Shown here: one piece after another, positions 1-64,000 of the stretch | Layout of the letters: each line of letters starts with the position of its first letter | How positions within the stretch are numbered: the stretch's first letter is position 1 | NCBI GenBank assembly: GCA_027307335.1 | Contig: DAHUXD010000024.1 | Span: 1 to 64,000, forward strand | DNA: 64,000 bases | Direction: 5' to 3' | DNA from: Acidobacteriota bacterium | Lineage (GTDB): Bacteria > Acidobacteriota > Thermoanaerobaculia > UBA5066 > Gp7-AA6 | The notes under the pieces: model-generated | Told to the model about the DNA's origin: nothing | Database searches by the model: none | The model's input: only the letters and a program-made list of their open reading frames with translations | Program-made: the position numbers and the translations under genes

Positions 1-702
1 CGGGCGGGCGGCGGCCGCGGCGCCGATCAGCGCCGCCAGGGTCGAGCGGGCGCCCTCGAGGGCGGCCCGCGCTCCGGCGAGCTCGGCGCGCACCTCGGCG
101 AGGACCGCGCGCGCCTGCGCCGGGTCCGCCTTCGTCGTCAGCCCTTCGGAGGCGAAGTCCTCGGCGCTCGAGAAGTCCTTCTCGGCGTCGGCCTCGCGCT
201 CCGAGAGCAGCGCGATCGCATCCTCGGCCCTTCGGGCCTCCGCAAACGCCGCGATCGCCTGGAACGCGGTGGCGTCGCGCATCCGGTCCGAGCCGAGGGA
301 GGCGGCGCGCGCCGCGTCGCCGGCGGCGCGGGCTCCGGCGCGGCTCGCGCCGAAGAGATCGATCGACCACGCGGCCGACAGGGCGCCGCTCCAGTCGTTC
401 GTGAACGGCGGATTGTTCGGGTCCGAGGCGAAGAACTCCGCCGCCGAGAAGCGCTTTTGCTCCAGGGCCAGCGAGAACGCGGTGACGGGGTTGTCCGACG
501 TGAGAAAGCCCGCGTCGGCAAAGAGCGAGGGCCAGAGCTGCGCGCGCGCATACGACTGCCGCGCGCGCGCGGCGTCGCTCTCGGCTCGGGCCCGCTCGAC
601 GGAGGGCGCGCCCGCGGCGGCGAGCGTGGCCGCCTCCTTCAGCGACAGCGGTGCGGCGGAGGTGGCGGCGACGGCGGCGAGTACCAGCGGCAGGAGCATC
701 AT
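1..702 (-). CDS. TolC-family outer-membrane efflux protein, 3' end outside window
   Basis: Reading leftward from the ATG at 702 gives an open frame of 234 codons that runs off the window, so the C-terminus is missing. It begins with a short hydrophobic signal peptide (MMLLPLVLAAVAATSAAP), then the typical TolC-family opening LSLKEAATLAAAGAPSVERA, followed by long Ala/Arg/Glu-rich helices with a DLFGASRAG stretch typical of this family. These proteins form the outer-membrane channel of RND or ABC efflux systems and metal pumps. The gene is divergent from an ArsR regulator, so metal- or stress-controlled efflux is likely. Adaptor and pump genes would be expected beyond the left edge. Confidence 0.85.
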   Translation of the reverse strand, partial: MMLLPLVLAAVAATSAAPLSLKEAATLAAAGAPSVERARAESDAARARQSYARAQLWPSLFADAGFLTSDNPVTAFSLALEQKRFSAAEFFASDPNNPPFTNDWSGALSAAWSIDLFGASRAGARAAGDAARAASLGSDRMRDATAFQAIAAFAEARRAEDAIALLSEREADAEKDFSSAEDFASEGLTTKADPAQARAVLAEVRAELAGARAALEGARSTLAALIGAAAAARP

Positions 703-716
703 CGTCTTGACTTTAT

Positions 717-736
717 GACCATATAGCTATATAGTC
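717..736. promoter_or_regulatory. Palindromic operator between tolC-like and arsR genes
   Basis: GACCATATAGCTATATAGTC reads almost identically on both strands; only one position of each arm departs from symmetry. It lies inside a larger TTGACT...AGTCAA inverted repeat (706-738). It sits 15 bases upstream of the tolC-like start and about 65 bases upstream of the ArsR start. ArsR/SmtB repressors bind AT-rich inverted repeats of this kind, so it is the likely operator. Confidence 0.6.
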
Positions 737-788
737 AAGAACGAAAATGAAGGGTTCCGCGAATTTCGAGCCGGGAGGCGGTTGCGGC

Positions 789-794
789 TATCCT
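789..794 (+). promoter_or_regulatory. -10 element of a leaderless arsR transcript
   Basis: TATCCT ends six bases before the ATG at 801, so transcription would begin at or next to the start codon. The bases between are GCGGGG with no real ribosome-binding site. This supports the start at 801 over the in-frame ATG at 747. Confidence 0.5.
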
Positions 795-800
795 GCGGGG

Positions 801-1160
801 ATGCCGCCCTTGACCGCCCTCTCGGACCGCGCCCGGGAACGCATCGCGGAGCGCTTCCGCGCCCTCTCCGAGCCCATGCGCCTGAAGATTCTGGAGCGCC
901 TGTTCCGGTCCCCCGCCTCCGTCGGGGAGATCCTGGCCTCCGTGGGGGGAACCCAGGCGAACGTGAGCAAGCACCTCGCCCTGCTCCACGCCGGGGGCCT
1001 CGTGGAGCGGCGCCGGCAGGGCCTGAAGACCGTCTACTCGATCGGCGACCCGACGCTCGAGCGCATTTGCGCGATCGTCTGCGACGCGGTCGCCCGCGAC
1101 GCCCGGGACGAGGCGCGCGCGGTGTCGCCGGGCCCCCGCCGGACCGCCCGAAAGTCCTAG
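801..1160 (+). CDS. ArsR/SmtB-family transcriptional regulator
   Basis: A 119-residue winged-helix protein (MPPLTALSDRARER...). The core matches ArsR regulators: ALSEPMRLKILERLF, then SVGEILASVGGTQANVSKHLALLHAGGLVERRR, the recognition helix and wing, then a dimerisation helix. No CxC metal site is visible in the recognition helix, so the inducer is unknown. An in-frame ATG at 747 would add 18 residues without resemblance to the family; the TAnnnT motif just before 801 favours the shorter form. It is divergent from a TolC-type efflux gene and probably represses it and itself through the palindrome at 717-736. Confidence 0.85.
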   Translation: MPPLTALSDRARERIAERFRALSEPMRLKILERLFRSPASVGEILASVGGTQANVSKHLALLHAGGLVERRRQGLKTVYSIGDPTLERICAIVCDAVARDARDEARAVSPGPRRTARKS

Positions 1161-1196
1161 CACCGGGGGGCGGCGGTCCGCGCCGTCGGAGCGGCG

Positions 1197-1202
1197 TACC
1201 AT
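1197..1202 (+). promoter_or_regulatory. -10 element of a leaderless tilS transcript
   Basis: TACCAT is followed by CCTTCC and then the GTG start at 1209, leaving no room for a Shine-Dalgarno site. Confidence 0.4.
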
Positions 1203-1208
1203 CCTTCC

Positions 1209-2258
1209 GTGGATCCCGTTCTCGCCGCGCTGCGGCGCGCCTCGGATCGCGACCTCCTCCCCCGGGGAGCCGGAGTGCTCCTCGCCGTCTCCGGCGGCGC
1301 GGACTCGATGGGCCTGCTCCACGCCGCCGCCGAGTCGGCGGACGAGCTCGGCTGGCGCCTCGCGGTCGGCCACGTCCACCACGGCTGGCGGGGCCTCGAC
1401 GCCGACCGCGACCTCGCGTTCGTCGCGGAGCACGCCCGCCGGCTCGCGCTCCCCTTCCTTCATCGCCGGGGCGAAGCGAGGCGCGCCGCCCGCGATCTCC
1501 GGCTCTCGCCCGAGAGCGGCGCCCGCCACGTCCGCTACGCGGCGCTCCACGAGATGGCGGCGGAGGCCCGCGCGGTACGGATCGCGACGGCCCACCACCG
1601 AGACGACGCGCTCGAGTCGCACCTGATCGCCCGGGAGCGGGACGGGGGCCTCGCCGGCCTCGCCGGACCCCGGGAGGCGCGCGGGGACGGCGTCGTCCGG
1701 CCGCTGCTCGCCGTCGATCGCGCCGCGATCCGGGAGTTCCTCGGCGCGCGCGGCATCGCCTTCCGCCGCGACGCGACGAACGGCGATCTGCGTCTGGCCC
1801 GCAATCGCATCCGCCGGAGCCTCGCCGCCTGGCGCGCGTCGCCGGGAGGCGCCGACCGGATCGCCGCGCTCGAGGAAGGTCTCGACCGTTTCCGCCGGGA
1901 GCGCGACCGGGTCGAGGCGGCGTTCGAGTCGGAGATCCTGCCCTCGGTCCGGCGCGAAGGGCACGCGACCTCGGTCGACGCCGCGCTCCTCTCCTCCTGC
2001 GCGGAGGACGTGCTCCGCCTCGCGCTCGAGCGGCTGGCCGAGCCCTACGCGCGCCCGGGGCGCGCGCCGATGACGGGAAGGGAGCGCGAGCGCCTTCTCG
2101 AGCTCGTCGCGTCGGGAAGCGCGTTCCGGTTCGAGGCGGGACGGCGCATCCGCTTCGAACGGCGGCGCGGCGTGCTGCGCGTCCGGCGGCGGGACGTCGG
2201 TCCGGTGTACCATGCGGCCGACATCCCGACGCCCAAGATGCGCAGGTCCGTTTCGTGA
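1209..2258 (+). CDS. tilS: tRNA(Ile)-lysidine synthase
   Basis: An N-type ATP pyrophosphatase that converts C34 of the tRNA-Ile CAU anticodon to lysidine, so the tRNA reads AUA. The 349-residue protein starts with GTG. The PP-loop SGGADSM is at residues 28-34, the AVGHVHHGWRG strand at about 51-61, and the second family motif AHHRDDALESHL at about 127-138. The C-terminal part is shorter and more divergent than in E. coli TilS. The last bases overlap the GTG of the hpt-like gene (GTGA), so the two are translationally coupled; tilS-hpt-ftsH is a common bacterial order and supports the call. Confidence 0.92.
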   Translation: MDPVLAALRRASDRDLLPRGAGVLLAVSGGADSMGLLHAAAESADELGWRLAVGHVHHGWRGLDADRDLAFVAEHARRLALPFLHRRGEARRAARDLRLSPESGARHVRYAALHEMAAEARAVRIATAHHRDDALESHLIARERDGGLAGLAGPREARGDGVVRPLLAVDRAAIREFLGARGIAFRRDATNGDLRLARNRIRRSLAAWRASPGGADRIAALEEGLDRFRRERDRVEAAFESEILPSVRREGHATSVDAALLSSCAEDVLRLALERLAEPYARPGRAPMTGRERERLLELVASGSAFRFEAGRRIRFERRRGVLRVRRRDVGPVYHAADIPTPKMRRSVS

Positions 2259-2770
2259 GACTCGAGCGGCGCTACGAATCGCGCCAGATCGCCGAACGCG
2301 TGGAGGCGGTCGCCGGCGCCGTGGACCGGGACCTCCGCGAGCGCCCCCTGATCGTGGTCTCGATCCTGAAGGGCTCCGCCTTCTTCATGGCCGACCTCGC
2401 CCGGAAGCTCCGCGGCCCGTTCGCCTGCGAGTTCCTGCACGTGCGCCGGGCCGAGGGCGCCCGCGAGGTGCTGCAGATCGACTTCTCGAGCGGATTCCAC
2501 GTCCGCGACAAGCACGTCCTGCTGCTGAAGGACGTCGTCCACACGGGCGTGATCGAGACCTACCTGATGGACCACCTGAAGGGCGCCGGGGCCGCCTCGA
2601 TCCACCTGGGCGCCGTGGTCGACAAGCCCCTCGACCGCAAGACCAACGTGTCGGTCGACTTCTCGCTCTTCTCGACGGAGGGCGAGGGGATGTTCGCGGG
2701 CTACGGCATGGAGCACGAAGGCCTGCACGCCCACCTGCCCGACATCTACGAGGTCCTGCCGGAGCAATAA
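2255..2770 (+). CDS. hpt: Hypoxanthine phosphoribosyltransferase-like protein, altered PRPP motif
   Basis: A 171-residue protein from a GTG overlapping the tilS stop. It aligns along its length with bacterial HPRTs: SILKGSAFFMADLARKL (about 37-52), DKPLDRKTNVSVDFSLF (about 123-139) and GYGMEHEGLHAHLPDIYEVL (about 149-168). HPRT salvages hypoxanthine or guanine using PRPP. The PRPP-binding motif, normally ED(I/V)(I/V)DTG, reads KDVVHTG here (92-98). The Glu is Lys, and the Asp that acts as general base in characterised HPRTs is His96. Activity is therefore uncertain; it may be a divergent phosphoribosyltransferase or a regulatory relative. Position between tilS and ftsH matches the conserved hpt neighbourhood. 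Confidence 0.82.
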   Translation: MRLERRYESRQIAERVEAVAGAVDRDLRERPLIVVSILKGSAFFMADLARKLRGPFACEFLHVRRAEGAREVLQIDFSSGFHVRDKHVLLLKDVVHTGVIETYLMDHLKGAGAASIHLGAVVDKPLDRKTNVSVDFSLFSTEGEGMFAGYGMEHEGLHAHLPDIYEVLPEQ

Positions 2771-2827
2771 ATTCCCCCGGGAGTTCGTTAAACTGGGGGA
2801 CCTGGGACCGGCCCGGAAGGAGACCCA

Positions 2828-4741
<1,914 letters not shown>

Positions 4742-4794
4742 GCTCGGACCTCTACCGGTCCGCTGCGCGGACCGTGGAGAGAGGGGGAATTCGC
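4742..4794 (+). repeat. Gene-end repeat with hairpin, copy 1 (after ftsH)
   Basis: Directly after the ftsH TAG comes GCTCGGACCTCTACC, then a hairpin GGTCCGC-TGC-GCGGACC (4757-4773), then GGAGAGAGGGGGAATTCGC. The same layout (stop codon, GC hairpin, purine-rich GGAGAG...TCGC tail) recurs after the gene ending at 11734 and after the minus-strand gene ending at 20669. There is no T run, so it is not a classical intrinsic terminator. Confidence 0.55.
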
Positions 4795-4853
4795 AAGCGG
4801 GACCTCTCCCTGTGAAGCCCGATTTTCCCGAACCGCCCTCGAGTTCCCGGGCA

Positions 4854-4859
4854 TATAGC
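4854..4859 (+). promoter_or_regulatory. -10 element of a leaderless dinB-like transcript
   Basis: TATAGC in the context CATATAGCTCGGTATG ends five bases before the ATG at 4865; no Shine-Dalgarno sequence is present. Confidence 0.4.
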
Positions 4860-4864
4860 TCGGT

Positions 4865-5356
4865 ATGAACACCATTCAATCGTTCCTCCCCGAGTTCGAT
4901 CACGAGATGACCACCACCCGGCGGCTCCTCGAGCGCGTCCCGGCCGACCGGCTCGCGTGGAAGCCGCATCCCAAGTCGAGGAGCCTCGGCGAGCTCGCGA
5001 CCCACGTGGCCGAGCTCGCGCGCTGGGGCATCCGCTTCCAGAAGGACAGCTTCCAGATCGGGAGCGAGGCGGCGCCGTCCCTGAAGTCGGCCGGCGACTT
5101 CGTGAACCGCTTCGACTCCAACGTGAAGGAGAGCCGCGAGAAGCTCGCCGGCATGGGCGACGACCGGCTGGAGGGCGAATTCACGGTCCTGAAGCCGAAC
5201 GGCGAAGTGTTCTTCAAGGTCCCGCGCCGGGCGGTCCTGCGGAGCGTGCTCCTGAACCACCTGATCCACCATCGCGGCCAGCTCACGGTGTACCTGCGGC
5301 AGAACGAAGTGCCGCTGCCCTCGATCTACGGGCCGACAGCGGACGAAAGCATTTGA
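4865..5356 (+). CDS. DinB/YfiT-family putative metalloenzyme
   Basis: A 163-residue four-helix-bundle protein. The N-terminal helix (LPEFDHEMTTTRRLLERVP) and a LAWKPHPKSRSLGELATHVAEL stretch are typical of DinB-family proteins. The metal-binding histidines are H47 (ATHVAE) and the pair H132/H136 (NHLIHHRGQL). Members act as divalent-metal-dependent thiol transferases or remain unassigned; the substrate cannot be deduced. It stands alone between ftsH and a repeat-filled gap, with its own leaderless-type promoter. Confidence 0.88.
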   Translation: MNTIQSFLPEFDHEMTTTRRLLERVPADRLAWKPHPKSRSLGELATHVAELARWGIRFQKDSFQIGSEAAPSLKSAGDFVNRFDSNVKESREKLAGMGDDRLEGEFTVLKPNGEVFFKVPRRAVLRSVLLNHLIHHRGQLTVYLRQNEVPLPSIYGPTADESI

Positions 5357-5364
5357 GGACGGAT

Positions 5365-5486
5365 CCCCTCTCCCTTAAGGACAGATCCCCTCTCCCTCCG
5401 GGAGAGGGGCGTAGGGGTGAGGGGTTTGCGTTTGCCCCTCCTCCCCTCCTCACCCTCGCCCTCTCCCCCCTCTGGGGGGAGAGGGT
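5365..5486. repeat. Dispersed CCCTCTCCC/GGGAGAGGG repeat block A
   Basis: The gap holds short inverted and direct units of the type CCCCTCTCCCTCCGGGAGAGGGG, followed by GTAGGGGTGAGGGG and a second CCCTCTCCCCCCTCTGGGGGGAGAGGG hairpin. The same family occurs at 52298-52388. These are multi-copy intergenic elements seen in many GC-rich genomes. No gene is visible in 5357-5549 apart from the ribosome-binding site of the next gene. Confidence 0.7.
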
Positions 5487-5549
5487 TTGTCGTTTGGCGG
5501 TTTCGTCGGCCGCGTCGAGTAAGCTCCCTCCCCGCAAGGAGGACCGTCC

Positions 5550-5933
5550 ATGCCGCTCGTGCGCGTCGACGTTCTCGAAGGCCGCTCTCCGGACGAGCTC
5601 GCGTCGATCGGCGACGGGGTGCACCGCGCGCTCGTCGAGGCGATCGGAATCCCGCCGCAGGACCGCTTCCAGGTCCTGACGCGCCACGCCGACGGCCGCC
5701 TCGTCTTCGACCGGCACTACCTCGGCATCGCGCGCACGGACGGCGTCGTCTTCGTGCAGATCACGCTGTCGACCGGCCGCAGTCTCGAGCAGAAGAAGAA
5801 TCTCTTCGCCGTGATCGCGAAGAACCTGGCGGAGAAGCCGGGCGTCCGTCCGGAGGACGTCTTCGTCAACCTCGTCGAGGTCGTCAAGGAGAACTGGTCG
5901 TTCGGGAATGGCATCGCCCAGTACGCGTCCTGA
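5550..5933 (+). CDS. Tautomerase-family protein
   Basis: A 127-residue protein with Pro2 directly after the initiator Met (MPLVRVDVLEGRS), the catalytic base of the 4-oxalocrotonate tautomerase superfamily. The length and the QITLSTGRSLEQKKNLFAVIAKNL segment fit the two-beta-alpha-beta Tautomerase_2 group. Substrate unknown. AAGGAGG lies eight bases upstream of the ATG. Its last 26 bases overlap the start of the acetyltransferase gene, so they are probably co-translated. Confidence 0.88.
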   Translation: MPLVRVDVLEGRSPDELASIGDGVHRALVEAIGIPPQDRFQVLTRHADGRLVFDRHYLGIARTDGVVFVQITLSTGRSLEQKKNLFAVIAKNLAEKPGVRPEDVFVNLVEVVKENWSFGNGIAQYAS

Positions 5934-6453
5934 CGCCGCCGGCGAGCCGGTCGCCGAGACGCCGCGCCTGCTCCTCCGCCGGCTCGACGAGGGCGACGCG
6001 CCCTTCATCCTCGAGCTGCTGACGGACCCGGACTGGCTGCGCTACATCGGCGACAAGGGCGTGCGGAACCTCGACGATGCGCGCCGCTACATCGTCGAGG
6101 GGCCCGTGGCCATGTACGCGCGGCACGGCTTCGGCCTCTTCGTCGTGGGCCGGAAGCCGTCCGGCGCGCCGATGGGCCTCTGCGGCCTGATCCGCCGCGA
6201 CGGCCTCGACGACGTCGACGTCGGCTACGCGTTCCTCCCCCGCTTTCGCGGCTGCGGCTACGCGGAGGAATCCGCGGCAGCGATGCTGCGCTTCGCGCGC
6301 GAGCGCGTCGGCCTCGGCCGCATCGTCGCGATCACGAATCCCGAGAACGAGCGCTCGATCCGCGTGCTCGAGAGGCTCGGCTTCGCGTACGAGCGGATGA
6401 TCCGGCTGACCCCGGAAAGCCGCGAGGTCAAGCTGTTCGGACGGAACATCTAG
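5908..6453 (+). CDS. GNAT-family N-acetyltransferase (RimJ/RimL type)
   Basis: A 181-residue protein beginning inside the tautomerase gene. TPRLLLRRLDEGDAPFILELLTDPDWLRYIG is the classic RimJ/RimL opening. The acetyl-CoA loop is RFRGCGYAEESAAAMLRFA, and the C-terminal part NPENERSIRVLERLGFAYERM is also conserved. It should transfer an acetyl group to an amine, possibly a protein N-terminus or a small molecule; the acceptor cannot be told. The overlap makes the start less certain, but there is no later Met before the conserved core. Confidence 0.9.
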   Translation: MASPSTRPDAAGEPVAETPRLLLRRLDEGDAPFILELLTDPDWLRYIGDKGVRNLDDARRYIVEGPVAMYARHGFGLFVVGRKPSGAPMGLCGLIRRDGLDDVDVGYAFLPRFRGCGYAEESAAAMLRFARERVGLGRIVAITNPENERSIRVLERLGFAYERMIRLTPESREVKLFGRNI

Positions 6454-6469
6454 TCCCCTCCGTATCCAC

Positions 6470-6475
6470 TAGACT
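6470..6475 (+). promoter_or_regulatory. -10 element of a leaderless folP transcript
   Basis: TAGACT is followed by CCCCGG and the GTG at 6482. It starts the folP-cdaA-cdaR-glmM-HAD operon. Confidence 0.45.
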
Positions 6476-6481
6476 CCCCGG

Positions 6482-7630
6482 GTGGCCGTCGACCTCGTGA
6501 TCCCCGCGACGGACGTCGAGAGCCTGCGCGAGATCGCGGGCTGGGACGGCGTCCGACCGGCCACGTTCGCGGCGGCCGACTTTCCGGTCGACGTCGTGCG
6601 CCTCGCGGGCTCGTCCTCGCCGCCGATCGCGATCTCCCGCTGCCGGCGCGCCGAGACCCTCAGGGCGCTCCCCGCGAGCCTGCGGTCCCGGGCGGAGGCC
6701 GCGTTCGCCCGCGCCGCGAAGCGCCCGGCGGCGCTCGGTCTGGCGCACGGACGGTCGCTCGACCTGTCGCACGGTCCGGCCGTCATGGGGGTCATCAACG
6801 TGACCCCCGACTCGTTCTCGGATGGCGGCGCGCACCTCGACCGCGACCGGGCCTGTGCGGCGGCGCTCGCGATGCTGGAGGCCGGGGCGGCGATCGTGGA
6901 CGTCGGCGGCGAATCGACGCGCCCCTCCCACTACGGCGCGGCGCGGGAGGTGCCGGCGGACGAGGAGATCGCGCGCGTCGTGCCGGTGATCGCCGCGATC
7001 CGCGCCAGGACGGACGCGCCGATCTCGGTGGACACGCGCAAGGCATCCGTCGCCCGCGAGGCCCTGGCCGCGGGCGCCGATCTCGTCAACGACGTCTCCG
7101 CGCTGCGCTTCGACCCGGAAATGGCGGCCACGATCGCCGGCGCCGGCGCGGGGGCTATCCTCATGCACATGAAGGGCCTCGACCCGCGATCGATGCAGGA
7201 CGACGTGACGTACGCGCATCCGATCGCCGACGTCGCCGAGCACCTCGAGGAGGCGTCGGCGCGGGCGATCGCGGCGGGCGTGCCGGCGGGGTCGATCGCG
7301 GTCGACCCGGGCCTCGGCTTCGGCAAGAGCCCGGACGGCAACCTCCTGCTGCTGCGGCACCTCCGCGCGTTCGCCGCGCTCGGCCACCCCGTCGCGGTCG
7401 GCGCCTCCCGCAAGGGGTTCGTGCGGCGCTTCTCGGGCCTCGGCGAGGACGCGCCGGCGGCGGAGCGGCTGCCCGGCTCGCTCGCCGCGCTCGCGGCCGC
7501 GGCGGCGGGCGGCGCGGCGATCCTCCGCGTCCACGACGTGCCGGAGTCCGTCCGGTTCCTGCGCTTCTCCGGGGCCGTGGCACGGTCCGGGCCCCCCGTG
7601 GCGCGGCCGGCGGGAGCGGCGGCCCGCTGA
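6482..7630 (+). CDS. folP: Dihydropteroate synthase
   Basis: Condenses p-aminobenzoate with dihydropterin pyrophosphate in folate synthesis. The 382-residue protein has an N-terminal extension of about 98 residues before the TIM barrel, longer than the usual 270-290-residue enzyme; similar extensions occur in other DHPS. The signature MGVINVTPDSFSDGG is at 102-116, then VDVGGESTRPS, SVDTRKASVAREALAAGADLVNDVSAL, and the C-terminal GASRKGFV. It starts with GTG. Its stop overlaps the ATG of cdaA (TGATG), placing it at the head of the c-di-AMP operon. Confidence 0.93.
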   Translation: MAVDLVIPATDVESLREIAGWDGVRPATFAAADFPVDVVRLAGSSSPPIAISRCRRAETLRALPASLRSRAEAAFARAAKRPAALGLAHGRSLDLSHGPAVMGVINVTPDSFSDGGAHLDRDRACAAALAMLEAGAAIVDVGGESTRPSHYGAAREVPADEEIARVVPVIAAIRARTDAPISVDTRKASVAREALAAGADLVNDVSALRFDPEMAATIAGAGAGAILMHMKGLDPRSMQDDVTYAHPIADVAEHLEEASARAIAAGVPAGSIAVDPGLGFGKSPDGNLLLLRHLRAFAALGHPVAVGASRKGFVRRFSGLGEDAPAAERLPGSLAALAAAAAGGAAILRVHDVPESVRFLRFSGAVARSGPPVARPAGAAAR

Positions 7631-8412
7631 TGCAGGCGCTCGCCTCCCGCTTCCCGTCCCTCGGCCACCTGAACTTCGGCTGGCGCGACGCGCTGGACAT
7701 CGCCGTCGTCGCGATCATCACCTACGCGCTGCTGCGGCTCATCCGCGGCACGCGCGCGGTCCAGATGGTCCTCGGCCTCTTCGCGGTCTTCGCCGTGTAC
7801 GCCATGGCGAGCCTGCTCGATCTCGCCGCACTCACGACGATCCTGAAGACGCTCATCTTCTACGTGCCGTTCGCGATCATCGTCCTCTTCTCCCACGAGC
7901 TCCGCCGCGCGCTCGCCGCCTTCGGCCGCACGCCGTTCTTCGCCCTGTTCTCCGGCTACCACGCCGAGGAGACCGTGTCGGAGATCGTGCTCGCCGTGAC
8001 GTCGTTGTCGGCGCGGCGCGTCGGCGCCCTCATCGTTCTCGAGCGGAGGGAGGGATTGAAGACCTACATCGAGAACGGCTCGCGCATCGACGCGGCGGTG
8101 TCCTACGAGCTGCTCGTCACGCTCTTCGCGCCGGGCACGCCGCTCCACGACGGCGCCGTCATCGTCTCGGGGGACCGCATCGCGGCGGCCGCGAGCTTTC
8201 TGCCGCTGTCGCTGCGCGAGGGGCTGCCGAAGCGGTTCGGCACGCGGCACCGCGCCGCGATCGGCATCAGCGAGGAGACGGACGCGCTCGCCGTGCTCGT
8301 CTCCGAGGAGCGGGGGACGATCTCCCTCGCGCACGCGGGTCAGCTCCAGGAGGAGCTCGACGCGAAGTCCCTCCGCGACCTCCTCTACCGCGAATTCGCG
8401 GCGTACCGGTAG
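7630..8412 (+). CDS. cdaA: Membrane diadenylate cyclase CdaA
   Basis: Makes cyclic di-AMP from two ATP. The 260-residue protein has three N-terminal membrane segments (about 19-38, 45-62 and 72-88) and a cytoplasmic DAC domain. The catalytic motifs are present: DGA at 174-176 in PLHDGAVIV, and RHR at 206-208 in GTRHRAAIGISE. It is followed by the YbbR partner and glmM, the conserved cdaA-cdaR-glmM order, which links c-di-AMP signalling to cell-wall precursor synthesis. Coupled to folP by overlap. Confidence 0.95.
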   Translation: MQALASRFPSLGHLNFGWRDALDIAVVAIITYALLRLIRGTRAVQMVLGLFAVFAVYAMASLLDLAALTTILKTLIFYVPFAIIVLFSHELRRALAAFGRTPFFALFSGYHAEETVSEIVLAVTSLSARRVGALIVLERREGLKTYIENGSRIDAAVSYELLVTLFAPGTPLHDGAVIVSGDRIAAAASFLPLSLREGLPKRFGTRHRAAIGISEETDALAVLVSEERGTISLAHAGQLQEELDAKSLRDLLYREFAAYR

Positions 8413-8418
8413 CGCGGC

Positions 8419-9135
8419 ATGAGCCTCTCCCGCGTCCTCTTCCGCAATGCCGGCACCAAGCTCCTCGCGCTCGCGATCGCGGCCGTCACCTGGTTCATCC
8501 TGACGGGCCAGCGCCGCGAGCGCATCTCGGAGCGCAGCTACCGGGTGCCGCTCTCGATCGTGAACGTGCCCTCCGGCACGATGGTCGTGTCGCCGCTCCC
8601 GGACTCCGTGGACGTGCGCGTGCGCGGCGCGCTCACCCCGCTGCGCACGCTCGACCCGGCGCGCCTCGAGGCCGTCGTCGACCTCGCCGACTCCGCCCCC
8701 GGCGAGAAGCGCTACCCGCTGGAGCCGGGGGACATCAACGTGCCGCCGGAGGTCGAGGTCATCGGCATCAATCCGGCCGAGATCCGCATCGTGCTCGACG
8801 AGATCGCGGAGAGGACCCTGCCGGTCCTGGCCTCCGTCGTGGGCGCGCCCGCCGAGGGGGCCGTGGTGGAGGAGGTGACGGTCGATCCGAAGAACGTCCA
8901 CGCCATCGGGCCGGCCCAGGTGATCGCGACGATGTCGAACGTCCCGACGCAGCCCGTGTCGCTCGAGAATCGCCCGGCCTCGTTCACGGCGGCGACGACG
9001 CTGGCGCTTCCGGCGCCGGGCGTCCGCGTGCGCGAGGGACAGGCCGCGAGCGTTCAGGTCAAAATCCGCCCGGCGCCCACGCCGGAGCCCACCGCGAGGC
9101 CCGCTCCGGCGCGGCCGAAGAAAGGAACCTCGTGA
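8419..9135 (+). CDS. cdaR: YbbR-domain protein, CdaA regulator
   Basis: A 238-residue protein with one N-terminal membrane anchor (LLALAIAAVTWFILTGQ) and extracytoplasmic YbbR repeats rich in VPLSIVNVP, VDVRVRG and LPVLASVVG-type strands. The tail is Pro/Ala-rich. In Firmicutes, CdaR binds and controls CdaA. It begins six bases after cdaA and overlaps the glmM GTG by four bases. Confidence 0.88.
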   Translation: MSLSRVLFRNAGTKLLALAIAAVTWFILTGQRRERISERSYRVPLSIVNVPSGTMVVSPLPDSVDVRVRGALTPLRTLDPARLEAVVDLADSAPGEKRYPLEPGDINVPPEVEVIGINPAEIRIVLDEIAERTLPVLASVVGAPAEGAVVEEVTVDPKNVHAIGPAQVIATMSNVPTQPVSLENRPASFTAATTLALPAPGVRVREGQAASVQVKIRPAPTPEPTARPAPARPKKGTS

Positions 9136-10463
9136 AACTCTTCGGGACCGACGGACTGAGGGGAAAGGCCGGCGAGTTTCCGCTCGACTCGCCCTCGGTC
9201 CGCCGCCTCGGCCGCGAGCTCGGCCGGCGCCTCGCCGGCGCGCGCCCGGCGCGGGTCGTGATCGGGGGCGACACGCGGGAGTCGACGCCCCGGATCGTGG
9301 CGGACATGGCGGCTGGCCTCGCGGAGGCGGGCTGCAACGTGGCGTCGGCCGGCGTGATCACGACGCCGGGCGTCGCGGAGCTCGTCCTCGAGCTCGGCGC
9401 GCGCGCGGGAGTCGCCGTGTCCGCGTCGCACAATCCCTACGAGGACAACGGCATCAAGATCTTCGGGCCGGACGGCCGCAAGTGGCCCGATGCGGAGGAG
9501 GAGCACCTGGAGATGCGCCTCCTCGAGCCGGCGACGGCCGACGGCCCCGCGCCCACGCCCGCGCCGCCCGATCCGGACCCCGGGCTCGTCGCGACGTACG
9601 TCTCGCGGCTGCGCGCGAGCCTCTCGCGCGATCTCACCGGCTTCGCGGTTCTGATGGACGCGGGCAACGGCGCGGCGTTCCAGATCGCGCCGCGCGTGTT
9701 CGAGCGCGCCGGCGCCACGGTCACGGCCATCAACGCCGCGCCCGACGGACGCAACATCAACCGCGGCTGCGGCGCGCTCCACCCGGAGGGCATGGCCCGC
9801 GCGACGCGCGAGGGCGGCGCCGCGCTCGGGGTCGCGTTCGACGGCGACGCGGACCGCTCGATCTTCGCGGACGAGACCGGCCGCGTCCTCGACGGCGACG
9901 ACGTACTCTGGATCGTCGCGCGCGACTGGAAGGCGCGGGGCCGCCTGACCGGCGGCGGCGTCGTCGGCACCGTCATGTCCAATTTCGGCCTCGAGGCGGG
10001 GCTCGCGAACGAAGGCATCGCGTTTCACCGCGCCTCGGTCGGCGACCGCAACGTCGCCCGTCTCATGGACGAGACCGGCGCGGTCCTCGGCGGCGAAACC
10101 TCGGGACACGTCCTCCTCGCGCCGCTGTCGCCGGCCGGCGACGGCATTCTGACCGCGCTCGTCCTCGCCTCGATCGTCCGCGACGCGGGCGTCCCGCTCT
10201 CGCGCCTCGCGACGCTCGAGAAGATTCCGCAGACGCTCCGAAACGTCCGGGTGCCCCGGCGGGTCCCGCTCGAGAGCTGCCCGGGCATCGGCGCGGCGGT
10301 CGAGCGGGCCGAAAACGCGCTCAAGGGGCGCGGCCGGATCTTCCTGCGCTACTCCGGCACCGAGCCGCTGCTGCGCGTCCTCGTCGAGGGACCCGACGCC
10401 GCGGAGGTCGGCGCCGTGGGGGACGCGGTCGAGGCGGCCGTCCGCGCCGAGCTCGGCGGGTGA
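9132..10463 (+). CDS. glmM: Phosphoglucosamine mutase
   Basis: Converts glucosamine-6-phosphate to glucosamine-1-phosphate on the way to UDP-GlcNAc. It has 443 residues, usual length. The opening KLFGTDGLRGKAGEFP is characteristic. The phosphoserine loop VSASHNPYEDNGIK has S99, the metal loop DGDADR is at 237-242, and the C-terminal phosphate-binding loop is RYSGTEPLLRVLVEG. The GTG start overlaps the cdaR stop, and the TGA overlaps the next GTG. Confidence 0.96.
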   Translation: MKLFGTDGLRGKAGEFPLDSPSVRRLGRELGRRLAGARPARVVIGGDTRESTPRIVADMAAGLAEAGCNVASAGVITTPGVAELVLELGARAGVAVSASHNPYEDNGIKIFGPDGRKWPDAEEEHLEMRLLEPATADGPAPTPAPPDPDPGLVATYVSRLRASLSRDLTGFAVLMDAGNGAAFQIAPRVFERAGATVTAINAAPDGRNINRGCGALHPEGMARATREGGAALGVAFDGDADRSIFADETGRVLDGDDVLWIVARDWKARGRLTGGGVVGTVMSNFGLEAGLANEGIAFHRASVGDRNVARLMDETGAVLGGETSGHVLLAPLSPAGDGILTALVLASIVRDAGVPLSRLATLEKIPQTLRNVRVPRRVPLESCPGIGAAVERAENALKGRGRIFLRYSGTEPLLRVLVEGPDAAEVGAVGDAVEAAVRAELGG

Positions 10464-11140
10464 AAGGCATCCGCGCCGTCCTCTTCGACGCGGGCGGCAC
10501 CCTGATCCACGTCGACGGCGAACGCGTGTGCCGGGCCGCGGGAGTCGACTTCGACGCGGCGGCGTTCCGGACGGCGGAAAGCGAAGCCGTCGCGGCGGTG
10601 CGCCGCCTCGTCCTCGAGCGCCCCGAGTCCCGGGACGCCGAGCGCATTCCGCTGTACATGACGACGCTGGTGCGCGGACTCGGGCTCGATCGAGAGGAGG
10701 CCTGCCGCGAGGCCGCCGGTCGCATCGCCGCCGAGCACGGCCGCGCCAACCTGTGGTCGAAGGCCGCGGACGACGCCGTCGAGACGCTCTCGGAACTCCG
10801 GGCGCGCGGCTACCGCATCGCGGTCGTCTCGAACGCCGATGGCCGGGTCCGCCGGCTCCTCGAGGTCGCCGGCCTCGCGCCCCACCTCGAATTCGTCGTC
10901 GACTCGGCCGAGGTGGGCCTCGAGAAGCCCGATCCGCGGATCTTCCACGCCGCGACGGACCGGCTGGGGCTTCCCCCCGGCGCCTGCGCGTACGTCGGCG
11001 ACATCTACGAGATCGACGTGGTCGGCGCGGAGCGCGCGGGTCTCTCGGCGATCCTCGTCGGCGACGGCCCCGCGCCCGAGAGCGTGCGCCGCGTCGCCCG
11101 GCTCTCGGGGCTTCATCCCCTCTTCCCGGGCTTCGCATAG
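10460..11140 (+). CDS. HAD-superfamily hydrolase
   Basis: A 226-residue haloacid-dehalogenase-type phosphatase from a GTG overlapping the glmM stop. Motif I is VLFDAGGTLI (a first Asp, then Ala in place of the usual second Asp), motif II VVSNADGR, motif III the EKPDPRIF region, and motif IV GDIYEIDVVGA. In standard HAD phosphatases motif I is DxDGT; here it is DAGGT, common in REG-2/HDHD3-like members whose second Asp is often lost. The phosphorylated substrate is unknown. Last gene of the folP-glmM operon. Confidence 0.85.
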   Translation: MKGIRAVLFDAGGTLIHVDGERVCRAAGVDFDAAAFRTAESEAVAAVRRLVLERPESRDAERIPLYMTTLVRGLGLDREEACREAAGRIAAEHGRANLWSKAADDAVETLSELRARGYRIAVVSNADGRVRRLLEVAGLAPHLEFVVDSAEVGLEKPDPRIFHAATDRLGLPPGACAYVGDIYEIDVVGAERAGLSAILVGDGPAPESVRRVARLSGLHPLFPGFA

Positions 11141-11191
11141 ACTCGGAAGCAGCCGGGGATCGCGCCGTTGCCGGCGCGGGAAGGAGGCGTC

Positions 11192-11734
11192 ATGATCCGT
11201 TCACTGGCGCAACACTGGTGGGTGCTGCTGCTCCGGGGATTGCTCGCGATCGCCTTCGGTGTCCTCACCTACGCACGGCCCGGGCTCACCATCCTGCTCC
11301 TCGTCACGTTCTGGGGCGCCTACGCGCTCGTGGACGGCATCTTCGAGGTGATCGCCGGCGTGCGCGCGAAGTGGGGCTCGCTCGTCTTTCTCGGAGTCAT
11401 CGGCATCGCGGCGGGAATCGTCGCGCTCTTGCGTCCGGGGCTGACCGCCGTGGCGCTCATCTGGGTTCTCGCTTTCTGGGCGATCATCGCGGGCGTCATG
11501 CAGATCTCGGCCGCGATCCGCCTGCGGAAGGAAGTGCAGGGCGAGTGGCTCTGGATCCTCTCCGGAGCCCTGACGATCGCGCTCGGCGTCCTCTTCCTCG
11601 CCCGTCCCGGCGAAGGAATCCTCTCGGTGACGTGGCTGATCGCGACGCTCGCGATCGTCTGGGGGATCCTGCTCGTGATGCTCTCGTTCCGCCTGAAGGC
11701 GCACCACGGGAGACTGGCGGCGAAGGCGGCGTAG
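11192..11734 (+). CDS. HdeD/DUF308-family membrane protein
   Basis: A 180-residue protein with six closely spaced membrane helices and three internal repeats of the pattern WWVLLLRGLLAIAFGVLTYARPGLT. Repeated (A/L)(R/L)PG(L/E) turns are typical of HdeD. E. coli HdeD is linked to acid stress; the role here is unknown. AAGGAGG (11181-11187) sets the start at 11192 rather than at an earlier TTG. A TAGACT at 11138 could be a -10 giving a leader of about 50 bases. Confidence 0.88.
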   Translation: MIRSLAQHWWVLLLRGLLAIAFGVLTYARPGLTILLLVTFWGAYALVDGIFEVIAGVRAKWGSLVFLGVIGIAAGIVALLRPGLTAVALIWVLAFWAIIAGVMQISAAIRLRKEVQGEWLWILSGALTIALGVLFLARPGEGILSVTWLIATLAIVWGILLVMLSFRLKAHHGRLAAKAA

Positions 11735-11736
11735 GG

Positions 11737-11815
11737 CTCGGACTCTGAGCGGCCCGCTTCGCGGGCCGACGGAGAGGGAGGGAACGTCGCCCCCTCACCC
11801 TCTCCCGAAGAAAGG
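11737..11815 (+). repeat. Gene-end repeat with hairpin, copy 2 (after HdeD-like gene)
   Basis: Begins at the stop codon with GGCTCGGACTCTGAG, then an eight-base-pair stem CGGCCCGC-TTC-GCGGGCCG (11750-11768), then GGAGAGGGAGGGAACGTCGC (11771-11790) and CCCCTCACCCTCTCCCG. The 20-base tail is repeated with one difference, inverted, at 20601-20620. It lies between two convergent genes and may also stop transcription. Confidence 0.6.
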
Positions 11816-11836
11816 GCGATCCACCTTCTGGACGCC

Positions 11837-12052
11837 CTATCCGTAGCGTTCCACGTCGGGCGGAATGGCGCCGATGGTGTTCGCCTCCTGGAAGATCAGA
11901 CCGGTCTGGTGGATCGGGAGGTACACCGTGTGGTTGCCGCCCGCCATGTCGATCCGGAGCTCGTAGTAGCCGTGGGGCGAGATCGTCATCAGCATCGCGG
12001 GCTTGTTCTTGAAGTCGACCAGGGGACAGAACACGATCACTTTCGACGGCAT
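11837..12052 (-). CDS. Small conserved-looking protein of unknown function
   Basis: A 71-residue protein (MPSKVIVFCPLVDFKNKPAML...). It starts seven bases after the ligA stop on the same strand, with GGAG overlapping that stop. It has no signal peptide or membrane segment; the sequence alternates short hydrophobic strands (YYELRIDMAGGNHTVYLPI) and looks like a small beta-rich fold. I do not recognise the family. Its codon use matches its neighbours and its location suggests co-transcription with ligA. Confidence 0.65.
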   Translation of the reverse strand: MPSKVIVFCPLVDFKNKPAMLMTISPHGYYELRIDMAGGNHTVYLPIHQTGLIFQEANTIGAIPPDVERYG

Positions 12053-12059
12053 CGGCGAC

Positions 12060-17089
<5,030 letters not shown>

Positions 17090-17112
17090 CCGCGCCGGGC
17101 GCGGCCCGGTAG

Positions 17113-17118
17113 TAGCCT
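17113..17118 (+). promoter_or_regulatory. -10 element of a leaderless transcript
   Basis: TAGCCT is followed by TCGGCC and the ATG at 17125. Confidence 0.4.
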
Positions 17119-17124
17119 TCGGCC

Positions 17125-17955
17125 ATGGACACCGCCGCGCGCATCGCCGCATTCCACCGACTCCACGAGTCCGGCTGTTTCGTCATCCCGAATCCCTGGG
17201 ACCCGGGCAGCGCGCGCCTGCTCGAGCGCCTCGGCTTCCCGGCGCTCGCGACGACGAGCTCCGGCTTCGCCTGGTCCATCGGGCGCGCCGATCACGGCGC
17301 GACGCTCGAGGAGGCGCTCGCGCACTTCGGCGGGATCGCCGCCGCCGTCGGGCTGCCCGTGAGCGCCGACTTCGAGGGAGGGCTCGCGACGGAGCCGGAA
17401 TCCGTGGCGCGACACGTCGCGCTGGCCGCCGCGACCGGCGTCGCGGGCCTCTCGATCGAGGACTCGAGCGGCGAGCCGTCGTCGCCGCTCTTCGACTTCG
17501 CCCTCTCCGTCGAACGGGTGCACGCGGCGCGCCGCGCGATCGACGCCTCGGGCACGCGCGTGCTCCTCACCGCGCGGTCCGAGGGCTTCATCGCGGGCGC
17601 CCCGGATCTCGCGGAGACGGTCCGACGTCTCGCGGCGTATGCGGAGGCCGGCGCGGACTGCCTCTACGCACCGGGCCTCCCCGGTCTCGACGAGGTGCGC
17701 GAGATCGTCCGGGCGGTCGCGCCGAAGCCGGTCAACGTTCTCGCGACTTCGCGCCTCGGCTCGGTCGCGGAGATCGCGGCGACGGGCGCGCGCCGGATCA
17801 GCGTCGGCGGCGCGCTCGCGCGGACGGCGTGGACCGCGTTCCTCGCGGCCGCGCGCGAGATCGCCGAGCGCGGCACCTTCGCCGGGCTCGCCGGTCTCGT
17901 CACGGGCGACGCGATGAACGAGGTCTTCGGCAAGCCGGCGTCGCCGGCGCGCTGA
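17125..17955 (+). CDS. Isocitrate lyase/PEP mutase superfamily protein
   Basis: A 276-residue TIM-barrel protein. IPNPWDPGSARLLERLGFPALATTSSGFA, VSADFEGGLATEPESVARHV and GLSIEDSSGEPSSPLFDF match the metal-binding Asp/Glu motifs of the phosphonomutase/oxaloacetate-lyase group. The catalytic Cys of true isocitrate lyases (KKCGH) is absent. It probably cleaves or rearranges a C-C or C-P bond of a 2-oxo-acid or phosphonate; the exact substrate cannot be assigned. Convergent with the next gene, with 19 bases between. Confidence 0.85.
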   Translation: MDTAARIAAFHRLHESGCFVIPNPWDPGSARLLERLGFPALATTSSGFAWSIGRADHGATLEEALAHFGGIAAAVGLPVSADFEGGLATEPESVARHVALAAATGVAGLSIEDSSGEPSSPLFDFALSVERVHAARRAIDASGTRVLLTARSEGFIAGAPDLAETVRRLAAYAEAGADCLYAPGLPGLDEVREIVRAVAPKPVNVLATSRLGSVAEIAATGARRISVGGALARTAWTAFLAAAREIAERGTFAGLAGLVTGDAMNEVFGKPASPAR

Positions 17956-17974
17956 GCCCGGCGGGCGTCCCCGG

Positions 17975-19030
17975 TTACTGCCGGCCGCCCCGGACGAAGC
18001 CGCGCTCGACCGGGTGGAGCGCGGCGTCGAGCCGCACCCGGTACACGAACGGCTGGCGGCGGATCCCGCCCTCGCCGCCCCTCTCCCACGGCCCCGTGAA
18101 CCACGGCAGGAAGCGCAGGTCCTGGACGACGATTTCCGTGCCGCCGTCGCGGGCGGGCTGGACCGTCTCGAGCGGAAACCGGGCGAACGCCATGTAGACC
18201 TCGATGTCGGGCAGAGCGCGCGCGGCCTCGAGCGCGCGGGAGTCCGGCGGACGCTCGAAGCGGCGGATCGTCGCGCGCTCGGGCGGCGGGTAGAAGTCGC
18301 GGAGGCTCGAAAGGACCTCGGTCCAGCGCCGCGGCGGCTTCGGGTCCGGCTCCCCGGTCGCGAACGGTCCGATGTCGAAGAAGGCGGCGTGCACCTCGTC
18401 GGCGCGCTCCGTCAGCCCGAGCCAGCGGAATGGCGAGAGGAATTGCGGCAGGGCCGCGACGTTCGCGCCCGGGGGCGGCGCGTCCATCCGCCGCCAGATC
18501 TCGAGCGCGCGCGCATGCTGCCACGCGCAGAAGCCGATGTACGCGAAGAGCACGAGGGAACCCGCCGCGGCAATCCCGCTTCCACGAGCCCGGAACGCGA
18601 GGACGAGAGCGAGCGTCACGAGACCGATGCCCGTGAACCACGGGTCGAGAATGAAGACCCAGTCGAGAGAGTGGCGTGCCCGCGACAGCGGCGTCCAGAA
18701 CATCGTGCCGAAGCTCGTGATCCAGTCGAACACGATGTGCGACGTGATGCCCGCCGTCGCGTACAGCCAGAGCGCCGCGATCCGCGCGCCGCGCGCGAAG
18801 AGCTTCGCGACGAGCGCGACCGCGAGCGCGAGCGCCGGCATCACGAGGAACGAGTGCGTCCAGCCGCGGTGCTCGCTCAGGTAGTCGAGCCGCGTGCGGA
18901 TGTAGAGGAAGTCGAGATCGGGCAGCATCGCGGCGATCCCGGCCACGAGCAGCGCCGTCCGCGCGCCGACACCGTCGGAGAAGGAGCGGCCGAGGACAGA
19001 GCCCGCGATGCCGTGGGTGACGGTGTCCAT
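17975..19030 (-). CDS. YdjM/LexA-regulated-type membrane-bound metal-dependent hydrolase
   Basis: A 351-residue protein. The N-terminal half matches the YdjM family: MDTVTHGIAGSVLG, AAMLPDLDFLY, HRGWTHSFLVMPALAL and SHIVFDWITSFGTMFWTPLS, with conserved His/Asp metal ligands set among four or five membrane helices. The C-terminal half (about 190-351) is an extra soluble region with mixed beta strands. The function of these proteins is poorly known; a phospholipase-C-like hydrolase role has been suggested. A TATCAT ten bases before the start overlaps the divergent SDR promoter. Confidence 0.82.
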   Translation of the reverse strand: MDTVTHGIAGSVLGRSFSDGVGARTALLVAGIAAMLPDLDFLYIRTRLDYLSEHRGWTHSFLVMPALALAVALVAKLFARGARIAALWLYATAGITSHIVFDWITSFGTMFWTPLSRARHSLDWVFILDPWFTGIGLVTLALVLAFRARGSGIAAAGSLVLFAYIGFCAWQHARALEIWRRMDAPPPGANVAALPQFLSPFRWLGLTERADEVHAAFFDIGPFATGEPDPKPPRRWTEVLSSLRDFYPPPERATIRRFERPPDSRALEAARALPDIEVYMAFARFPLETVQPARDGGTEIVVQDLRFLPWFTGPWERGGEGGIRRQPFVYRVRLDAALHPVERGFVRGGRQ

Positions 19031-19071
19031 CGGGAGCGCGATGATACATTTGAGACGAAGCCTTCGAGGTC

Positions 19072-19791
19072 ATGGCCGAGTCGTCGCTTCGCGGAAAGGT
19101 CGCGCTCGTGACCGGGGCCTCCTCGGGCCTCGGCCGATCCTTCGCGCTCGCCCTCGCGGAAGCGGGCGCGAAGGTGTTCCTGGCCGCTCGCCGCGAGGAG
19201 AAGCTCCGCGAGGTCGTGGACGAGATCCTGAGCGCGGGAGGCGAGGCCGCGTACCACGTCGTCGACGTCCGCGTCGTGCCGGCGCTCTACGACCTCGTCG
19301 ACGTGCTCCTCGCTCGCTTCAAGCGGCTCGACATCCTCGTCAACAACGCCGGCGTCGGCTACCGGTCTCCCCTCCTCGAGACGCGGCGCTCCGAAATCAT
19401 GGAGATGCTCGAGACCGACCTCGCCGCCGCGATCTACCTCTCGCAGGCGAGCCTGAACGCGCTCCTCCGCGCGGCGCCCTCGGACATCGTGAACGTCTCC
19501 TCGATCGCCGGCCTCGAGGGGTTCGCCGAGGGGACGGTCTACTGCGCCGCGAAGTCGGGGCTGGTCGGATTCACGCGCGCGCTCGCGCAGGAGCTCAAGC
19601 CCGCGAACATCCGGGTGACCGCGATCTGCCCCGGGTCGATCGAGACCGACTTCTTCGAGCGATTCCGGCCGACCCTCGACCGCCCGCAGATGCTGCGCCC
19701 CGACGACGCCGTCCGCGCCCTCCTGTACGTCCTGACGTCGCCGCCGAACGTGCTGCACGGCGAGATCGTCCTCCGGCCGCGCGTCGTGTGA
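19072..19791 (+). CDS. Short-chain dehydrogenase/reductase
   Basis: A 239-residue classical SDR: the cofactor loop TGASSGLG is at 14-21, NNAG follows beta-4, catalytic Ser is in NVSSIAG, and YCAAK supplies the Tyr/Lys pair. Position R40-R41 after beta-2 (LAARREEKL) suggests NADP preference. Substrate unknown; close relatives include 3-ketoacyl reductases. GAGG lies just before the ATG. It is divergent from the YdjM-type gene. Confidence 0.9.
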   Translation: MAESSLRGKVALVTGASSGLGRSFALALAEAGAKVFLAARREEKLREVVDEILSAGGEAAYHVVDVRVVPALYDLVDVLLARFKRLDILVNNAGVGYRSPLLETRRSEIMEMLETDLAAAIYLSQASLNALLRAAPSDIVNVSSIAGLEGFAEGTVYCAAKSGLVGFTRALAQELKPANIRVTAICPGSIETDFFERFRPTLDRPQMLRPDDAVRALLYVLTSPPNVLHGEIVLRPRVV

Positions 19792-19830
19792 GCTTGGACA
19801 CCAATCGTCCGGCGAAAATGCCGGGGCCCT

Positions 19831-19862
19831 GGGGTCAGACCCCCTGACGGGGGTCAGACCCC
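19831..19862. repeat. Two copies of the palindrome GGGGTCAGACCCC
   Basis: The 13-base near-palindrome GGGGTCAGACCCC occurs at 19831-19843 and 19850-19862, separated by CTGACG. Each copy can form a hairpin, and the pair can fold together. Motifs of this type are scattered between genes in many bacteria and are often linked to REP/IS200-type Y1 transposases. The CTGACG between the copies could serve as a -35 for the TATACT downstream. Confidence 0.6.
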
Positions 19863-19864
19863 TC

Positions 19865-19870
19865 TATACT
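19865..19870 (+). promoter_or_regulatory. -10 element of a leaderless receiver-PilZ transcript
   Basis: TATACT is followed by TTTTGGG and the ATG at 19878. CTGACG, 15 bases upstream inside the repeat pair, resembles a -35 element. Confidence 0.5.
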
Positions 19871-19877
19871 TTTTGGG

Positions 19878-20564
19878 ATGGCCTCGATCCTCCTCGTCGA
19901 CGACAGCGGCCTCTTCCGCGGCGCGGCCGAGGAGGTCCTGCGCCGCACGGGCTGCGAGACGCTCAATGCCTCGAGCGGCACCGAGGCCCTCGACGTCGCG
20001 CGGCGAGCGCGGCCCCAGATGATCGTCGTGAAGGCGAGCATGGCGCGCATGACGGGCCTCGACCTCTGCCGCGTGCTCAAGGCCGACCCGGCGTTCGCGA
20101 AGACGCCGATCGCGGTGGTCGCGCTCCCGGGCACCGAGGAGGAGGCGCGGCGGGCGGGCGCGGACGCCGTGCTCCAGTTGCCGCTCGACCCCGAGGCGTT
20201 CTTCGCCGTGACCCGGCGCTACCTGCAGGTCGTCCCGCGAGAGGAAGCGCGCGCCGCCGTCGAGTGGTCGATCACCTTCTGGCGCGACGGCGTCCAGTAC
20301 TCGGGGACGATCCGCGACCTCTCGCGCGGCGGGTTCTTCGTGAAGACGACGGCGCGGCAGCCCGTGGGCGCGCGGCTGGACGTGTCCTTCGACGTGCCGG
20401 TCGAGAACGGCGTGCGCACGATCGTCGCCGAGGCGATCGTCGTTCGCGCGGGCCGCGACGCGGAGCAGGGCCTCGGCTGCCGCTTCTTCCAGCTCACCGC
20501 GGCCTCGCGGCAGAACCTGGAGGAGTGCCTGAAAATCCTCGCCCTCGGCGACGTTCCGGCCTAG
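19878..20564 (+). CDS. Degenerate receiver domain fused to PilZ
   Basis: A 228-residue protein. Residues 1-117 form a CheY-like receiver with the acidic pair D8-D9, but the phospho-acceptor Asp is Lys52 (MIVVKASM) and the conserved Lys before Pro is Leu (QLPLDP), so it should not be phosphorylated normally. Residues about 120-220 are a PilZ domain with both c-di-GMP contacts, RxxxR (R121-R125) and DxSxxG (DLSRGG, 147-152). It is probably a c-di-GMP effector whose receiver serves as a protein-interaction module, for motility or surface functions. Confidence 0.88.
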   Translation: MASILLVDDSGLFRGAAEEVLRRTGCETLNASSGTEALDVARRARPQMIVVKASMARMTGLDLCRVLKADPAFAKTPIAVVALPGTEEEARRAGADAVLQLPLDPEAFFAVTRRYLQVVPREEARAAVEWSITFWRDGVQYSGTIRDLSRGGFFVKTTARQPVGARLDVSFDVPVENGVRTIVAEAIVVRAGRDAEQGLGCRFFQLTAASRQNLEECLKILALGDVPA

Positions 20565-20584
20565 AGGAACCCGGCTGACTTCCT

Positions 20585-20668
20585 GGGAGAGGACCGGTCA
20601 GCGACGTTCCCTCTCTCTCCGCCGGGCCGGAAACGGCGCGCTCAAAGGTCGCGCCGCGAAGCGGCCCG
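20585..20668 (-). repeat. Gene-end repeat with hairpin, copy 3 (inverted, after dCMP deaminase)
   Basis: On the minus strand the deaminase TAG is followed at once by CGGGCCGCTTCGCGGCG and, further on, GGAGAGAGAGGGAACGTCGC (20620 to 20601). This matches copy 2 at 11771-11790 with one difference in 20 bases. As with the other copies, the orientation follows the upstream gene. Confidence 0.6.
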
Positions 20669-21109
20669 CTAGGAGTCCGAGACCGCGGACAGGTCGAACA
20701 GCTCGATGCCGGCTTCCGTCGCCACCTTCAGCGACCGCTCGTCCCGGTAGAACTCGCCGAAGTAGACGCGCGACAGGCTCGAGTTCGCGATCAGCTTGAA
20801 GCACGGCCAGCAGGGGCTCGCCGTCGTGTAGATCTCGGCGCCGTGGATCGCGACGCCGTTCTTCGCGGCCTGGATGATCGCGTTCGCCTCGGCGTGGACA
20901 GTCGACACGCAGTGCCCGTCCTCCATCACGCAGCCGACGTCGGAGCAGTGCGGGAGGCCGCGGATCGAGCCGTTGTACCCGGTCGAGAGGATCGTCCGAT
21001 CGCGCACGATCACCGCGCCGACGTGCTTGCGCGGACAGGTCGATCGCGTCGCGACCTGCCGCGCGATGTTCATGAAGTAGGTGTGCCAGTCGACGCGTTC
21101 TCCGGCCAT
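20669..21109 (-). CDS. dCMP/cytidine deaminase family protein (ComEB-like)
   Basis: A 146-residue zinc deaminase. The active site is HAEANAI, with PCWPC supplying the two Cys ligands; an extra Cys/His cluster (HCSDVGC...HCVSTVHAE) is typical of dCMP deaminases. STCPRKHVGAVIVRDRTILSTGYNGS matches the N-terminal core. It supplies dUMP for thymidylate synthesis. The minus-strand GATAAT nine bases before the ATG indicates a very short or absent leader. Confidence 0.93.
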   Translation of the reverse strand: MAGERVDWHTYFMNIARQVATRSTCPRKHVGAVIVRDRTILSTGYNGSIRGLPHCSDVGCVMEDGHCVSTVHAEANAIIQAAKNGVAIHGAEIYTTASPCWPCFKLIANSSLSRVYFGEFYRDERSLKVATEAGIELFDLSAVSDS

Positions 21110-21230
21110 TGCGCCGCGATTATCCCAAGCTTGTCAATCCCGCGCCGGGCGGAACGCCGCGAAAAGAGGCCGCTGCGAGACGGCCTCGACGAAGGAACCG
21201 CGGGCGAGCCCTCTATGTCAGAATCCAAGG

Positions 21231-22445
21231 GTGAACCGCCGCCGGGTCGTCGTCACCGGAATGGGCGCCGTCACGGCGCTCGGGCCGACCCTCGCGGACA
21301 CCTGGAGGGGGCTCCTCGACGCCGCCTGCGGCATCCGGCCGCTGTCCCTCTTCGATACCTCCGCCTACCGCACCCGCACGGCCGCCGAGGTCGAGACGAT
21401 CCCCGACACCTTCCTGACGCCCGCCGAGCGGCGGCGCATGTCCCGCGCGGACCGGATGGGCGTCGCGGCCGCCCGCGAGGCGATCGAGGCCTCGGGGCTC
21501 GACCTCTCCCGCGAGGACCCGACCCGGCTCGGCGTGATTCTCGGCGGCGGGACGTCGGGCCTGATCGACTCCGAGGCGTTTTTCGAGCTGTACCTGCGCG
21601 GCCGGAAGGCCCGGCCGTCGAAGGTCCTGAACCACCTGCCGGACTCGATCACGGACCGGATCGCCCAGCGCTTCGGCCTCGAGGGCATCAAGTCCACGAT
21701 CACGACCGCCTGCTCGTCCTCGGCGAACGCGCTCGGCTACGCCTTCGACGCGATCGCCGCCGGGCTCGCCGACGTCGTGGTCACTGGCGGTTCCGACGTG
21801 CTCGCCCGTCTGACGTACGGCGGGTTCAACTCGCTCCGCTCGGTCGATCCCGACCCCTGCCGTCCGTTCGACCGCGACCGCAAGGGCCTGTCGATCGGGG
21901 AGGCCGCCGGCATCCTCGTCCTCGAGGAGGAGGAGCGTGCGCGGCGCCGCGGCGCCCCCATCGTCGCCGAGTTCCGCGGCTACGGCGTGACCTCGGACGC
22001 GTACCACATGACGGCGCCCGATCCCTCCGGCTCCGCGGGCGGCCGCACGATCGCCGCGGCGCTGAAGAACGCCGGCGTGTCGCCCGACGAAGTCGACTAC
22101 GTCAACGCGCACGGCACCGCCACGCCGCAGAACGACTCCGCCGAGACGGCGGCGCTGAAGGCCGCGCTCGGGGACCGCGCGCGGCGGATCCCCGTCTCGT
22201 CGATCAAGTCGATGATCGGCCACTGCCTGTGCGCCTCGGGCGCGATCGAGGCGGTCGCGACGGCCATGACGGTGCGCGACGGCCGGGTCCCGCCGACCAT
22301 CCACTACGAGAACCCGGACCCCGCCTGCGACCTCGACTACGTGCCGAACGAGGCGCGCGACCACGACGTGCGCGTCGCGCTCTCCAACTCCTTCGCCTTC
22401 GGCGGCAACAGCTCGGTCGTCGTGCTCGGCCGCTACGGCGCTTAG
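21231..22445 (+). CDS. Beta-ketoacyl-ACP synthase II-like (ketosynthase alpha)
   Basis: A 404-residue ketosynthase from a GTG after AAGG. The catalytic triad is complete: C161 in TTACSSS, H294 in NAHGTAT and H331 in IGHCLCASG. VVVTGMGAVTALG is the usual FabF opening. It extends acyl chains by condensation with malonyl-ACP. It is followed 16 bases on by a second ketosynthase without catalytic residues, as in type II polyketide and aryl-polyene systems, so it is probably a specialised KS-alpha rather than the housekeeping FabF. No ACP is nearby. Confidence 0.9.
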   Translation: MNRRRVVVTGMGAVTALGPTLADTWRGLLDAACGIRPLSLFDTSAYRTRTAAEVETIPDTFLTPAERRRMSRADRMGVAAAREAIEASGLDLSREDPTRLGVILGGGTSGLIDSEAFFELYLRGRKARPSKVLNHLPDSITDRIAQRFGLEGIKSTITTACSSSANALGYAFDAIAAGLADVVVTGGSDVLARLTYGGFNSLRSVDPDPCRPFDRDRKGLSIGEAAGILVLEEEERARRRGAPIVAEFRGYGVTSDAYHMTAPDPSGSAGGRTIAAALKNAGVSPDEVDYVNAHGTATPQNDSAETAALKAALGDRARRIPVSSIKSMIGHCLCASGAIEAVATAMTVRDGRVPPTIHYENPDPACDLDYVPNEARDHDVRVALSNSFAFGGNSSVVVLGRYGA

Positions 22446-22461
22446 GGAGCGGGCGCGACCG

Positions 22462-23595
22462 ATGACGCACCCGGCACCCTCCCCCGGCGCGCGGCCGGGC
22501 CGCGGCCTCGTCACCGGAACCGGCGCGGTCTCGCCGCTCGGGCGCAGCCCCGGGGAGTTCTACCGCCGCCTCTCCTCGGGCGAGAGGGCGGTGCGCCCCC
22601 TCGCGGCCGACGAGCGGCGGGGGCTCCAGGCGACCCATGTCGCTTCCTTTCCGGCGTTCTCGCCCCAGCCCGAGATCCCCGCGATGAAGGCCCGTCGTCT
22701 CGACCGCGGCAGCCAGTTCGCGCTGATCGCCTGCGCGCAGGCCGTGGCGGAGGCGGGCTACCGGATCGACGAGGATCACGAGGCGATCGGAATCGCCATG
22801 GGAACCGGCTCGGCCGGCGCGGGCGCGCTCACCGAGTTCCTGCGCGTGCTCTTCCTCGAGTCGCCGGAGGCGGCGCCTCCGTTCCACTTCCCGAACACCG
22901 TCGCGAACGCGCCCGCGTCGCAGACGTCGATCGAGCTGAAGATCTACGGCCCGAACGTGACGATCACTCAGAAGGACCCGTCGGCGCTGAACGCGCTGCT
23001 CTTCTCATCACTCGCCCTGGCCTCCGGCCGCGCGCGGGCGATGCTGGCGGGCGCCGTGGACGAGTGGAACTTCTTCTACGCGATGGGATTCGACCGGGTC
23101 GGCGCCCTGCGCGGCGAGAAGCGCGCCTCCGGCATCGTGCAGGGCGAGGGCGCCTTCGTCGTCCTGCTCGAGGACGAGGAGAGCGCCCGGGCCCGCGGCG
23201 CGCGGCCGCTCGCCCGCCTCGCGGGCATCGCGACGGCCGGCGTCGCGTCCGAGCCGTACCGGTTCGCGCCGGACCCGGCCGCGATCGCGCGCGCGGTGCG
23301 AGGGGCGCTGGACGACGCGGGCGTCGGTCCCGACGCGATCGACCTGTGGTTGCCCTCGCGCGACGGGGTCGCCGACATGGACCGCGCCGAGGCGGCCGTG
23401 ATGGGCGAGGTCTTCTCCGGGCGCCTGCCCCGGGAGCTCGCGGTGAAGGACGCGATCGGCGAGATGGCGGCGGCGGGAGGCGCGCAGCTCGTCGCCGCGG
23501 CCCGCGCGCTGGCGGAGGGCTCGGCGCGCCGCGCGCTCGTCAACTCCTTCGGCGCGGGCGGCAACTTTCTCGCCGCTGTCTTGGAGGCGGCGTGA
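22462..23595 (+). CDS. Ketosynthase-like chain-length-factor homologue, catalytically dead
   Basis: A 377-residue thiolase-fold protein. It keeps the KS opening GLVTGTGAVSPLGRSPGEF and the closing VNSFGAGGNFLAAVLEAA. Aligned with the gene before it, the active Cys is Asp172 (TITQKDPSALNAL), the first His motif is lost (LWLPSRDG) and the second reads IGEMAAAGG. It is thus expected to be a non-condensing partner of the upstream ketosynthase, like chain-length factors of type II PKS and aryl-polyene clusters. The 16-base gap supports a heterodimer. Confidence 0.85.
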   Translation: MTHPAPSPGARPGRGLVTGTGAVSPLGRSPGEFYRRLSSGERAVRPLAADERRGLQATHVASFPAFSPQPEIPAMKARRLDRGSQFALIACAQAVAEAGYRIDEDHEAIGIAMGTGSAGAGALTEFLRVLFLESPEAAPPFHFPNTVANAPASQTSIELKIYGPNVTITQKDPSALNALLFSSLALASGRARAMLAGAVDEWNFFYAMGFDRVGALRGEKRASGIVQGEGAFVVLLEDEESARARGARPLARLAGIATAGVASEPYRFAPDPAAIARAVRGALDDAGVGPDAIDLWLPSRDGVADMDRAEAAVMGEVFSGRLPRELAVKDAIGEMAAAGGAQLVAAARALAEGSARRALVNSFGAGGNFLAAVLEAA

Positions 23596-23617
23596 GCGCC
23601 GCCGGTCTGGAGGCGGC

Positions 23618-24094
23618 ATGAACGCCGCGGCCCGCCGCGACGAGAAGGCGCCCCTCCGCGGCCACACGATCGACATCCCGGTGCGGTTCGCCGAGTGCGA
23701 TCCCTACGGGGTCGTGTGGCACGGCCACTACGTCCTCTACCTCGAGCACGCGCGCGAGGCCCTCACCGGGAAGTTCGGCTTCACGGCCGCCCGCGCGCTC
23801 GAGATGGGCTACCGCGTGCCGATCACCCGCCTCGAGATGACCTATCGCGCCCCCGCGCTGCCGGACCGGATCGTCCGGGTGATCGCGCGTCTTCGCGATC
23901 CGGCCGTCGCCCGCTTCGTCATCGACTACGAGATCCGGAACGAGACGGGGAACCTCCTGGCCACGGGACTGACCGAGCAGGTCGTCGTCAAGAGCGACGG
24001 CGAGCTCCTCCTGACGATGCCGTCGGGTCTGCGCGCGCTGTGCACGTCGATCCTCGCGTACCAGGAAGGCCTCGACGCCGAGCCGGCGCCATGA
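23618..24094 (+). CDS. Hotdog-fold acyl-CoA/ACP thioesterase
   Basis: A 158-residue 4-hydroxybenzoyl-CoA-thioesterase-type protein. RFAECDPYGVVWHGHYVLYLEHARE carries the conserved Asp (D28), the Gly-Val and the His/Tyr of this family. It would release or edit the acyl chain made by the ketosynthase pair. It begins 22 bases after the chain-length-factor gene; its stop overlaps the exosortase ATG (ATGA), so lipid and exosortase genes are translationally coupled. Confidence 0.88.
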   Translation: MNAAARRDEKAPLRGHTIDIPVRFAECDPYGVVWHGHYVLYLEHAREALTGKFGFTAARALEMGYRVPITRLEMTYRAPALPDRIVRVIARLRDPAVARFVIDYEIRNETGNLLATGLTEQVVVKSDGELLLTMPSGLRALCTSILAYQEGLDAEPAP

Positions 24095-24642
24095 GAGACG
24101 CGTCCGTCGCCGCCGCCCCGGCATCTTCCCGCCGGCGCTCCGTGCTCTTCCTCGTGCGCTTCGTCGCTCTCCTCGTCGCGTTCTACGCCGTCATCGCCTG
24201 GAACCCGGTCAACGATGCCGTCGTCGTCCCCTTCACCGCGGCGATCGCGCGGGTCTCCGGAGTGCTCTTGAACGCGCTCGGCGAGCACGTCGCGGTCGCC
24301 GGCACCGCGATCCGCTCCGACCGGTTCGCGGTCGAGATCGAGAACGGCTGCAACGGCGTCGAGGCCGCGCTCCTCTTCGTCTCCGCCGTCCTCGCCTTTC
24401 CCGCGCCGTGGCCGCGCCGCCTCGCCGGACTCGCCGCGGGATTTCTCGCGATCCAGGCGCTCAATTTCGTGCGGGTCGTGTCGCTCTTCTGGGTCGGCGC
24501 GCACCGGCCGGCGCTGTTCTCCTCCTCGCACACGGTCGTCTGGCAGTCGGCCGTCGTCCTCGCGAGCGTCCTGCTCTTTCTCTTCTGGGCCTCGTGGAGC
24601 GGACGCAAGCCCGCCGAACCCGGCCCGAAGCATGCCGCCTAA
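24091..24642 (+). CDS. xrtH: Exosortase/archaeosortase-family transpeptidase (exosortase H-like)
   Basis: A 183-residue membrane protein with about five helices. The catalytic set of the exosortase family is present: C87 in ENGCNGVEA, R128 in LNFVRVVSLFWVG and H147 in SSHTVVWQS. Exosortases cleave PEP-CTERM-like C-terminal sorting signals after secretion. The compact size and the partner gene downstream resemble exosortase H, whose substrates carry an IPTLxxWG-CTERM tail; no such substrate is encoded in this window. The subtype is inferred from size and neighbourhood. Confidence 0.8.
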   Translation: MRDASVAAAPASSRRRSVLFLVRFVALLVAFYAVIAWNPVNDAVVVPFTAAIARVSGVLLNALGEHVAVAGTAIRSDRFAVEIENGCNGVEAALLFVSAVLAFPAPWPRRLAGLAAGFLAIQALNFVRVVSLFWVGAHRPALFSSSHTVVWQSAVVLASVLLFLFWASWSGRKPAEPGPKHAA

Positions 24643-25219
24643 GGGCCGCAAGGGAGCGGCCCTCCCGCTCGCGCTGCCGCGGCGATTCGACGCGCGGGTC
24701 GCCCTCCGCATGGCGGCGGGCTTCGCCGCGGGACTCGCGTTCTGGCTCGTCTTCGCGCCGGCCTACGAGCGGGCGGTGGCGGCCGGCGCCGGGGTCCTGC
24801 TCCGCCTGGTCGAGCACCCCTCGGTCACGACGCTCGGCGCGTCCGGCGGCGAGTTCCGCGTCGACCGCTCGGACTTCCCTCCGGCCTCGCCCCGGCCCGG
24901 GCTGCCGGCGGCGGATCTCCATTTCAACTTCGTGCTGCTGACGACACTCTTCGCGATCTCGCCGCATCCGCTCGCGCCGGGGCGCTTCGGACGCTTCTGG
25001 CTCGCGGCGCTCTTCCTCTACGGGATCCACGTGGTCGCGCTCGTCTTCCAGGTCGAGGCCCTGTACGCGACCCGCCTCGGCCCATGGAGCGAGGCGCACT
25101 ACGGCGCCGTCGCCCGCAACCTGTGGGCCGGCGGATTTCACTTCTACCAGGTGGCGGGGCGCTTCGCGGCCCCGTTCGCGCTGTGGTGGGCGCTGAGCGC
25201 CCCGCCGCCCGAGAGTTAG
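24632..25219 (+). CDS. Exosortase-associated membrane protein
   Basis: A 195-residue protein overlapping the exosortase end by 11 bases. Membrane segments at about 27-46, 91-110, 125-145 and 180-190 flank a soluble part of about 45 residues after the first helix. It resembles, by position and layout, the membrane protein that accompanies exosortase H. The precise role is unknown; it could assist substrate recognition or be the lipid-handling partner. Its stop overlaps the convergent FHA-Fis gene. Confidence 0.65.
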   Translation: MPPKGRKGAALPLALPRRFDARVALRMAAGFAAGLAFWLVFAPAYERAVAAGAGVLLRLVEHPSVTTLGASGGEFRVDRSDFPPASPRPGLPAADLHFNFVLLTTLFAISPHPLAPGRFGRFWLAALFLYGIHVVALVFQVEALYATRLGPWSEAHYGAVARNLWAGGFHFYQVAGRFAAPFALWWALSAPPPES

Positions 25220-26337
25220 TTCCGTCTCCCCCGCTCGCGCCGAAGGTACCGGTAGTCGGGGACGCCGAACTCCTTCAGCTTCGCGATGAGAGAACCCCGC
25301 GAGATGTTGAGGATCTGCGCGCCGCGCGACTGATTGCCCTCGACGCGCCGCATCGCGCGGTCGATGACCTCGCGCTCGACGGTGTCGATGATCTTCTTCA
25401 GGTCGTCGGTCGAGCGCAGCACGATCTCCGCCGGGCTCGCCTCGGGCACCGGCGCCGGCGCGGCCGCCGCCTCGGAGGCCGGGCGGGGCGAGGCCATCGC
25501 CTCGCCCTCGCGGCCGAGGAGCGTCGTGAACGCGACCCCGGCGAGGTGGCACAGCTCCTCGACGAACAGGACCGCTCGCGCGGCGAGGCGGGGAGACTCG
25601 CGCACGAGAATGCCGACGCTCCCGGCGCCCTCGGACGCGGGCTCGACGACCAGCGTCAGGACTCCCGTCACGCTCTCCGACCGCGCCAGCCGCTCGCCCG
25701 CGCGGATCTCCTGGACCATCGAGGGCGGCAGCGCGGGGTTCTCGCGGAACGTCGACGCGAGCGGGCGGAACCCGGACGCCGCCGAGAACTCGCCCACCGC
25801 CCACTCGGTCGGCGGGAGCTCCCGGTCGAGAAAATCTGTCAGCTCGATCGCGAGCTCCTCGGCGCTGCGCGCCTCGCGGCAGAGCCGGTAGGCGGCCAGC
25901 CGCAGCACGCGGTACTCGACCTCGGTGGTGGGCAGGGACGAGGGCGCCGACGAGGTCGGACCGCCGACGGGATCGCCGTTCGGCACGGCCGACATCGGCA
26001 TCAGCGAATCCGCCGATGCCTCCGCTCCGAGCGAGCGCGAGACGGGCGCCGCGTCGACGACCGTGATCGTCGCCTCGCCGATCGTGATGCGGTCGCCGGG
26101 CACGATCGTGCCGCCCCCGAACTCGCGACCGTTCACCTGTACCGCGGCGATGCCGCGAAAGAGATCGAGGTGATAGGCGCCGTCCTTCTCGAGCAGGCGC
26201 AGGTGCCGTCCATACACGCCGCGCGCGCGCACGACGACTTCATTTCCCGACGAGGCGCCGACGGTGGCGCTCGGCCCCGGAATGCGGTGCATCTCCACAC
26301 TCGTACCCGGGCGTCTTCGGACTTCGAGGGTCAACAT
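25216..26337 (-). CDS. FHA-domain regulator with C-terminal Fis-type HTH
   Basis: A 373-residue protein. An FHA domain occupies about residues 5-95 (ATVGASSGNEVVVRARGVYGRHLRLL...VNGREFGGG). The middle region (about 145-275) looks like a GAF-type sensor, followed by an Ala/Pro linker. The C-terminus (about 315-355) is a Fis helix-turn-helix: VIDRAMRRVEGNQSRGAQILNISRGSLIAKLKEFG. The arrangement resembles NtrC-type activators without the AAA+ domain, so it may bind DNA in response to phosphopeptides without activating sigma-54. The gap 26338-26484 is AT-richer and holds TCGAAAATTTTGGA, a possible binding site. Confidence 0.85.
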   Translation of the reverse strand: MLTLEVRRRPGTSVEMHRIPGPSATVGASSGNEVVVRARGVYGRHLRLLEKDGAYHLDLFRGIAAVQVNGREFGGGTIVPGDRITIGEATITVVDAAPVSRSLGAEASADSLMPMSAVPNGDPVGGPTSSAPSSLPTTEVEYRVLRLAAYRLCREARSAEELAIELTDFLDRELPPTEWAVGEFSAASGFRPLASTFRENPALPPSMVQEIRAGERLARSESVTGVLTLVVEPASEGAGSVGILVRESPRLAARAVLFVEELCHLAGVAFTTLLGREGEAMASPRPASEAAAAPAPVPEASPAEIVLRSTDDLKKIIDTVEREVIDRAMRRVEGNQSRGAQILNISRGSLIAKLKEFGVPDYRYLRRERGRRN

Positions 26338-26484
26338 AGTGGCGGGTCTCCCGTGAATGACGTCCTAGAAGCGCTCACAATACACAGATCCGGTCGCGAT
26401 CTGCAATATCGTTCAACACGGAGACGCGTCCGGAAATTGTGTCGAAAATTTTGGACGAGCGAGCGAACACTCGCGGTTCCAAAA

Positions 26485-28155
26485 TCAGAACAGTCCCGAG
26501 ACGCGTCCCTCGGCGTCGACGTCGATGGTCTCGGCCGCGGGCTTCTTCGGAAGGCCCGGCATCGTCATGATGTCGCCGCAGATCGCGACGACGAACCCCG
26601 CGCCCGCGAAGAGCCGCGTCTTGTCGACGTGGAGCGTGAAGCCGGACGGCCTCCCGCCCTTGCGCGGATCGTCGGAGAACGAGTACGGCGTCTTCGCGAC
26701 GTTGATCGGCAGATTCCCGAATCCGTGCTTCTCGTACCGCGCGAGGCGGCTCTCGGCCTCCTTCGAGAAGGACACGCCACCGGCGCCGTAGAGGCGCCGC
26801 GCGATGATCTCGATCTTCTCCGCGAGCGGCCGGTCCCAGGGATAGAGCGGCCGATACCGCGCTGAGCCCGACGCGATCTCGTCGAGCACGAGCCGGGCGA
26901 GGTCCTCGCCGCCCGCGCCGCCCCGGGCGAACACCTCCGAGAGCGCGACCTTGACGTCGAGCTCCGCGCAGCGCTTTTCGAGGAACGCGATCTCGGCCGG
27001 CGTGTCCGTCGGGAACCGGTTGATCGCCACGACGGCCGGAAGGCCGAAGATGCGGACGTTGTCGAGGTGGCGCTCGAGATTCAGCACGCCGCGGGAGAGC
27101 GCCGCCAGGTCCTCGACGCCCAGCGCGTCCTTCGGCGCCCCGCCGTGCATCTTGAGCGCCCGCACCGTCGCGACGAGCACGACGACCGACGGCCAGACGT
27201 CTCCGTACGCGCACTTGATGTCGAGGAACTTCTCGCCGCCGAGGTCGAAGCCGAAGCCCGCCTCCGTGACCGCGATCTCGCCGTAGCGCATCGCGATCCG
27301 GGTCGCGAGGATCGAGTTGCAGCCATGCGCGATGTTCGCGAACGGGCCGCCGTGGATGAGCGCCGGCGTGCCCTCGAGCGTCTGCACGAGGTTCGGGTGG
27401 ATCGCGTCCTTCAGCAGCGCCGCCATGGCGCCGTGCGCCTTGAGGTCCCGCGCGCGGACCGGCTCCGCGTCGCGGGTGTAGCCGGCGACGATCGCGCCGC
27501 AGCGCTCCTTCAGGTCCTGGAGGTTCCGCGACAGGCAGAGGATCGCCATGACCTCCGAGGCGACCGTGATGTCGAACCCGGTCTCGCGGGGCACCCCGTT
27601 GATCTTGCCGCCGAGGCCGATGACCATCTCGCGCAGCGCGCGGTCGTTCATGTCGAGGACGCGGCGGAACGGGATGTCGCGCTGGTCGATCCCGAGCGCG
27701 TTGCCGTGGTGGAGGTGGTTGTCGATCATCGCGGCGAGCAGGTTGTGCGCAGCGGTGATCGCCGGGAAGTCGCCGGTGAAGTGGAGGTTGATGTCCTCCA
27801 TCGGCACGACCTGCGAGTAGCCGCCGCCGGCGGCGCCGCCCTTGACGCCGAAGCACGGCCCGAGCGACGGCTCGCGAAGCGCGATGATCGCCTTCTTGCC
27901 GAGACGGTTGAGCGCCTGCCCGAGGCCCACCGTCGTCGTGGACTTGCCCTCCCCGGCCGGCGTCGGCGTGATCGCGGAGACGAGCACGAGCGGCGCCTCC
28001 GGGCGGCCCTCCGCTCGCGCGATCGCGTTGATGGAGATCTTGGCCTTGTCGCGGCCGTACGGGATGAAGTCGGCGGGATCGATGCCGGCCGCGCGCGCGA
28101 CCTCTTCGATCGGGCGCAGGCTCGCTTCCTGGGCGATCTGGATGTCGGATTTCAT
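26485..28155 (-). CDS. fhs: Formate-tetrahydrofolate ligase
   Basis: Makes 10-formyl-THF from formate, THF and ATP. The 556-residue protein shows the P-loop [20 protein letters not shown], the conserved [23 protein letters not shown] region (given here in part) and [13 protein letters not shown]. Length is normal. It is divergent from smc with 116 bases between. TAGGAT, 11 bases before the ATG on the minus strand (28167-28172), is a likely -10 element. Together with folP it supports an active one-carbon metabolism. Confidence 0.96.
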
Positions 28156-28271
28156 GTCGGTCGCGGATCCTAGCAGGCCCCCGCGCCCTCCACCGGGTAT
28201 TGGGGACCGGCCGGGGCGAGCCCCAATAAGTTGTGGCAGCGCCGCCGGGCATCTGCTACATTCCGAGGAAG

Positions 28272-31200
28272 ATGCTCCGCCTCAAGCGCGTCGAAATTTC
28301 CGGCTTCAAGTCCTTCTTCGACAAGGTGGATCTGGCCTTCCCGGGCTCCGTGACGGCGGTCGTCGGCCCGAACGGCTGCGGCAAGTCGAACATCTCGGAT
28401 GCCGTGGCCTGGGCCCTCGGCGAGCAGAGCGCGCGGGTGCTGCGCGGCGAGAAGATGGACGACGTCATCTTCAACGGCTCGGCGAAGCGCCGGCCGCTCG
28501 GGATGGCCGAGGTCATCCTCACGCTCGCGGCCTCGAACGGCGACAGCGAGCGCGGCAACGGCGACGGCGAGCTCCGCGTCGGCCGCCGCGTCTACCGCGA
28601 CGGCGAGGGCGAGTACTTCCTGAACGACAAGCAGGTGCGCCTGCGCGACATCCAGGACCAGCTCCTCGGCACCGGCCTCGGCGTGCGCGCCTACTCCGTC
28701 ATCGAGCAGGGCCGCATCGACCAGGTCCTCTCGACCAAGCCGCAGGACCGCCGGCGCCTGATCGAGGAGGCCGCGGGGATCACGAAGTACAAGCTGAAGA
28801 AGCGGCTGGCCGAGGGCAAGCTCGAGGAGACGAGGGGCAACCTGCTGCGCCTCTCCGACATCATCTCGGAGATCGAGCGCAACGTCGCGTCGCTCAAGCG
28901 CCAGGCGTCCCGAGCCGCGCGTTACAAGGAGCAGACGGCGCAGCTCAAGGAGCGCAAGGCGCGGCTGACGCGGGCGCGCGGCGACGCGCTGCGCGAGACG
29001 CTGTCGGCCGCCGAGCGGCTGCGCGACGAGCGGCGCGACCGCGAGGCGGAGGCCGCCGCCGCGCTCGGGCGTGCCGAGGCCGAGCTCGCATCCGCGCGTC
29101 TGGCATCCGCGGAGGCCGCGAGCGCGCGCGACGCGCTGCGCGAGGCGCTGGCCGCCCTCGAGGCTTCGATCGCCCGCGACGACGCGCTCCTCGAGTCGAA
29201 CCGCCGCGCCGCCGTCGACCTCGCGGCGCGCCGGGCCGCCCTCGAGCGGGAGGGCCGGGACTTCTCCGCCGAGCAGATGCGCGCGGCCCACGATCTCGCG
29301 GACCTGGAGGAGCGCCTCGAGCGCGCGGTCAACGAGGCGCGGTCCCGCTCGCTCGCCCGCGAGGAGGCGGACCGGAAGGCCGCCGAGGCCGCGGCCGCGT
29401 GCACGGCGCTCGAGCGCGAGCTCGAGGAGACCCGCACGCGCGCCCTCGCCGCCTCGGGCGAGCGCATCGCGACCCGCAACGCCCGGCACGAGGTGGACCT
29501 CGCGGCCGAGCGCGTCGCGGCGTCGCTCGCGCGGCTCGCACAGACGGCCGAGAAGGTCGGCGCGGAGCTTTCGGTGCGGGAACGCGACGCCGCCGAGGCC
29601 GAGGCGGAGGAGGCGCGGCTCGCGGCAACATCCGCAGCGGCCGCGGCCGGCGTCGCCGCCATCGAGACCGAGCTCGCGTCGGTCGCCGCGGCGCTGTCGG
29701 ACGCCGAGGCCGCCCGCGAGGCCGCGCACGCGTCGGCGGGCGCGCTCGAGCACCGGCTCGCGGCGCTCGAGGAGACGCTGCGCGCGCGGGAGACGAGCGT
29801 CGACGAGGTGCGCCGGGCGCTCTCCGGCGCCGGCCTCTCGGCGGGCCGCGCCCTGGCCGAGCGGGTCCGCCCCCGCCCCGGGTGGGAGGACGCGGTCGGG
29901 CTCGCCCTCGGCGGCGACACCGACGCGCTGCTCGCGTCCGGCGACGTCGCCGCCGCGGTGGCCGCCATGCGTCCGCTGTCCGCGGGACGCCTCGTGCGGG
30001 CGGACTGGAAACACGACGCCGGCCACGCGCGCACGGAGGACGCGCTCGGCTGGGCGGACGTGCTCGAGGGCTGGAGCGATCTGACGACGGCGGAGCGCGC
30101 GGCGCTGCCGGCCACGGCGTTCGTCGAGGACCTCGCCCGCGCGCTCGGCCTCGCGGAGCGGCACGCGCAGACGACGTTCGTCACCCGTGGCCGCGAGGTC
30201 GTGCGCGGCCCGATCGTGCGCGTCGCGGGGCCGTCCGCCGAGGCGTCGGGCGTCTTCGCGCTGCGCCGCGAGGCGGAGTCGCTGGTCGCGCGGCTCTCGG
30301 ACGCGCGGCGGATGCTCGGGGACGCGGAACGGCACGTCGAGGAACGACGGGCGTCGCGCGCCACGGCGGAGGCGGCGCTCCCGGCGCTGCGCGAGGCCGA
30401 GCGCGAGTCGAAGGCGGCCCATAGCGCCTTCGCGGCGCGGCTCGACGAGCGGCGCGCCGACCGCGATCGCCTCCGGCGCGAGCGCGACACGCTCGCCGGC
30501 GAGGATCTCGCGCTGCGCGAAGAGGCGGCGGCGCTCGCGGCGCAGCGCGGCACGCTCGAGGCCGAGGAGCGTCGTCATGCCGAGGCGGAGGACGCCGCGC
30601 ACCAGCACACCGGAGTGCTGTCGGTCTCGCTGTCTGAGGCGAGGGCGGTGGCGATGTCCTCGTCCGAGGAGCTCGCCCACCGCCGCACGGAGGCGGAGGT
30701 CGCCGCCGAGCGGCGGCGCGCGATGGAGGCGGCGCGCGACACCCTCCGGGAGTCGCGCTCGACCCTCGAGCGGCGCCTCGCCGAGGCCACGGAGGAAGAG
30801 GCGCGCCTCGTCGCCCGGGCGGCGGAGCTCGCGCAGGAGGAGAATGACGCCCGGGAACGCCAGAAGACCAACCTCGCCGCGCGCGAGGAGCGCGCCGCCG
30901 CGCACGCGGCGTCCACGGAGACGGCGCGCGAGGCGACGGTCCGCGTCGACGCCGCCGAGGCGGCGACGCGTTCGGACCGCGCCGTGCTCGACGCCGCCCG
31001 CGAGGCGCGGTTCGAGGCGGAGGTCCAGGCGACCCGCGCGGCCTCCGACCTCGAGCACCTCGTCGCGCAGACTCGCGAGGAGTTCGGCGTCGCGCCGGAG
31101 GAGCTCGCCGCGCCGGAGGACGTCTCCGCCGAGGCGCTCGCGGCTCTCGAGGCGGAGGTCGCGGAGCTCGCCGCCTCGATCGAGCGGCTCGGCCCCGTCA

Positions 31201-31781
31201 ACGTGCTCGCGTACGAGGAGCACAAGGAGATGTCCGAGCGGCTGACGTTCCTGACGACGCAGCGCGACGACCTTTTGAAGTCGATCGCGGAGCTCCAGGA
31301 CTCGATCCGCAAGATCAACGCGACGTCGGCGGAGCGCTTCGCCGAGGCGTTCCACGAGATCAACGCCAACTTCAAGGCGATGTTCGAGCGCCTCTTCCAG
31401 GGCGGCACCGCCGAGATGAAGCTCCTCGACGAGACCGACATCCTCGAGACGGGCATCGAGATCGACGCGCACCCTCCCGGCAAACGCAACCAGTCGATCC
31501 TGCTCCTCTCGGGCGGCGAGAAGGCGCTGACCGCGATCGCGCTCCTGATGGCGATCTTCCGCTACAAGCCCTCGCCCTTCTGCATCCTCGACGAGGTCGA
31601 CGCGCCGCTCGACGAGGCCAACATCGACCGGTTCACGCGGCTCCTGCGCGACATGACGGAGGAGACGCAGTTCATCGCGATCACCCACAACAAGCGCACC
31701 ATGGAGACCGCCGACGTGATGTACGGCGTCACGATGGAAGAGCCGGGCTGCTCGAAGATCGTCTCGGTCCGCTTCGACTGA
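28272..31781 (+). CDS. smc: Chromosome segregation protein SMC
   Basis: A 1169-residue condensin ATPase. The N-terminal head has [18 protein letters not shown] and Walker [10 protein letters not shown] (32-40). Two very Ala/Glu/Arg-rich coiled coils flank a hinge at about 525-640 ([22 protein letters not shown]). The C-terminal head has the signature [16 protein letters not shown] and Walker [15 protein letters not shown]. The start at 28272 has GAGGAAG just upstream; an in-frame ATG at 28233 would add 13 residues foreign to the family. TACATT at 28257 with TTGTGG upstream is a plausible promoter. Confidence 0.97.
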
Positions 31782-31815
31782 GCGCGGGGACGCGCGCCCG
31801 GCGCCGGCGAGCGCG

Positions 31816-32190
31816 TTACGCGCGAGGGTTGAGCGAGAGTTTCGCGTTCAGGCGGCGCACCCGGTCCGACAGGACGCGCATCATGCGCATCGCGAACGCC
31901 GGCGAGCGCTGGACGAGATCCTGAAACTGCCGCTGATCGAGCGCGACGAGCTTGACGTCGGTCCTCGCGACGGCCGTCGCGGCGCGACGGTCGTTCTCGA
32001 TCACCGCCATCTCGCCGAAGAGGCCACCGGCGTGAATCGTGTCGACCAGGACGTCCTTGATGAGGATGTCGACTTCGCCCTCGACGAGCGAGTACATGCA
32101 GTCCGGCGGATCGTCGACGCGGAAGATGATCGTGCCCGCGGCGACGGATTTCGCCTCGCCCGGAAAGTCGAGAGACTGGATTGTGCGCAT
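31816..32190 (-). CDS. Single cyclic-nucleotide-binding (cNMP) domain protein
   Basis: A 124-residue protein consisting of one CRP-type beta-roll: AAGTIIFRVDDPPDCMYSLVEGEVDI, then the phosphate-binding-cassette region GGLFGEMAVIENDRRAATAVARTDVKL, then two helices. The usual R of GE(x)A/L...R(S/T)A is R92 in DRRAATA. There is no HTH or effector domain, so it probably acts by binding another protein. The earlier in-frame ATG would add 24 Arg-rich residues unlike the family. Confidence 0.85.
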   Translation of the reverse strand: MRTIQSLDFPGEAKSVAAGTIIFRVDDPPDCMYSLVEGEVDILIKDVLVDTIHAGGLFGEMAVIENDRRAATAVARTDVKLVALDQRQFQDLVQRSPAFAMRMMRVLSDRVRRLNAKLSLNPRA

Positions 32191-32288
32191 GACCGCTCGC
32201 CGCCGGTCGGAAATCGTACTGCAAAGGCACACACGACGTCGCCGATCTTGACGAAGTTCCATGGCTCCAGTAGGATGCCGCGCCTCGG

Positions 32289-32364
32289 GCCGATGTAGCT
32301 CAGTCGGTAGAGCAGCGGTTTCGTAAACCGCAGGTCACCGGTTCAAGTCCGGTCATCGGCTCCA
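32289..32364 (+). tRNA. tRNA-Thr (anticodon CGT)
   Basis: A full cloverleaf: acceptor stem GCCGATG/CATCGGC, D arm GCTC-AGTCGGTA-GAGC, anticodon arm GCGGT-TTCGTAA-ACCGC with CGT at 34-36, T arm ACCGG-TTCAAGT-CCGGT, discriminator T and encoded CCA. It reads ACG threonine codons. Its 3' half from loop position 32 to the discriminator is duplicated at 40250-40291, marking it as an integration target. Confidence 0.97.
32320..32361 (+). repeat. Left attachment site (attL) in tRNA-Thr
   Basis: These 42 bases, from the first base of the anticodon loop to the discriminator base, are identical to 40250-40291. Integrases of the tyrosine family commonly use tRNA 3' halves and restore the gene with the element's own copy. 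Confidence 0.92.
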
Positions 32365-32373
32365 ACAAATCAA

Positions 32374-32499
32374 TCACTTGCGGAAAGCCCTGACATCCCC
32401 TTCCTCGGCGTGTGGACTCAGTGTGGACTCGGCGTCGGGCTGCGGCACGCGCGCGAGCGTCTCGCGGATGCGCTCTTGGCTATCTGCTCTATCGATGCC
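32374..32499 (-). pseudogene. Integrase C-terminal remnant 1
   Basis: The minus-strand frame ending in TGA at 32374 reads ...ADSQERIRETLARVPQPDA then ESTLSPHAEEGDVRAFRK. The part from PQPDA onward closely matches a second remnant at 35516-35587 (PQPDAKSTLSP...RAAAK). It sits immediately beside attL and reads toward the tRNA, as tRNA-targeting integrase genes usually do. The catalytic domain is gone. Identification as integrase rests on position, orientation and tail character, not on catalytic motifs. Confidence 0.55.
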
Positions 32500-32652
32500 G
32501 CCGGTGTACCACTGGACGCGCCAATGCCTCGATTGTCGAACGTGACCACGTGACGCTTCTCCGCGAGACTAAGCGAACTCCACTCCGCCTGCGGTGATCG
32601 TCCGCGTTGGCACGTTCTTCCAATTGACCGTCTGGTCCTGCGATGTACTCAT
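32480..32652 (-). pseudogene. Alpha/beta-hydrolase gene, truncated and frameshifted
   Basis: AGGAGA followed by ATG at 32652 starts a frame MSTSQDQTVNWKNVPTRT...GGVEFA that stops at 32569. In another frame, starting at about 32570, the sequence continues SLAEKRHVVTFDNRGIGASS then GTPAASIEQIA, the unmistakable early core of an alpha/beta hydrolase. About 40-50 residues including the HG oxyanion region are missing between the two parts, and everything after is replaced by the integrase tail. It follows the quinone oxidoreductase gene by 57 bases, so it was probably the third gene of the TetR-controlled operon. Confidence 0.7.
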
Positions 32653-32709
32653 GTGGCTCTCCTGTCGCGGTGAACCTAACCCCAGTGTGTTCACCTGACC
32701 CGCCGCGTT

Positions 32710-33711
32710 TCACCTCAGCGAGACGACGACCTTGCCCCTTGCGCGTCCTGCTTCGACATACGCCATGGCCTCCTTGGTCGATGCGAAGGGGAAGACTCGA
32801 TCGACGACTGGGCGAATGGTTCCGTCATCGATGAGAGACGTGATCATGGTCAGCTGCTCGCCGTCCGCTCGCATGAAAAGAAACGAGTATTGAGCCTGGC
32901 GGCGCGCTGCTTTCGCTGAAATCCCGTAGCTCAGGACGCCCATGATCGTTCTCAAGACCCATGACGCGCCGATGCCTCGCGCAAAGGCAGCATCGGGCGG
33001 GCCGGAGATGGAAATGAGCTGTCCGCCGGGCTTGAGCACTCGCAGAGATCTCTCGAGCGTCGCCTTGTCCAGGCTATTCAACACGACGTCGTAGTCACGG
33101 AGGGCGTGTGCGAAATCCTCCTTCTTGTAGTCGATCACGATGTCTGCGCCGAGGCTTCTGACCAGATCCACGTTGGCCGTGCTGGTGGTCGTCGCCACCG
33201 TCGCGCCGACGTGCTTCGCCAGTTGAATTGCAAATGTGCCCACGCCACCCGAGCCCGCGTGGATGAGCACCCTTTGTCCCTTTTGGAGATGCGCTCTTTC
33301 GATCAGCGCTTGCCAGGCGGTCAAGCCGACCAGGGGGATCGCAGCCGCCTCTTCCATGGTGAGGGCTTTGGGCTTGACCGCCACGTCACACTCCTTGATC
33401 GCAATGAACTCGGCGAATGCACCGATTCGCCCGTCTGCCGGCCGCGCGTAGACTTCGTCGCCGGGCTTGAATCGGCGCACTCGAGGTCCGACCCGGGCCA
33501 CGATGCCGGCGACGTCGTGGCCCAAGATGAGCGGCAGGCCATACCGCAGAATAAGCTTGAACTCGCCGTTTCTGATTTTGGAATCCAGAAGGTTGACACC
33601 AGCGGCGTGGACTTGGACCAAGACCTCGTCATCGCGCAGCTCCGGAGTCGGCATGTCTGCCAACCGCAACCCGCTCATCTTTCCATAGCGATCGAGGACG
33701 AATGCTTTCAT
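32710..33711 (-). CDS. NADP-dependent quinone-oxidoreductase-type MDR enzyme
   Basis: A 333-residue medium-chain dehydrogenase/reductase without the catalytic zinc site. VQVHAAGVNLLDSKIRNGEF and LILGHDVAGIVARVG form the N-terminal domain; the NADPH fold has AGSGGVGTFAIQLAKHVGA. It likely reduces quinones or enones with NADPH. Its ATG overlaps the SDR stop (ATGA), so the two genes form an operon. Third-position base use is less GC-biased than in chromosomal neighbours. Confidence 0.9.
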   Translation of the reverse strand: MKAFVLDRYGKMSGLRLADMPTPELRDDEVLVQVHAAGVNLLDSKIRNGEFKLILRYGLPLILGHDVAGIVARVGPRVRRFKPGDEVYARPADGRIGAFAEFIAIKECDVAVKPKALTMEEAAAIPLVGLTAWQALIERAHLQKGQRVLIHAGSGGVGTFAIQLAKHVGATVATTTSTANVDLVRSLGADIVIDYKKEDFAHALRDYDVVLNSLDKATLERSLRVLKPGGQLISISGPPDAAFARGIGASWVLRTIMGVLSYGISAKAARRQAQYSFLFMRADGEQLTMITSLIDDGTIRPVVDRVFPFASTKEAMAYVEAGRARGKVVVSLR

Positions 33712-34556
33712 GTTGTTTTCACTACCAGCATCGGGTCGAGCCGCAGATCTCTGCGAATCCCAGCATCCATCAGCCCAGCAGGCGCAAATCTGCGTAGGAA
33801 TCGCAGGCGGCTCGCGAGCCCGCCGGCTGTGTATCGGAGTTTCGGGCGAGCGGCACCAGCGGCTTTCAGCACGACGTCAGCCACGACGCCCGGCTGTTCT
33901 GCGGTTGCCATCACTTCCTTCACGCGCTGTTTCACGGCGGCGCGAACCTCGCGATACTCATCGAGCTTGGCGTCGGGTTCCAGGAAGTTAGCGTCGAACG
34001 GCGTCTTCACGTATGCGGGCTCGATGATCGACACGCGGATCCCCCTCGTGCGGAGCTCGTGGTCGAGCGATTCTGAGTAGCCTTCGATCGCGTGCTTGGT
34101 TGCGGCATAGAGGGCGCCGTACGGCATCGGCAGGAAGCCGAGCACGGAGCCGATGTTGATGATGCGACCGTTCCCTTGGCGCCGCATGTGGGGCACGACG
34201 GCACGCGTCATCCGGACCACTCCGAAGAAGTTCGTCTCGAAGATCGACCGTGCCTGGTCGAGGGAGCTTTCTTCCGCTCCCCCCGGGGCGACACCAAAAC
34301 CGGCGTTGTTCACGAGCAGGTCGATGCGTTCCTCCAGCCGCATCACTTCCTTGACGGCAGCTTCCACGGATTCGTCGCTCGTCACGTCGAGCGGCAGCAT
34401 CTCGAACGATCGCTGGCCTGCTTTGGCGCCGCGCCTGCTGGTGCCGTAGACCTTGTAACCAGCCGCCGCGAGCCTCTGCGCGGTGGCTTCGCCGATGCCT
34501 GACGACGCTCCGGTAACGAGCGCGACCTTGCTCCTCATTGCGACCTTGCTCTTCAT
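33708..34556 (-). CDS. Short-chain dehydrogenase/reductase (oxidoreductase of island operon)
   Basis: A 282-residue classical SDR: TGASSGIGEATAQRLAAAGYKVYGTSRRG for the cofactor (RR suggests NADP), NNAGFGV, catalytic Ser in NIGSVLGF and YAATK. The C-terminal LRRFAPAGLMDAGIRRDLRL extension is common in SDRs paired with TetR regulators. A duplicated start (MKSKVAMRSKVALVTG) may be a small in-frame duplication. It overlaps the downstream MDR gene. The TetR operator copy 51 bases upstream of the start should control it. Confidence 0.9.
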   Translation of the reverse strand: MKSKVAMRSKVALVTGASSGIGEATAQRLAAAGYKVYGTSRRGAKAGQRSFEMLPLDVTSDESVEAAVKEVMRLEERIDLLVNNAGFGVAPGGAEESSLDQARSIFETNFFGVVRMTRAVVPHMRRQGNGRIINIGSVLGFLPMPYGALYAATKHAIEGYSESLDHELRTRGIRVSIIEPAYVKTPFDANFLEPDAKLDEYREVRAAVKQRVKEVMATAEQPGVVADVVLKAAGAARPKLRYTAGGLASRLRFLRRFAPAGLMDAGIRRDLRLDPMLVVKTT

Positions 34557-34606
34557 AGTGTCCTTCCTTCCACGCCCTGCAGTTTCCCGGCCGGCTGAAC
34601 GCGAAG

Positions 34607-34622
34607 TATGATGATCATCATA
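34607..34622. promoter_or_regulatory. TetR operator, copy 1 (SDR promoter)
   Basis: TATGATGATCATCATA, a perfect 16-base palindrome, identical to the one at the start of the TetR gene (35259-35274). It lies between the TetR stop and the SDR start. Confidence 0.85.
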
Positions 34623-34662
34623 TTTAGATACGCACGGGTGGTCGGCACGGGTTCTTGTGAAA

Positions 34663-35259
34663 TCAGTCGCCGGTGTGGCTGAGCTGCTTCAGCGCCGCTT
34701 CGCGCAGCGCGTCCGAGAGGCGTCGGTCGTCGACCGCGCGCGCGAGCACGAGTGCGCCGACCATCGTTGCCACGTTGACGAGCGCGTGCTCGTGCGCGCC
34801 CGGCTGCCCCCAGTCTGGTGACTGACGGGCGACGAGGTCGATCATCTCCTTGATGCGACGCGTGGCGGCGTGCCGCACCTCGGGCGCCTGGCGCGGCATC
34901 TCCGAGCCGAGCGCCGCAACCGCGCAGCCGGTCTCCACGCCTTCCAGGTGCGCCGTCGAGAGGTAGGCACTGCCCAGCGCGTGCAGCGCCTGCTTCGGCG
35001 GCGCAGCCGCTGCGATGCGCGCCACCGCGGCGATGCCGTCGGCGCCGGCACGGTCGGCCGCCTCGGCGAGCATCGCCTCCCGCGAAGCGAAGTGGGCATA
35101 GAAGCCACCATGCGTCAGGCCGGCCTCCTTCATGATGTCGGCGACGCCGGTGCCACCGTAGCCGCTGCGCCGGATGGCGCGTGCGGCGGCCTCCACGATG
35201 CGATCGTGAGTGACGTCCTTTCGTCTGGAACTGTTTCGTTTTTTCGACGCAACTCGCAT
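34663..35259 (-). CDS. TetR-family transcriptional regulator
   Basis: A 198-residue repressor. The HTH is typical: THDRIVEAAARAIRRSGYGGTGVADIMKEAGLTHGGFYAHFASREAMLAEA, at about 17-67. The ligand domain is short with CAVAALGSEMPRQ. The in-frame open sequence extends 50 residues further upstream, but those residues are unlike TetR. The identical palindromes at its own start and before the downstream SDR operon indicate autoregulation and repression of the SDR/MDR genes, relieved by an electrophile or other unknown ligand. Confidence 0.92.
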   Translation of the reverse strand: MRVASKKRNSSRRKDVTHDRIVEAAARAIRRSGYGGTGVADIMKEAGLTHGGFYAHFASREAMLAEAADRAGADGIAAVARIAAAAPPKQALHALGSAYLSTAHLEGVETGCAVAALGSEMPRQAPEVRHAATRRIKEMIDLVARQSPDWGQPGAHEHALVNVATMVGALVLARAVDDRRLSDALREAALKQLSHTGD

Positions 35260-35274
35260 ATGATGATCATCATA
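35259..35274. promoter_or_regulatory. TetR operator, copy 2 (TetR promoter)
   Basis: TATGATGATCATCATA abuts and overlaps the first base of the TetR start codon. Bound repressor would cover the transcription or translation start directly; there is no room for a ribosome-binding site, so the transcript is probably leaderless. Confidence 0.85.
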
Positions 35275-35515
35275 CCATCTGCGGCGGCGGAACAAAAGCG
35301 TTGGCTGGAGCTCCGATTCCTTGTGATTAAACAGCCCCCAGCCGTTGGCGATGAGCCGGTCGGCGAGCGCGAGGTCGACGTCGTCGAGGCTCGCCGTCCG
35401 AAGCGTCAACGCATCGAGGATCTCCTCCTGGAAGTCCTGTCTCTTCTGACGCTAATCGGATATCGAGACCGACGGTCGCCCGCCCGGCCACCGCCCTTCC
35501 CTCCCGTGCCCGCAA

Positions 35516-35587
35516 CTACTTGGCGGCGGCCCTTGCCCTTCCCGAAGGCGCCGGTGGACTCAGCGTGGACTTAGCGTCGGGCTGCGG
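35516..35587 (-). pseudogene. Integrase C-terminal remnant 2
   Basis: The minus-strand frame reads PQPDAKSTLSPPAPSGRARA then AAK and TAG. At DNA level 35554-35588 matches 32412-32446 at 32 of 35 positions. The frame is cut off at the upstream side where the beta-propeller fragment begins. A second integrase scar inside the island suggests that the island grew by successive insertions. The 256 bases from 35260 to 35515 contain the TetR operator and an open but unrecognised minus-strand frame. Confidence 0.5.
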
Positions 35588-35590
35588 CGG

Positions 35591-35698
35591 CTGACAGAGA
35601 ACGGGTCCCTTCCTTTGTGGCTGTCGGACAGCCAGCGTCTCCTTTACAACAAAGACGGAGGGATCTGGATCATCGACCGTTCCCGCCTTCCGGGCTGA
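35591..35698 (+). pseudogene. C-terminal fragment of a WD40/TolB-like beta-propeller protein
   Basis: The frame LTENGSLPLWLSDSQRLLYN then KDGGIWIIDRSRLPG ends in TGA at 35696-35698. The pattern (P)xWLSDSxRLLYxxDGxIxxID is the PD40/TolB blade repeated in propeller proteins, often fused to Ser/Thr kinases in Acidobacteriota. Only one blade remains; the break coincides with the edge of integrase remnant 2. It meets the ADOP gene tail to tail. Confidence 0.6.
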
Positions 35699-38140
35699 CT
35701 AATTTCGCAAGGCGAGCAGCGGATCTCCGGCCATCGCTCGCCGCGCAGGGATGTAGCACGCGAGAAGGGCGACGAACACGAGCAGGAGAGTCGCGCCGGC
35801 CAGCGTGACAGGATCGGAGGGACTCACCCCGAAGAGGATGCTGGCGAGGGCACGCGGCACGACGAGCGCTGCTGCCAGGCCGACGAGCGCTCCGGGAAGG
35901 ATCAGCCTGAGGCCGTCACCGAGAACGAGTCGGAGGAGATCGCCGGGCTTCGCACCGATCGCGATGCGGATAGCTATTTCTCTCGCGCGCTGGGCGACGC
36001 CGTAGGCGAGCACTCCATACAGGCCGATCGATGCCAATAGGAGTGCCAGAACAGCGAAGGCACCGGCAAGTTTCGACATCAACCGCTCGGTTCCGAGCGA
36101 TTCGGCGGCAAACTCCGACTGCGTTTCTACGCTGACGATCGGCAAGTCTTTGTCGATCGCCTGCACTTCTCGGCGGATCGCGGCCGCGCCGGCCTTGGCA
36201 TCCATCGCCGTGCGCAGCGCGATCGTTATCTGGCCGAGTCTGTTGGCGGGGGTCTGCGTAATCGGGATGTACACCGCCGGACGGGAACTTTCGTCCCGGA
36301 GACTCAGCGATTTCACGTTTCGGGCCACGCCGACGATCTCGAATCCCTCTGCGATATCAGCTTCATCTCCGAAACGGAAGCGCTGGCCGAGAACGCCGGA
36401 ATGCGGAAAGTATGTGCGCGCGAACGCTTCGCTGACCACGGCGACTCGGGGTGCCGTGGGACCGTCCCCGGGTCCGAAGTCGCGCCCCTGGAGCACTGGC
36501 ACGCCCATGGTCTCGAAGAATCTGCTGGAGATTGGATAGCAGAAAGCCGTCGGGCCGTCGGGACGTGCTCCCGGGAATGAGATCTGCCTGGACCAGCGCC
36601 CGGCCAGAAAGCCGAAGCGCGAAAGGCTCGCGGAACGCACGCCCGGGATCCCTTGGAGCTGCTCCTGCAGGCGCGAATACAGATCCAGTTCCCTGGCCCC
36701 CTCATATCCCACGATCGTCGGGTAGGCTCGGACGAGAAGGACTCGATCCCGCTCGAACCCCGGGTCCACTCGAGTCAACTCGTAAAGAGTTCTCGCGAGC
36801 AGTCCCGCGGCGACGAGCAGGACCACGGACAGGGACACCTGGAACATCACGAGCGCTCTTCGAAGGCCGGTTGTCCGCCCGCCTCCGCCCTGCACGGAGG
36901 CGTCCTTGAGTACAGAGTTGAGGTCCGTCGTCGTGGCGCGCAGCGCCGGCGCTAGACCGAACAGGATTCCGACCGCGAGCGAGAGCGCGGCGGTGAACCC
37001 CATGACGCGCGCGTCGTGGTGAAGCTCGAGCGAAATTGAGGCGGGGCCGGTGCCGACGAGTTTCAGAAGCGCATCGCTGCCCCACGCCGCGAGCAGGAAT
37101 CCGAGCAGCCCGCCAGCGAGCGCGAGCATGACGCTCTCCGTGAGTAGCTGCCGGATCAGCCGGGACCGGGCCGCTCCGATCGCCAGCCGGAGTGCGATTT
37201 CCTTCCGCCTCGCCATCGACCTCGCCAGCATCAGGTTGGCGACGTTGGCGCATGCGATCAGGAGAACGGCCATGACGACCGCCATCAGAATGGCGAGCGG
37301 AACGGCAAACTCGTCCCGAAGATCGGAAAGACCTCTCGCTCCCGGGACGAGCACGATACGGGACGCGTCGCGTGCCTGCCCGTTCGACGAGGTCGCATCG
37401 AATTGGGGCGCCCTGACGTCGGATGCCCGATAGATTGCGTCAAGCTCATCTCGCGCAGACTCCTGACTGATCCCTGGTCTCAGCCTTCCCATGATTCCCA
37501 CCGAGACGTGGTCGTTGAGACGGAGCCGGGCCCAATGAGCCATGGGCATCCAAAGATCCGGAGCGTCGCCGGGCTCGATTCCGAGAAATCCCTCGGGAGC
37601 GACTCCGATAATCGTGAATGGGATGCCCTTGAGCACGATCGTTCGGCCCAGAACGGAGTCGAGAGCGAAGCGGCGTCTCCAGTAGCTGTAGCTGATGACG
37701 GCGGCAGGAGGACTTCCGGATCGGTCGTCATCGGGCACGAGGGTTCGCCCGCTGGAGGGTCGGATACCGAGGAGTTCGAAGAAATTTCCAGAGACGCACT
37801 GTCCCCAGAGGACCTCCGGCTGTCCGTCGACGCCAGCGCTCAGACGGGTCGTGTCGAACGCCAAGACGCCTGACAGGGATTTGTTGTTATCGCGGATTTG
37901 CTCGAAGAGCGTCTTCGGAAAGCCGTCATCCGTTCCCGTTCTCGAGACCGCTTCGAGAAAAAAGAGCTGCTTGGGGCTCCTCACGGGAAGTGTCCTCAAG
38001 ATGACGGCGTCGACGAGACTGAAAATCGCGGTGTTGGCCCCAATGCCCAGCGCCAGCGTGAGAATCACGGCGATCATGAATCCGGGGCTCCTGCGGAGGG
38101 TGCGCAGCGCAAGCTGAGTATCTCGTGCGAGGATCTCCAT
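35699..38140 (-). CDS. ADOP-type orphan ABC permease (MacB/FtsX family)
   Basis: An 813-residue protein with the duplicated layout of acidobacterial orphan permeases. It opens with DTQLALRTLRRSPGFMIAVILTLALGIGANTAIFSLVDAVILRTLP; then come a MacB-type periplasmic core (about 50-245), an FtsX domain with three helices (about 280-420), a second periplasmic core (about 435-670) and a second FtsX domain (about 690-805) ending PARRAMAGDPLLALRN. No ATPase gene is adjacent. Its substrate is unknown; relatives are extremely numerous in Acidobacteriota, which supports the taxonomic guess. It lies in the island. Confidence 0.93.
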   Translation of the reverse strand: MEILARDTQLALRTLRRSPGFMIAVILTLALGIGANTAIFSLVDAVILRTLPVRSPKQLFFLEAVSRTGTDDGFPKTLFEQIRDNNKSLSGVLAFDTTRLSAGVDGQPEVLWGQCVSGNFFELLGIRPSSGRTLVPDDDRSGSPPAAVISYSYWRRRFALDSVLGRTIVLKGIPFTIIGVAPEGFLGIEPGDAPDLWMPMAHWARLRLNDHVSVGIMGRLRPGISQESARDELDAIYRASDVRAPQFDATSSNGQARDASRIVLVPGARGLSDLRDEFAVPLAILMAVVMAVLLIACANVANLMLARSMARRKEIALRLAIGAARSRLIRQLLTESVMLALAGGLLGFLLAAWGSDALLKLVGTGPASISLELHHDARVMGFTAALSLAVGILFGLAPALRATTTDLNSVLKDASVQGGGGRTTGLRRALVMFQVSLSVVLLVAAGLLARTLYELTRVDPGFERDRVLLVRAYPTIVGYEGARELDLYSRLQEQLQGIPGVRSASLSRFGFLAGRWSRQISFPGARPDGPTAFCYPISSRFFETMGVPVLQGRDFGPGDGPTAPRVAVVSEAFARTYFPHSGVLGQRFRFGDEADIAEGFEIVGVARNVKSLSLRDESSRPAVYIPITQTPANRLGQITIALRTAMDAKAGAAAIRREVQAIDKDLPIVSVETQSEFAAESLGTERLMSKLAGAFAVLALLLASIGLYGVLAYGVAQRAREIAIRIAIGAKPGDLLRLVLGDGLRLILPGALVGLAAALVVPRALASILFGVSPSDPVTLAGATLLLVFVALLACYIPARRAMAGDPLLALRN

Positions 38141-38343
38141 CGGCCGGAGGAATCAGCGAGGATAGTGCCAGCTGTCAGATCAGCTAAGTCGCTGAGGAAG
38201 CGAGAGCGACGGGTTTCGAGGTTCCCGTGGGTTGTGCGCTTCCGGGAAGGGGCTGTCCGATTCTGAACGCCCGCCGGAATGGACGCCCGGACAGTGCGAC
38301 GCCTTCACCCCTCAGAGAACCACCTGGCGCTTTCGAGGGTCGC

Positions 38344-39141
38344 CTAGAGGGCGCGGAGCAGTTCCTCGGTGAGAGCCGAACAGGAGGCCCTGATCGTGTC
38401 CTCCGGCTCGAGTCCTGCCGCTGCGCGGGATGCGAGAATCGAGCCTGCCGCCGCCGGGCGTGCGAAAAGACCTTCGAGATGCTGCAGCGCCTCGGCGGTG
38501 ACGACTGTGGATCGCGAGTCCTGGCTGAGACGGCGCAGGCGCTGCGCGATGTTCTCCGTGGAAACGCCTCGAAGGAGCCTGAGGATGTCGAGGGCATCCT
38601 TGTCCTTGACTCGGCTGGGCTCCTCGATCCGCTCCGAAAGCTTGTGGAGCTTACTGACGAGCAGCGCGGCCGGACCGGCCACGAGGACCTCGAATCGCCG
38701 TCCACCCTCCTGGAACGAAGTGATCTCCCGGATTTCCTGGTCGACCAAGGCTCCCTCTAAGCCACGGGCCTTGCGGGCGGCGCGGTTACCATGAGGCCCG
38801 AGTCTCGCGCCACGCGTGCCTGCGGCGGCGATCGCCTCGGGAACCATCAGGTCGACCCGGGCATCATCCTTGACCCACTGCCCAGGTTGATCACCGAGCA
38901 CGAAGCCGGATGCCTGAAGCGCCTCCCCAATGATCGGGTGGTCGGCAAGACCAGCTGGGTCGATGATGACATCGGCGTCGGTGGTGAAGGGGGCGACGGC
39001 GATGTCGGCTTCCCCGGTTTGTAAGTAGATCGCCTGAGCGCCGACCAGCACTAACGATGAGCGGTGCGGGCCGAGAGCGTCGAGGGCGTCGAGCAGGACC
39101 TCCCGCGCCTTGACGTAGAGCGAGTCAGGCGCGCCAGGCAT
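38344..39141 (-). CDS. Nucleotidyltransferase-fold protein, AbiEii-like toxin candidate
   Basis: A 265-residue protein. LVLVGAQAIYLQTG...APFTTDADVII carries the G(G/A)xA and TxDxD motifs of the DNA polymerase beta-like nucleotidyltransferases, and RVKDKDALDILRLL matches the conserved Lys-Asp helix of the AbiEii/MenT group. The start overlaps the end of the HTH gene upstream by 17 bases. This order (regulator, then nucleotidyltransferase) resembles type IV AbiE systems, in which the toxin modifies tRNA or other targets. Assignment is by motifs and context. Confidence 0.75.
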   Translation of the reverse strand: MPGAPDSLYVKAREVLLDALDALGPHRSSLVLVGAQAIYLQTGEADIAVAPFTTDADVIIDPAGLADHPIIGEALQASGFVLGDQPGQWVKDDARVDLMVPEAIAAAGTRGARLGPHGNRAARKARGLEGALVDQEIREITSFQEGGRRFEVLVAGPAALLVSKLHKLSERIEEPSRVKDKDALDILRLLRGVSTENIAQRLRRLSQDSRSTVVTAEALQHLEGLFARPAAAGSILASRAAAGLEPEDTIRASCSALTEELLRAL

Positions 39142-40156
39142 CAGTGTTCTTCCTCATCCAGGCGATCAGTTCCTCGCCCTCGGAGGGTCCTCGTCCGGGG
39201 CTCGTCAGAAGATCCGCGGCGACCTGCGACAGGGCTGCATACCCGATGCCCTCATCGACCCAGCTCCTCGAAAAGACTACCGAATCGAGAGGACGGACCA
39301 GGGTCACGTTGCCGCCCGACTCAGCGGGACGCAGCGCGAGCGCCTTGGCAGCGGCCTCCGGGTCATCGACGTAGACGGCGGCCAGGCGGGGCGACGCTAC
39401 CGGCGCGCGACGCACCGCCGCCAGCGAGCCGGTGACCACCGCACGCACCTTGAGATCCCTCACCTTCGCTGGGAAAGAGGCGAGACCCCGAGGGTCGAGA
39501 AACATCGCGACCTCGTTCGACGAGAGAAAGCCGTAGTCCTGAATCCAGCGCTGGAGCAACCCGGCCCAGTCGACCTCACGGATCTCATCGCGCGGCCCGC
39601 GTTCGATCAGGGCTTCTCTCTCCAGCAGACTGACGACGCGTGAGGCCGACGCTGGCGCCGTCTGTGCGATGTCAGCGAGTCGGCGCACGCCGTAGGGCGG
39701 GCGAACGTCGCAGAGCGCCCGCACGACGCGGGCGGCTGCGGGGCCCTTTAATGATGCCAGCGGTCGCGGCTCCCGTCCGGGATCCTTCTGGGCTCCCTCC
39801 GCCTCCACAAAGATTCCCGGCCGGTCGGCCACGACGCGCATGTTGCCGGAGGCGTCCGCGTAGCTGGCGCCGGCCTCCTTCAGCAGCTGCCGGGTGCGCG
39901 GGCTCAGAAACTCCGCCGTGACGAGGGTGCCCTTTAAGTCCGGTCCGGATGCGATGCGGAGTGCCTGCACGTCCTTGGGCTCCAGCTTCCGTCGCCGCAG
40001 AACAGTGAGCTTTGCAGTCGTGCCGTCTGGTGCGCGAAGGCTCACCGTCGAGGCCATGGGCGGACCTTCGAGGCGCCAGGTCGGCGGAAGACGGTTGGCC
40101 ACGAGCCGTAGCGTCGTGCTAAGTTCACGTGTTCCAGAAATATCGCTGTTCCTCAT
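39125..40156 (-). CDS. Winged-helix protein, AbiEi-like antitoxin/regulator candidate
   Basis: A 343-residue protein. Residues about 10-120 look like a restriction-endonuclease-like fold (LVANRLPPTWRLE..., SGNMRVVADRPGIFVEAEG). A winged helix follows at about 135-190 (CDVRPPYGVRRLADIAQTAP, ASRVVSLLEREALIERGPR). The C-terminal domain resembles the AbiEi C-terminal region. The ATG at 40156 lies within an operator; a second ATG at 40057 has GAAGG upstream but would remove 33 residues with coding character. It overlaps the nucleotidyltransferase gene, suggesting a co-expressed antitoxin. Confidence 0.68.
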   Translation of the reverse strand: MRNSDISGTRELSTTLRLVANRLPPTWRLEGPPMASTVSLRAPDGTTAKLTVLRRRKLEPKDVQALRIASGPDLKGTLVTAEFLSPRTRQLLKEAGASYADASGNMRVVADRPGIFVEAEGAQKDPGREPRPLASLKGPAAARVVRALCDVRPPYGVRRLADIAQTAPASASRVVSLLEREALIERGPRDEIREVDWAGLLQRWIQDYGFLSSNEVAMFLDPRGLASFPAKVRDLKVRAVVTGSLAAVRRAPVASPRLAAVYVDDPEAAAKALALRPAESGGNVTLVRPLDSVVFSRSWVDEGIGYAALSQVAADLLTSPGRGPSEGEELIAWMRKNTDAWRA

Positions 40157-40185
40157 AACGCGGAACAGTCTAAATCATGGAACAC
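40129..40185. promoter_or_regulatory. Nested inverted repeats at the AbiEi-like promoter
   Basis: Four half-sites form two nested inverted repeats: outer GTGTTCCA (40129-40136) with TGGAACAC (40178-40185), inner TGTTCC (40147-40152) with GGAACA (40162-40167). The inner pair spans the start codon at 40156. Such an array is expected for an autoregulating HTH protein binding as two dimers. Confidence 0.7.
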
Positions 40186-40249
40186 TACGAGTCAACTCTG
40201 AGTACTCAGCTGTCGAGATGGCGGCCACCATCGCGTATCGACAATCTGC

Positions 40250-40291
40250 TTCGTAAACCGCAGGTCACCGGTTCAAGTCCGGTCATCGGCT
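40250..40291 (+). repeat. Right attachment site (attR), displaced tRNA-Thr 3' half
   Basis: Identical over 42 bases to 32320-32361. The 5' half of a tRNA is absent, so this is not a gene. After the repeat the sequence reads GAATCC rather than CCA, whereas the left copy is followed by CCA. Confidence 0.92.
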
Positions 40292-40427
40292 GAATCCCGC
40301 TTTCCGCGCGACGCACGCGCTTCGGAGCTTCTGAAATGGCGCGAACCGCTCACATTCGGGAATGGCTCCCCTCCGCCGCCGGGTTTCCCCCTTGAACGGA
40401 GTCGTCAGGGGCAGGACAATCAATACG

Positions 40428-40769
40428 GTGAATCGACACAGTCATTCTTCCGGTCGCGGACTCGAACGCCGCGCGGCCCTTCTGCTGTTCACGATCGGGG
40501 CGCTCCTGTTCGTGGGCATGCAGAGCCGCGTCGCGCAGAACCTCCCTTCGAGCTCCTCCCAGCAGCTCCTCACCTCCTATTCGGACCCGGTGAGGTTCCC
40601 CCCGCCGGAGGAGCGCGACACGGAGGTCGTCTGCCTGGCGGCGATTCCCGTGGCGGTCGTCGCGCCCCCGCGGCCGCGCGTCATGGACGCCGTTCCCGTC
40701 TCCGTCCCCGACGTGGGCGACGGGCACGCTGCCGTCCATCTCTTCCGCGGTCCTCCAGCCTCTCTCTGA
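40428..40769 (+). CDS. Small single-pass membrane protein, uncertain
   Basis: A possible 113-residue protein from a GTG at 40428: a basic N-terminus (SSGRGLERR), one hydrophobic helix (AALLLFTIGALLFVGM) and an extracytoplasmic part with PVRFPPPEERDTEV. It has no recognised family. It lies between attR and the RND efflux operon with 95 bases before the adaptor gene. An ATG at 40362 in the same frame would extend it. Nothing else is visible in 40292-40864. Confidence 0.4.
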   Translation: MNRHSHSSGRGLERRAALLLFTIGALLFVGMQSRVAQNLPSSSSQQLLTSYSDPVRFPPPEERDTEVVCLAAIPVAVVAPPRPRVMDAVPVSVPDVGDGHAAVHLFRGPPASL

Positions 40770-40864
40770 TTCTCCCGGGGGCACTCCCCCGGAAGCGGCG
40801 CCCGGCGCCGCGGATTGTCGGCGCGGGATCGATCCTCGCGCGATCCTTTGGAAGAGAGGGAAAC

Positions 40865-42022
40865 ATGGTCTGGCATCGGAAACGCACATTCTTGGTCACG
40901 GGCACCGTGCTCGCGGCAGCGCTCTTCTGGAGCATGTTCGCGAAGGGACGAGCACCTCGCCCGAACGCGGCTGCCGCCCCCGCCGCCCGGCCCGTCTCCG
41001 TCGCGATCGCCCGCAAGACGCCCCTGCAGTCGACGCTGACGCTGTCGGGAGAGTTCAAGCCCTTCCAGGACGTGGACGTCCACGCCAAGGTCGCCGGCTA
41101 CATCCGGACGATCTCGGTGGACGTCGGCGACCGCGTCCGCGCCGGCCAGGTCCTCGCGGTCCTCGAGATCCCGGAGATCGACGCGCAGCTGCAGGAGGCC
41201 GAGGCCTCCGTCGCGAGGTCCCGCTCCGCCCACGAGGCGGCCCACTCGGCCTACCAACGGCTCAAGGAGGTGTCCGAGACACGGCCCGGCCTGATCGCGG
41301 CCCAGGAGCTCGAGGACGCCTACGCCCGCGACCAGCAGACGGAGGCGCAGATCGCGCAGGCGTCCGCGACACAACGGCAGGAGTCCGCGCTCTCGGACTA
41401 CTCGCGGATCACCGCTCCGTTCTCGGGCGTCATCACGAAGAGGTACGCCGACACCGGCGCGCTCATCCAGGCGGGCACGTCGTCCAACACCCAGGCGATG
41501 CCGGTCGTGCGCCTCGCCGAGGACGACAGGCTGCGGCTGGTCCTGCCGGTGCCCGAGTCCGCCGTCAGCCGGATCCACGTCGGCACCGTGGTGCAGGTGC
41601 GCGTGCCGGCGCTCGACCGCACGTTCGAGGGCCGCGTGGCCCGCCTCTCCGACGACCTCGATCGCCAGACCCGCACGATGGAGACCGAGATCGACGTCGC
41701 CAATCCCGACCAGCGCCTGGTGGCCGGCATGTACGCCGAGACCGCCCTCGATCTCGTCCGAAAGGACGCGTCCCTGTCGGTCCCGATCCAGGCTGTTTCG
41801 CGCAACGGCGACGCCGTCACGGCGCTCGTCGTCGGACCGGGCAACCGCGTCGAGCGGCGGCCCCTTCGGCTCGGCATCGAGGCGGCCAATCGCGTCGAGG
41901 TCCTCGAGGGGCTCGTCCCGGGCGACCGGGTCATCGTCGGCGGCGGGCAGATCCGGCCCGGCGACGAGGTCGCGCCGCAGCCGATGGCGGAGAGCCCGGC
42001 GGACGCGAGGGGGGAGAGCTGA
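40865..42022 (+). CDS. RND efflux periplasmic adaptor (membrane fusion protein)
   Basis: A 385-residue HlyD/AcrA-type adaptor. The N-terminus is a membrane anchor (FLVTGTVLAAALFWSMF). The barrel-sandwich lipoyl half DVDVHAKVAGYIRTISVDVGDRV is at about 60-85, a coiled-coil hairpin follows, then the second half SRITAPFSGVITKRYADTGAL and the beta-barrel region. GAGGGAAAC precedes the ATG. Its stop overlaps the pump ATG. It bridges the inner-membrane pump to the outer-membrane channel. Confidence 0.93.
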   Translation: MVWHRKRTFLVTGTVLAAALFWSMFAKGRAPRPNAAAAPAARPVSVAIARKTPLQSTLTLSGEFKPFQDVDVHAKVAGYIRTISVDVGDRVRAGQVLAVLEIPEIDAQLQEAEASVARSRSAHEAAHSAYQRLKEVSETRPGLIAAQELEDAYARDQQTEAQIAQASATQRQESALSDYSRITAPFSGVITKRYADTGALIQAGTSSNTQAMPVVRLAEDDRLRLVLPVPESAVSRIHVGTVVQVRVPALDRTFEGRVARLSDDLDRQTRTMETEIDVANPDQRLVAGMYAETALDLVRKDASLSVPIQAVSRNGDAVTALVVGPGNRVERRPLRLGIEAANRVEVLEGLVPGDRVIVGGGQIRPGDEVAPQPMAESPADARGES

Positions 42023-45000
42023 TGTCCGGCTTCGCGATCCGCCACCCCTACTTCATCATCGTCGTGTTCCTGATCGTCGCGCTGCTCGGCACGACGACGC
42101 TCACTCGCATGCCGGTGGACCTCTTCCCGCCCATCAACATTCCGGTCGTCGTCGTCGCCACGTTCTACTCCGGCATGCCGCCCGAGCAGATCGAGACGGA
42201 CATCACCGGCCGCTTCGAGCGTTTCTTCACGCTCGGCAGCGACATCGACCACATCGAGTCGCGCTCGCTCCCCGGCGTCAGCCTGATCAAGATCTACTTT
42301 CATCCGGGCGCGGACGCCAACGCCGCGCTCTCCCAGATCTCGAACCTCGCGCTCGCGAACCTGCGCCGCCTGCCGCCGGGGACGCTCCCTCCGGTCGTCC
42401 TGAAGTTCGACGCCTCGAGCCTCCCCGTCTGTCTCATCACGCTGAAGGGCGAGGGCCTCGACGAGACGCAGCTGCGCGACCTCGGCCAGTTCACGGTCCG
42501 CAACCAGGTCGCCAACGTCGCCGGCGCGTCGGTGCCCCAGCCCTTCGGCGGGCGGTACCGCCAGATCATGGTGTACGTCGACCCGCTGAAGCTCGAGGCG
42601 CACCAGCTGTCGGTGATGGACGTCGTCCGGACCGTCAACGACGCCAATCTCATCCTCCCGGCCGGCGACGTGAAGATCGGCCCGCTCGACTACAGCCTGT
42701 ACACGAACAGCCAGCTCCCGAACACCGAGGAGATCAACGCGCTGCCGCTGAAGACGGTCGGGGGCGCCTCGGTCCTCGTCCGCGACGTCGGCCACGCGGC
42801 CGATGCGCAGCAGATCCAGACCAACGTCGTCCGTGTCGACGGCCAGCGCTCCGTCTATCTCCCGATCCTGAAGCAGGGCGGCGACACCAACACGCTGGCG
42901 GTCGTCGACGGCATTCAGAAGGCGGTGCAGGGACTGACCGACATTCCGAAGCAGCTCTCGGCCCAGGTCGTCTTCGACCAGTCGATCTTCGTGCGCCGCG
43001 CGATCGAGAATCTCCTCCACGAGGGAGGCATCGGCCTCCTCCTGACGGGCGTGATGATCCTCCTCTTCCTCGGCAGCGTCCGCGCCACGGCGGCGGTGTT
43101 CCTCTCGATTCCCCTGTCCGCGCTCGCCGCGTTTCTCGCGATCAGCGCCGGAGGCGGAACGGTCAACACGATGGTGCTCGGCGGACTGGCGCTCGCCTTC
43201 TCGCGACTGATCGACAACTCGGTCGTCGTGCTCGAGAACATCTTCCGGCACATGGAGCTCGGCGAGTCGCCGGCGGAGGCCTCCGAGAAGGGCGGCGCGG
43301 AGGTGGCGCTGCCGGTGCTAGCCGCCACGCTGACGACGATCGTCGTGTTCCTGCCGGTCATCTTCCTCTATGGCGTCAGCCGCTTCCTGTTCACGGCCCT
43401 CGCGCTCGCGGTGGCGCTGTCGCTGCTCGCCTCGTATTTCGTCGCGATGACCGTCGTCCCGCTCTTCTGCTCGCGGTTCTTGAAGACGGCGCACCTCGAG
43501 GAGGACCACGTCGACACGCTGTCGCGGTTCGGCAAATTCGTCCACCGCTTCAACCACCGCTTCGAGCAGATGCTCGACCGATACGTGCGGTCGCTCGGCG
43601 TCGTGACCGCCCGGCCCGTCGCCGCCGTCGCGGGAATCCTCGGCGTCTGCCTGATCAGCTTCGCCCTCTTCCCCTTCCTCGGCGTCTCGTTCTTCCCCCG
43701 CACCGACCCGGGACAGTTCGTCATCAACCTCAAGGCGCCGTCGGGCACGCGGCTCGAGCTCACCGAGGGCTACGTCAAGAGGATCGAGGACACGATCCGC
43801 AAGATCGTGACGCCCGGGGACATGGGCATGATCGTCTCGAACATCGGGACGACGCCCGACTTCTCCGCCATCTACACGCCGAACTCCGCGTCGCACACGG
43901 GCTTCGTCCAGGTGAGCCTCAAGGAGGGGCACCGGATCGGCAGCTACGAGTACATGAATCGCGTGCGGCAGCGGCTCCAGAAGGAGCTGCCGGAGCTCTC
44001 GACGTACTTTCAGTCGGGCGGCCTCGTCGATGCGGTTCTCAACCTGGGGCTTCCCGCGCCGATCGACGTCCAGGTCAGCGGCATGAATCTGGAGAAGACC
44101 CAGGAGACCGCGACGCAGATCGCGAATCGCGTGCGGGGGACCCCGGGCGTCAACGACGTCCTGGTGCCGCAGGATCTCGATTACCCCTCGCTGCGCCTCG
44201 ACATCGACCGGGAGCGGGCGAGCCTCGTGGGTCTCTCGCAGAAGGAGGTCGTGGACAACGTGATCACGGCCCTGACCTCCAACCAGATGATCGCGCCCAG
44301 CTTCTGGGTCGATCCGAAGACCGGCAACGACTACATGCTCACCGTGCAGTACCCCGAAGACCAGATCCGTTCCGTCTCCGACTTGAAGCAGATCCCCCTG
44401 CGCGCCGCCGGGAACCCGAACCCGACCCAGCTCGACGCCGTCGTCAAGATCAAGCCGATCGAGGCGCCGACCGAGGTCGATCATTACCAGCTCCGCCGCA
44501 TCGTGGACGTCTACGTGACGCCGAAGGGCGAGGACCTCGGCCGCCTCGCTGCGGCGATCGACCGCATCGTCGCCGGCACGAAGCTGCCGGAGGGCGTCCG
44601 GGTCGATCTCCGGGGCTCCGTGCAGGGCATGCGCGCCTCGTTCCGGAGCTTCGGGTTCGGCCTGATCCTCTCGGTCACGCTCGTCTACCTGATCCTGGTC
44701 GCGCAGTTCTCGTCGTTCCTCGACCCGTTCATCATTCTCCTCGCCATTCCGCCCGGGCTGACCGGCGTGATCCTGATCCTGCTCGCCGCGGGCAGCACGC
44801 TGAACGTCATGTCGCTGATGGGCGTCGTCATGATGGTCGGCATCGTCGTCTCGAACAGCATCCTGATCGTCGACTTCGCGCGGACGCTGCGCCGGGAGGG
44901 CGCGACGCTCGACGATGCGCTGGCGCGCGCCTGCCGGATCCGGCTGCGGCCGATCCTGATGACGTCGCTCGCGACCATCATCGGCCTGATCCCCATGGGA

Positions 45001-45162
45001 ATGGCGCTCGGCACGGGCGCCGAGGCCTATGCGCCGCTCGCGCAGGCGATCATCGGAGGCCTGCTCGTCTCCGTGGCCGCCACGGTCTACCTGGTGCCGG
45101 CGGCGTACCGCCTCCTCCATCGCCGCGAGGCGGAGGTCGAGTCCCCGACGGTGGCGGCATGA
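42022..45162 (+). CDS. RND-family efflux permease
   Basis: A 1046-residue proton-driven pump with the usual two repeats: TM1 at about 8-28 (FIIVVFLIVALLGTTTL), periplasmic docking/porter domains, TM2-7 (about 330-560), a second large loop and TM8-12 (about 860-1030). Family motifs include PVDLFPPINIPVVVV, VENIF-like VVLENIFRHMELGE and RLRPILMTSLATIIGLIPM. In TM4 the usual adjacent Asp pair reads RLIDNS, so only one Asp is kept, as in some heavy-metal or multidrug relatives. It may handle drugs, solvents or lipids. Confidence 0.94.
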   Translation: MSGFAIRHPYFIIVVFLIVALLGTTTLTRMPVDLFPPINIPVVVVATFYSGMPPEQIETDITGRFERFFTLGSDIDHIESRSLPGVSLIKIYFHPGADANAALSQISNLALANLRRLPPGTLPPVVLKFDASSLPVCLITLKGEGLDETQLRDLGQFTVRNQVANVAGASVPQPFGGRYRQIMVYVDPLKLEAHQLSVMDVVRTVNDANLILPAGDVKIGPLDYSLYTNSQLPNTEEINALPLKTVGGASVLVRDVGHAADAQQIQTNVVRVDGQRSVYLPILKQGGDTNTLAVVDGIQKAVQGLTDIPKQLSAQVVFDQSIFVRRAIENLLHEGGIGLLLTGVMILLFLGSVRATAAVFLSIPLSALAAFLAISAGGGTVNTMVLGGLALAFSRLIDNSVVVLENIFRHMELGESPAEASEKGGAEVALPVLAATLTTIVVFLPVIFLYGVSRFLFTALALAVALSLLASYFVAMTVVPLFCSRFLKTAHLEEDHVDTLSRFGKFVHRFNHRFEQMLDRYVRSLGVVTARPVAAVAGILGVCLISFALFPFLGVSFFPRTDPGQFVINLKAPSGTRLELTEGYVKRIEDTIRKIVTPGDMGMIVSNIGTTPDFSAIYTPNSASHTGFVQVSLKEGHRIGSYEYMNRVRQRLQKELPELSTYFQSGGLVDAVLNLGLPAPIDVQVSGMNLEKTQETATQIANRVRGTPGVNDVLVPQDLDYPSLRLDIDRERASLVGLSQKEVVDNVITALTSNQMIAPSFWVDPKTGNDYMLTVQYPEDQIRSVSDLKQIPLRAAGNPNPTQLDAVVKIKPIEAPTEVDHYQLRRIVDVYVTPKGEDLGRLAAAIDRIVAGTKLPEGVRVDLRGSVQGMRASFRSFGFGLILSVTLVYLILVAQFSSFLDPFIILLAIPPGLTGVILILLAAGSTLNVMSLMGVVMMVGIVVSNSILIVDFARTLRREGATLDDALARACRIRLRPILMTSLATIIGLIPMGMALGTGAEAYAPLAQAIIGGLLVSVAATVYLVPAAYRLLHRREAEVESPTVAA

Positions 45163-46478
45163 TCGCGGCCGCCGCCGGATTCCTTCTCGCGCTCGCGACG
45201 CCGCCTCCGCCGACCCCGACCCCGGGTCCGACCACGGCGCCGGCGACCGACGCACCGGTCCTGCCGCGGCTGACGCTGGCGGAGGCCGAGGCCATCGCGC
45301 GGCAGAACAATCCCGCGATCAGCGTGGCGCGGCTGAACGCCCTCGCCTCGCAGCAGGTGTCGCGCCAGACCCGGGCCGCCTACTACCCCACGCTCGACGC
45401 CTACCTGACCGGGGTCGCGGCCCAGGAGGGCGGGCGCATCAGCGCCGGGAGCCTCAACAATCCCGCGATCTATTCCCGCGCCGCCGGCGGCGTGGCGGTG
45501 AATCAGCTCATCACCGACTTCGGCCGGACCTCGAACCTCGTCGCGAGCTCGACGCTGCACGCCGAGGCCGACGACGCGCGCTCGATGGCGACTGCGGCGG
45601 ACGTCCTGCTCGCCGTCGACCGCTCGTTTTACGCCGCGCTCGGCACGCAGGCGCTCCTGCGCGTCGCCGAGCAGACCGTCGCCGCGCGCCGGAGCGTCGC
45701 GGAGCAGGTCGGCGCCCTCGCCCAGAGCAAGCTGCGCTCCGAGCTCGACGCGAGCTTCGCGGCCGTCGACCTCGCCGAGGCCAACCTGCTGCTCGTCGAC
45801 GCCCAGAACAACCAGAAGGCGGCGATGGCCGCGCTCTCGGCGATCCTGGGGTACCCGAACCAGCGCGACTTCGACCTCGCGGACGACGCCGCGCCGCTCC
45901 AGGCGCCGCCGGCCGACGTGGAGCTCCTGATCACGGAGGGCCTGTCGCGCCGTCCCGAGATTGCCGCGCTCGAGCTCGACACGCGGTCCCTCGAAAAATT
46001 CCATTTCGCCGAAAAGGACCTGATGCTCCCCGACATCCGGGCGCTCGGAACGGCCGGCGGCGCGCCCTGGCGCAACGACGCGATCACTCCCTGGTACGGC
46101 GCGATCGGCGTCAACGTGGCGATCCCCATCTTCAACGGGTTCCTGTTCCAGGCCCGGGCGACGGAGGCGGGCCTGAGGGCGGAGGCCGAGAAGGCGCGCC
46201 TCATCGATCTGCGCAACGCGGTCGCCCGCGACGTCCGGACCGCCTGGCTCGACGCCGGCGCCGCCTACGAGCGCGTCGGTGTCGCCCAGCAGCTCCTCGC
46301 ACAGGCGAACCGCGCCATGGATCTCGCGCGGAGCCGTTACGACCTCGGCCTCTCCTCGATCGTCGAGCTTTCGCAGGCGCAGCTGCAGCAGACCCGGGCC
46401 GAGCTCGGCGAGGCGGACGCGCGGTACCGCTACAAGATCGCGTCCGCCACCCTGCAGTACCAGTTGGGGGGTCCCTAG
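45159..46478 (+). CDS. TolC-family outer-membrane efflux protein
   Basis: A 439-residue protein overlapping the pump stop (ATGA). A short signal-like start (MIAAAAGFLLALAT) is followed by a Pro/Thr-rich linker and two OEP repeats: LTLAEAEAIARQNNPAISVARLNALA and, in the second half, RRPEIAALELDTRSLEKFHFAEKDLMLPDI. The NVAIPIFNGF strand and AQLQQTRAELGEADARYRYKIASATLQYQLG ending are typical. It completes the tripartite efflux operon. Confidence 0.94.
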   Translation: MIAAAAGFLLALATPPPPTPTPGPTTAPATDAPVLPRLTLAEAEAIARQNNPAISVARLNALASQQVSRQTRAAYYPTLDAYLTGVAAQEGGRISAGSLNNPAIYSRAAGGVAVNQLITDFGRTSNLVASSTLHAEADDARSMATAADVLLAVDRSFYAALGTQALLRVAEQTVAARRSVAEQVGALAQSKLRSELDASFAAVDLAEANLLLVDAQNNQKAAMAALSAILGYPNQRDFDLADDAAPLQAPPADVELLITEGLSRRPEIAALELDTRSLEKFHFAEKDLMLPDIRALGTAGGAPWRNDAITPWYGAIGVNVAIPIFNGFLFQARATEAGLRAEAEKARLIDLRNAVARDVRTAWLDAGAAYERVGVAQQLLAQANRAMDLARSRYDLGLSSIVELSQAQLQQTRAELGEADARYRYKIASATLQYQLGGP

Positions 46479-46489
46479 CTCCTCAGAAC

Positions 46490-46524
46490 GCCCGCCGCGC
46501 CGTCGCCAGCCCGGCGCGGCGGGC
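46490..46524. terminator. Bidirectional hairpin between convergent genes
   Basis: GCCCGCCGCGCC (46490-46501) pairs perfectly with GGCGCGGCGGGC (46513-46524) across an 11-base loop. It lies between the convergent tolC-like gene and the outer-membrane protein gene, so it can end both transcripts. Confidence 0.75.
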
Positions 46525-46554
46525 CTCATGCGCCCGCAGCTTCCCCGGTTCGTT

Positions 46555-47556
46555 TCAGAAGTTCAAGATGTACGTCGCTCGATACACGCTGTGGATCGCC
46601 GGCTGGCGGCTCACGGGGAAGTCGACGCCGAAGGAGATCGAGTTCTCGGGGACGAACCAGAAGCGAAAGCCGGGCGTCACCGTGACGTTCGTCTTGCCCG
46701 AGCTGGCGCCGTCGAGGAACGTCTGCCCGAAGAATTCGACGAACGTCGTGACGTTGTCGAAGAACTTCGTCGAGGGCGCCGTCCAGGTCTCCGCGAGCGA
46801 CACGTCGTAGCCGATGTCGTTCTGCGTGGCGCCCGCCTTGCGGGGCCCGAGCAGGGCCTCGTACTGAAAGGAGTAGTACAGGCCGAACCGGCCGAGCGCC
46901 GGCACCCACGAGTGCACGTCCTGCCAACCGGCGAGGCCGAACTGGAGCGACGTCTGGGTGCCCCCGATCCCCCGGTTGGGCGCCGAGACCCGTGCCTGGA
47001 ACGAATACGACTGGTCCGCGTTCTCGACGAGCTGGAATCGCGTCAGGAACGCGGCGCCCGATCCGCTGACCGGAGGCGGGTGCACCGGGTCGTTCCACTG
47101 GTAGTTGCCGATGACCTCGAGCATGAGCCGCCGGTTCACGGCATAGGCGATCAACATATTGAGGAAGTCGGTCGAGTCGAGGGTCGTGCTGTTGGCGACG
47201 GACGTGTTCGCGTAGTCCGCCCGCAGCTCGCGCTCGAGGAAATTGGTCGTCACTCGGAGGAGGGCCATGTCGGGCGTGTGGTGCCGCCACTTCTCCCAGC
47301 CCTGGTTCCAGCCCTCGGTGAAGAAGTTGCCGATCGACAGGTCCGACAGGTGTTCCGTCGTGGCCTTCTCGGGCGGGACCGGCACGGCCGCGGCGGCCGC
47401 ATCGGCGTCGATCGCGCCGTCCGAGCCCCCCGCCGCCAAGCCCGGAAGACGGTCGGGTTCCTGGCCCCGGGCCGCGCCCGCCAAAGCCGCCGACGCCAGA
47501 AGCCCCACCGCCATCCGCCGACGCCACACCGACCCGCGAGCCCCGCTGCCCGTCAT
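46555..47556 (-). CDS. Outer-membrane beta-barrel protein of unknown function
   Basis: A 333-residue protein with a signal peptide (RRRMAVGLLASAALAGAARGQ) and a mature part of amphipathic strands ending in aromatic residues, closing with ATYILNF whose final Phe is typical for BAM-inserted barrels. GGAGG five bases before the ATG at 47556 fixes the start; an earlier in-frame ATG at 47586 has none. It resembles transporter-like porins annotated without function. It is divergent from the molybdate-type regulator across an inverted repeat, so molybdate-related control is possible. Confidence 0.78.
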   Translation of the reverse strand: MTGSGARGSVWRRRMAVGLLASAALAGAARGQEPDRLPGLAAGGSDGAIDADAAAAAVPVPPEKATTEHLSDLSIGNFFTEGWNQGWEKWRHHTPDMALLRVTTNFLERELRADYANTSVANSTTLDSTDFLNMLIAYAVNRRLMLEVIGNYQWNDPVHPPPVSGSGAAFLTRFQLVENADQSYSFQARVSAPNRGIGGTQTSLQFGLAGWQDVHSWVPALGRFGLYYSFQYEALLGPRKAGATQNDIGYDVSLAETWTAPSTKFFDNVTTFVEFFGQTFLDGASSGKTNVTVTPGFRFWFVPENSISFGVDFPVSRQPAIHSVYRATYILNF

Positions 47557-47590
47557 GCGCGCCTCCGTGCCAACCGCCTGGAGCATTTCG

Positions 47591-47626
47591 TTTCATACGG
47601 ACTTGTGCAAGTCGATCCGTATGAAA
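47591..47626. promoter_or_regulatory. Inverted-repeat operator of the molybdate locus
   Basis: TTTCATACGGA (47591-47601) and TCCGTATGAAA (47616-47626) are perfect 11-base arms 14 bases apart. They lie between the divergent outer-membrane protein and HTH-TOBE genes, just upstream of a consensus TATAAT. The HTH-TOBE protein is the obvious candidate ligand. Confidence 0.7.
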
Positions 47627-47631
47627 CCGTA

Positions 47632-47637
47632 TATAAT
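47632..47637 (+). promoter_or_regulatory. Consensus -10 element of the mod operon
   Basis: TATAAT followed by CGGCTTCCA and the TTG start at 47647. The transcript leader would be absent or only a few bases. Confidence 0.6.
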
Positions 47638-47646
47638 CGGCTTCCA

Positions 47647-48057
47647 TTGCGCCGCACCGATCGGACCCGCGCCCGTCTCACCCCGGCCGAAGCGGCCGCC
47701 GCGCTCGGGGTCAGCTACCCGACGGTCAAGCAGTGGATCTACCGGAAGAAGCTGCGTTCGACCCGGACGCCGGGCGGCCACCACCGGATCCCGGTCTCGG
47801 AGATCCGCCGCCTGGGCGGCCCCGCCGTCGCCGGGCCGGCGGGTCTCGACGCCATCAGCGGTCGCAACAAGCTGCTCGGAACGGTTTCGCGGATCCGCGT
47901 CTCGGGTCTCCTCGCCGAGGTGACGCTCGACGTCGCGGGACAGAAGCTGACGGCGATCATCACGAAGTCCGCCGTGACGGATCTCCGATTGAAGGCCGGC
48001 TCCCCCGCCTACGCGCTGATCAAGGCGACGGAGGTGATGGTGATCCGCGCGGGGTGA
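47647..48057 (+). CDS. HTH (excisionase/MerR-type) plus TOBE/Mop domain regulator
   Basis: A 136-residue protein from a TTG. Residues about 11-55 are a MerR-like [23 protein letters not shown] then IYRKKLRSTRTPGGHHRIPVSEI. Residues about 72-136 form a Mop/TOBE domain: GRNKLLGTVSRIRVSGLLAEV, LTAIITKSAVTDLRLKAGSPAYALIKATEVMV, the molybdate-binding fold. It differs from ModE, which has a LysR-type HTH and two TOBE repeats. Directly upstream of modABC, it probably senses molybdate or tungstate and binds the inverted repeat. Confidence 0.88.
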   Translation: MRRTDRTRARLTPAEAAAALGVSYPTVKQWIYRKKLRSTRTPGGHHRIPVSEIRRLGGPAVAGPAGLDAISGRNKLLGTVSRIRVSGLLAEVTLDVAGQKLTAIITKSAVTDLRLKAGSPAYALIKATEVMVIRAG

Positions 48058-48065
48058 GGCGTCCG

Positions 48066-48893
48066 ATGCGAAAGGGGCTCGCCCTCCTGCTCCTCGTCGC
48101 CGCCCCGGCGGGAGGCGCGGTCCTTTTTCGGAACCCCGTCCCTCGCTTCGCGAGTCCCGGGCTTCCGGCGCGGCGTTCCCCCGCCGCGCTCCCCGCGGCC
48201 GATCCGAAGCCGGAGCTCCTCGTCTTCGCGGCGGCGAGCCTCATCGACTCGCTCCAGGACCTCGGCGCCGGGTACGGGCTCAGGACGGGCCAGAAGATCT
48301 CCTTCTCCTTCGGCGCGTCGAGCGACCTCGCCCGCCAGATCCTCGCGGGCGCACCGGCGGACGTCTTCTTCTCGGCCGACACGGCGAAGATGGACGCGCT
48401 CGACGCCGCGGGCCTCGTCCGGACCGCCGACCGGCGCGAGTTCCTCTCGAACGCCCTCGTCGTGATGGTGCCTCCCGACTCGAAGACGAGGGTCGCTTCG
48501 CCGAACGACCTGCTCCCGCTGTCGAAGATCGCGCTCGCCGACCCCGCCGCGGTGCCCGTCGGGGTCTACGCGAAGAAGTGGCTGACCGGCCTCGGCCTCT
48601 GGGACCGCATCGAGCCAAAGCTCGTCCCGACGCTGGACGTCCGCGCCTCGCTGGCGGCCGTCGACGCCGGCGGCGTCGCGGCGGCCATCGTCTACCGGAC
48701 GGACGCCCCGATGGCGAAGTCGGCGAGGATCGCCTACACGGCCACGAACGGTCCCCCGATCCTCTACTCGGTGGCGCCGGTGGCGTCCTCGAAGCACGCG
48801 GCCGACGCCGCCGCCCTCGTCGCCTTCCTCGCGGGCCCGCTCGGCCGCGCCGAGTTCGCGAGGCGCGGCTTCCTCGTCGTCGCCCCGAAGTAG
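48066..48893 (+). CDS. modA: Molybdate ABC transporter substrate-binding protein
   Basis: A 275-residue periplasmic binding protein with a signal peptide (MRKGLALLLLVAAPAGGAV). LLVFAAASLIDSLQDLGAGY and SFGASSDLARQILAGAPADVFFSAD match ModA, where the first Ser (AAAS) and the GASS Ser contact the oxyanion. VAAAIVYRTDA carries the third conserved Tyr region. It is followed one base later by the permease gene, in the order A-B-C. Confidence 0.95.
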   Translation: MRKGLALLLLVAAPAGGAVLFRNPVPRFASPGLPARRSPAALPAADPKPELLVFAAASLIDSLQDLGAGYGLRTGQKISFSFGASSDLARQILAGAPADVFFSADTAKMDALDAAGLVRTADRREFLSNALVVMVPPDSKTRVASPNDLLPLSKIALADPAAVPVGVYAKKWLTGLGLWDRIEPKLVPTLDVRASLAAVDAGGVAAAIVYRTDAPMAKSARIAYTATNGPPILYSVAPVASSKHAADAAALVAFLAGPLGRAEFARRGFLVVAPK

Positions 48894-48894
48894 C

Positions 48895-49575
48895 GTGACG
48901 GCACAGCCCGACCTCTCGATCTTCCTGCTGACCCTGAGGGTCGCGGCGCTCGCGACGCTCTTCATTCTCCCACTCGGCGTCGCCGCCGCGTGGTACCTCG
49001 CGCGCCTCGGCGGCCCGTGGCGCACGGCCCTCGAGACGCTGCTCTCGCTCCCCCTGGTGCTGCCGCCGACCGCCGTCGGCCTCCTGCTTCTCGAGCTCCT
49101 CCGCCGCAACGGCGCGCTCGGCCGGCTGCTCGACCGCGCCGGCATCGAGGTGCTCTTCACGTGGAAGGCCGTCGTGCTCGCGACCGCCGTCATGTCCTTT
49201 CCGCTCCTCGTGCGGCCGGCGCGCACCGCCTTCGAGGAGATCGATCCGCGCCTGCTCGCGATGGGCCGCTCGCTCGGCGGCCGGCCGTTCACGGTCTTCC
49301 GGCGGGTCGCTCTGCCGCTGTCCTGGCGCGGCGTCGCCGCCGGAACGCTCCTGGCGTTCTCGCGAGCGCTCGGGGAGTTCGGCGCGACGATCATGATCGC
49401 GGGCAACATCCCGGGCCGGACGCAGACGATGGCGCTCGCGATCTTCCAGCGCACGCACATCGGCGAGGACGCGGCGGCCCTGCGCCTCGTGGCGATCACG
49501 GTGGTCGTCGCGTTCGCGGTCGTCGGCGCCTCCGAGGTCCTCGGCCGCCGGCGCGAGCGCCGGTTCGCCGCGTGA
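48895..49575 (+). CDS. modB: Molybdate ABC transporter permease
   Basis: A 226-residue inner-membrane permease from a GTG. About five or six helices; LPLVLPPTAVGLLLLELL is the ModB hallmark and the EAA loop is SLGGRPFTVFRRVALPLSWRGVAAG, followed by FSRALGEFGATIMIAGNIPGRTQTM. It forms the channel for molybdate. Its TGA overlaps the GTG of modC. Confidence 0.95.
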   Translation: MTAQPDLSIFLLTLRVAALATLFILPLGVAAAWYLARLGGPWRTALETLLSLPLVLPPTAVGLLLLELLRRNGALGRLLDRAGIEVLFTWKAVVLATAVMSFPLLVRPARTAFEEIDPRLLAMGRSLGGRPFTVFRRVALPLSWRGVAAGTLLAFSRALGEFGATIMIAGNIPGRTQTMALAIFQRTHIGEDAAALRLVAITVVVAFAVVGASEVLGRRRERRFAA

Positions 49576-50627
49576 TCGAGCTCGACGTCTCGCTGCCGCT
49601 CTCGCGGTTCCCGCTGCGCGTCCAGGCGGCGCTGCCCTCCGACACGGTGGCGGTGCTCGGCCCCTCGGGCTCGGGCAAGACGTCGCTCCTCGAGACGATC
49701 GCGGGACTGCGTCCGAGGGCGGCCGGAAGGGTCGCGATCCGCGGCGAAGCCGTCATGGATACCGCACGCGGGCTGCGTCCGCCTCCCGAGCGCCGGCGCA
49801 TCGGGTACGTGCCGCAGGACTCCCTGCTGTTCCCGCACCTCGACGTCGAGGAGAACGTGCGCTTCGGCATGGCCCGCGGCGCCGCGACACGCCTCTTCGA
49901 CGAGGCGGTGCGGATCCTCGAGATCGAGCCGCTCCTGCGCCAGTATCCCGCGACGCTGTCGGGCGGCGAGCGCCAGCGGGTCGCGCTCGCCCGGGCGCTC
50001 GCGACGGAGCCGCGCCTCCTGCTCCTCGACGAGCCGCTCGCGGGCGTCGACGCGGCGCTCCGCGGCCGCATCCTTCCCTACCTCCTGCGCATCCGGGAGA
50101 GCCTGGCGATTCCGTTCCTCTACGTCACCCACAACGCGGGCGAGGCGCGCGCCGTCGCGGAATCGGCGCTCGTCCTCCGCCGGGGCGCGGTCGTCCACGC
50201 GGGCGCGCCGGAGGAGTCGATCGCGGCGCCGTCGCGCGACGACCCGGAGGCGCGCTTCGACAACGTCCTCGCGGGAATGCTGTCCGCGGGCGAACCCGGC
50301 GCCGCGGGCGTCTTCGTGGTCCACGGACAGCGGTTCGCGGTCCCCGCCGAGCGCGCCGGCGCCCCGGGGCCGGCGCTCTACGCGGTCGCTCCGGACGACG
50401 TGCTCGTCTCGACGCGGCCGCTGGCCGGCGTGTCGGCCCGCAACGTCCTCCGCGGCCGCGTCCGGTCGGTCGAGGAAGCCGGCGGCACCGCATGGATCCG
50501 GATCGGCGCGGGCGGCTTCGACTGGACCGCGCGGCTGACCCGGGGGGCGCTCGAGGAGCTCGGGCTCACGCCGGGCCTCGACGTCTGGCTCGCCGTCAAG
50601 ACGCACGCGTTCCGCCGGCTGCGCTGA
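49572..50627 (+). CDS. modC: Molybdate ABC transporter ATP-binding protein
   Basis: A 351-residue ATPase. Walker A GPSGSGKTS is at 30-38, the Q-loop at about 81 (YVPQDSLLFPHLDVEENVRFG), signature LSGGERQRVALARAL at 129-143 and Walker B LLLLDEPLAGVD at about 149-160. The C-terminal part (about 235-351) includes a TOBE regulatory domain, ending ARNVLRGRVRSVEEAGG...WLAVKTHAFRRL. It drives ModAB import. Confidence 0.95.
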   Translation: MIELDVSLPLSRFPLRVQAALPSDTVAVLGPSGSGKTSLLETIAGLRPRAAGRVAIRGEAVMDTARGLRPPPERRRIGYVPQDSLLFPHLDVEENVRFGMARGAATRLFDEAVRILEIEPLLRQYPATLSGGERQRVALARALATEPRLLLLDEPLAGVDAALRGRILPYLLRIRESLAIPFLYVTHNAGEARAVAESALVLRRGAVVHAGAPEESIAAPSRDDPEARFDNVLAGMLSAGEPGAAGVFVVHGQRFAVPAERAGAPGPALYAVAPDDVLVSTRPLAGVSARNVLRGRVRSVEEAGGTAWIRIGAGGFDWTARLTRGALEELGLTPGLDVWLAVKTHAFRRLR

Positions 50628-50687
50628 CCTCCCCGGCGCCAAAACGTCAGACGCGGAAATTCGTAGGTCGCGGCAGGAGGAATCCCC

Positions 50688-51158
50688 ATGCTCGCTCTGC
50701 CTCTTCTCGTCGCGCTCCTCGGCGCTTCCCCGCAGGGCGCCTCGCCCTGCGCCTCGCCCGAGCACCGCCAGTTCGACTTCTGGATCGGCGAGTGGGAGGT
50801 CACCCGGCCGGACGGAAAGGTCGCGGGCCACAACCGGATCACACCGATCCTCGGCGGCTGCGCGCTGAAGGAGGAGTGGACGGGCGCGGCCGGCAACCAG
50901 GGCACGAGCCTGAACGCCTGGGACCCCGAGGCGCACGTCTGGCGTCAGACGTGGGTCGACCAGAGCGGGACGGTCCTGCTGCTCGCCGGGGGGATCGAGG
51001 GCGTCCGGATGGTGATGGCGAGGGGCGACGGTCCGTCGCGACAGCGGATCACGTGGACGCCGATGGCGGACGGCCGCGTGCGGCAGCTGTGGGACTCCTC
51101 GGCCGACGGCGGCAAGACCTGGAAGGTCCAGTTCGACGGGACCTACGCGAAGAAGTAG
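50688..51158 (+). CDS. Secreted DUF1579-like lipocalin-fold protein
   Basis: A 156-residue protein with a signal peptide (MLALPLLVALLGASPQGAS). HRQFDFWIGEWEVTRPDGKVAGHNRITPILGGCALKEEW is the recurrent pattern of DUF1579-type small beta-barrel proteins. GGAGG lies upstream of the ATG. Function unknown; it stands alone between the mod operon and the LytTR locus. Confidence 0.82.
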   Translation: MLALPLLVALLGASPQGASPCASPEHRQFDFWIGEWEVTRPDGKVAGHNRITPILGGCALKEEWTGAAGNQGTSLNAWDPEAHVWRQTWVDQSGTVLLLAGGIEGVRMVMARGDGPSRQRITWTPMADGRVRQLWDSSADGGKTWKVQFDGTYAKK

Positions 51159-51501
51159 GAAGAGTCGCGGTCGGAGGCGGAAGCGTCGCGGGCCACTTCT
51201 CGATGGTCGGCGGTGCGGTGGGCGCGGCGGCGGCGGACGGCGCGGCGCGGCAGAGAAAAAACAAGGTTCAACGGGACGAAACGCCGCGCGGCGCCGGGAG
51301 CATCGGTCGTGCCGTCCCGGGAATCGCCCCGTTCGTCCTCAAAGGTTTGGCGGCGGTGGACGAATTCGGCTCGGCGTTCCGGTTTCTGAACGTTTCGTCC
51401 GGAATCTTGAGTTCGCCGTCGCGCGGCATTTTCGATAACTCCCTTTGTTTCCTTACGTATCAGGCTGGGAAACGTTGCCGCGGGAACGAAGGAGGAACGG
51501 G
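51159..51501. other. Intergenic region upstream of the LytTR operon
   Basis: 343 bases with no credible gene. It becomes AT-richer toward the regulator (ATAACTCCCTTTGTTTCC, TTACGTATC) and ends with the GGAGGAAC ribosome-binding site. ACGTTTCG near 51391 and ACGTTGCC near 51473 may be LytTR-type half-sites, but their spacing does not match a clear direct repeat. A promoter must lie here; I could not fix its position. Confidence 0.4.
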
Positions 51502-52269
51502 ATGAAGATCCGAGCTCTGATCGTGGACGACGAGCCGCTCGCGCGTGAATGGGTGCGCAACGGCCTCCAGAACGAGCCCGACGTCGAGGTGATCGGCGAG
51601 TGCGGCGACGGCTTCGAGGCGGTCCGGACGATCGCCGCCGAGAAGCCCGACCTCGTGCTCCTCGACGTGCAGATGCCGGGCCTCGACGGCTTCGGCGTCC
51701 TCGCGAGCGTCGAACCGGAAAAGCTGCCCGCGGTCGTCTTCGTGACGGCCTTCGACCGTTACGCGCTGAAGGCGTTCGAGGCGCACGCGGTCGACTACCT
51801 GATGAAGCCCTTCTCGGGCGAGCGCCTGCACCAGGCCGTCGAGCGCGCCCGCGCCTCGATCGACCGCAGCGCGTCGAAGGACCTGAAGACCCAGCTGCGC
51901 GCGCTCCTCGACGACATCGAACGCGAGCGGCAGTACCCCGAATGGCTGCTCATCAAGAAGGAGGACCGGAGCGTCTTCCTGCGCGTCGAGGACATCGACT
52001 GGATCGAGTCGGCGCGCAACAACGTGAGGCTGCACGTCGGCAAGGACGTTTACGTGTACCACGAGACGACGACGGGCATCGAGGCGCGCCTCGACCCGAA
52101 GCACTTCTTCCGGATCCACCGCTCGACGATCGTCCACATCGAGCGGATCCGGGACATGCACCCGTGGTTCAACGGCGACTACGCGGTCACGCTCAAGGAC
52201 GGGACGCGGCTCACGCTCTCGAGCACGTACCGCGAGCGCCTGAAGGACTTCCGGAGGCTCGCGGTCTAG
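51502..52269 (+). CDS. LytTR-family response regulator
   Basis: A 255-residue regulator. The receiver (1-120) has D9/D10, phospho-acceptor D55 (LVLLDVQMPG), T in VTAFD and the K in LMKPF. The LytTR DNA-binding domain (about 150-255) has WLLIKKEDRSVFLRVEDIDWIESARNNVRLHV and FFRIHRSTIVHIERI. GGAGGAACGGG precedes the ATG at 51502; a frame extending to 51445 lacks one. It pairs with the LytS-like kinases that follow at once. Confidence 0.95.
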   Translation: MKIRALIVDDEPLAREWVRNGLQNEPDVEVIGECGDGFEAVRTIAAEKPDLVLLDVQMPGLDGFGVLASVEPEKLPAVVFVTAFDRYALKAFEAHAVDYLMKPFSGERLHQAVERARASIDRSASKDLKTQLRALLDDIERERQYPEWLLIKKEDRSVFLRVEDIDWIESARNNVRLHVGKDVYVYHETTTGIEARLDPKHFFRIHRSTIVHIERIRDMHPWFNGDYAVTLKDGTRLTLSSTYRERLKDFRRLAV

Positions 52270-52281
52270 AAAGGGAGTTGG

Positions 52282-53475
52282 GTGAGCCACAGGATGTCCC
52301 TCACCCCCACCCCCTCTCCCGGAGAGAGAGGGGCGGCGAGTCTTTGGACGCCCCTCACCCCTACCCCCTCTGCCAAGGGGAGAGGGGTAGCTGTTCTTTC
52401 TCTGTGGACCGGCGCCGCTCTGTTCATCGCGACGCAGCGCTACCTGCGCGGCCCGTCGCTCGAGCCGCGCCTCGCGCTCTCGTGGGGCGGCGCGCTCGCC
52501 GCGAGCGGCGTGACCGCCGCGATCTGGGCGCTGCTGACTCCGGCGTGCCTGCGCGCCGCGCGCCGGTGGCGCCCGCGCCGCGGCGCCTTCGCGCGTCACC
52601 TCGCGATGCTCGCGGCCACGGGTGCGGCGGCCTCGCTCCTCCACCTCCTGATCACCACCGCGTTCTGGAGCGTCGTCGGCGCGGCCGGCCGAGGTCCGGA
52701 TTTCCTCGGCACGGTCCTCGCGACCCTCGCCTTCGGCGGCGCCGCTCGCTTCGCCACCTTCTTCGCGATCGCGGGCGTCGCCTGGGGCGTCGACGACTTC
52801 CGCGCGTATCGCGACACGGAGCTCCGGGCGTCCGAGCTCGAGCGCGAGCTCGTGGGCGCTCAACTCGAGACGCTGAAGCTCCGCCTCCAGCCGGGCTTCC
52901 TCTTCGACACGCTCTCGACTCTTCTCCCGCTCATCCGGAGCGATCCCGCCGCCGCGGCGCGGACCGTGGTCCGGCTCGGCGACATCCTCCGGCTTGCGCT
53001 CCACCACGAGGCGGGCGGCTGCGTGCCGCTCCGCGAGGAGCTCGCGGCGGCGCGCACCTACCTCGCGCTCGAGGAGACGCGGCTGCCCGGTCGCCTCGAG
53101 GTCTCGGTCGACGTCCCTCCCGAGGCCGCCGACGCTTCCGTCCCGGCGCTCCTTCTGCTGCCGCTCTGCGAGGGCGCCATCGCGAACGGACCGGGACGTC
53201 GGCCGGGACGCTCGCGCGTCGCGATCCGCGCCCGGACGGACGGCGACGTCCTGCGCCTCGAGGTCGACGAGTCGGCCGCGGAGCCCGGAGGGGCGGCCGG
53301 CGCCGCGTTCGACGAGTCGTACGCGCGCCGCACCCGCGAGCGCCTGGAGCTCCTGTATCCCGGCGCCCACGGTCTCGTGGCCTCTCCGGACGGCCGCGGC
53401 GGCCACCGCATCGCGCTGTGGCTCCCCCACGCTCCCGCGACGGCGCCCACGCTCTCGATCCGGGGGGCGGCGTGA
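52282..53475 (+). CDS. LytS/HisKA-like sensor protein, degenerate (pseudokinase)
   Basis: A 397-residue membrane protein with the layout of LytS-type (His_kinase) sensors: four hydrophobic helices (about 38-55, 70-90, 106-128 and 150-170), then a dimerisation region and an ATPase-like fold. Key residues are gone. The phospho-His motif QPHFLFN reads QPGFLFD (203-209, G205), and the N-box VENAIKHG reads CEGAIANG (296-303). It should neither autophosphorylate nor bind ATP normally. The first 35 residues come from an intergenic repeat. GTG follows AAGGGAG. It overlaps the intact kinase gene by four bases. Confidence 0.85.
   Translation: MSHRMSLTPTPSPGERGAASLWTPLTPTPSAKGRGVAVLSLWTGAALFIATQRYLRGPSLEPRLALSWGGALAASGVTAAIWALLTPACLRAARRWRPRRGAFARHLAMLAATGAAASLLHLLITTAFWSVVGAAGRGPDFLGTVLATLAFGGAARFATFFAIAGVAWGVDDFRAYRDTELRASELERELVGAQLETLKLRLQPGFLFDTLSTLLPLIRSDPAAAARTVVRLGDILRLALHHEAGGCVPLREELAAARTYLALEETRLPGRLEVSVDVPPEAADASVPALLLLPLCEGAIANGPGRRPGRSRVAIRARTDGDVLRLEVDESAAEPGGAAGAAFDESYARRTRERLELLYPGAHGLVASPDGRGGHRIALWLPHAPATAPTLSIRGAA
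52298..52388. repeat. Dispersed CCCTCACCCC/GGGAGAGGGG repeat block B, translated
   Basis: Two units, CCCTCACCCCCACCCCCTCT...GGAGAGAGAGGGG (52298-52333) and CCCCTCACCCCTACCCCCTCT...GGGGAGAGGGG (about 52351-52388). They are related to the block at 5365-5486 but lie inside the sensor gene, in frame, encoding SLTPTPSPGERG and PLTPTPSAKGRG. Confidence 0.75.
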
Positions 53476-54653
53476 CGCGCCCGCGCCTCGCCCTTTCCGC
53501 GAGGTCGGCCGCCGCGGTCCTCGCGATCTGGACGCTGGTGGGCCTCTTCCGCGGGATCGATCGCTGGTTCAGCGATCCGTTCCACCGCCATCGGCTCGAG
53601 TTCGGCCTCTCGGAGGCGCTCGCGCAATGCCTCCTCTCCGCCTACCTCTGGGCCGCCCTGACGCCGGCGGTCGTGGCGCTCGCGAAGCGCTGCATGCCGA
53701 CGCGCCGCCGCTGGGCCGGACCGACGGGCGCGCTCCTCGTCGCGGGAGCCGCCGCCCCGCTCCTCCACGGGACCGCCTTCGAGCTCGCGTATCCCTTCCT
53801 GATGGGATTCCCGTGCGTCGTCGAGACGCAGATCGGCGCCCTCGCGGAGATGCTGCCGACGTCGTTCCTGACGGAGCTCGCCACCTTCTGGGCGATCGTC
53901 GGCGCCACGTGGACGGTCACGTACGCGCATCTCTCTCGCGAGCGGGCCCTCCGCTCCTCGCAGCTCCAGACGCGCCTCGCCCGCGCGCGGCTCGAGGCGC
54001 TGAAGACGCAGCTCCATCCCCACTTCCTCTTCAACGCGCTCCACAGCATCCTGCCCCTCGTCTTTCGCGACGCCGACGCGGCCTCGCGCACCGTCCGGCG
54101 CCTCTCCGATCTGCTGCGCCTGTCGCTCCGCAACGAGGCGTACGACCTGCTGCCGCTCTCCCGAGAGCTCGAGATCCTGTCCGTCTACCTCGAGATCCAG
54201 CAGACGCGTTTCGCCGACCGGCTGACGGTCGCGCTGGACGTCCCCGACAGCCTCGCCGACGCGCTCGTGCCGACGCTGATCCTCCAGCCGCTCGTCGAGA
54301 ACGCGATCAAGCACGGCATCGCCGCGAGGCCGGGCGCCGGTCGGGTGGAGGTCCGCGCGCGGCGCGGGCGGGACGGACGTCTCGCGCTCCTCGTGTCCGA
54401 CGACGGTCCGGGGCCCTCGGCGGGCGAGCGCCCCGAGGGCAGCGGCGGAGTCGGGCTCCGCAACACGCGGGAGCGCCTCGCGCTCCTCTACGGCGACGAC
54501 CACGAGTTCGCCTTCGAGGGCGCGCCGGGGCACGGTTGCCGCGTGCGTCTGAGCCTCCCGCTCGTGGCGGCCGGCGACGCTTCGTCCCGGTCCGGCGCCG
54601 TCCCGGAGGGCGCGCGCATCGCGGCGGAGGCTCTGCCGGCGGGGGTCGCATGA
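53472..54653 (+). CDS. LytS-type sensor histidine kinase
   Basis: A 393-residue kinase from a GTG overlapping the pseudokinase stop. About four membrane helices occupy residues 10-150. The His_kinase domain is intact: LKTQLHPHFLFNALHSILPL with phospho-acceptor H184, LQPLVENAIKHG with N277 in the N-box, DDGPGPS as the G1 box and GVGLRNTRERLALLYGDDHEF as G2. It should phosphorylate the LytTR regulator. Its architecture parallels the upstream degenerate copy, so the pair arose by duplication. Confidence 0.93.
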   Translation: MTRPRLALSARSAAAVLAIWTLVGLFRGIDRWFSDPFHRHRLEFGLSEALAQCLLSAYLWAALTPAVVALAKRCMPTRRRWAGPTGALLVAGAAAPLLHGTAFELAYPFLMGFPCVVETQIGALAEMLPTSFLTELATFWAIVGATWTVTYAHLSRERALRSSQLQTRLARARLEALKTQLHPHFLFNALHSILPLVFRDADAASRTVRRLSDLLRLSLRNEAYDLLPLSRELEILSVYLEIQQTRFADRLTVALDVPDSLADALVPTLILQPLVENAIKHGIAARPGAGRVEVRARRGRDGRLALLVSDDGPGPSAGERPEGSGGVGLRNTRERLALLYGDDHEFAFEGAPGHGCRVRLSLPLVAAGDASSRSGAVPEGARIAAEALPAGVA

Positions 54654-55915
54654 GACCGCCTTGCGGCGGGAGAACGCCGCATCGGCGGCCGGGCCGAGGG
54701 AACCGAGGGCCGGGCGCCGAAAGAAGGCCCTCGTCGGTCCGCTGCGCCGCGGTCGCGGTCCTCGCGGCGGCCCTCGCCGCGGCCGTCGCGGCGGCCGGGT
54801 CGCCGGCGTCGCCCCACGCGAAGGCGATCGAGCGATCGCGAGCTCTCCTCGACGCGGCGCTCCAGCTGTACCCGGGAACCTCGGTCGCGGTCGCGGTCGG
54901 CAACGACATCGTGTGGTCGACCGCGTTCGGGTACGCCGACGTGGAGCGCCACCGCCCGGTCTCGCGCGCGACCCAGTTCCGGATCTACGAGGTGGCGATG
55001 CCGCTCACGACGGCCGTCATGGCGCGGCTCGCCGACGAGGGCCGGCTCGACCTCGACGCGCCGGTCCAGCGCTACCTGCCGGGCGCCGTCGACTCGGGGT
55101 ACCCGGTCACCGCGCGCCAGCTCGCGGCGCACCTGTCCGGCGCGCGCGACTTCCCCGGCGATGAGGACGCGCCGGCCCCGTGCGCGAGCGCCCGCGAGGC
55201 CGCGCGGCGGCTTCCCCCCGGAGTGTTCGTGCGGCCCTCCGGCCTCGCCTTCTCGCCGTCGCGAGCCGGCTACGTGCTCCTCTCGGCGGTCCTGGAGGCG
55301 GCCTCGGGGAAGGACTTCGCGGCGCTGCTCTCGGAGACCGTCGCCGCCCCGGCGGGCATGCCATCGACGATGCGGGACGATCCCAGGCGGTTCCTGCCGG
55401 GACGCACGCTCTTTTACGAGCGCGGCTGGTTCGGGCTGCTCTCGATGGCCCCGGACGTCGACGTCAGCTGCCGTTACGGCGCGGGCGGCCTCGTCTCGAC
55501 GACGGGCGACCTCGCGCGCTTCGGCGCCGCGCTCGTCGGCGGCGAGATCGTCCGCCCCGAGAGCGCGCGGGCCCTCTTCACGCCGCAGCGGACGCGAACG
55601 GGGACGGACACGGGCTACGGGCTCGGCTGGCACGTGGACGCGGACGCGCGCGGACGCGCCGTCGCGTGGCACGGCGGCCGCGGCGTCGGCGGCCGCGCCG
55701 CGATCGTCGTCGTGCCGCACGCGCGGCTCGTCGTCGTGATGCTGTCGAACATCGAGGGCGAACGGCTCGACGAGCACGCGCGGCGCATCGCGGCCTGGTT
55801 CCTCGAGAGCGTCGAGGCCTCCGGCGGCGCGCCCGACGTCCTGCGCGCGAGCGGTCCGCCGGGGAAGAGCGCGGCGCCGCTCGCGTTCCGCGCTCTGCCG
55901 GCTCCCGGAGAGTAG
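54650..55915 (+). CDS. Serine-hydrolase (beta-lactamase/PBP4*) fold protein lacking catalytic residues
   Basis: A 421-residue secreted or anchored protein: a basic N-terminus with a hydrophobic helix at about 31-50, then a class C beta-lactamase-like domain (YPGTSVAVAVGNDIVWSTAFGYADV...). The nucleophile motif SxxK reads EVAM (114-117: RIYEVAMPLT), and YxN reads FSP (201-203); only the third box HGG (341-343) is kept. It is therefore expected to bind a ligand, perhaps peptidoglycan, without hydrolysis. It overlaps the kinase gene by four bases, so it belongs to the signalling operon. Confidence 0.85.
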   Translation: MRPPCGGRTPHRRPGRGNRGPGAERRPSSVRCAAVAVLAAALAAAVAAAGSPASPHAKAIERSRALLDAALQLYPGTSVAVAVGNDIVWSTAFGYADVERHRPVSRATQFRIYEVAMPLTTAVMARLADEGRLDLDAPVQRYLPGAVDSGYPVTARQLAAHLSGARDFPGDEDAPAPCASAREAARRLPPGVFVRPSGLAFSPSRAGYVLLSAVLEAASGKDFAALLSETVAAPAGMPSTMRDDPRRFLPGRTLFYERGWFGLLSMAPDVDVSCRYGAGGLVSTTGDLARFGAALVGGEIVRPESARALFTPQRTRTGTDTGYGLGWHVDADARGRAVAWHGGRGVGGRAAIVVVPHARLVVVMLSNIEGERLDEHARRIAAWFLESVEASGGAPDVLRASGPPGKSAAPLAFRALPAPGE

Positions 55916-55929
55916 TGCCCCGCCTGCGG

Positions 55930-55935
55930 TATCTT
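55930..55935 (+). promoter_or_regulatory. -10 element of a leaderless methyltransferase transcript
   Basis: TATCTT is followed by eight bases and the TTG start at 55944. Confidence 0.4.
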
Positions 55936-55943
55936 CGCGCCCG

Positions 55944-56858
55944 TTGACCGACCGGCGATCTCTCTGGAGCATCGCGAGCCGTCTCGTTCCCCGCCGCCTC
56001 AAGTCGCGCGCGAAACGATTCGTCCGCGAGGCGGGCGACTCGGCCGCGATCGAGCGGAGATTCGCGGAGCTGACGAACGAGATCGCCGCCCTGCGCTCCC
56101 GCCTCGCCGACGCAGAGACCGCGGCCGGCCAGTGGGCTTCCCTGCTCCGCCGGGAGGCGGAGCTGCCCCCGCCTCCTCCCCCGCATCTCCAGGTCCGGGT
56201 GGCCGGCAAGTACGCTCCGGGATTCTTCGACAGCGCGGCCGAGGCCTGCCGCGAGGTCGACGTCGCGCTCGGCGCCGCCGGCCGGCGCCTGGCCGATTTC
56301 GAGACGATCCTCGACTTTGGCTGCGGGCCGGGACGAGCGGTCCGGGTCCTGCGGGGCCTGGCGCCCGAGGCCCGCCTGTTCGGCGCCGACATCGACCCGG
56401 AGGCGATCGCCTGGGCCCGGGGCCACTACTCGTCGTTTGGCGACTTCTCGGTCGCCCCGCATCACCCGCCGACCCTGTACGCCGACGACCGGTTCGACTT
56501 CATCCTCGGGATCAGCGTCTTCACCCATCTGCCCGAAGACATGCAGTTCGAGTGGCTCGCCGAGCTTCGCCGCATCGCGAAACCGGGAGGCTTCCTGGTG
56601 CTGACCACGCACGGCGAGGAGCATTACGGGAAGCTCGACGCGGACGTTCGCGAGATCATGCGGACGCGAGGATTCTTCTACGGCGATTTCGGCTGGAACT
56701 ACGGCCGGAGCGTCTCGCTGCCCGACTTCTACCAGACGGCCTATCACTCGCACGACTACATCCGACGCGAGTGGTCGCGCTTCTTCGAGATCGTCGAGAT
56801 CCGGGCGCTCGGCCTCGAGAAGCACCAGGACGTCGTTCTCCTCCGCCGCCCGGGCTGA
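55944..56858 (+). CDS. SAM-dependent methyltransferase with N-terminal coiled coil
   Basis: A 304-residue protein from a TTG. Residues about 30-75 look like a coiled coil (IERRFAELTNEIAALRSRLADAE), followed by a Pro stretch. The Rossmann methyltransferase core starts at about 115: ILDFGCGPGRAVRVLRGL (motif I), LFGADIDPEAIAWAR, FDFILGISVFTHLPEDMQFEWLAELRRIAKPGGFLVL. A coiled coil plus a methyltransferase is common in glycan-modifying enzymes. It heads the surface-glycan region. Confidence 0.88.
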   Translation: MTDRRSLWSIASRLVPRRLKSRAKRFVREAGDSAAIERRFAELTNEIAALRSRLADAETAAGQWASLLRREAELPPPPPPHLQVRVAGKYAPGFFDSAAEACREVDVALGAAGRRLADFETILDFGCGPGRAVRVLRGLAPEARLFGADIDPEAIAWARGHYSSFGDFSVAPHHPPTLYADDRFDFILGISVFTHLPEDMQFEWLAELRRIAKPGGFLVLTTHGEEHYGKLDADVREIMRTRGFFYGDFGWNYGRSVSLPDFYQTAYHSHDYIRREWSRFFEIVEIRALGLEKHQDVVLLRRPG

Positions 56859-56957
56859 GATCCGCGGCGCCGGAACACCGCCGCCGAGCTCGACCGGAAC
56901 CTTCCGTCGCGCCTTCGCCCAGGTGGCGCAGCGGTACCGGGTGCGCGGCGTCCCGCG

Positions 56958-56963
56958 TATGAT
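56958..56963 (+). promoter_or_regulatory. -10 element of a leaderless transcript
   Basis: TATGAT is followed by CCATCCAG and the GTG at 56972. Confidence 0.45.
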
Positions 56964-56971
56964 CCATCCAG

Positions 56972-57436
56972 GTGCAGAGTCGCTCCATCGTTCCTGTACC
57001 GGTGCTGCGCGGTTTCGCCGCCCTCGTCGTCGGTGCGTCCCTGTGGAGCGGCGTCCGGGCGCTCGCGCGCGATTTCGACCGCGCCTTCCACGTTGGCGGA
57101 AAGAGCGTCTTTCCGGAGAGCATGGTCCGTCAACTCGACGCGATCCGCGCCCGCGTGCCTCCGGGCGGGACGGTTCTGCTCCTGTCGGCCTCGAGCACCG
57201 ACGGAGCCTGGTGGGCGCGCGCCTTCCAGCGGGCGCTCTATCCGCGCAATGTCGTCGTCGTCCGGTATGAACCGCTGCCGAAGGCACAGCTCGCTCGCCT
57301 GGGTCGGGAGTGGCGCTTCGGGTGGGGCCTCTTGCTCGCCCCGGAGCCATCGCTTCTCGCGCTGACGGACCGTGAGGATCTCGGAACTCTTCCGGCCCTT
57401 CCCGACCGTGTCTGGCTCGGGAATCTCACGCCGTGA
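56972..57436 (+). CDS. Membrane-anchored protein of unknown function
   Basis: A 154-residue protein: one N-terminal hydrophobic helix (VLRGFAALVVGASLWSGVRAL), then a soluble domain with PPGGTVLLLSASSTDGAWWARAF and alternating strand/helix character like the extracytoplasmic domain of large GT-C membrane proteins. No family recognised. Its stop overlaps the GTG of the next gene; the pair may form one functional unit. Confidence 0.65.
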   Translation: MQSRSIVPVPVLRGFAALVVGASLWSGVRALARDFDRAFHVGGKSVFPESMVRQLDAIRARVPPGGTVLLLSASSTDGAWWARAFQRALYPRNVVVVRYEPLPKAQLARLGREWRFGWGLLLAPEPSLLALTDREDLGTLPALPDRVWLGNLTP

Positions 57437-58773
57437 CGTTCCGCTGGACGGACCTCCTCGTGACCGCCGCGCTCGCCGTCGGCTTCGCGGCGGTGGGCGA
57501 AGCGATTCTGCGCCGGAGATCGCGTGATCTGGTCTCCGGGAACGAGTCCTTTCTCGTCGGGATGGCCGCCTGCGGGGCGGGCCTCCTGCCCCTGTCCCTT
57601 CTGTTTCCCCGAGCCGCGTTGAGAGTCGAGCTGTTGGTCATGGCGTTATGCCTCCTGCTCGCCCTGTGGCGCCGCGCACGCGGCTCGCCATCGCCGCCCG
57701 CGCCCCGGCTACCGGCTGGAGCGAGAGATTTCGTGTGGCTCGTTCTCACGACGGCGGTCATCTTGGTCGCGGCCGATTTCACCGCGGTCAACCTCCGGTA
57801 CGCGTTTCTGTGGGATGGATTTCAGATCTGGGCGAGCAAGACTCAGCTTCTCTACTACCGGGGAGCGCTCGACCGGCTCTGGTATCCCGGTGACACGTAC
57901 GAGCTTCGGTACGTTCCCTATCCTCCGCTCGTCTCGCTTTACGAGGCGCTGCTCCAGGTCGTGCGCGGGCAATTCGATTTCGATTCCTTCAAGCCCGTGT
58001 TCCTGCCGTTTTACTACTCGCTCCTCGTGGCGACCTACGGGGCGGCGCGGGCCGTCCTCTCCGCCCGTCTCGCCGCCGCCGCCACGCTGATGCTCGCGCT
58101 CCTTCCACTGGCCTCCACCGGCACGGCCGCCGGCGCCTACGCGGACATGCCGCAAGCCGCTTTCGTCGCGGGCGTCGTCGCCGCGGCCTTGCGCCGGACG
58201 GATTCGCACGGGGGCCTACCCTGGCTGATCGGCGGCCTCACCGTCGTGAAGCCGGAAGGCACGATCATCGCCGTCGTCGCCTGCGTGGCGGTGGCCTATG
58301 CCTGGAGCATCGAGAAGCGGACGGTCCGTCGTCTGCCCTGGAGTCGCGTCGCGATCGTCGCGGTTTTCCTGGCATTGCGTCTCGCTTACGTGCGCTGGGC
58401 GTCGGTGTCGGACAGCGTTTACGTGCTGACGAGAGAGTCGCTCATGGTTGCCGCCGGCCGGATTCCCCACGTCGCTCGCCTTTGCCTGGTCAAGATGCTC
58501 AGCCCCCGCCGCTGGGGATTGCTCTGGCCGGCATTCTTGCTCTCCGCCCTCGTTCTGGGTCGGCGAGGCTCTGCGGCGGAGACCAGCCTCGCCGTCGCGA
58601 CGGCCACCGCGGCTGCTTTGTTCGCGGTGATCTTTCTCTTCACGACGTGGCCTGTGGAACTCCACATCGATCAGGCGTATCCGAGGCTCCTCGCCCAGAT
58701 CTCTCCCGCGGCGGTCGTCGCCACGTTCAGCGGATGGCAATGCGCTCGGCAGGCTGATATCGAGGTTCCTTGA
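57433..58773 (+). CDS. GT-C-type polytopic membrane protein
   Basis: A 446-residue protein with roughly ten membrane helices. The first extracytoplasmic loop has FTAVNLRYAFLWDGFQIWASKTQLLYY then WYPGDTYELRYVPYPPL, with acidic and aromatic residues placed as in lipid-phosphosugar-dependent glycosyltransferases. Probably transfers a sugar from a polyprenyl phosphate donor, but no family-specific motif is certain. It starts with GTG overlapping the previous gene. Base composition drops compared with upstream genes. Confidence 0.68.
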   Translation: MTFRWTDLLVTAALAVGFAAVGEAILRRRSRDLVSGNESFLVGMAACGAGLLPLSLLFPRAALRVELLVMALCLLLALWRRARGSPSPPAPRLPAGARDFVWLVLTTAVILVAADFTAVNLRYAFLWDGFQIWASKTQLLYYRGALDRLWYPGDTYELRYVPYPPLVSLYEALLQVVRGQFDFDSFKPVFLPFYYSLLVATYGAARAVLSARLAAAATLMLALLPLASTGTAAGAYADMPQAAFVAGVVAAALRRTDSHGGLPWLIGGLTVVKPEGTIIAVVACVAVAYAWSIEKRTVRRLPWSRVAIVAVFLALRLAYVRWASVSDSVYVLTRESLMVAAGRIPHVARLCLVKMLSPRRWGLLWPAFLLSALVLGRRGSAAETSLAVATATAAALFAVIFLFTTWPVELHIDQAYPRLLAQISPAAVVATFSGWQCARQADIEVP

Positions 58774-61115
58774 ATCTTCGTTTTCACCACGCCTCCTTCC
58801 TGATTCGTGCGGCGCTGCTGCTCCTCCTCCTCGCGCTCATCGACTACGCCCCGATCCTCGCCGGCCGGGTCCCATTCCCGGCGGACCTGCTCCTGCAGCT
58901 TCCCCCCTACGAGTCCGTGGCCGATCCGCGTTTCGCACCGCGCCCGCATGCCGAGATGTGGGATCTCGTCACGGAGATGTACCCGTGGAAGGCGTACACG
59001 CGACGTGCCGCGCTCGCGGCGACGTTCCCGATGTGGAATCCGCATCTCCTGCTCGGGACCCCGTTCTCCGGCGACCCCCAACCCGCGCTCTTCTATCCCC
59101 CGACGCTGCTCTATGCGGTGCTGCCGACGCCGCTGGCATGGGCCCTTCTGTTCCTGCTGCGCACCGCCCTCGCGGGTTTTCTCGTGGTCGTGCTCGCCCG
59201 TTCGCTCGGAGCCGACGGCCCCGGTGCGCTCGTCGCGGGTGTCGTCTTCGCGTTCTGCGGCTGGGTCACGGCCTTTCAGACGCGGCCGCATCTCGATACG
59301 GTGACATGGCTCGCGCTCGGGTTGTTCGCGATCGACCGTCTTCGGCAAAGGCCGACCGGACGGGCGATCGCTCTGACCGCCGCGGCATTTGCCCTTCCGG
59401 TCTTCGCCGGCCAGCCGGAGAGTGCGGCTCACGTCACTTTCGTGGGGCTCGTTTTTTTTCTCTTTCGTTTCGCGGTTCCCGAACGCGATGCGCCGAGCCG
59501 GGCGCGTTTCGCTGGCGCGTTTGCTGCTGCGGGGCTTCTCGCCTTGGCGCTCGCGGCCGTCCAGGCGCTTCCAACGCTCGAATTCATCGGGCAGCTCGAC
59601 CGTGGACTCGACCGTCCTTGGCCGACGAAGCCGCTCCGGGAGATCGCGGCGTTCCTGTCTCGCGACCTCGGCTCGAACCCGAACTCCGCCGGCGTCGGAA
59701 TCCCCGACAGCGCGGCCTACGCCGGCATGCTGACGCTGCTTCTCGCACCGCTGGCGCTGCTCCATCGCAATCGCCGCGACGCTTTCTTTTTTCTCGGCCT
59801 TGTCGTCGTCTGTCTCTCGATCGTGTACGGCCAGGGCCCCGTTTATCGGCTCTCTCTCCATACGCCGCTGCTGCGGGGAATTCCGAACGGGAGGCTCCTC
59901 GCCGTCGCCGACCTGTCTCTCGCCCTGCTCGCCGCCCTCGGGCTCAGCGCCCTGGTCGAGGACCTCCGAACCCGCCGCCGGCCGGGCGCCGTCTGCTGGG
60001 TCCTCGCAGGAGGAGCCTTCGTCGCCGCCGCCGTCGGCACGAGGGCGATCCTGGTGCACGGCCGGATCGGCTACGAGCCCCACCCTCTTCTTTCGTTCCG
60101 GACGATCCGGGGGCCCGCATCCTCCGCGGCGATCCTGCTGGCGTCCGCGCTGCTTCTCGGTCTCGCTCTCGCGGGGCGGCTGCGCGCGGAGCGTTTCGCG
60201 GTCCTCGCGGTGACCTTCGTCGCCCTCGATCTCATGAGCGCGAGTTTTTGTTTCGTGCCCTTCTTCCGGCCGGCCGACGTCTTTCCGCCCGCGCCCACGT
60301 TCGATTTCCTGAGACGCGACCCGGGCGTCCAGCGCGTCGCGGCCGTCGACACCGCCTACAGCCCCGGAGCCGAGCTCGCCTACGGCCTGGACTCGGCCGG
60401 AGGCTTCAACGTCATTCCGCGGCGCACCAACGCGATGCTCTCCACGCTCGGCACCGTCCAGTGGGAAGTCCCGCGCTTCCGCTCGGAGCGGATCGTCGGG
60501 ACGCCGGGCCGACTCCTCGACCTGATGAACGTGAAGTACCTGGTCGCCACCGCGTCGAACCGAGGAGCCGCCACCCTCGCCGTCCGTCCGGAGCGCTTCC
60601 GGCTCGTCTTCTCCGACGCGACCGTCCGGGTCTTCGAGAACCGCACGGTCCTGCCACGGGCGTTCCTCGTTCCGGCGTCGGGCGTCGAGGTCCTGTCGTC
60701 GGAGAAGACGCAGCTCGCGCGCCTCCTGTCGGCCGACTTCGACCCGGCGCGCTCGGTCATCCTGCCCGAGGCCGTGTCGATCCCGTTTCGCGGCGAAGCG
60801 GACCCCGTGCTGCCTCCCGGCGTCTCCGAAATCGTGCCGGGCATCAACGACGTGCGCATGACCGCCGGCGTGGCGGAGCCCAGCATCCTGGTGCTCTCGC
60901 AGACGCACTATCCCGGCTGGCGCGTCGAGGTCGACGGATCCCCGGCCGCGCTGCTCCGGGCCGACTACGGCTTCGACGGGGTCGCGCTTTCGCCCGGACG
61001 GCATCGGGTGCGCTTTGCGCTCGTCCCGAATTCCCTCAGAATCGGGGCCCTGATGACCGCCGCCGCTCTCGCCTTCTGCGCCGTCCTCGTCCTGAAGGGA
61101 CGCCGCGGCCGGTGA
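58770..61115 (+). CDS. YfhO-like large membrane protein
   Basis: A 781-residue protein from a TTG overlapping the previous stop. The first loop FAPRPHAEMWDLVTEMYPWKAYTRRAALAATFPMWNPHLLLGTPFSGDPQPALFYPP (given in part) is typical of the YfhO family, with about 12 helices up to residue 490. A soluble C-terminal domain (about 500-750) closes with HYPGWRVEVDGSPAALLRADYGFDGVALSPGRHRVRF, also YfhO-like, and a last helix. YfhO proteins glycosylate lipoteichoic acid in Firmicutes; here surface-glycan glycosylation is inferred. Confidence 0.82.
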   Translation: MNLRFHHASFLIRAALLLLLLALIDYAPILAGRVPFPADLLLQLPPYESVADPRFAPRPHAEMWDLVTEMYPWKAYTRRAALAATFPMWNPHLLLGTPFSGDPQPALFYPPTLLYAVLPTPLAWALLFLLRTALAGFLVVVLARSLGADGPGALVAGVVFAFCGWVTAFQTRPHLDTVTWLALGLFAIDRLRQRPTGRAIALTAAAFALPVFAGQPESAAHVTFVGLVFFLFRFAVPERDAPSRARFAGAFAAAGLLALALAAVQALPTLEFIGQLDRGLDRPWPTKPLREIAAFLSRDLGSNPNSAGVGIPDSAAYAGMLTLLLAPLALLHRNRRDAFFFLGLVVVCLSIVYGQGPVYRLSLHTPLLRGIPNGRLLAVADLSLALLAALGLSALVEDLRTRRRPGAVCWVLAGGAFVAAAVGTRAILVHGRIGYEPHPLLSFRTIRGPASSAAILLASALLLGLALAGRLRAERFAVLAVTFVALDLMSASFCFVPFFRPADVFPPAPTFDFLRRDPGVQRVAAVDTAYSPGAELAYGLDSAGGFNVIPRRTNAMLSTLGTVQWEVPRFRSERIVGTPGRLLDLMNVKYLVATASNRGAATLAVRPERFRLVFSDATVRVFENRTVLPRAFLVPASGVEVLSSEKTQLARLLSADFDPARSVILPEAVSIPFRGEADPVLPPGVSEIVPGINDVRMTAGVAEPSILVLSQTHYPGWRVEVDGSPAALLRADYGFDGVALSPGRHRVRFALVPNSLRIGALMTAAALAFCAVLVLKGRRGR

Positions 61116-62074
61116 GCTTCCTCCGCCGGATCGGCCTCCAGGGCGCCAGCGCGCGGGAGCTCTACGACGAAATCGTGCGGCGCGTCGGCTTCGATCCGAA
61201 CGCGCCGAACTGGACGCCCGAGCTCCGCGAGCTCCACCGCCACTCGCGCGAGAAGAAACTCCAGCTCTTCCCCGACTTCTTCTACACGCCGGTCTTCTCG
61301 CCGGAGGACCTCTCGAACGAGGTCTGGGCGGGCACGTTCCCGCACTGCGGGACGTGGGACCTCGACGCGCAGCGCGCGTTCCTGCGCGAGACGCCGAGCT
61401 TCGCCGACGAGCTCTCGACGCTCTCCTGGAACAGGCCGGAGTCCGATGGCGACGCCTCCTTCTACTGGGGCAACGGCCAGTTCAGCCACTCGGACGCTTC
61501 GCTCTATTTCTCCTTCGTCCGGCGCTTCCGCCCGGGCCGCATCGTCGAGGTCGGCGCCGGCCACTCGACGCGGCTCGCGGCCCGCGCGATCGAGGCGAAC
61601 GGCTCGGGAAGGATCCTGTGCATCGACCCGCACGCCCCCGAGTGGCTCGCGCACCTCGACGCCCCCGTCGAGGTGCAGGCGATTCCCGTTCAGGAGGTCC
61701 CCGAGGAGACGTTCCTCGAGCTTTCGCCGTCCGACATCCTCTTCATCGACGGCTCGCACATCTCGAAGACGGGCTCCGACGTGAACCACCTCTTCCTGCG
61801 CATCCTCCCGCGGCTGCCGAAGGGCGTGCTCGTGCACGTGCACGACATCTGTCTGCCCTTCGAGTACCCGCGGTACTGGTCGCAGGTGGAGCTCTGCTAC
61901 TGGAACGAGCAGTACGTGCTGGCCGCCCTGCTCGCGAACAGCCCGAAGTTCGAGATCCTCGTCGGCGTGCACTACCTGCAGAAGGCCGACCTCGAGTGCC
62001 TGAAACCCTTCGTCCCGAAGGTCGAGAACGTCACGCCGGGCGGCGGAAGCCTCTGGCTCCGCGTCCGCGAATGA
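61112..62074 (+). CDS. Class I SAM-dependent methyltransferase
   Basis: A 320-residue protein from a GTG overlapping the YfhO-like stop. The core starts at about 145: GRIVEVGAGHSTRLAARAIEAN (motif I), then ILCIDPHAPEWLAHLD, and DILFIDGSHISKTGSDVNHLFLRILPRLPKG with the FIDGxH motif of the Methyltransf_24 type. VHVHDICLPFEYP follows. The N-terminal 130 residues are an extra domain with FWGNGQFSH-like sequence. It probably methylates a sugar or lipid-linked glycan. Confidence 0.87.
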   Translation: MSFLRRIGLQGASARELYDEIVRRVGFDPNAPNWTPELRELHRHSREKKLQLFPDFFYTPVFSPEDLSNEVWAGTFPHCGTWDLDAQRAFLRETPSFADELSTLSWNRPESDGDASFYWGNGQFSHSDASLYFSFVRRFRPGRIVEVGAGHSTRLAARAIEANGSGRILCIDPHAPEWLAHLDAPVEVQAIPVQEVPEETFLELSPSDILFIDGSHISKTGSDVNHLFLRILPRLPKGVLVHVHDICLPFEYPRYWSQVELCYWNEQYVLAALLANSPKFEILVGVHYLQKADLECLKPFVPKVENVTPGGGSLWLRVRE

Positions 62075-62081
62075 GCCCGAT

Positions 62082-63551
62082 CTAGAGAGGGCGGCCGGCC
62101 CCGTCGCCCTCCGGAGCGCGCCAGCGGCGCCACATCTTCCTCAGGATGCCGACCTCCTCCTCGGGTGCCGGCTCGGGAGTGGCCACCTCGGCCGCCGCGG
62201 CGGTTTCGGGCTCCGGCGCCGCGGCGGGCGGCACGAGGCCGAGCTCCACGCGGATCGGGTGCATCGCCGAGGCGTGGACCTCGTAGGTCCGGTGCGCGAC
62301 GCACTGCTGACAGGCGCGGTGGACGCGGCCGTCGCGGATGTGCTCGCGCACGGATTGCAGGGCGGGGCCGTTCCACGCGGTGCCGACGCTGGAGTCGCCC
62401 GCGAACTCGCCGAGGTCCTCGTGGACGTTCATGTAACAGCAGACGCGCGCCTTGCCCGTCGCGGACAGGTAGAGCGTCGTCCAGGGATAGTGGCAGTACA
62501 TCGGCGGCAGGCCCGTCTCGGGATTCACCGGGACGGCGGGCGGCTCCGGCGACGCGGGCGCCGCGGCCGCGGGAGGCGCGGACGCCGGCGCGGGTGGTTC
62601 CGCCGTCTGCGTCGCGAGCTGGGTCGGGAGCTCCGACGGCCTGGGCGGCTCGGGGAGGTCCCGGTTGTGGAGCGCCACGCGCTCGCCGTCGGCCGGCGCG
62701 GCCGCCGGCCACTCGAACTCCGGGTTGACGAAGCACTGGAACGTCGTCCCCGCCGGCTCCATGATCGCGCGCGCCCCGGCGACCGCGGCGTCGAACGTCT
62801 CCCTCGGCACGGACGCCAGGCGGAAGTTCTTGTAGTACGCCTCGTAGTCGCCCACCGTGTCGACGAAGTGGTGGAGCGGGTTGACGCCCATGAACCAGAT
62901 CCCGAGCGGAGCGAGCTGCCGCGCGAGGTCCGGAAGCTCGTGGTAGTTGTCGTTCTGCGCGACGAAGTTGACGACGATGCGCGGGAACTCGGACTTGCGC
63001 CGCTCCTTCTCCTGGTGGATGAGCTCGAGGACGTGGAGCACCTTCGCGAGGCTCGCTCCGCGGAGCTTCTCCATCGTCGCCTCGGTCCCGCCGTCGATCG
63101 AGAACGTGAGCTGGTCGTACCCGGTCGCGACGAGCCAGACCACGTCGGCGGGGCGGATCAGCATCCCGTTCGTGATGCCGGAGGTCCGGCAGCCGTGGTT
63201 CTTCAGGACCGTGACGAGCGGCGCGAGCTCGGGATAGAGGAACATCTCGCCGTAGCCGAAGGTATGGACCTCGATCGCCGCGGCGAAGAAATCCTCCATC
63301 CGGGCGAGGATCGGCCACGAGAGGTCCCGGCCGTTCTTGGCCAGCGAGGGGTCCCACGAGAACCCGCACTTCTTGCAGCGCAGATTGCAGCGGGAGCTCA
63401 CCTCGAGGAAGAGCTGGACGGGCTTGTTCGTCGTCTCGACCGATCCGGACGCGGCGTTCGCCAGATAGGCATCGAAGTTGGCGCGCTTCGCGGCCTTCGG
63501 ATCGGAAGGGGCGACGGGAGTGACGGCGGCCTCCGCCGGGTGGGCTTCCAC
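62082..63551 (-). CDS. Radical SAM protein with SPASM-like domain
   Basis: A 489-residue protein. The [4Fe-4S] motif CNLRCKKC (about 54-61) is a CxxxCxxC cluster site; GYGEMFLYPELAPLV and TNGMLI are conserved barrel motifs. After about residue 270 comes a Pro/Ala-rich linker of roughly 65 residues, then a SPASM-type Cys region: MYCHYPWTTLYLSATGKARVCC and CQQC. The C-terminal tail is acidic and Pro-rich. Similar proteins modify peptides or sugars. It is convergent with the methyltransferase gene. Confidence 0.88.
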   Translation of the reverse strand: MEAHPAEAAVTPVAPSDPKAAKRANFDAYLANAASGSVETTNKPVQLFLEVSSRCNLRCKKCGFSWDPSLAKNGRDLSWPILARMEDFFAAAIEVHTFGYGEMFLYPELAPLVTVLKNHGCRTSGITNGMLIRPADVVWLVATGYDQLTFSIDGGTEATMEKLRGASLAKVLHVLELIHQEKERRKSEFPRIVVNFVAQNDNYHELPDLARQLAPLGIWFMGVNPLHHFVDTVGDYEAYYKNFRLASVPRETFDAAVAGARAIMEPAGTTFQCFVNPEFEWPAAAPADGERVALHNRDLPEPPRPSELPTQLATQTAEPPAPASAPPAAAAPASPEPPAVPVNPETGLPPMYCHYPWTTLYLSATGKARVCCYMNVHEDLGEFAGDSSVGTAWNGPALQSVREHIRDGRVHRACQQCVAHRTYEVHASAMHPIRVELGLVPPAAAPEPETAAAAEVATPEPAPEEEVGILRKMWRRWRAPEGDGAGRPL

Positions 63552-63560
63552 CCTGCGACT

Positions 63561-64000
63561 CTACTCCGCTCCGATCTTCGACGCCACCGCGGTCACGCCC
63601 TCGCGCGGCGCGTGCGCCTTCCATTCCACCCCGAACTTCTTCTCGAAGTAGGCCTGGTTCTTCTTCCAGAGCGCGTCGTACGCCTCGGGCGAGAGCTTGC
63701 GGAACGCGCCCTGACCCACGTGGTGAACGTACGCGTCCTCGGCGCAACAGACCCGGTAGCCCCTCGCGCGCATGCGGACCGCGAAGTCGTCGTCCTCGAA
63801 CATGCCGACGCCGTAGGCCTCGTCGAGCGGCCCGACCTCGTCGAGCACCTGCCGCCGCGCGGCGACGCAGTACATCGCGGCAACGCCGATGTCGAAGACG
63901 CGCCCCCGGTGCTCCCGGGCCCGGCGCGCGGCAAACGCGGGCAGGCCGGCGAAGTCCGCGTATTCCGGCTCGACGCGCGCCTCGTTGCCGCAGAAGTTCG
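63561..64000 (-). CDS. Family 2 glycosyltransferase, 5' end outside window
   Basis: The frame stays open from the right window edge (NFCGNEARVEPEYADFAGLP...) to TGA/TAG at 63561, at least 146 residues. IGVAAMYCVAARRQVLDEVG and LDEAYGVGMFEDDDFAVRMR are the acceptor-side motifs of GT-A family 2 enzymes, including the ED catalytic-base motif; VHHVGQGAFRKL follows. The N-terminal nucleotide-sugar-binding half is missing. The internal ATG at 63875 is not the start. It is on the same strand as the radical SAM gene, 9 bases upstream, so they are likely co-transcribed. Confidence 0.85.
   Translation of the reverse strand, partial: NFCGNEARVEPEYADFAGLPAFAARRAREHRGRVFDIGVAAMYCVAARRQVLDEVGPLDEAYGVGMFEDDDFAVRMRARGYRVCCAEDAYVHHVGQGAFRKLSPEAYDALWKKNQAYFEKKFGVEWKAHAPREGVTAVASKIGAE

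Follow-up and report, generated by a model that had tools for sequence, protein, structure and literature searches.

Introduction

Does the interval between an intact tRNA-Thr(CGT) gene and a second copy of its 3' half represent an integrative element, and if so, what has become of the machinery that would have brought it there? The locus lies near the middle of the window, by which we mean the whole stretch of 64,000 nt analysed here. We argue below that the island is very probably what remains, 7.9 kb between attL and attR, of an integrative element that targeted a tRNA gene and has since lost its recombinase, and that its cargo has relatives on plasmids of soil bacteria.

A tRNA repeat bounds a low-GC interval

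ARAGORN places only one tRNA in the window, tRNA-Thr(CGT), and a repeat search of the 31-42 kb region recovers a second, partial copy of it at a spacing of 7930 bp (Table 1). A sequence-only reading of this DNA had described the two copies as perfect 42-bp repeats running from the anticodon loop to the discriminator, and this is what we find: 42 of 42 bases are identical, and by the ARAGORN placement they are bases 32-73 of the tRNA, base 32 being the first of the anticodon loop and base 73 the discriminator. When the comparison is stretched to the CCA end, 43 of 45 bases match, the right copy having GAA where the tRNA reads CCA. Chance is excluded as the origin of the repeat, since a 28-base core allowing up to three mismatches has two matches, against 0.00 expected in shuffles. 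The resulting geometry is that of a complete tRNA at one end of the interval and its 3' half at the other, with both attachment-site copies, attL and attR, retained.

Table 1. Features of the tRNA-Thr(CGT) locus, in positions of the window
Feature	Position	Strand	Basis or remark
tRNA-Thr(CGT), intact	32289..32364	+	ARAGORN; bases 32-73 (32320-32361) are the left repeat (attL)
Candidate integrase C-terminal tail (SQERIRETLARVPQPDAESTLSPHAEEGDVRAFRK, then stop)	32377..32481	-	35-codon frame, stop codon ~10 bp from the tRNA
Alpha/beta hydrolase pseudogene, truncated and frameshifted	32478..32660	-	Adjoins the imported TetR-SDR-ADH module
Zinc-binding alcohol dehydrogenase (ADH) / NAD(P)H quinone oxidoreductase family	32710..33711	-	70-72% aa to plasmid homologues
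Short-chain dehydrogenase (SDR; PRK06179-type oxidoreductase)	33708..34556	-	75-77% aa to plasmid homologues
TetR-family regulator	34663..35250	-	Annotation and homologue searches
Second tail-like fragment (PQPDAKSTLSPPAPSGRARAAAK, then stop)	35522..35608	-	Direct-repeat search and peptide search
ADOP-family duplicated ABC permease (MacB/FtsX domains)	35699..38140	-	TIGR03434
Nucleotidyltransferase (NTP_transf_8), putative toxin of AbiE-like pair	38344..39141	-	PF12281
HTH / AbiEi_2-like protein, putative antitoxin	39125..40156	-	17-nt overlap with nucleotidyltransferase gene
attR, right copy of tRNA bases 32-73	40250..40291	+	Without the 5' half and without CCA

The sequence between the repeats (32365-40249) has a GC content of 0.643 compared with 0.714 in the remainder of the window, which is nearly as low as that of the lowest-GC 7.9-kb stretch found anywhere in the window (0.641). 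The lower GC and the accessory type of the genes, both remarked on earlier, are thus upheld by measurement and by gene annotation. Every larger gene of the interval, encoding ADH, SDR, TetR, the ADOP permease (877 bits against TIGR03434, cut-off 622), the nucleotidyltransferase and the HTH/AbiEi_2-like protein, lies on the minus strand, and two remnants, the hydrolase pseudogene and a 35-codon frame, occupy the space between the tRNA and the ADH gene.

The same tRNA is used repeatedly in the class

The anticodon loop and its stems are a classical site for tyrosine recombinases (PMC8371274). When the tRNA was used as a query against 41 genomes, two genomes of the class proved to have both a full tRNA-Thr(CGT) and a partial copy (bases 32-73) on one contig, 47 kb apart in G026 and 6 kb apart in G029. 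Read base by base, identity begins at tRNA base 31 in both of these and at base 32 in the window, and the inserts that the 3'-half repeat bounds there are unrelated to the island of the window. In G026, a 397-aa PF00589 protein is encoded 125 bp from the tRNA and points toward it. In G015, a partial copy stands alone on a contig without a full tRNA, with an integrase gene beside the fragment; lacking the full tRNA, that contig does not display the insert itself. These data document that integration at tRNA-Thr(CGT) has recurred in the class, with its boundary fixed at the anticodon loop. Four relatives (G001, G002, G004, and G006) have a tRNA-Thr(CGT) directly after smc and lack any additional partial copy of it.

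This recurrence bears on a more prosaic origin, in which an ordinary duplication or rearrangement of the tRNA would have left the second fragment behind and the foreign genes would have been acquired independently. Partial tRNA duplications do occur, and the genomes compared include none of the same genus in which an empty site could be sought. However, the boundary at bases 31-32 recurs around unrelated inserts in the class, one of them with a tRNA-adjacent integrase, and the repeats mark the limits of the low-GC accessory interval, so that we regard such an origin as very improbable. The probability that the island is a vertically inherited segment is likewise low. Site-specific integration into the tRNA gene, as first proposed from the sequence, is instead supported by the geometry, the boundary recurrence in the class, the single-copy tRNAs beside smc in relatives, and the foreign cargo. 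The ancestral junction itself is not visible, because HlyD, encoded by the gene to the right of the island, has no close homologue in the order; searches of genome contigs with AbiEi-like and SMC queries found no close relatives.

Three observations concern the surroundings of this tRNA. The insert of G026 (C51 458455-505551, L006-L008) is 47 kb long, with the partial tRNA repeat and the 397-aa tyrosine recombinase beside the tRNA. That of G029 (C2 6415-12403, L009) is 6 kb long and includes a PIN-domain gene; no PF00589 protein was found in its interval, as in the island of the window. In the window, a gene for a cyclic-nucleotide-binding protein (31816-32262) lies between smc and the tRNA; the relatives examined lack it at this junction, and it may be a separate gain.

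Probable loss of the integrase

No protein encoded on the contig matches PF00589, and the larger genes between the repeats are assigned to other families; the earlier claim that an intact integrase is absent therefore stands as regards PF00589 inside the interval. There are likewise no transfer genes among the annotated open reading frames of the interval. Next to the tRNA, and again at 35.5 kb, lie two short tail-like frames, SQERIRETLARVPQPDAESTLSPHAEEGDVRAFRK and PQPDAKSTLSPPAPSGRARAAAK, which are 52% alike over 29 aa (E 9e-4), and a 35-nt direct repeat of 91% identity (32412-32446 and 35554-35588) is found at the same two places. From their position and orientation, we conjecture that they may be the C-terminal tails of lost integrases. 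The integrase identity remains a conjecture because peptide and motif searches returned no integrase relative: below E 0.01, the 35-aa tail peptide found only the window's own two copies in 149 genomes of the class; the tail DNA motif had two further matches in 148 genomes, both due to chance on inspection; a shorter form of the motif had none in viral contigs; and the peptide had none in plasmids or in Pfam. The weak peptide matches proved to be unrelated frames. Beside the second fragment, a frame at 35600-35700 (WLSDSQRLLYNKDGGIWIID) resembles the end of a beta-propeller protein and has no Pfam match.

The two tails could also be read as traces of tandem accretion: two related elements would have integrated successively in one tRNA, each leaving one of the tails (32.4 and 35.5 kb), before deletions removed the att site between them together with the bodies of both integrases. 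Such a history would fit the two similar, like-oriented tail-like sequences on either side of the TetR-SDR-ADH module, and tandems of cis-mobilizable elements (CIMEs) built in this way have been described (PMC5704250). However, no tRNA-like sequence occurs near 35.5 kb, where the best ungapped inner match is 23/45, and the tails have no confirmed integrase relatives. We consider this a possible but rather unlikely history; it would be a more detailed version of the integrative-element reading and is compatible with it.

Whether the island could still move is a related question, since an integrase from elsewhere in the genome or from a visiting element might act on the two att sites in trans. 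The two sites share 42 identical bp, and elsewhere the genome encodes six PF00589 proteins; however, none of these is near the tRNA-Thr(CGT) site, and a genome search revealed no additional copy of the 42-bp sequence. Such mobility, although compatible with the integrative-element reading, thus appears unlikely.

The integrative-element reading can be put as a sequence of steps. A mobile element that carried its own version of the tRNA-Thr(CGT) 3' half would have entered the chromosomal gene at the anticodon loop or close to it through site-specific recombination. At the left, the incoming half would have made the tRNA complete again, and the resident 3' half would have been pushed aside and stayed at the right; the arrangement of tRNA sequence at the two ends is directly visible, and the crossover would have taken place within it. 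The integrase and any transfer genes would have been lost later, leaving the TetR-SDR-ADH-(hydrolase) module, which its homologues mark as horizontally acquired, together with the ADOP permease and the AbiEi-like/nucleotidyltransferase pair. Self-excision would probably be impossible, leaving the island dependent on a recombinase of matching specificity acting in trans, and the pair at the attR end may stabilise the island as a toxin-antitoxin module. We infer that the island is probably stranded, as had been suggested.

Among known systems, the island is best compared with a CIME, which is defined by the retention of attL and attR and the loss of integration and transfer genes (PMC5704250), and it would then be a well-preserved example of an element kind already known. 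Like a CIME, it keeps both att copies without an integrase; it differs in that no related intact ICE or IME was found for its site and that its own cis-mobilisation is only putative. It also resembles the anticodon-loop class of tRNA-integrated genomic islands, as cited in PMC8371274 from Williams 2002 and Campbell 2003, in that one end has a complete tRNA and the opposite end a 3' fragment starting in the anticodon loop, but it lacks an integrase gene between the ends, where only the tail-like candidate fragments are found.

Plasmid relatives of the TetR-SDR-ADH module

The DNA of the TetR-SDR-ADH stretch is collinear with a conjugative megaplasmid of Paraburkholderia hospita (72.3% over 87% of the 2.9-kb query), with protein identities of 73, 77, and 72% for TetR, SDR, and ADH, respectively, and it also matches plasmids of Rhodoferax and Variovorax, likewise at about 72% DNA identity, and of Rhizobium and Agrobacterium. 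The TetR protein has a match in 12 of 396 genomes of the phylum, this genome included, and relatives at 72-74% within the sampled phylum come from only one distant genus, in which SDR and ADH follow as well. Judged from these homologies, its occurrence on plasmids and in one distant genus of the phylum marks the module as a transferable unit. In Variovorax, a hydrolase gene lies downstream of the ADH gene, in the same place as the hydrolase remnant of the window, which is cut at the junction with the tail-like frame. The island thus resembles the rhizobial and burkholderial plasmid modules in gene types, in TetR-SDR-ADH order, and at 68-77% aa identity, whereas its hydrolase is truncated and it lies on a contig from another phylum. 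It offers a clear case of such a module passing from one phylum to another, and it retains traces of how the element decayed. On a Rhodoferax koreense plasmid (L066, 11124-13262), the SDR gene of the module is apparently interrupted by an IS3 transposase.

A probable toxin-antitoxin pair at the attR end

The AbiEi-like gene occurs in 21 of 396 genomes of the phylum, this one counted, and in no other sampled member of the order. The pair is kept with the same order and overlap in three of the genomes (G230, G334, and G153), and both proteins are also found together on Rhodococcus and Streptomyces plasmids; no homologue of the nucleotidyltransferase was found in phage records. The nucleotidyltransferases have in common a glycine, a D-x-D, and one further aspartate, which we take to be as expected for the nucleotidyltransferase fold, and PF12281 is the sole model above its cut-off for the protein in the island. 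Searches of PDB profiles returned nothing informative.

The two genes probably form a toxin-antitoxin pair. The likeness to AbiE and MenAT type IV toxin-antitoxin systems consists of an HTH/AbiEi_2-like gene that lies upstream of a nucleotidyltransferase gene and overlaps it, and of conserved acidic residues. The pair differs from them in that neither PF08843 (AbiEii) nor the PADLOC AbiE models match it and that the AbiEi-like protein scores 20.9 bits against PF09952, just under the cut-off of 21, and for these reasons the assignment to AbiE is not secure.

A related pair is carried by a 6.7-kb insert at the tmRNA gene of G230 (C40, L051, 539-7257), whose other limit is a 21-bp repeat of the tmRNA 3' end and which lies on a contig without a PF00589 protein; there, the pair adjoins the tmRNA gene. 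Because such a pair sits at the edge of both this insert and that of the window, it is tempting to speculate that it might be a recurrent stabiliser of integrase-less, att-bounded tRNA and tmRNA inserts, penalising loss of the insert where no integrase is present. We consider this quite improbable at present, two inserts being a lead rather than a pattern, and it raises the question of whether AbiE-like pairs hold integrase-less islands in place. The tmRNA insert of G230 also carries a TOTE primase-helicase and a degenerate third copy of the tmRNA end at 7085-7105.

Follow-up and report, generated by a model that had tools for sequence, protein, structure and literature searches.

Two minus-strand frames in the window (the whole 64,000-nucleotide stretch of Acidobacteriota DNA that was analysed) end in closely similar sequences, and both lie inside a single island inserted at a tRNA gene. 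The question is what the shared sequence is, and why the island holds it twice. The first-pass annotation took the two frames for the C-terminal tails of related integrases that had inserted one after the other.

The island and its duplicated sequence

The island is 7.9 kb long, and at its ends stand two identical 42-bp copies of the 3' end of tRNA-Thr(CGT), with the core sequence TTCGTAAACCGCAGGTCACCGGTTCAAGTCCGGTCATCGGCT. The duplicated tDNA fragment lies at the far end of the island in the correct orientation for a tRNA-borne island, and the attL site of the first-pass annotation was borne out by both the tRNA gene and the cores (Table 1). The empty site was seen in three relatives of the order (G002, G194 and G487), where SMC is followed by a single tRNA-Thr, and the SMC-tRNA-Thr stretches fetched from these genomes contained no homologues of the island genes. 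GC content is 61-68% in the island interior, against 70-80% in the flanks. The island has no integrase gene; a PF00589 scan of the genome gave six matches, none of them in the contig of the window (C33), and no integrase remnant elsewhere in the island was present among the tblastn matches listed.

The direct repeat (copies at 32412-32446 and 35554-35588) is identical at 32 of 35 bp, the figure given in the first-pass annotation; matches of this kind expected in shuffled windows number 0, and the 4.37-Mb genome holds two copies in all, both in the island. Translation confirmed the two annotated minus-strand frames. Copy 1 reads PQPDAESTLSPHAEEGDVRAFRK and ends in ERIRETLARVPQPDAESTLSPHAEEGDVRAFRK before its stop at 32374-32376, while copy 2 reads PQPDAKSTLSPPAPSGRARAAAK and ends in QPPQPDAKSTLSPPAPSGRARAAAK before its stop at 35516-35518. 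The codon count to the stop is equal in the two tails, without an indel, and two of the three differences in the 35-bp core are synonymous. Beyond the 35 bp on the stop-ward side, identity drops to 17/39 (P ~0.02 against random island pairs), and upstream of the core no similarity between the copies is evident. The stop of tail 1 lies 10 bp from the tRNA 3' end, as in the cases with an intact integrase.

The hydrolase pseudogene beside tail 1 keeps its N-terminus and a VVTFDNRGIGASSGTP motif, is internally deleted, and is truncated at the tail 1 junction. The gene fragment beside copy 2 had been labelled a beta-propeller, a label that we could not sustain, with no Pfam match and no convincing PDB match. 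Between the TetR gene and tail 2, a minus-strand open frame (FQEEILDALTLRTASLDDVDLALADRLIANGWGLFN, 35327-35460; no Pfam match) may be what is left of a further gene at the presumed junction. The nucleotidyltransferase and AbiEi-like genes at the island's right end overlap on the minus strand (38344-40156); they may form an AbiE-like (type IV) toxin-antitoxin pair, which could keep an immobile island stable.

Table 1. Features of the tRNA-Thr(CGT) island, in window coordinates
Feature	Position	Strand	Basis or remark
tRNA-Thr(CGT), restored target gene, 3' end = attL	32289..32364	+	ARAGORN; Rfam tRNA
attL core, 42 bp, starts in anticodon region	32320..32361	+	perfect duplicate of 40250-40291
Tail 1, probable 3' end of lost integrase gene, ERIRETLARVPQPDAESTLSPHAEEGDVRAFRK (stop)	32374..32475	-	presumed integrase identity
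attL-side arm-type pair GAGTCCACAC-T-GAGTCCACAC, period 11	32410..32430	-	45 bp from tRNA 3' end
alpha/beta-hydrolase pseudogene	32476..32656	-	weak PDB match 4pw0, E 0.035; Pfam Abhydrolase_1, E 0.2
Cargo 1: zinc-type quinone oxidoreductase/alcohol dehydrogenase	32710..33711	-	Pfam PF13602
Cargo 1: short-chain dehydrogenase	33708..34556	-	Pfam PF00106
Cargo 1: TetR-family regulator	34663..35259	-	Pfam PF00440
Tail 2, second related relic, PPQPDAKSTLSPPAPSGRARAAAK (stop)	35516..35588	-	repeat identity, frame comparison
Internal arm-type pair AAGTCCACGC-T-GAGTCCACCG, period 11	35552..35572	-	tandem-repeat analysis
3' gene fragment cut at end of tail 2	35589..35700	+	reading frame; no Pfam match
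Cargo 2: MacB/FtsX-type (ADOP-like) permease	35699..38140	-	Pfam PF12704, PF02687
Cargo 2: NTP_transf_8 nucleotidyltransferase (AbiEii-like position)	38344..39141	-	Pfam PF12281
Cargo 2: winged-helix / AbiEi_2-like protein	39125..40156	-	PF09952, E 5e-4, just below cut-off
attR-side arm-type pair GAGTCAACTC-T-GAGTACTCAG, period 11	40189..40209	+	matrix scan, random control
attR core, 42 bp	40250..40291	+	perfect duplicate of 32320-32361

Arm-type repeat pairs around the att core

Each 35-bp copy was found to hold a head-to-tail pair of units of about 10 bp, with a period of 11 bp. Head-to-tail direct repeats of this length are a hallmark of the lambda-type arm sites bound by Int. A period of 11 bp places the two units of a pair in different reading frames, indicating that the constraint acts on the DNA, and from its sequence the conserved part of the repeat is best read as a set of DNA-binding sites rather than as a conserved protein tail. 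Lambda-type integrases engage core sites through the C-terminal domain and arm sites through the N-terminal domain, giving the intasome (PMC2951348).

A scan matrix was built from the two tails and run over the 64-kb window. The third-best site, after both tails, was CGAGTCAACTCTGAGTACTCA at 40188-40208, the pair itself spanning 40189-40209. This pair is inverted relative to the attL-side pair and lies 40 bp inside the attR core, at the expected place of the second attP arm. Its score was matched by 0 of 1500 random stretches when the spacing was held at 11-12, and by 5 of 1500 when spacings of 8-14 were allowed. The pair is degenerate, its units matching at 8/10 and 7/10 positions, so that the evidence for a second arm is strong, not conclusive. 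Short direct repeats stand on both sides of the core, as in a lambda-type attP, those on the attR side in degenerate form. An arm-like match in the permease gene (GGGTCCACTC / GAGTCAACTC, 36762-36781) is chance-like, which calls for caution over the significance of single degenerate pairs. Neither the tandem 11-bp structure within the repeat nor the third, inverted pair by attR had been noticed in the first-pass annotation.

Taken together, the core, the repeats and the inverted attR pair would be the attachment-site architecture of an integrative island inserted into tRNA-Thr(CGT), with each copy of the repeat presenting two head-to-tail arm sites of about 10 bp, period 11, to which the integrase would bind. 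A comparable arrangement is found in the attP of CrimD, a mycobacteriophage of cluster K1, where two pairs of 11-bp repeats flank the core and are mutually inverted; the pairs of Giles and L5 are in direct orientation (PMC3203893). The island shares with CrimD the two 11-bp pairs inverted around the core and a tRNA-like target (tmRNA in CrimD) (PMC3203893). It differs in that the CrimD core lies 5' of an intact int, whereas the pair in the island lies in the probable 3' end of an int that is gone, and the repeat sequences of the two are unrelated.

Intact integrases and the identity of the tails

The tails gave no Pfam match. The first-pass annotation had proposed a protein search against intact integrases, and this found no homologue of the tails among 149 class genomes, all matches to the tail peptide being chance ones. 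The best-looking of them, in G328, is in the wrong frame at a locus that reads like two-component, and was rejected. At the DNA level, the core pattern had 2 matches in viral contigs and 22 in 84,980 species genomes, none beside an integrase, and with 1 mismatch allowed the 396 genomes of the phylum gave one match outside the island's own genome, in an unrelated ORF. A DNA match to the repeat on contig C59 was discarded as a GC-rich chance match. The upstream peptide ERIRETLARV looked good by eye as the helix after the catalytic tyrosine; its score was in the top 1.5% of window positions, far below that of true members, and it was therefore set aside as integrase evidence.

The tails were then compared with those integrases of the same order that are encoded by genes converging on the 3' end of a tRNA. 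Tandem repeats, counted at a score of at least 9 in the 3' coding end, were found in 8 of these 11 integrases, which are only partly independent, several of them sharing a genome or a genus; the repeats lie 43-71 bp from the tRNA, and all those counted have a period of 12. Such repeats were far rarer in the controls, at 24 of 594 other ORF ends (Fisher 4e-9) and 2 of 52 other integrases (Fisher 2e-6). Two islands with intact integrases served as positive controls for the far arm: CGAACTCC pairs recur inside attR in the 10.6-kb tRNA-Val island of G493, and GTGACGCG copies do so in the 7.5-kb tRNA-Arg island of G495 (0/1500 in each case). The attR arms are in direct orientation in both of these islands and inverted in the island of the window.

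Other islands add to the range of layouts. The same genome (G000) carries a second island, of about 15.7 kb, at tRNA-Pro(GGG) (contig C38, 51.5-67.5 kb; L205); its integrase is intact and has at its 3' end a perfect 14-bp tandem repeat that encodes NEHTNEHT. There was no attR arm signal in this island, whose attR core copy is imperfect, with 2 mismatches. In another family of the class, a 47-kb island of G044 (contig C51, L214-L216) occupies the same tRNA-Thr(CGT). Its integrase converges on the tRNA, a CGCCTATGG pair of period 12 lies between the core and the gene, and the attR arm signal is weak (18/1500). Several integrases (L139, L147, L151, L182 and L183) reach or cross the tRNA, and their ends are antisense-tRNA peptides or repetitive tails; among these integrases of the order the tails vary with the tRNA target, while the catalytic part is alike.

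From these comparisons the tails are probably the 3' ends of integrase genes. What the first-pass annotation had assigned from place and orientation is strengthened by the repeat structure, the 45-bp distance to the tRNA, the match in position to intact integrases and the attR pair; the protein homology that it had hoped for was not forthcoming. Our main reading, to which we give a probability of about 0.7, is that the repeats are what remains of a lambda-type attachment site, namely of its attL-side arm, which overlapped the 3' coding end of now lost tyrosine-integrase genes, in an island left without an integrase. It is built on features read from the sequence: the repeats and the cores, a third pair beside attR, the lack of an integrase gene in the island, and intact islands of the order that are laid out in the same way.

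The tails might never have been coding, and might instead be non-coding attP arm DNA of an integrase lost from elsewhere in the island. This would agree with a conserved unit that is an 11-bp DNA repeat out of codon register, with the lack of a recognisable integrase residue pattern, and with the arm-like repeats of G044, which appear just past the int stop. However, the two frames reach their stop after the same number of codons, without any indel between them, most of the few core differences are synonymous, and the repeats of the compared intact tRNA-convergent integrases sit in the int 3' end, so we consider non-coding tails unlikely.

Origin of the internal copy and nature of the island

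If the tails are integrase ends, the integrase gene would have been deleted after insertion, sparing its last ~20-30 codons and leaving both att ends intact. The internal copy would then most simply be the left end of another, related element that was added by accretion and whose att core, now internal, was later lost. On such a reconstruction of events the internal core, the bodies of both integrase genes and parts of the adjoining genes would all have been deleted, the hydrolase pseudogene by tail 1 and the plus-strand fragment by tail 2 being the trimmed neighbours. Two successive insertions, as put forward in the first-pass annotation, are plausible, the internal copy being divergent everywhere except in its arm sites, but a tandem array should show an att core some 10 bp to the left of tail 2, and none is present. 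Neither a core nor a P-arm was found beside tail 2, where the best local core match is 13/20. Two-step accretion is unproven because this core is missing, and we judge its chances to be about even. In terms of a tandem island array, an att core belonging to each member is lacking, while two related relics, presumably of integrases, are present.

Local duplication or rearrangement within a single element could also have produced the internal copy. No second att core and no second set of island ends are present, and the stretch between the repeat copies coincides exactly with cargo 1, all of which favours a single element. Against this, the two copies are strongly divergent immediately beyond the arm sites, and the frame length to the stop is nevertheless equal; together these features point to two integrase genes that had diverged, not to recent copying, and make a single element doubtful. 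It is very unlikely that the cargo includes two genes of some other protein family whose C-terminus is the 35-bp repeat: the frames are open and their stop positions match, but neither Pfam nor the 149 class genomes supplied a relative, and the distance to the tRNA and the attR pair would be left unexplained. A dispersed short intergenic element (MITE/REP-like) inserted twice, a dispersed element being one alternative named in the first-pass annotation, could account for a short, two-copy sequence whose homology ends abruptly, yet is highly improbable, given only two genomic copies, no copy in a meaningful context among the 396 phylum genomes at 1 mismatch, and a third related pair at the attR end that places all three inside one island.

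The best reading of the island as a whole is an integrase-less, CIME-like and possibly composite island that has kept both attP arms. Its att ends are retained, the integrase is absent, and no transfer gene was seen among the Pfam-scanned proteins. With the integrase lost and the att ends intact, excision of the island would in principle require a related integrase acting in trans, and some mobility may remain. In the CIME accretion model of the ICESt1 family (PMC5704250) att sites are kept and integration and transfer genes are lost, a pattern that the island appears to share, and the internal relic is compatible with a second element as in that model. Unlike a CIME, the island has no internal att site and no known ICE relative, and any mobilization of it would be putative; our searches found neither a parental ICE/IME nor the cognate integrase.

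With tDNA islands of the Islander kind that have an anticodon-centred (A-type) core (PMC4383910), the island shares the 3' tDNA fragment at the far end and a core that starts in the anticodon loop. It differs from them in having no integrase gene, and would for that reason be removed by Islander's integrase filter. Mx8 IntP, whose gene runs across attP, is similar in that the int 3' coding end overlaps attachment-site DNA (cited in PMC4383910). The int frame of the window differs in stopping 10 bp before the tRNA, and no homology to IntP was found.

For this locus, where there was an inference from place there is now an attachment site that can be tested, its core and both arms located. The more general point lies beyond it, in putative arm sites within int 3' coding ends across an order. 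We tentatively propose, at somewhat less than even odds, that the tRNA-convergent integrases of this lineage carry arm sites in their own 3' coding end, that repetitive C-termini such as NEHTNEHT, TNTRTNTR and EVAREVARE are set by the constraint on the DNA site and not by protein function, and that when the integrase decays the arm-bearing tail persists and the island stays mobilizable in trans. An arm-type pair that lies 40-70 bp from the 3' end of a tRNA and recurs close to the far core could then serve as a sequence-level mark of the ends of integrase-less islands. If true, this would account for the repetitive, unalignable sequence at the very C-terminus of these integrases.

Follow-up and report, generated by a model that had tools for sequence, protein, structure and literature searches.

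Two identical 16-bp palindromes as predicted operators of a TetR-family regulator at the tetR and SDR-MDR promoters of an Acidobacteriota bacterium

The closest studied parallels to the locus described here are the AcuR-AcuI, NemR-NemA and AltR systems. In the acuR-acuI-dddL genes of Rhodobacter sphaeroides, according to the accessible text of PMC3017554, a TetR repressor gene stands directly before a zinc-type dehydrogenase gene, the operator is located over the promoter beside the ATG, and the message is leaderless, with no ribosome-binding site. The inducer in that account is acrylate, a reactive unsaturated compound, and AcuI protects against it. For NemR-NemA-GloA of Escherichia coli, the accessible part of the review PMC7464077 likewise gives a TetR gene before the gene of an electrophile-removing reductase. 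AltR of Pantoea ananatis is a NemR-related TetR protein; its inverted repeat lies partly over the -10 box of the regulator itself, with further copies in front of other cluster genes, and release of AltR depends on one cysteine (accessible text of PMC13178969).

The window, i.e. the whole stretch of 64,000 nucleotides that was analysed, contains a module of three genes, tetR, SDR and MDR. All of them are on the minus strand, and so they form a co-directional array and not a divergent pair. The features of the module are as follows.

35259..35274, minus strand: predicted operator A, at the tetR start; its last A on the minus strand begins the tetR ATG.
34663..35259, minus strand: tetR, TetR-family regulator P0001, 198 aa, recognition segment GLTHGGFYAHF; PF00440 (E 6.2e-12) and PF21993 (E 3.3e-6).
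34607..34622, minus strand: predicted operator B, in the gap that separates tetR from SDR; the SDR ATG follows 50 bases downstream.
34561..34571, minus strand: purine-rich stretch GGAAGGAAGGA, likely the SDR ribosome-binding site, as read from the sequence.
33708..34556, minus strand: SDR (short-chain dehydrogenase/reductase), 282 aa; NF004823 (415 bits, cutoff 310) and PF00106 (E 5.2e-52).
32710..33711, minus strand: MDR (zinc-type medium-chain dehydrogenase/reductase), quinone/enone-reductase-like, 333 aa; PF13602 (E 3.9e-33).

The MDR frame overlaps the SDR stop by 4 bases, and the nearest solved sequence to MDR is 4ida, a "ripening-induced protein" (E 5.3e-54). The place before the tetR ATG that corresponds to the purine-rich stretch of SDR is occupied by operator A. 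Upstream of tetR, a large permease-like open frame (35699-38140, MacB/ADOP type by reading) is on the same minus strand.

P0001 is a member of the TetR family. Its TetR_N helix-turn-helix domain reaches 45.5 bits with PF00440, where the cutoff is 24, and its C-terminal domain scores 27.7 bits with PF21993 (LmrA/YxaF-like), just above the Pfam cutoff of 27. The AlphaFold2 model, with a mean pLDDT of 89 and ten helices, has the all-helical TetR fold with a separate C-terminal ligand domain. Its best fold match in PDB is 2fd5, a transcriptional regulator of P. aeruginosa (E 2.3e-8); the NemR structure 4yze ranks fourth and the YxaF structure 1sgm ranks 33rd. The LmrA/YxaF-like regulators have other genes and another operator sequence than this module. 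The best NCBIfam match of P0001 is NF041196 (ScbR autoregulator-binding factors), with 49.7 bits against a cutoff of 150.

When compared with the AcuR family model NF051457, P0001 scores 26.8 bits against a cutoff of 247. The AcuR operator is given in the accessible text of PMC3017554 as TAATAGAC-N6-GTCTATTA, whereas the site here is TATGATG-N2-CATCATA and is not of the AcuR type. That text also describes one promoter for all genes of the acuR system, with none between the genes and no SDR, whereas the module here has a second operator. NemR has another recognition helix and six cysteines compared to one in P0001. The two proteins share 22% identity in a profile alignment, and BLASTP aligns 47 residues of the helix-turn-helix region at 28% with no other significant stretch, which does not amount to orthology. 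AltR differs in its box (CAATCTAC-N6-GTAGATTG), in its ten other cluster genes and in its signal, the thiosulfinates, as far as the accessible text of PMC13178969 describes them. A literature search by sequence, with most subscription papers outside its reach, returned no description of the operator found here; one text match to the motif was rejected because the sequence was a His-tag primer.

The sequence TATGATGATCATCATA is present at 34607-34622 and at 35259-35274. The preliminary description of this DNA had claimed two identical, perfect 16-bp palindromes at these coordinates, and the positions, the identity of the two copies and the self-complementarity of each were all found to be exact. 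The starts of the two copies are 652 bp apart. One copy had been assigned to the TetR start and the other to the region before the SDR operon, and this placement agrees with ours: 35259-35274 coincides with the tetR start, while 34607-34622 falls in the intergenic stretch bounded by the tetR stop (34663) and the SDR start (34556). That description had noticed no further copies, and this was borne out as well. With up to 3 mismatches there is no other match in the 64-kb window, and in the same search none of 100 dinucleotide shuffles had any match. The genome-wide scan that had been suggested gave no third copy at up to 2 mismatches in the assembly (4.37 Mb, 65 contigs). Leaving the two central bases free in addition to 2 mismatches returned the same two places and no third site; a reversed control pattern gave 0 places at 2 mismatches and 2 at the lax setting, so the count at the lax setting is no proof by itself. 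As the genome is 96.5% complete, a third site could be missing.

Conservation was evaluated in relatives of the TetR protein searched in one genome per species, from which the best 80 of 409 were kept, with 67-82% identity. The resulting 81 loci are these 80 plus the window and L004, minus L097 (the same locus as L004); as close relatives, these loci are not independent of one another. The two 7-base arms were matched at 130 positions around the start of the protein match and at 150 after its end, and the best match was taken in each region. Site A was tested in 80 loci, since the contig of L112 ends before the tetR start. At least 11 of the 14 arm bases are kept at site A in 79/80 loci and at least 12 in 75, with L078 weak at 9; at site B, the corresponding counts are 81/81 and 79. 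What is kept across the relatives is TATGATG-N2-CATCATA, with the two central bases varying. Perfect symmetry is rare (site A 6/80 loci, site B 11/81), the A and B copies are identical in 4/80 loci, and the sites of most relatives are imperfect; the window and L067 are the only two of the 80 loci in which both places have the perfect TATGATGATCATCATA. The pair accompanies the TetR gene in several phyla, the loci being assigned by title or grouping to Pseudomonadota, Gemmatimonadota, Myxococcota and Acidobacteriota. In 28 control loci from the same phylum, whose TetRs are more distant, the best motif at any position matches 10 of the 14 arm bases. A wider set of 39 TetR loci at 25-46% identity grades between the close relatives and these 28 controls, since a degenerate site (11 or 12 of 14) remains no more than some 200 bp from the start in 13 of them and 26 have less. 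Two identical copies 652 bp apart could also be a repeat by chance or a trace left by a mobile element, which the shuffles and the retention at both places in relatives refute; we give it next to no probability.

Some loci contain additional sites. A third site with 11-12 of 14 arm bases follows the MDR gene in L061, L065, L066, L081, L094, L100, L101, L107 and L108 (positions 4707-4773), and it precedes an SDR-like gene in L066, L081, L101 and L107. The Variovorax loci L036, L039, L043 and L063 (2814-2850) have one or two extra sites of 12-13 of 14, located 100-200 bp upstream of the tetR-side site.

We also counted the motif and the TetR gene in whole genomes. The motif with exact arms is present in 5 of 396 genomes of the phylum, compared to 1/396 for the reversed control pattern, and three of the five (the window's own genome, G271 and G286) have it at the module. 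The 3-kb loci of the other two, G153 and G405, contain no homologue of the three module proteins. Searching the same 396 genomes for the TetR protein gave 35 at E 1e-15, of which 4 are at 72% identity or higher, and all four have both sites at 12/14 or better; since the window's own genome, G181 (the same as L089) and G271 (the same as L099) were already among the 81 loci, only G286 is new. In 28 of the genomes bearing the module, 15 have the exact-arm motif, at 17 places, and 15 of the 17 are inside module loci by coordinate.

An unlinked host regulator could own the palindromes and the TetR protein could be a bystander, and the exact-arm motifs that are found away from the module speak for it: two, in genomes of the phylum, have no module homologue nearby, and a third, in Variovorax (L125), is outside the module locus of that genome. 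On the other hand, the exact-arm motif is nearly absent without this TetR, as only five of the 396 genomes have it at all; it follows the TetR gene between phyla and when the downstream genes change, and it is also found at paralogues whose recognition segment is the same. We therefore regard ownership by an unlinked regulator as very improbable.

The occurrence in the phylum is patchy, with the four genomes at 72% identity or higher and G013 at 77%, the latter outside the 396. Plasmid records matching the TetR number 348, nine of them at 60-80% identity. This patchy occurrence fits transfer and is no proof of it; in the TetR tree, no supported (starred) set contains the window's TetR, and its placement is not resolved there. 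L113 and L114 each have a single exact-arm motif (1501-1516 in both), in two genomes of the phylum, with no module homologue within 1.5 kb. One of the two places outside module loci in the module-bearing genomes is a perfect palindrome in L123 (1501-1516), about 10 kb from the main module of the same genome, between a TetR paralogue of 36-38% identity and a divergent FMN ene-reductase (old-yellow-enzyme-type) gene. The other adjoins an alpha/beta-hydrolase-like frame, its translation read by eye.

The position of the palindromes relative to promoters and start codons can be read from the relatives. At site A, the palindrome overlaps an ATG in 72/80 loci: its last A starts the ATG in 27, including the window, it ends in ATG in 45, and neither applies in 8. 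In the class of 27, TTG is found exactly 23 bases before the palindrome in 20 loci, and the hexamer there is 17 bp from TATGAT, spaced as a -35/-10 pair. TTG is at -23 in 5 of the 8 loci of the third class and in 11 of the 45, where it is more frequent at -33 (14) and at -16 (13), with another 11 at -49; because TTG peaks elsewhere than -23 in this class, no -35 element can be named for it. The TTG count was a second look, after a strict count of TTGACA before site A with a spacer of 17 had given 2/27 in the first class, which is not raised (shuffles up to 4). In the window itself, the -35 place before site A reads TTTTGT and is weak, no sigma-70-type match was found around either site, and before site B a TTG element is missing at the usual distance. 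The promoter reading thus draws on the relatives and not on the window, whose own elements are weak. From their spacing, the TATGAT left arm of operator A is likely the -10 element of tetR. With TATGAT as the -10 box, the transcript would start within a few bases of the tetR ATG, and the tetR message of this organism may have little or no leader, as was shown for acuR. At positions -20 to -4, no more than 4 of 6 bases of AGGAGG are matched in the 72 ATG-overlapping loci.

At site B, a TTGACA-like hexamer (at least 4 of 6) is located 5 bp upstream of the palindrome in 29/81 loci, while 200 shuffles gave a mean of 2.75 and a maximum of 8. This position would put the palindrome between -35 and -10. 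It bears on whether site A is the sole operator of the operon, with site B acting as an auxiliary site through DNA looping and with the tetR promoter also serving SDR-MDR, as in the acuR operon. Such an arrangement would suit three genes on one strand with short gaps and the spacing of the two sites, which is 628-681 bp in all 80 loci, and fusions of the acuR-acuI-dddL intergenic regions had no activity in the accessible text of PMC3017554. We account it unlikely, because site B has an upstream element of its own in those 29 loci and SDR has a likely ribosome-binding site of its own, and because the spacings show little helical phasing (Rayleigh R of 0.12 for the 30 distinct spacings and 0.29 for all 80 non-independent loci).

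Instead, we infer that the TetR protein very probably binds both palindromes and represses the tetR and SDR-MDR promoters, as a predicted self-contained, autoregulated module. A TetR dimer would bind at each palindrome and thereby repress two separate promoters. Operator A, over the -10 region and the start codon of tetR, would give autorepression of a leaderless or nearly leaderless message and keep the repressor scarce, and operator B would shut off the SDR-MDR promoter. A small molecule, perhaps one of the reactive carbonyls or enones cleared by the two reductases, would release the repressor, upon which the enzymes and the repressor would rise together. The preliminary description had predicted a complete regulon from the two sites. 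Its operator part is strengthened by the retention of both sites beside the TetR gene across phyla, by the presence of only two copies in the genome and by the low matches (at most 10/14) at distant TetRs; the gene content of the regulon turned out not to be fixed.

The gene order across the 81 loci is tetR-SDR-MDR in 48, tetR-MDR in 20, tetR-SDR in 3 and neither in 10, as counted at a threshold of 45% identity; contig ends truncate some of the loci. Other genes also follow site B, such as an AMP-binding enzyme (L098) and alpha/beta hydrolases (L043, L063, L074). A second, divergent TetR paralogue, 43-44% identical to P0001 and with its own site pair, is present in the Ralstonia group (L085, L092, L098). 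In L085 this paralogue has SDR and FMN ene-reductase genes next to it, and in L098 a GMC oxidoreductase gene. The enzymes across the loci are mostly of a redox theme, and some TetR paralogues adjoin FMN ene-reductases, in parallel with NemR-NemA. The sites of the Ralstonia-group paralogue are at 1924-1939 and 2594-2609 in L085, at 2065 and 2735 in L092, and at 2066 and 2745 in L098.

By analogy only, the resemblance to NemA and AcuI points to reactive carbonyls or enones. Cys112, the single cysteine of P0001, is present in 86/86 close or paralogous TetR rows and aligns with Cys106 of NemR, a redox cysteine in a GC motif. As a sign of thiol sensing, its invariance was given little weight, since 113 of 115 aligned TetRs below 60% identity, with other neighbours, have the cysteine too and it is a wide family feature. 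From the enzymes together with this family-wide cysteine, electrophiles, quinones or enones are no more than a plausible inducer class.

The recognition segment and the operator can also be compared across the family. The 86 close or paralogous TetR rows (84 different) share THGGFY, with Gly replaced by Ala at position 52 in 11 of them, and paralogues with the same recognition segment carry the same motif (the Ralstonia group at 43-44% and the L123 type at 36-38%). A 7-2-7 palindrome with base 4 free was sought at 202 TetR loci with distinct upstream regions, the strand being taken from tblastn. The search succeeded in 80/202 loci, over 32,320 bp of upstream sequence, and failed in 122; 78,228 bp of TetR coding sequence contained no such palindrome. 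Where residue 50 is His, 71/73 loci have G as base 4 of both half-sites, as do 13/15 below 60% identity. For the other residues, base 4 is G in 1/7 loci (Ala 4, Asn 1, Ser 1 and Pro 1, the Pro locus being the one with G). The association of residue 50 with base 4 has a Fisher value of 0.0023, which is descriptive, as the pattern was framed post hoc after inspecting the rows themselves and the rows are not independent. Gln50 relatives show AATGGTGATCACCATT (three exact) and are outside this pattern and its counts. In L245, L246 and L249 (Gln50), AATGGTGATCACCATT is located upstream of tetR, at -41 to -48 from the aligned start.

With slightly more doubt than conviction, we propose from these alignments that a large TetR group may use 16-bp 7-2-7 palindromes next to its own start codon and that residue 50 may read base 4 of the half-site, which would make operators predictable from the protein. 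The code would then be TATGAYG for His, a T for Ala or Asn (TATTACG), an A for Ser (GATAACG) and perhaps AATGGTG for Gln.

The kind of switch is familiar, and the operator and module would be a further case of the known autoregulated TetR design. A sequence oddity becomes a testable two-promoter regulon, with a precise predicted operator for a TetR group in several phyla. The covariation of residue 50 with base 4, if confirmed, would help to predict the operators of many unstudied TetR regulators.
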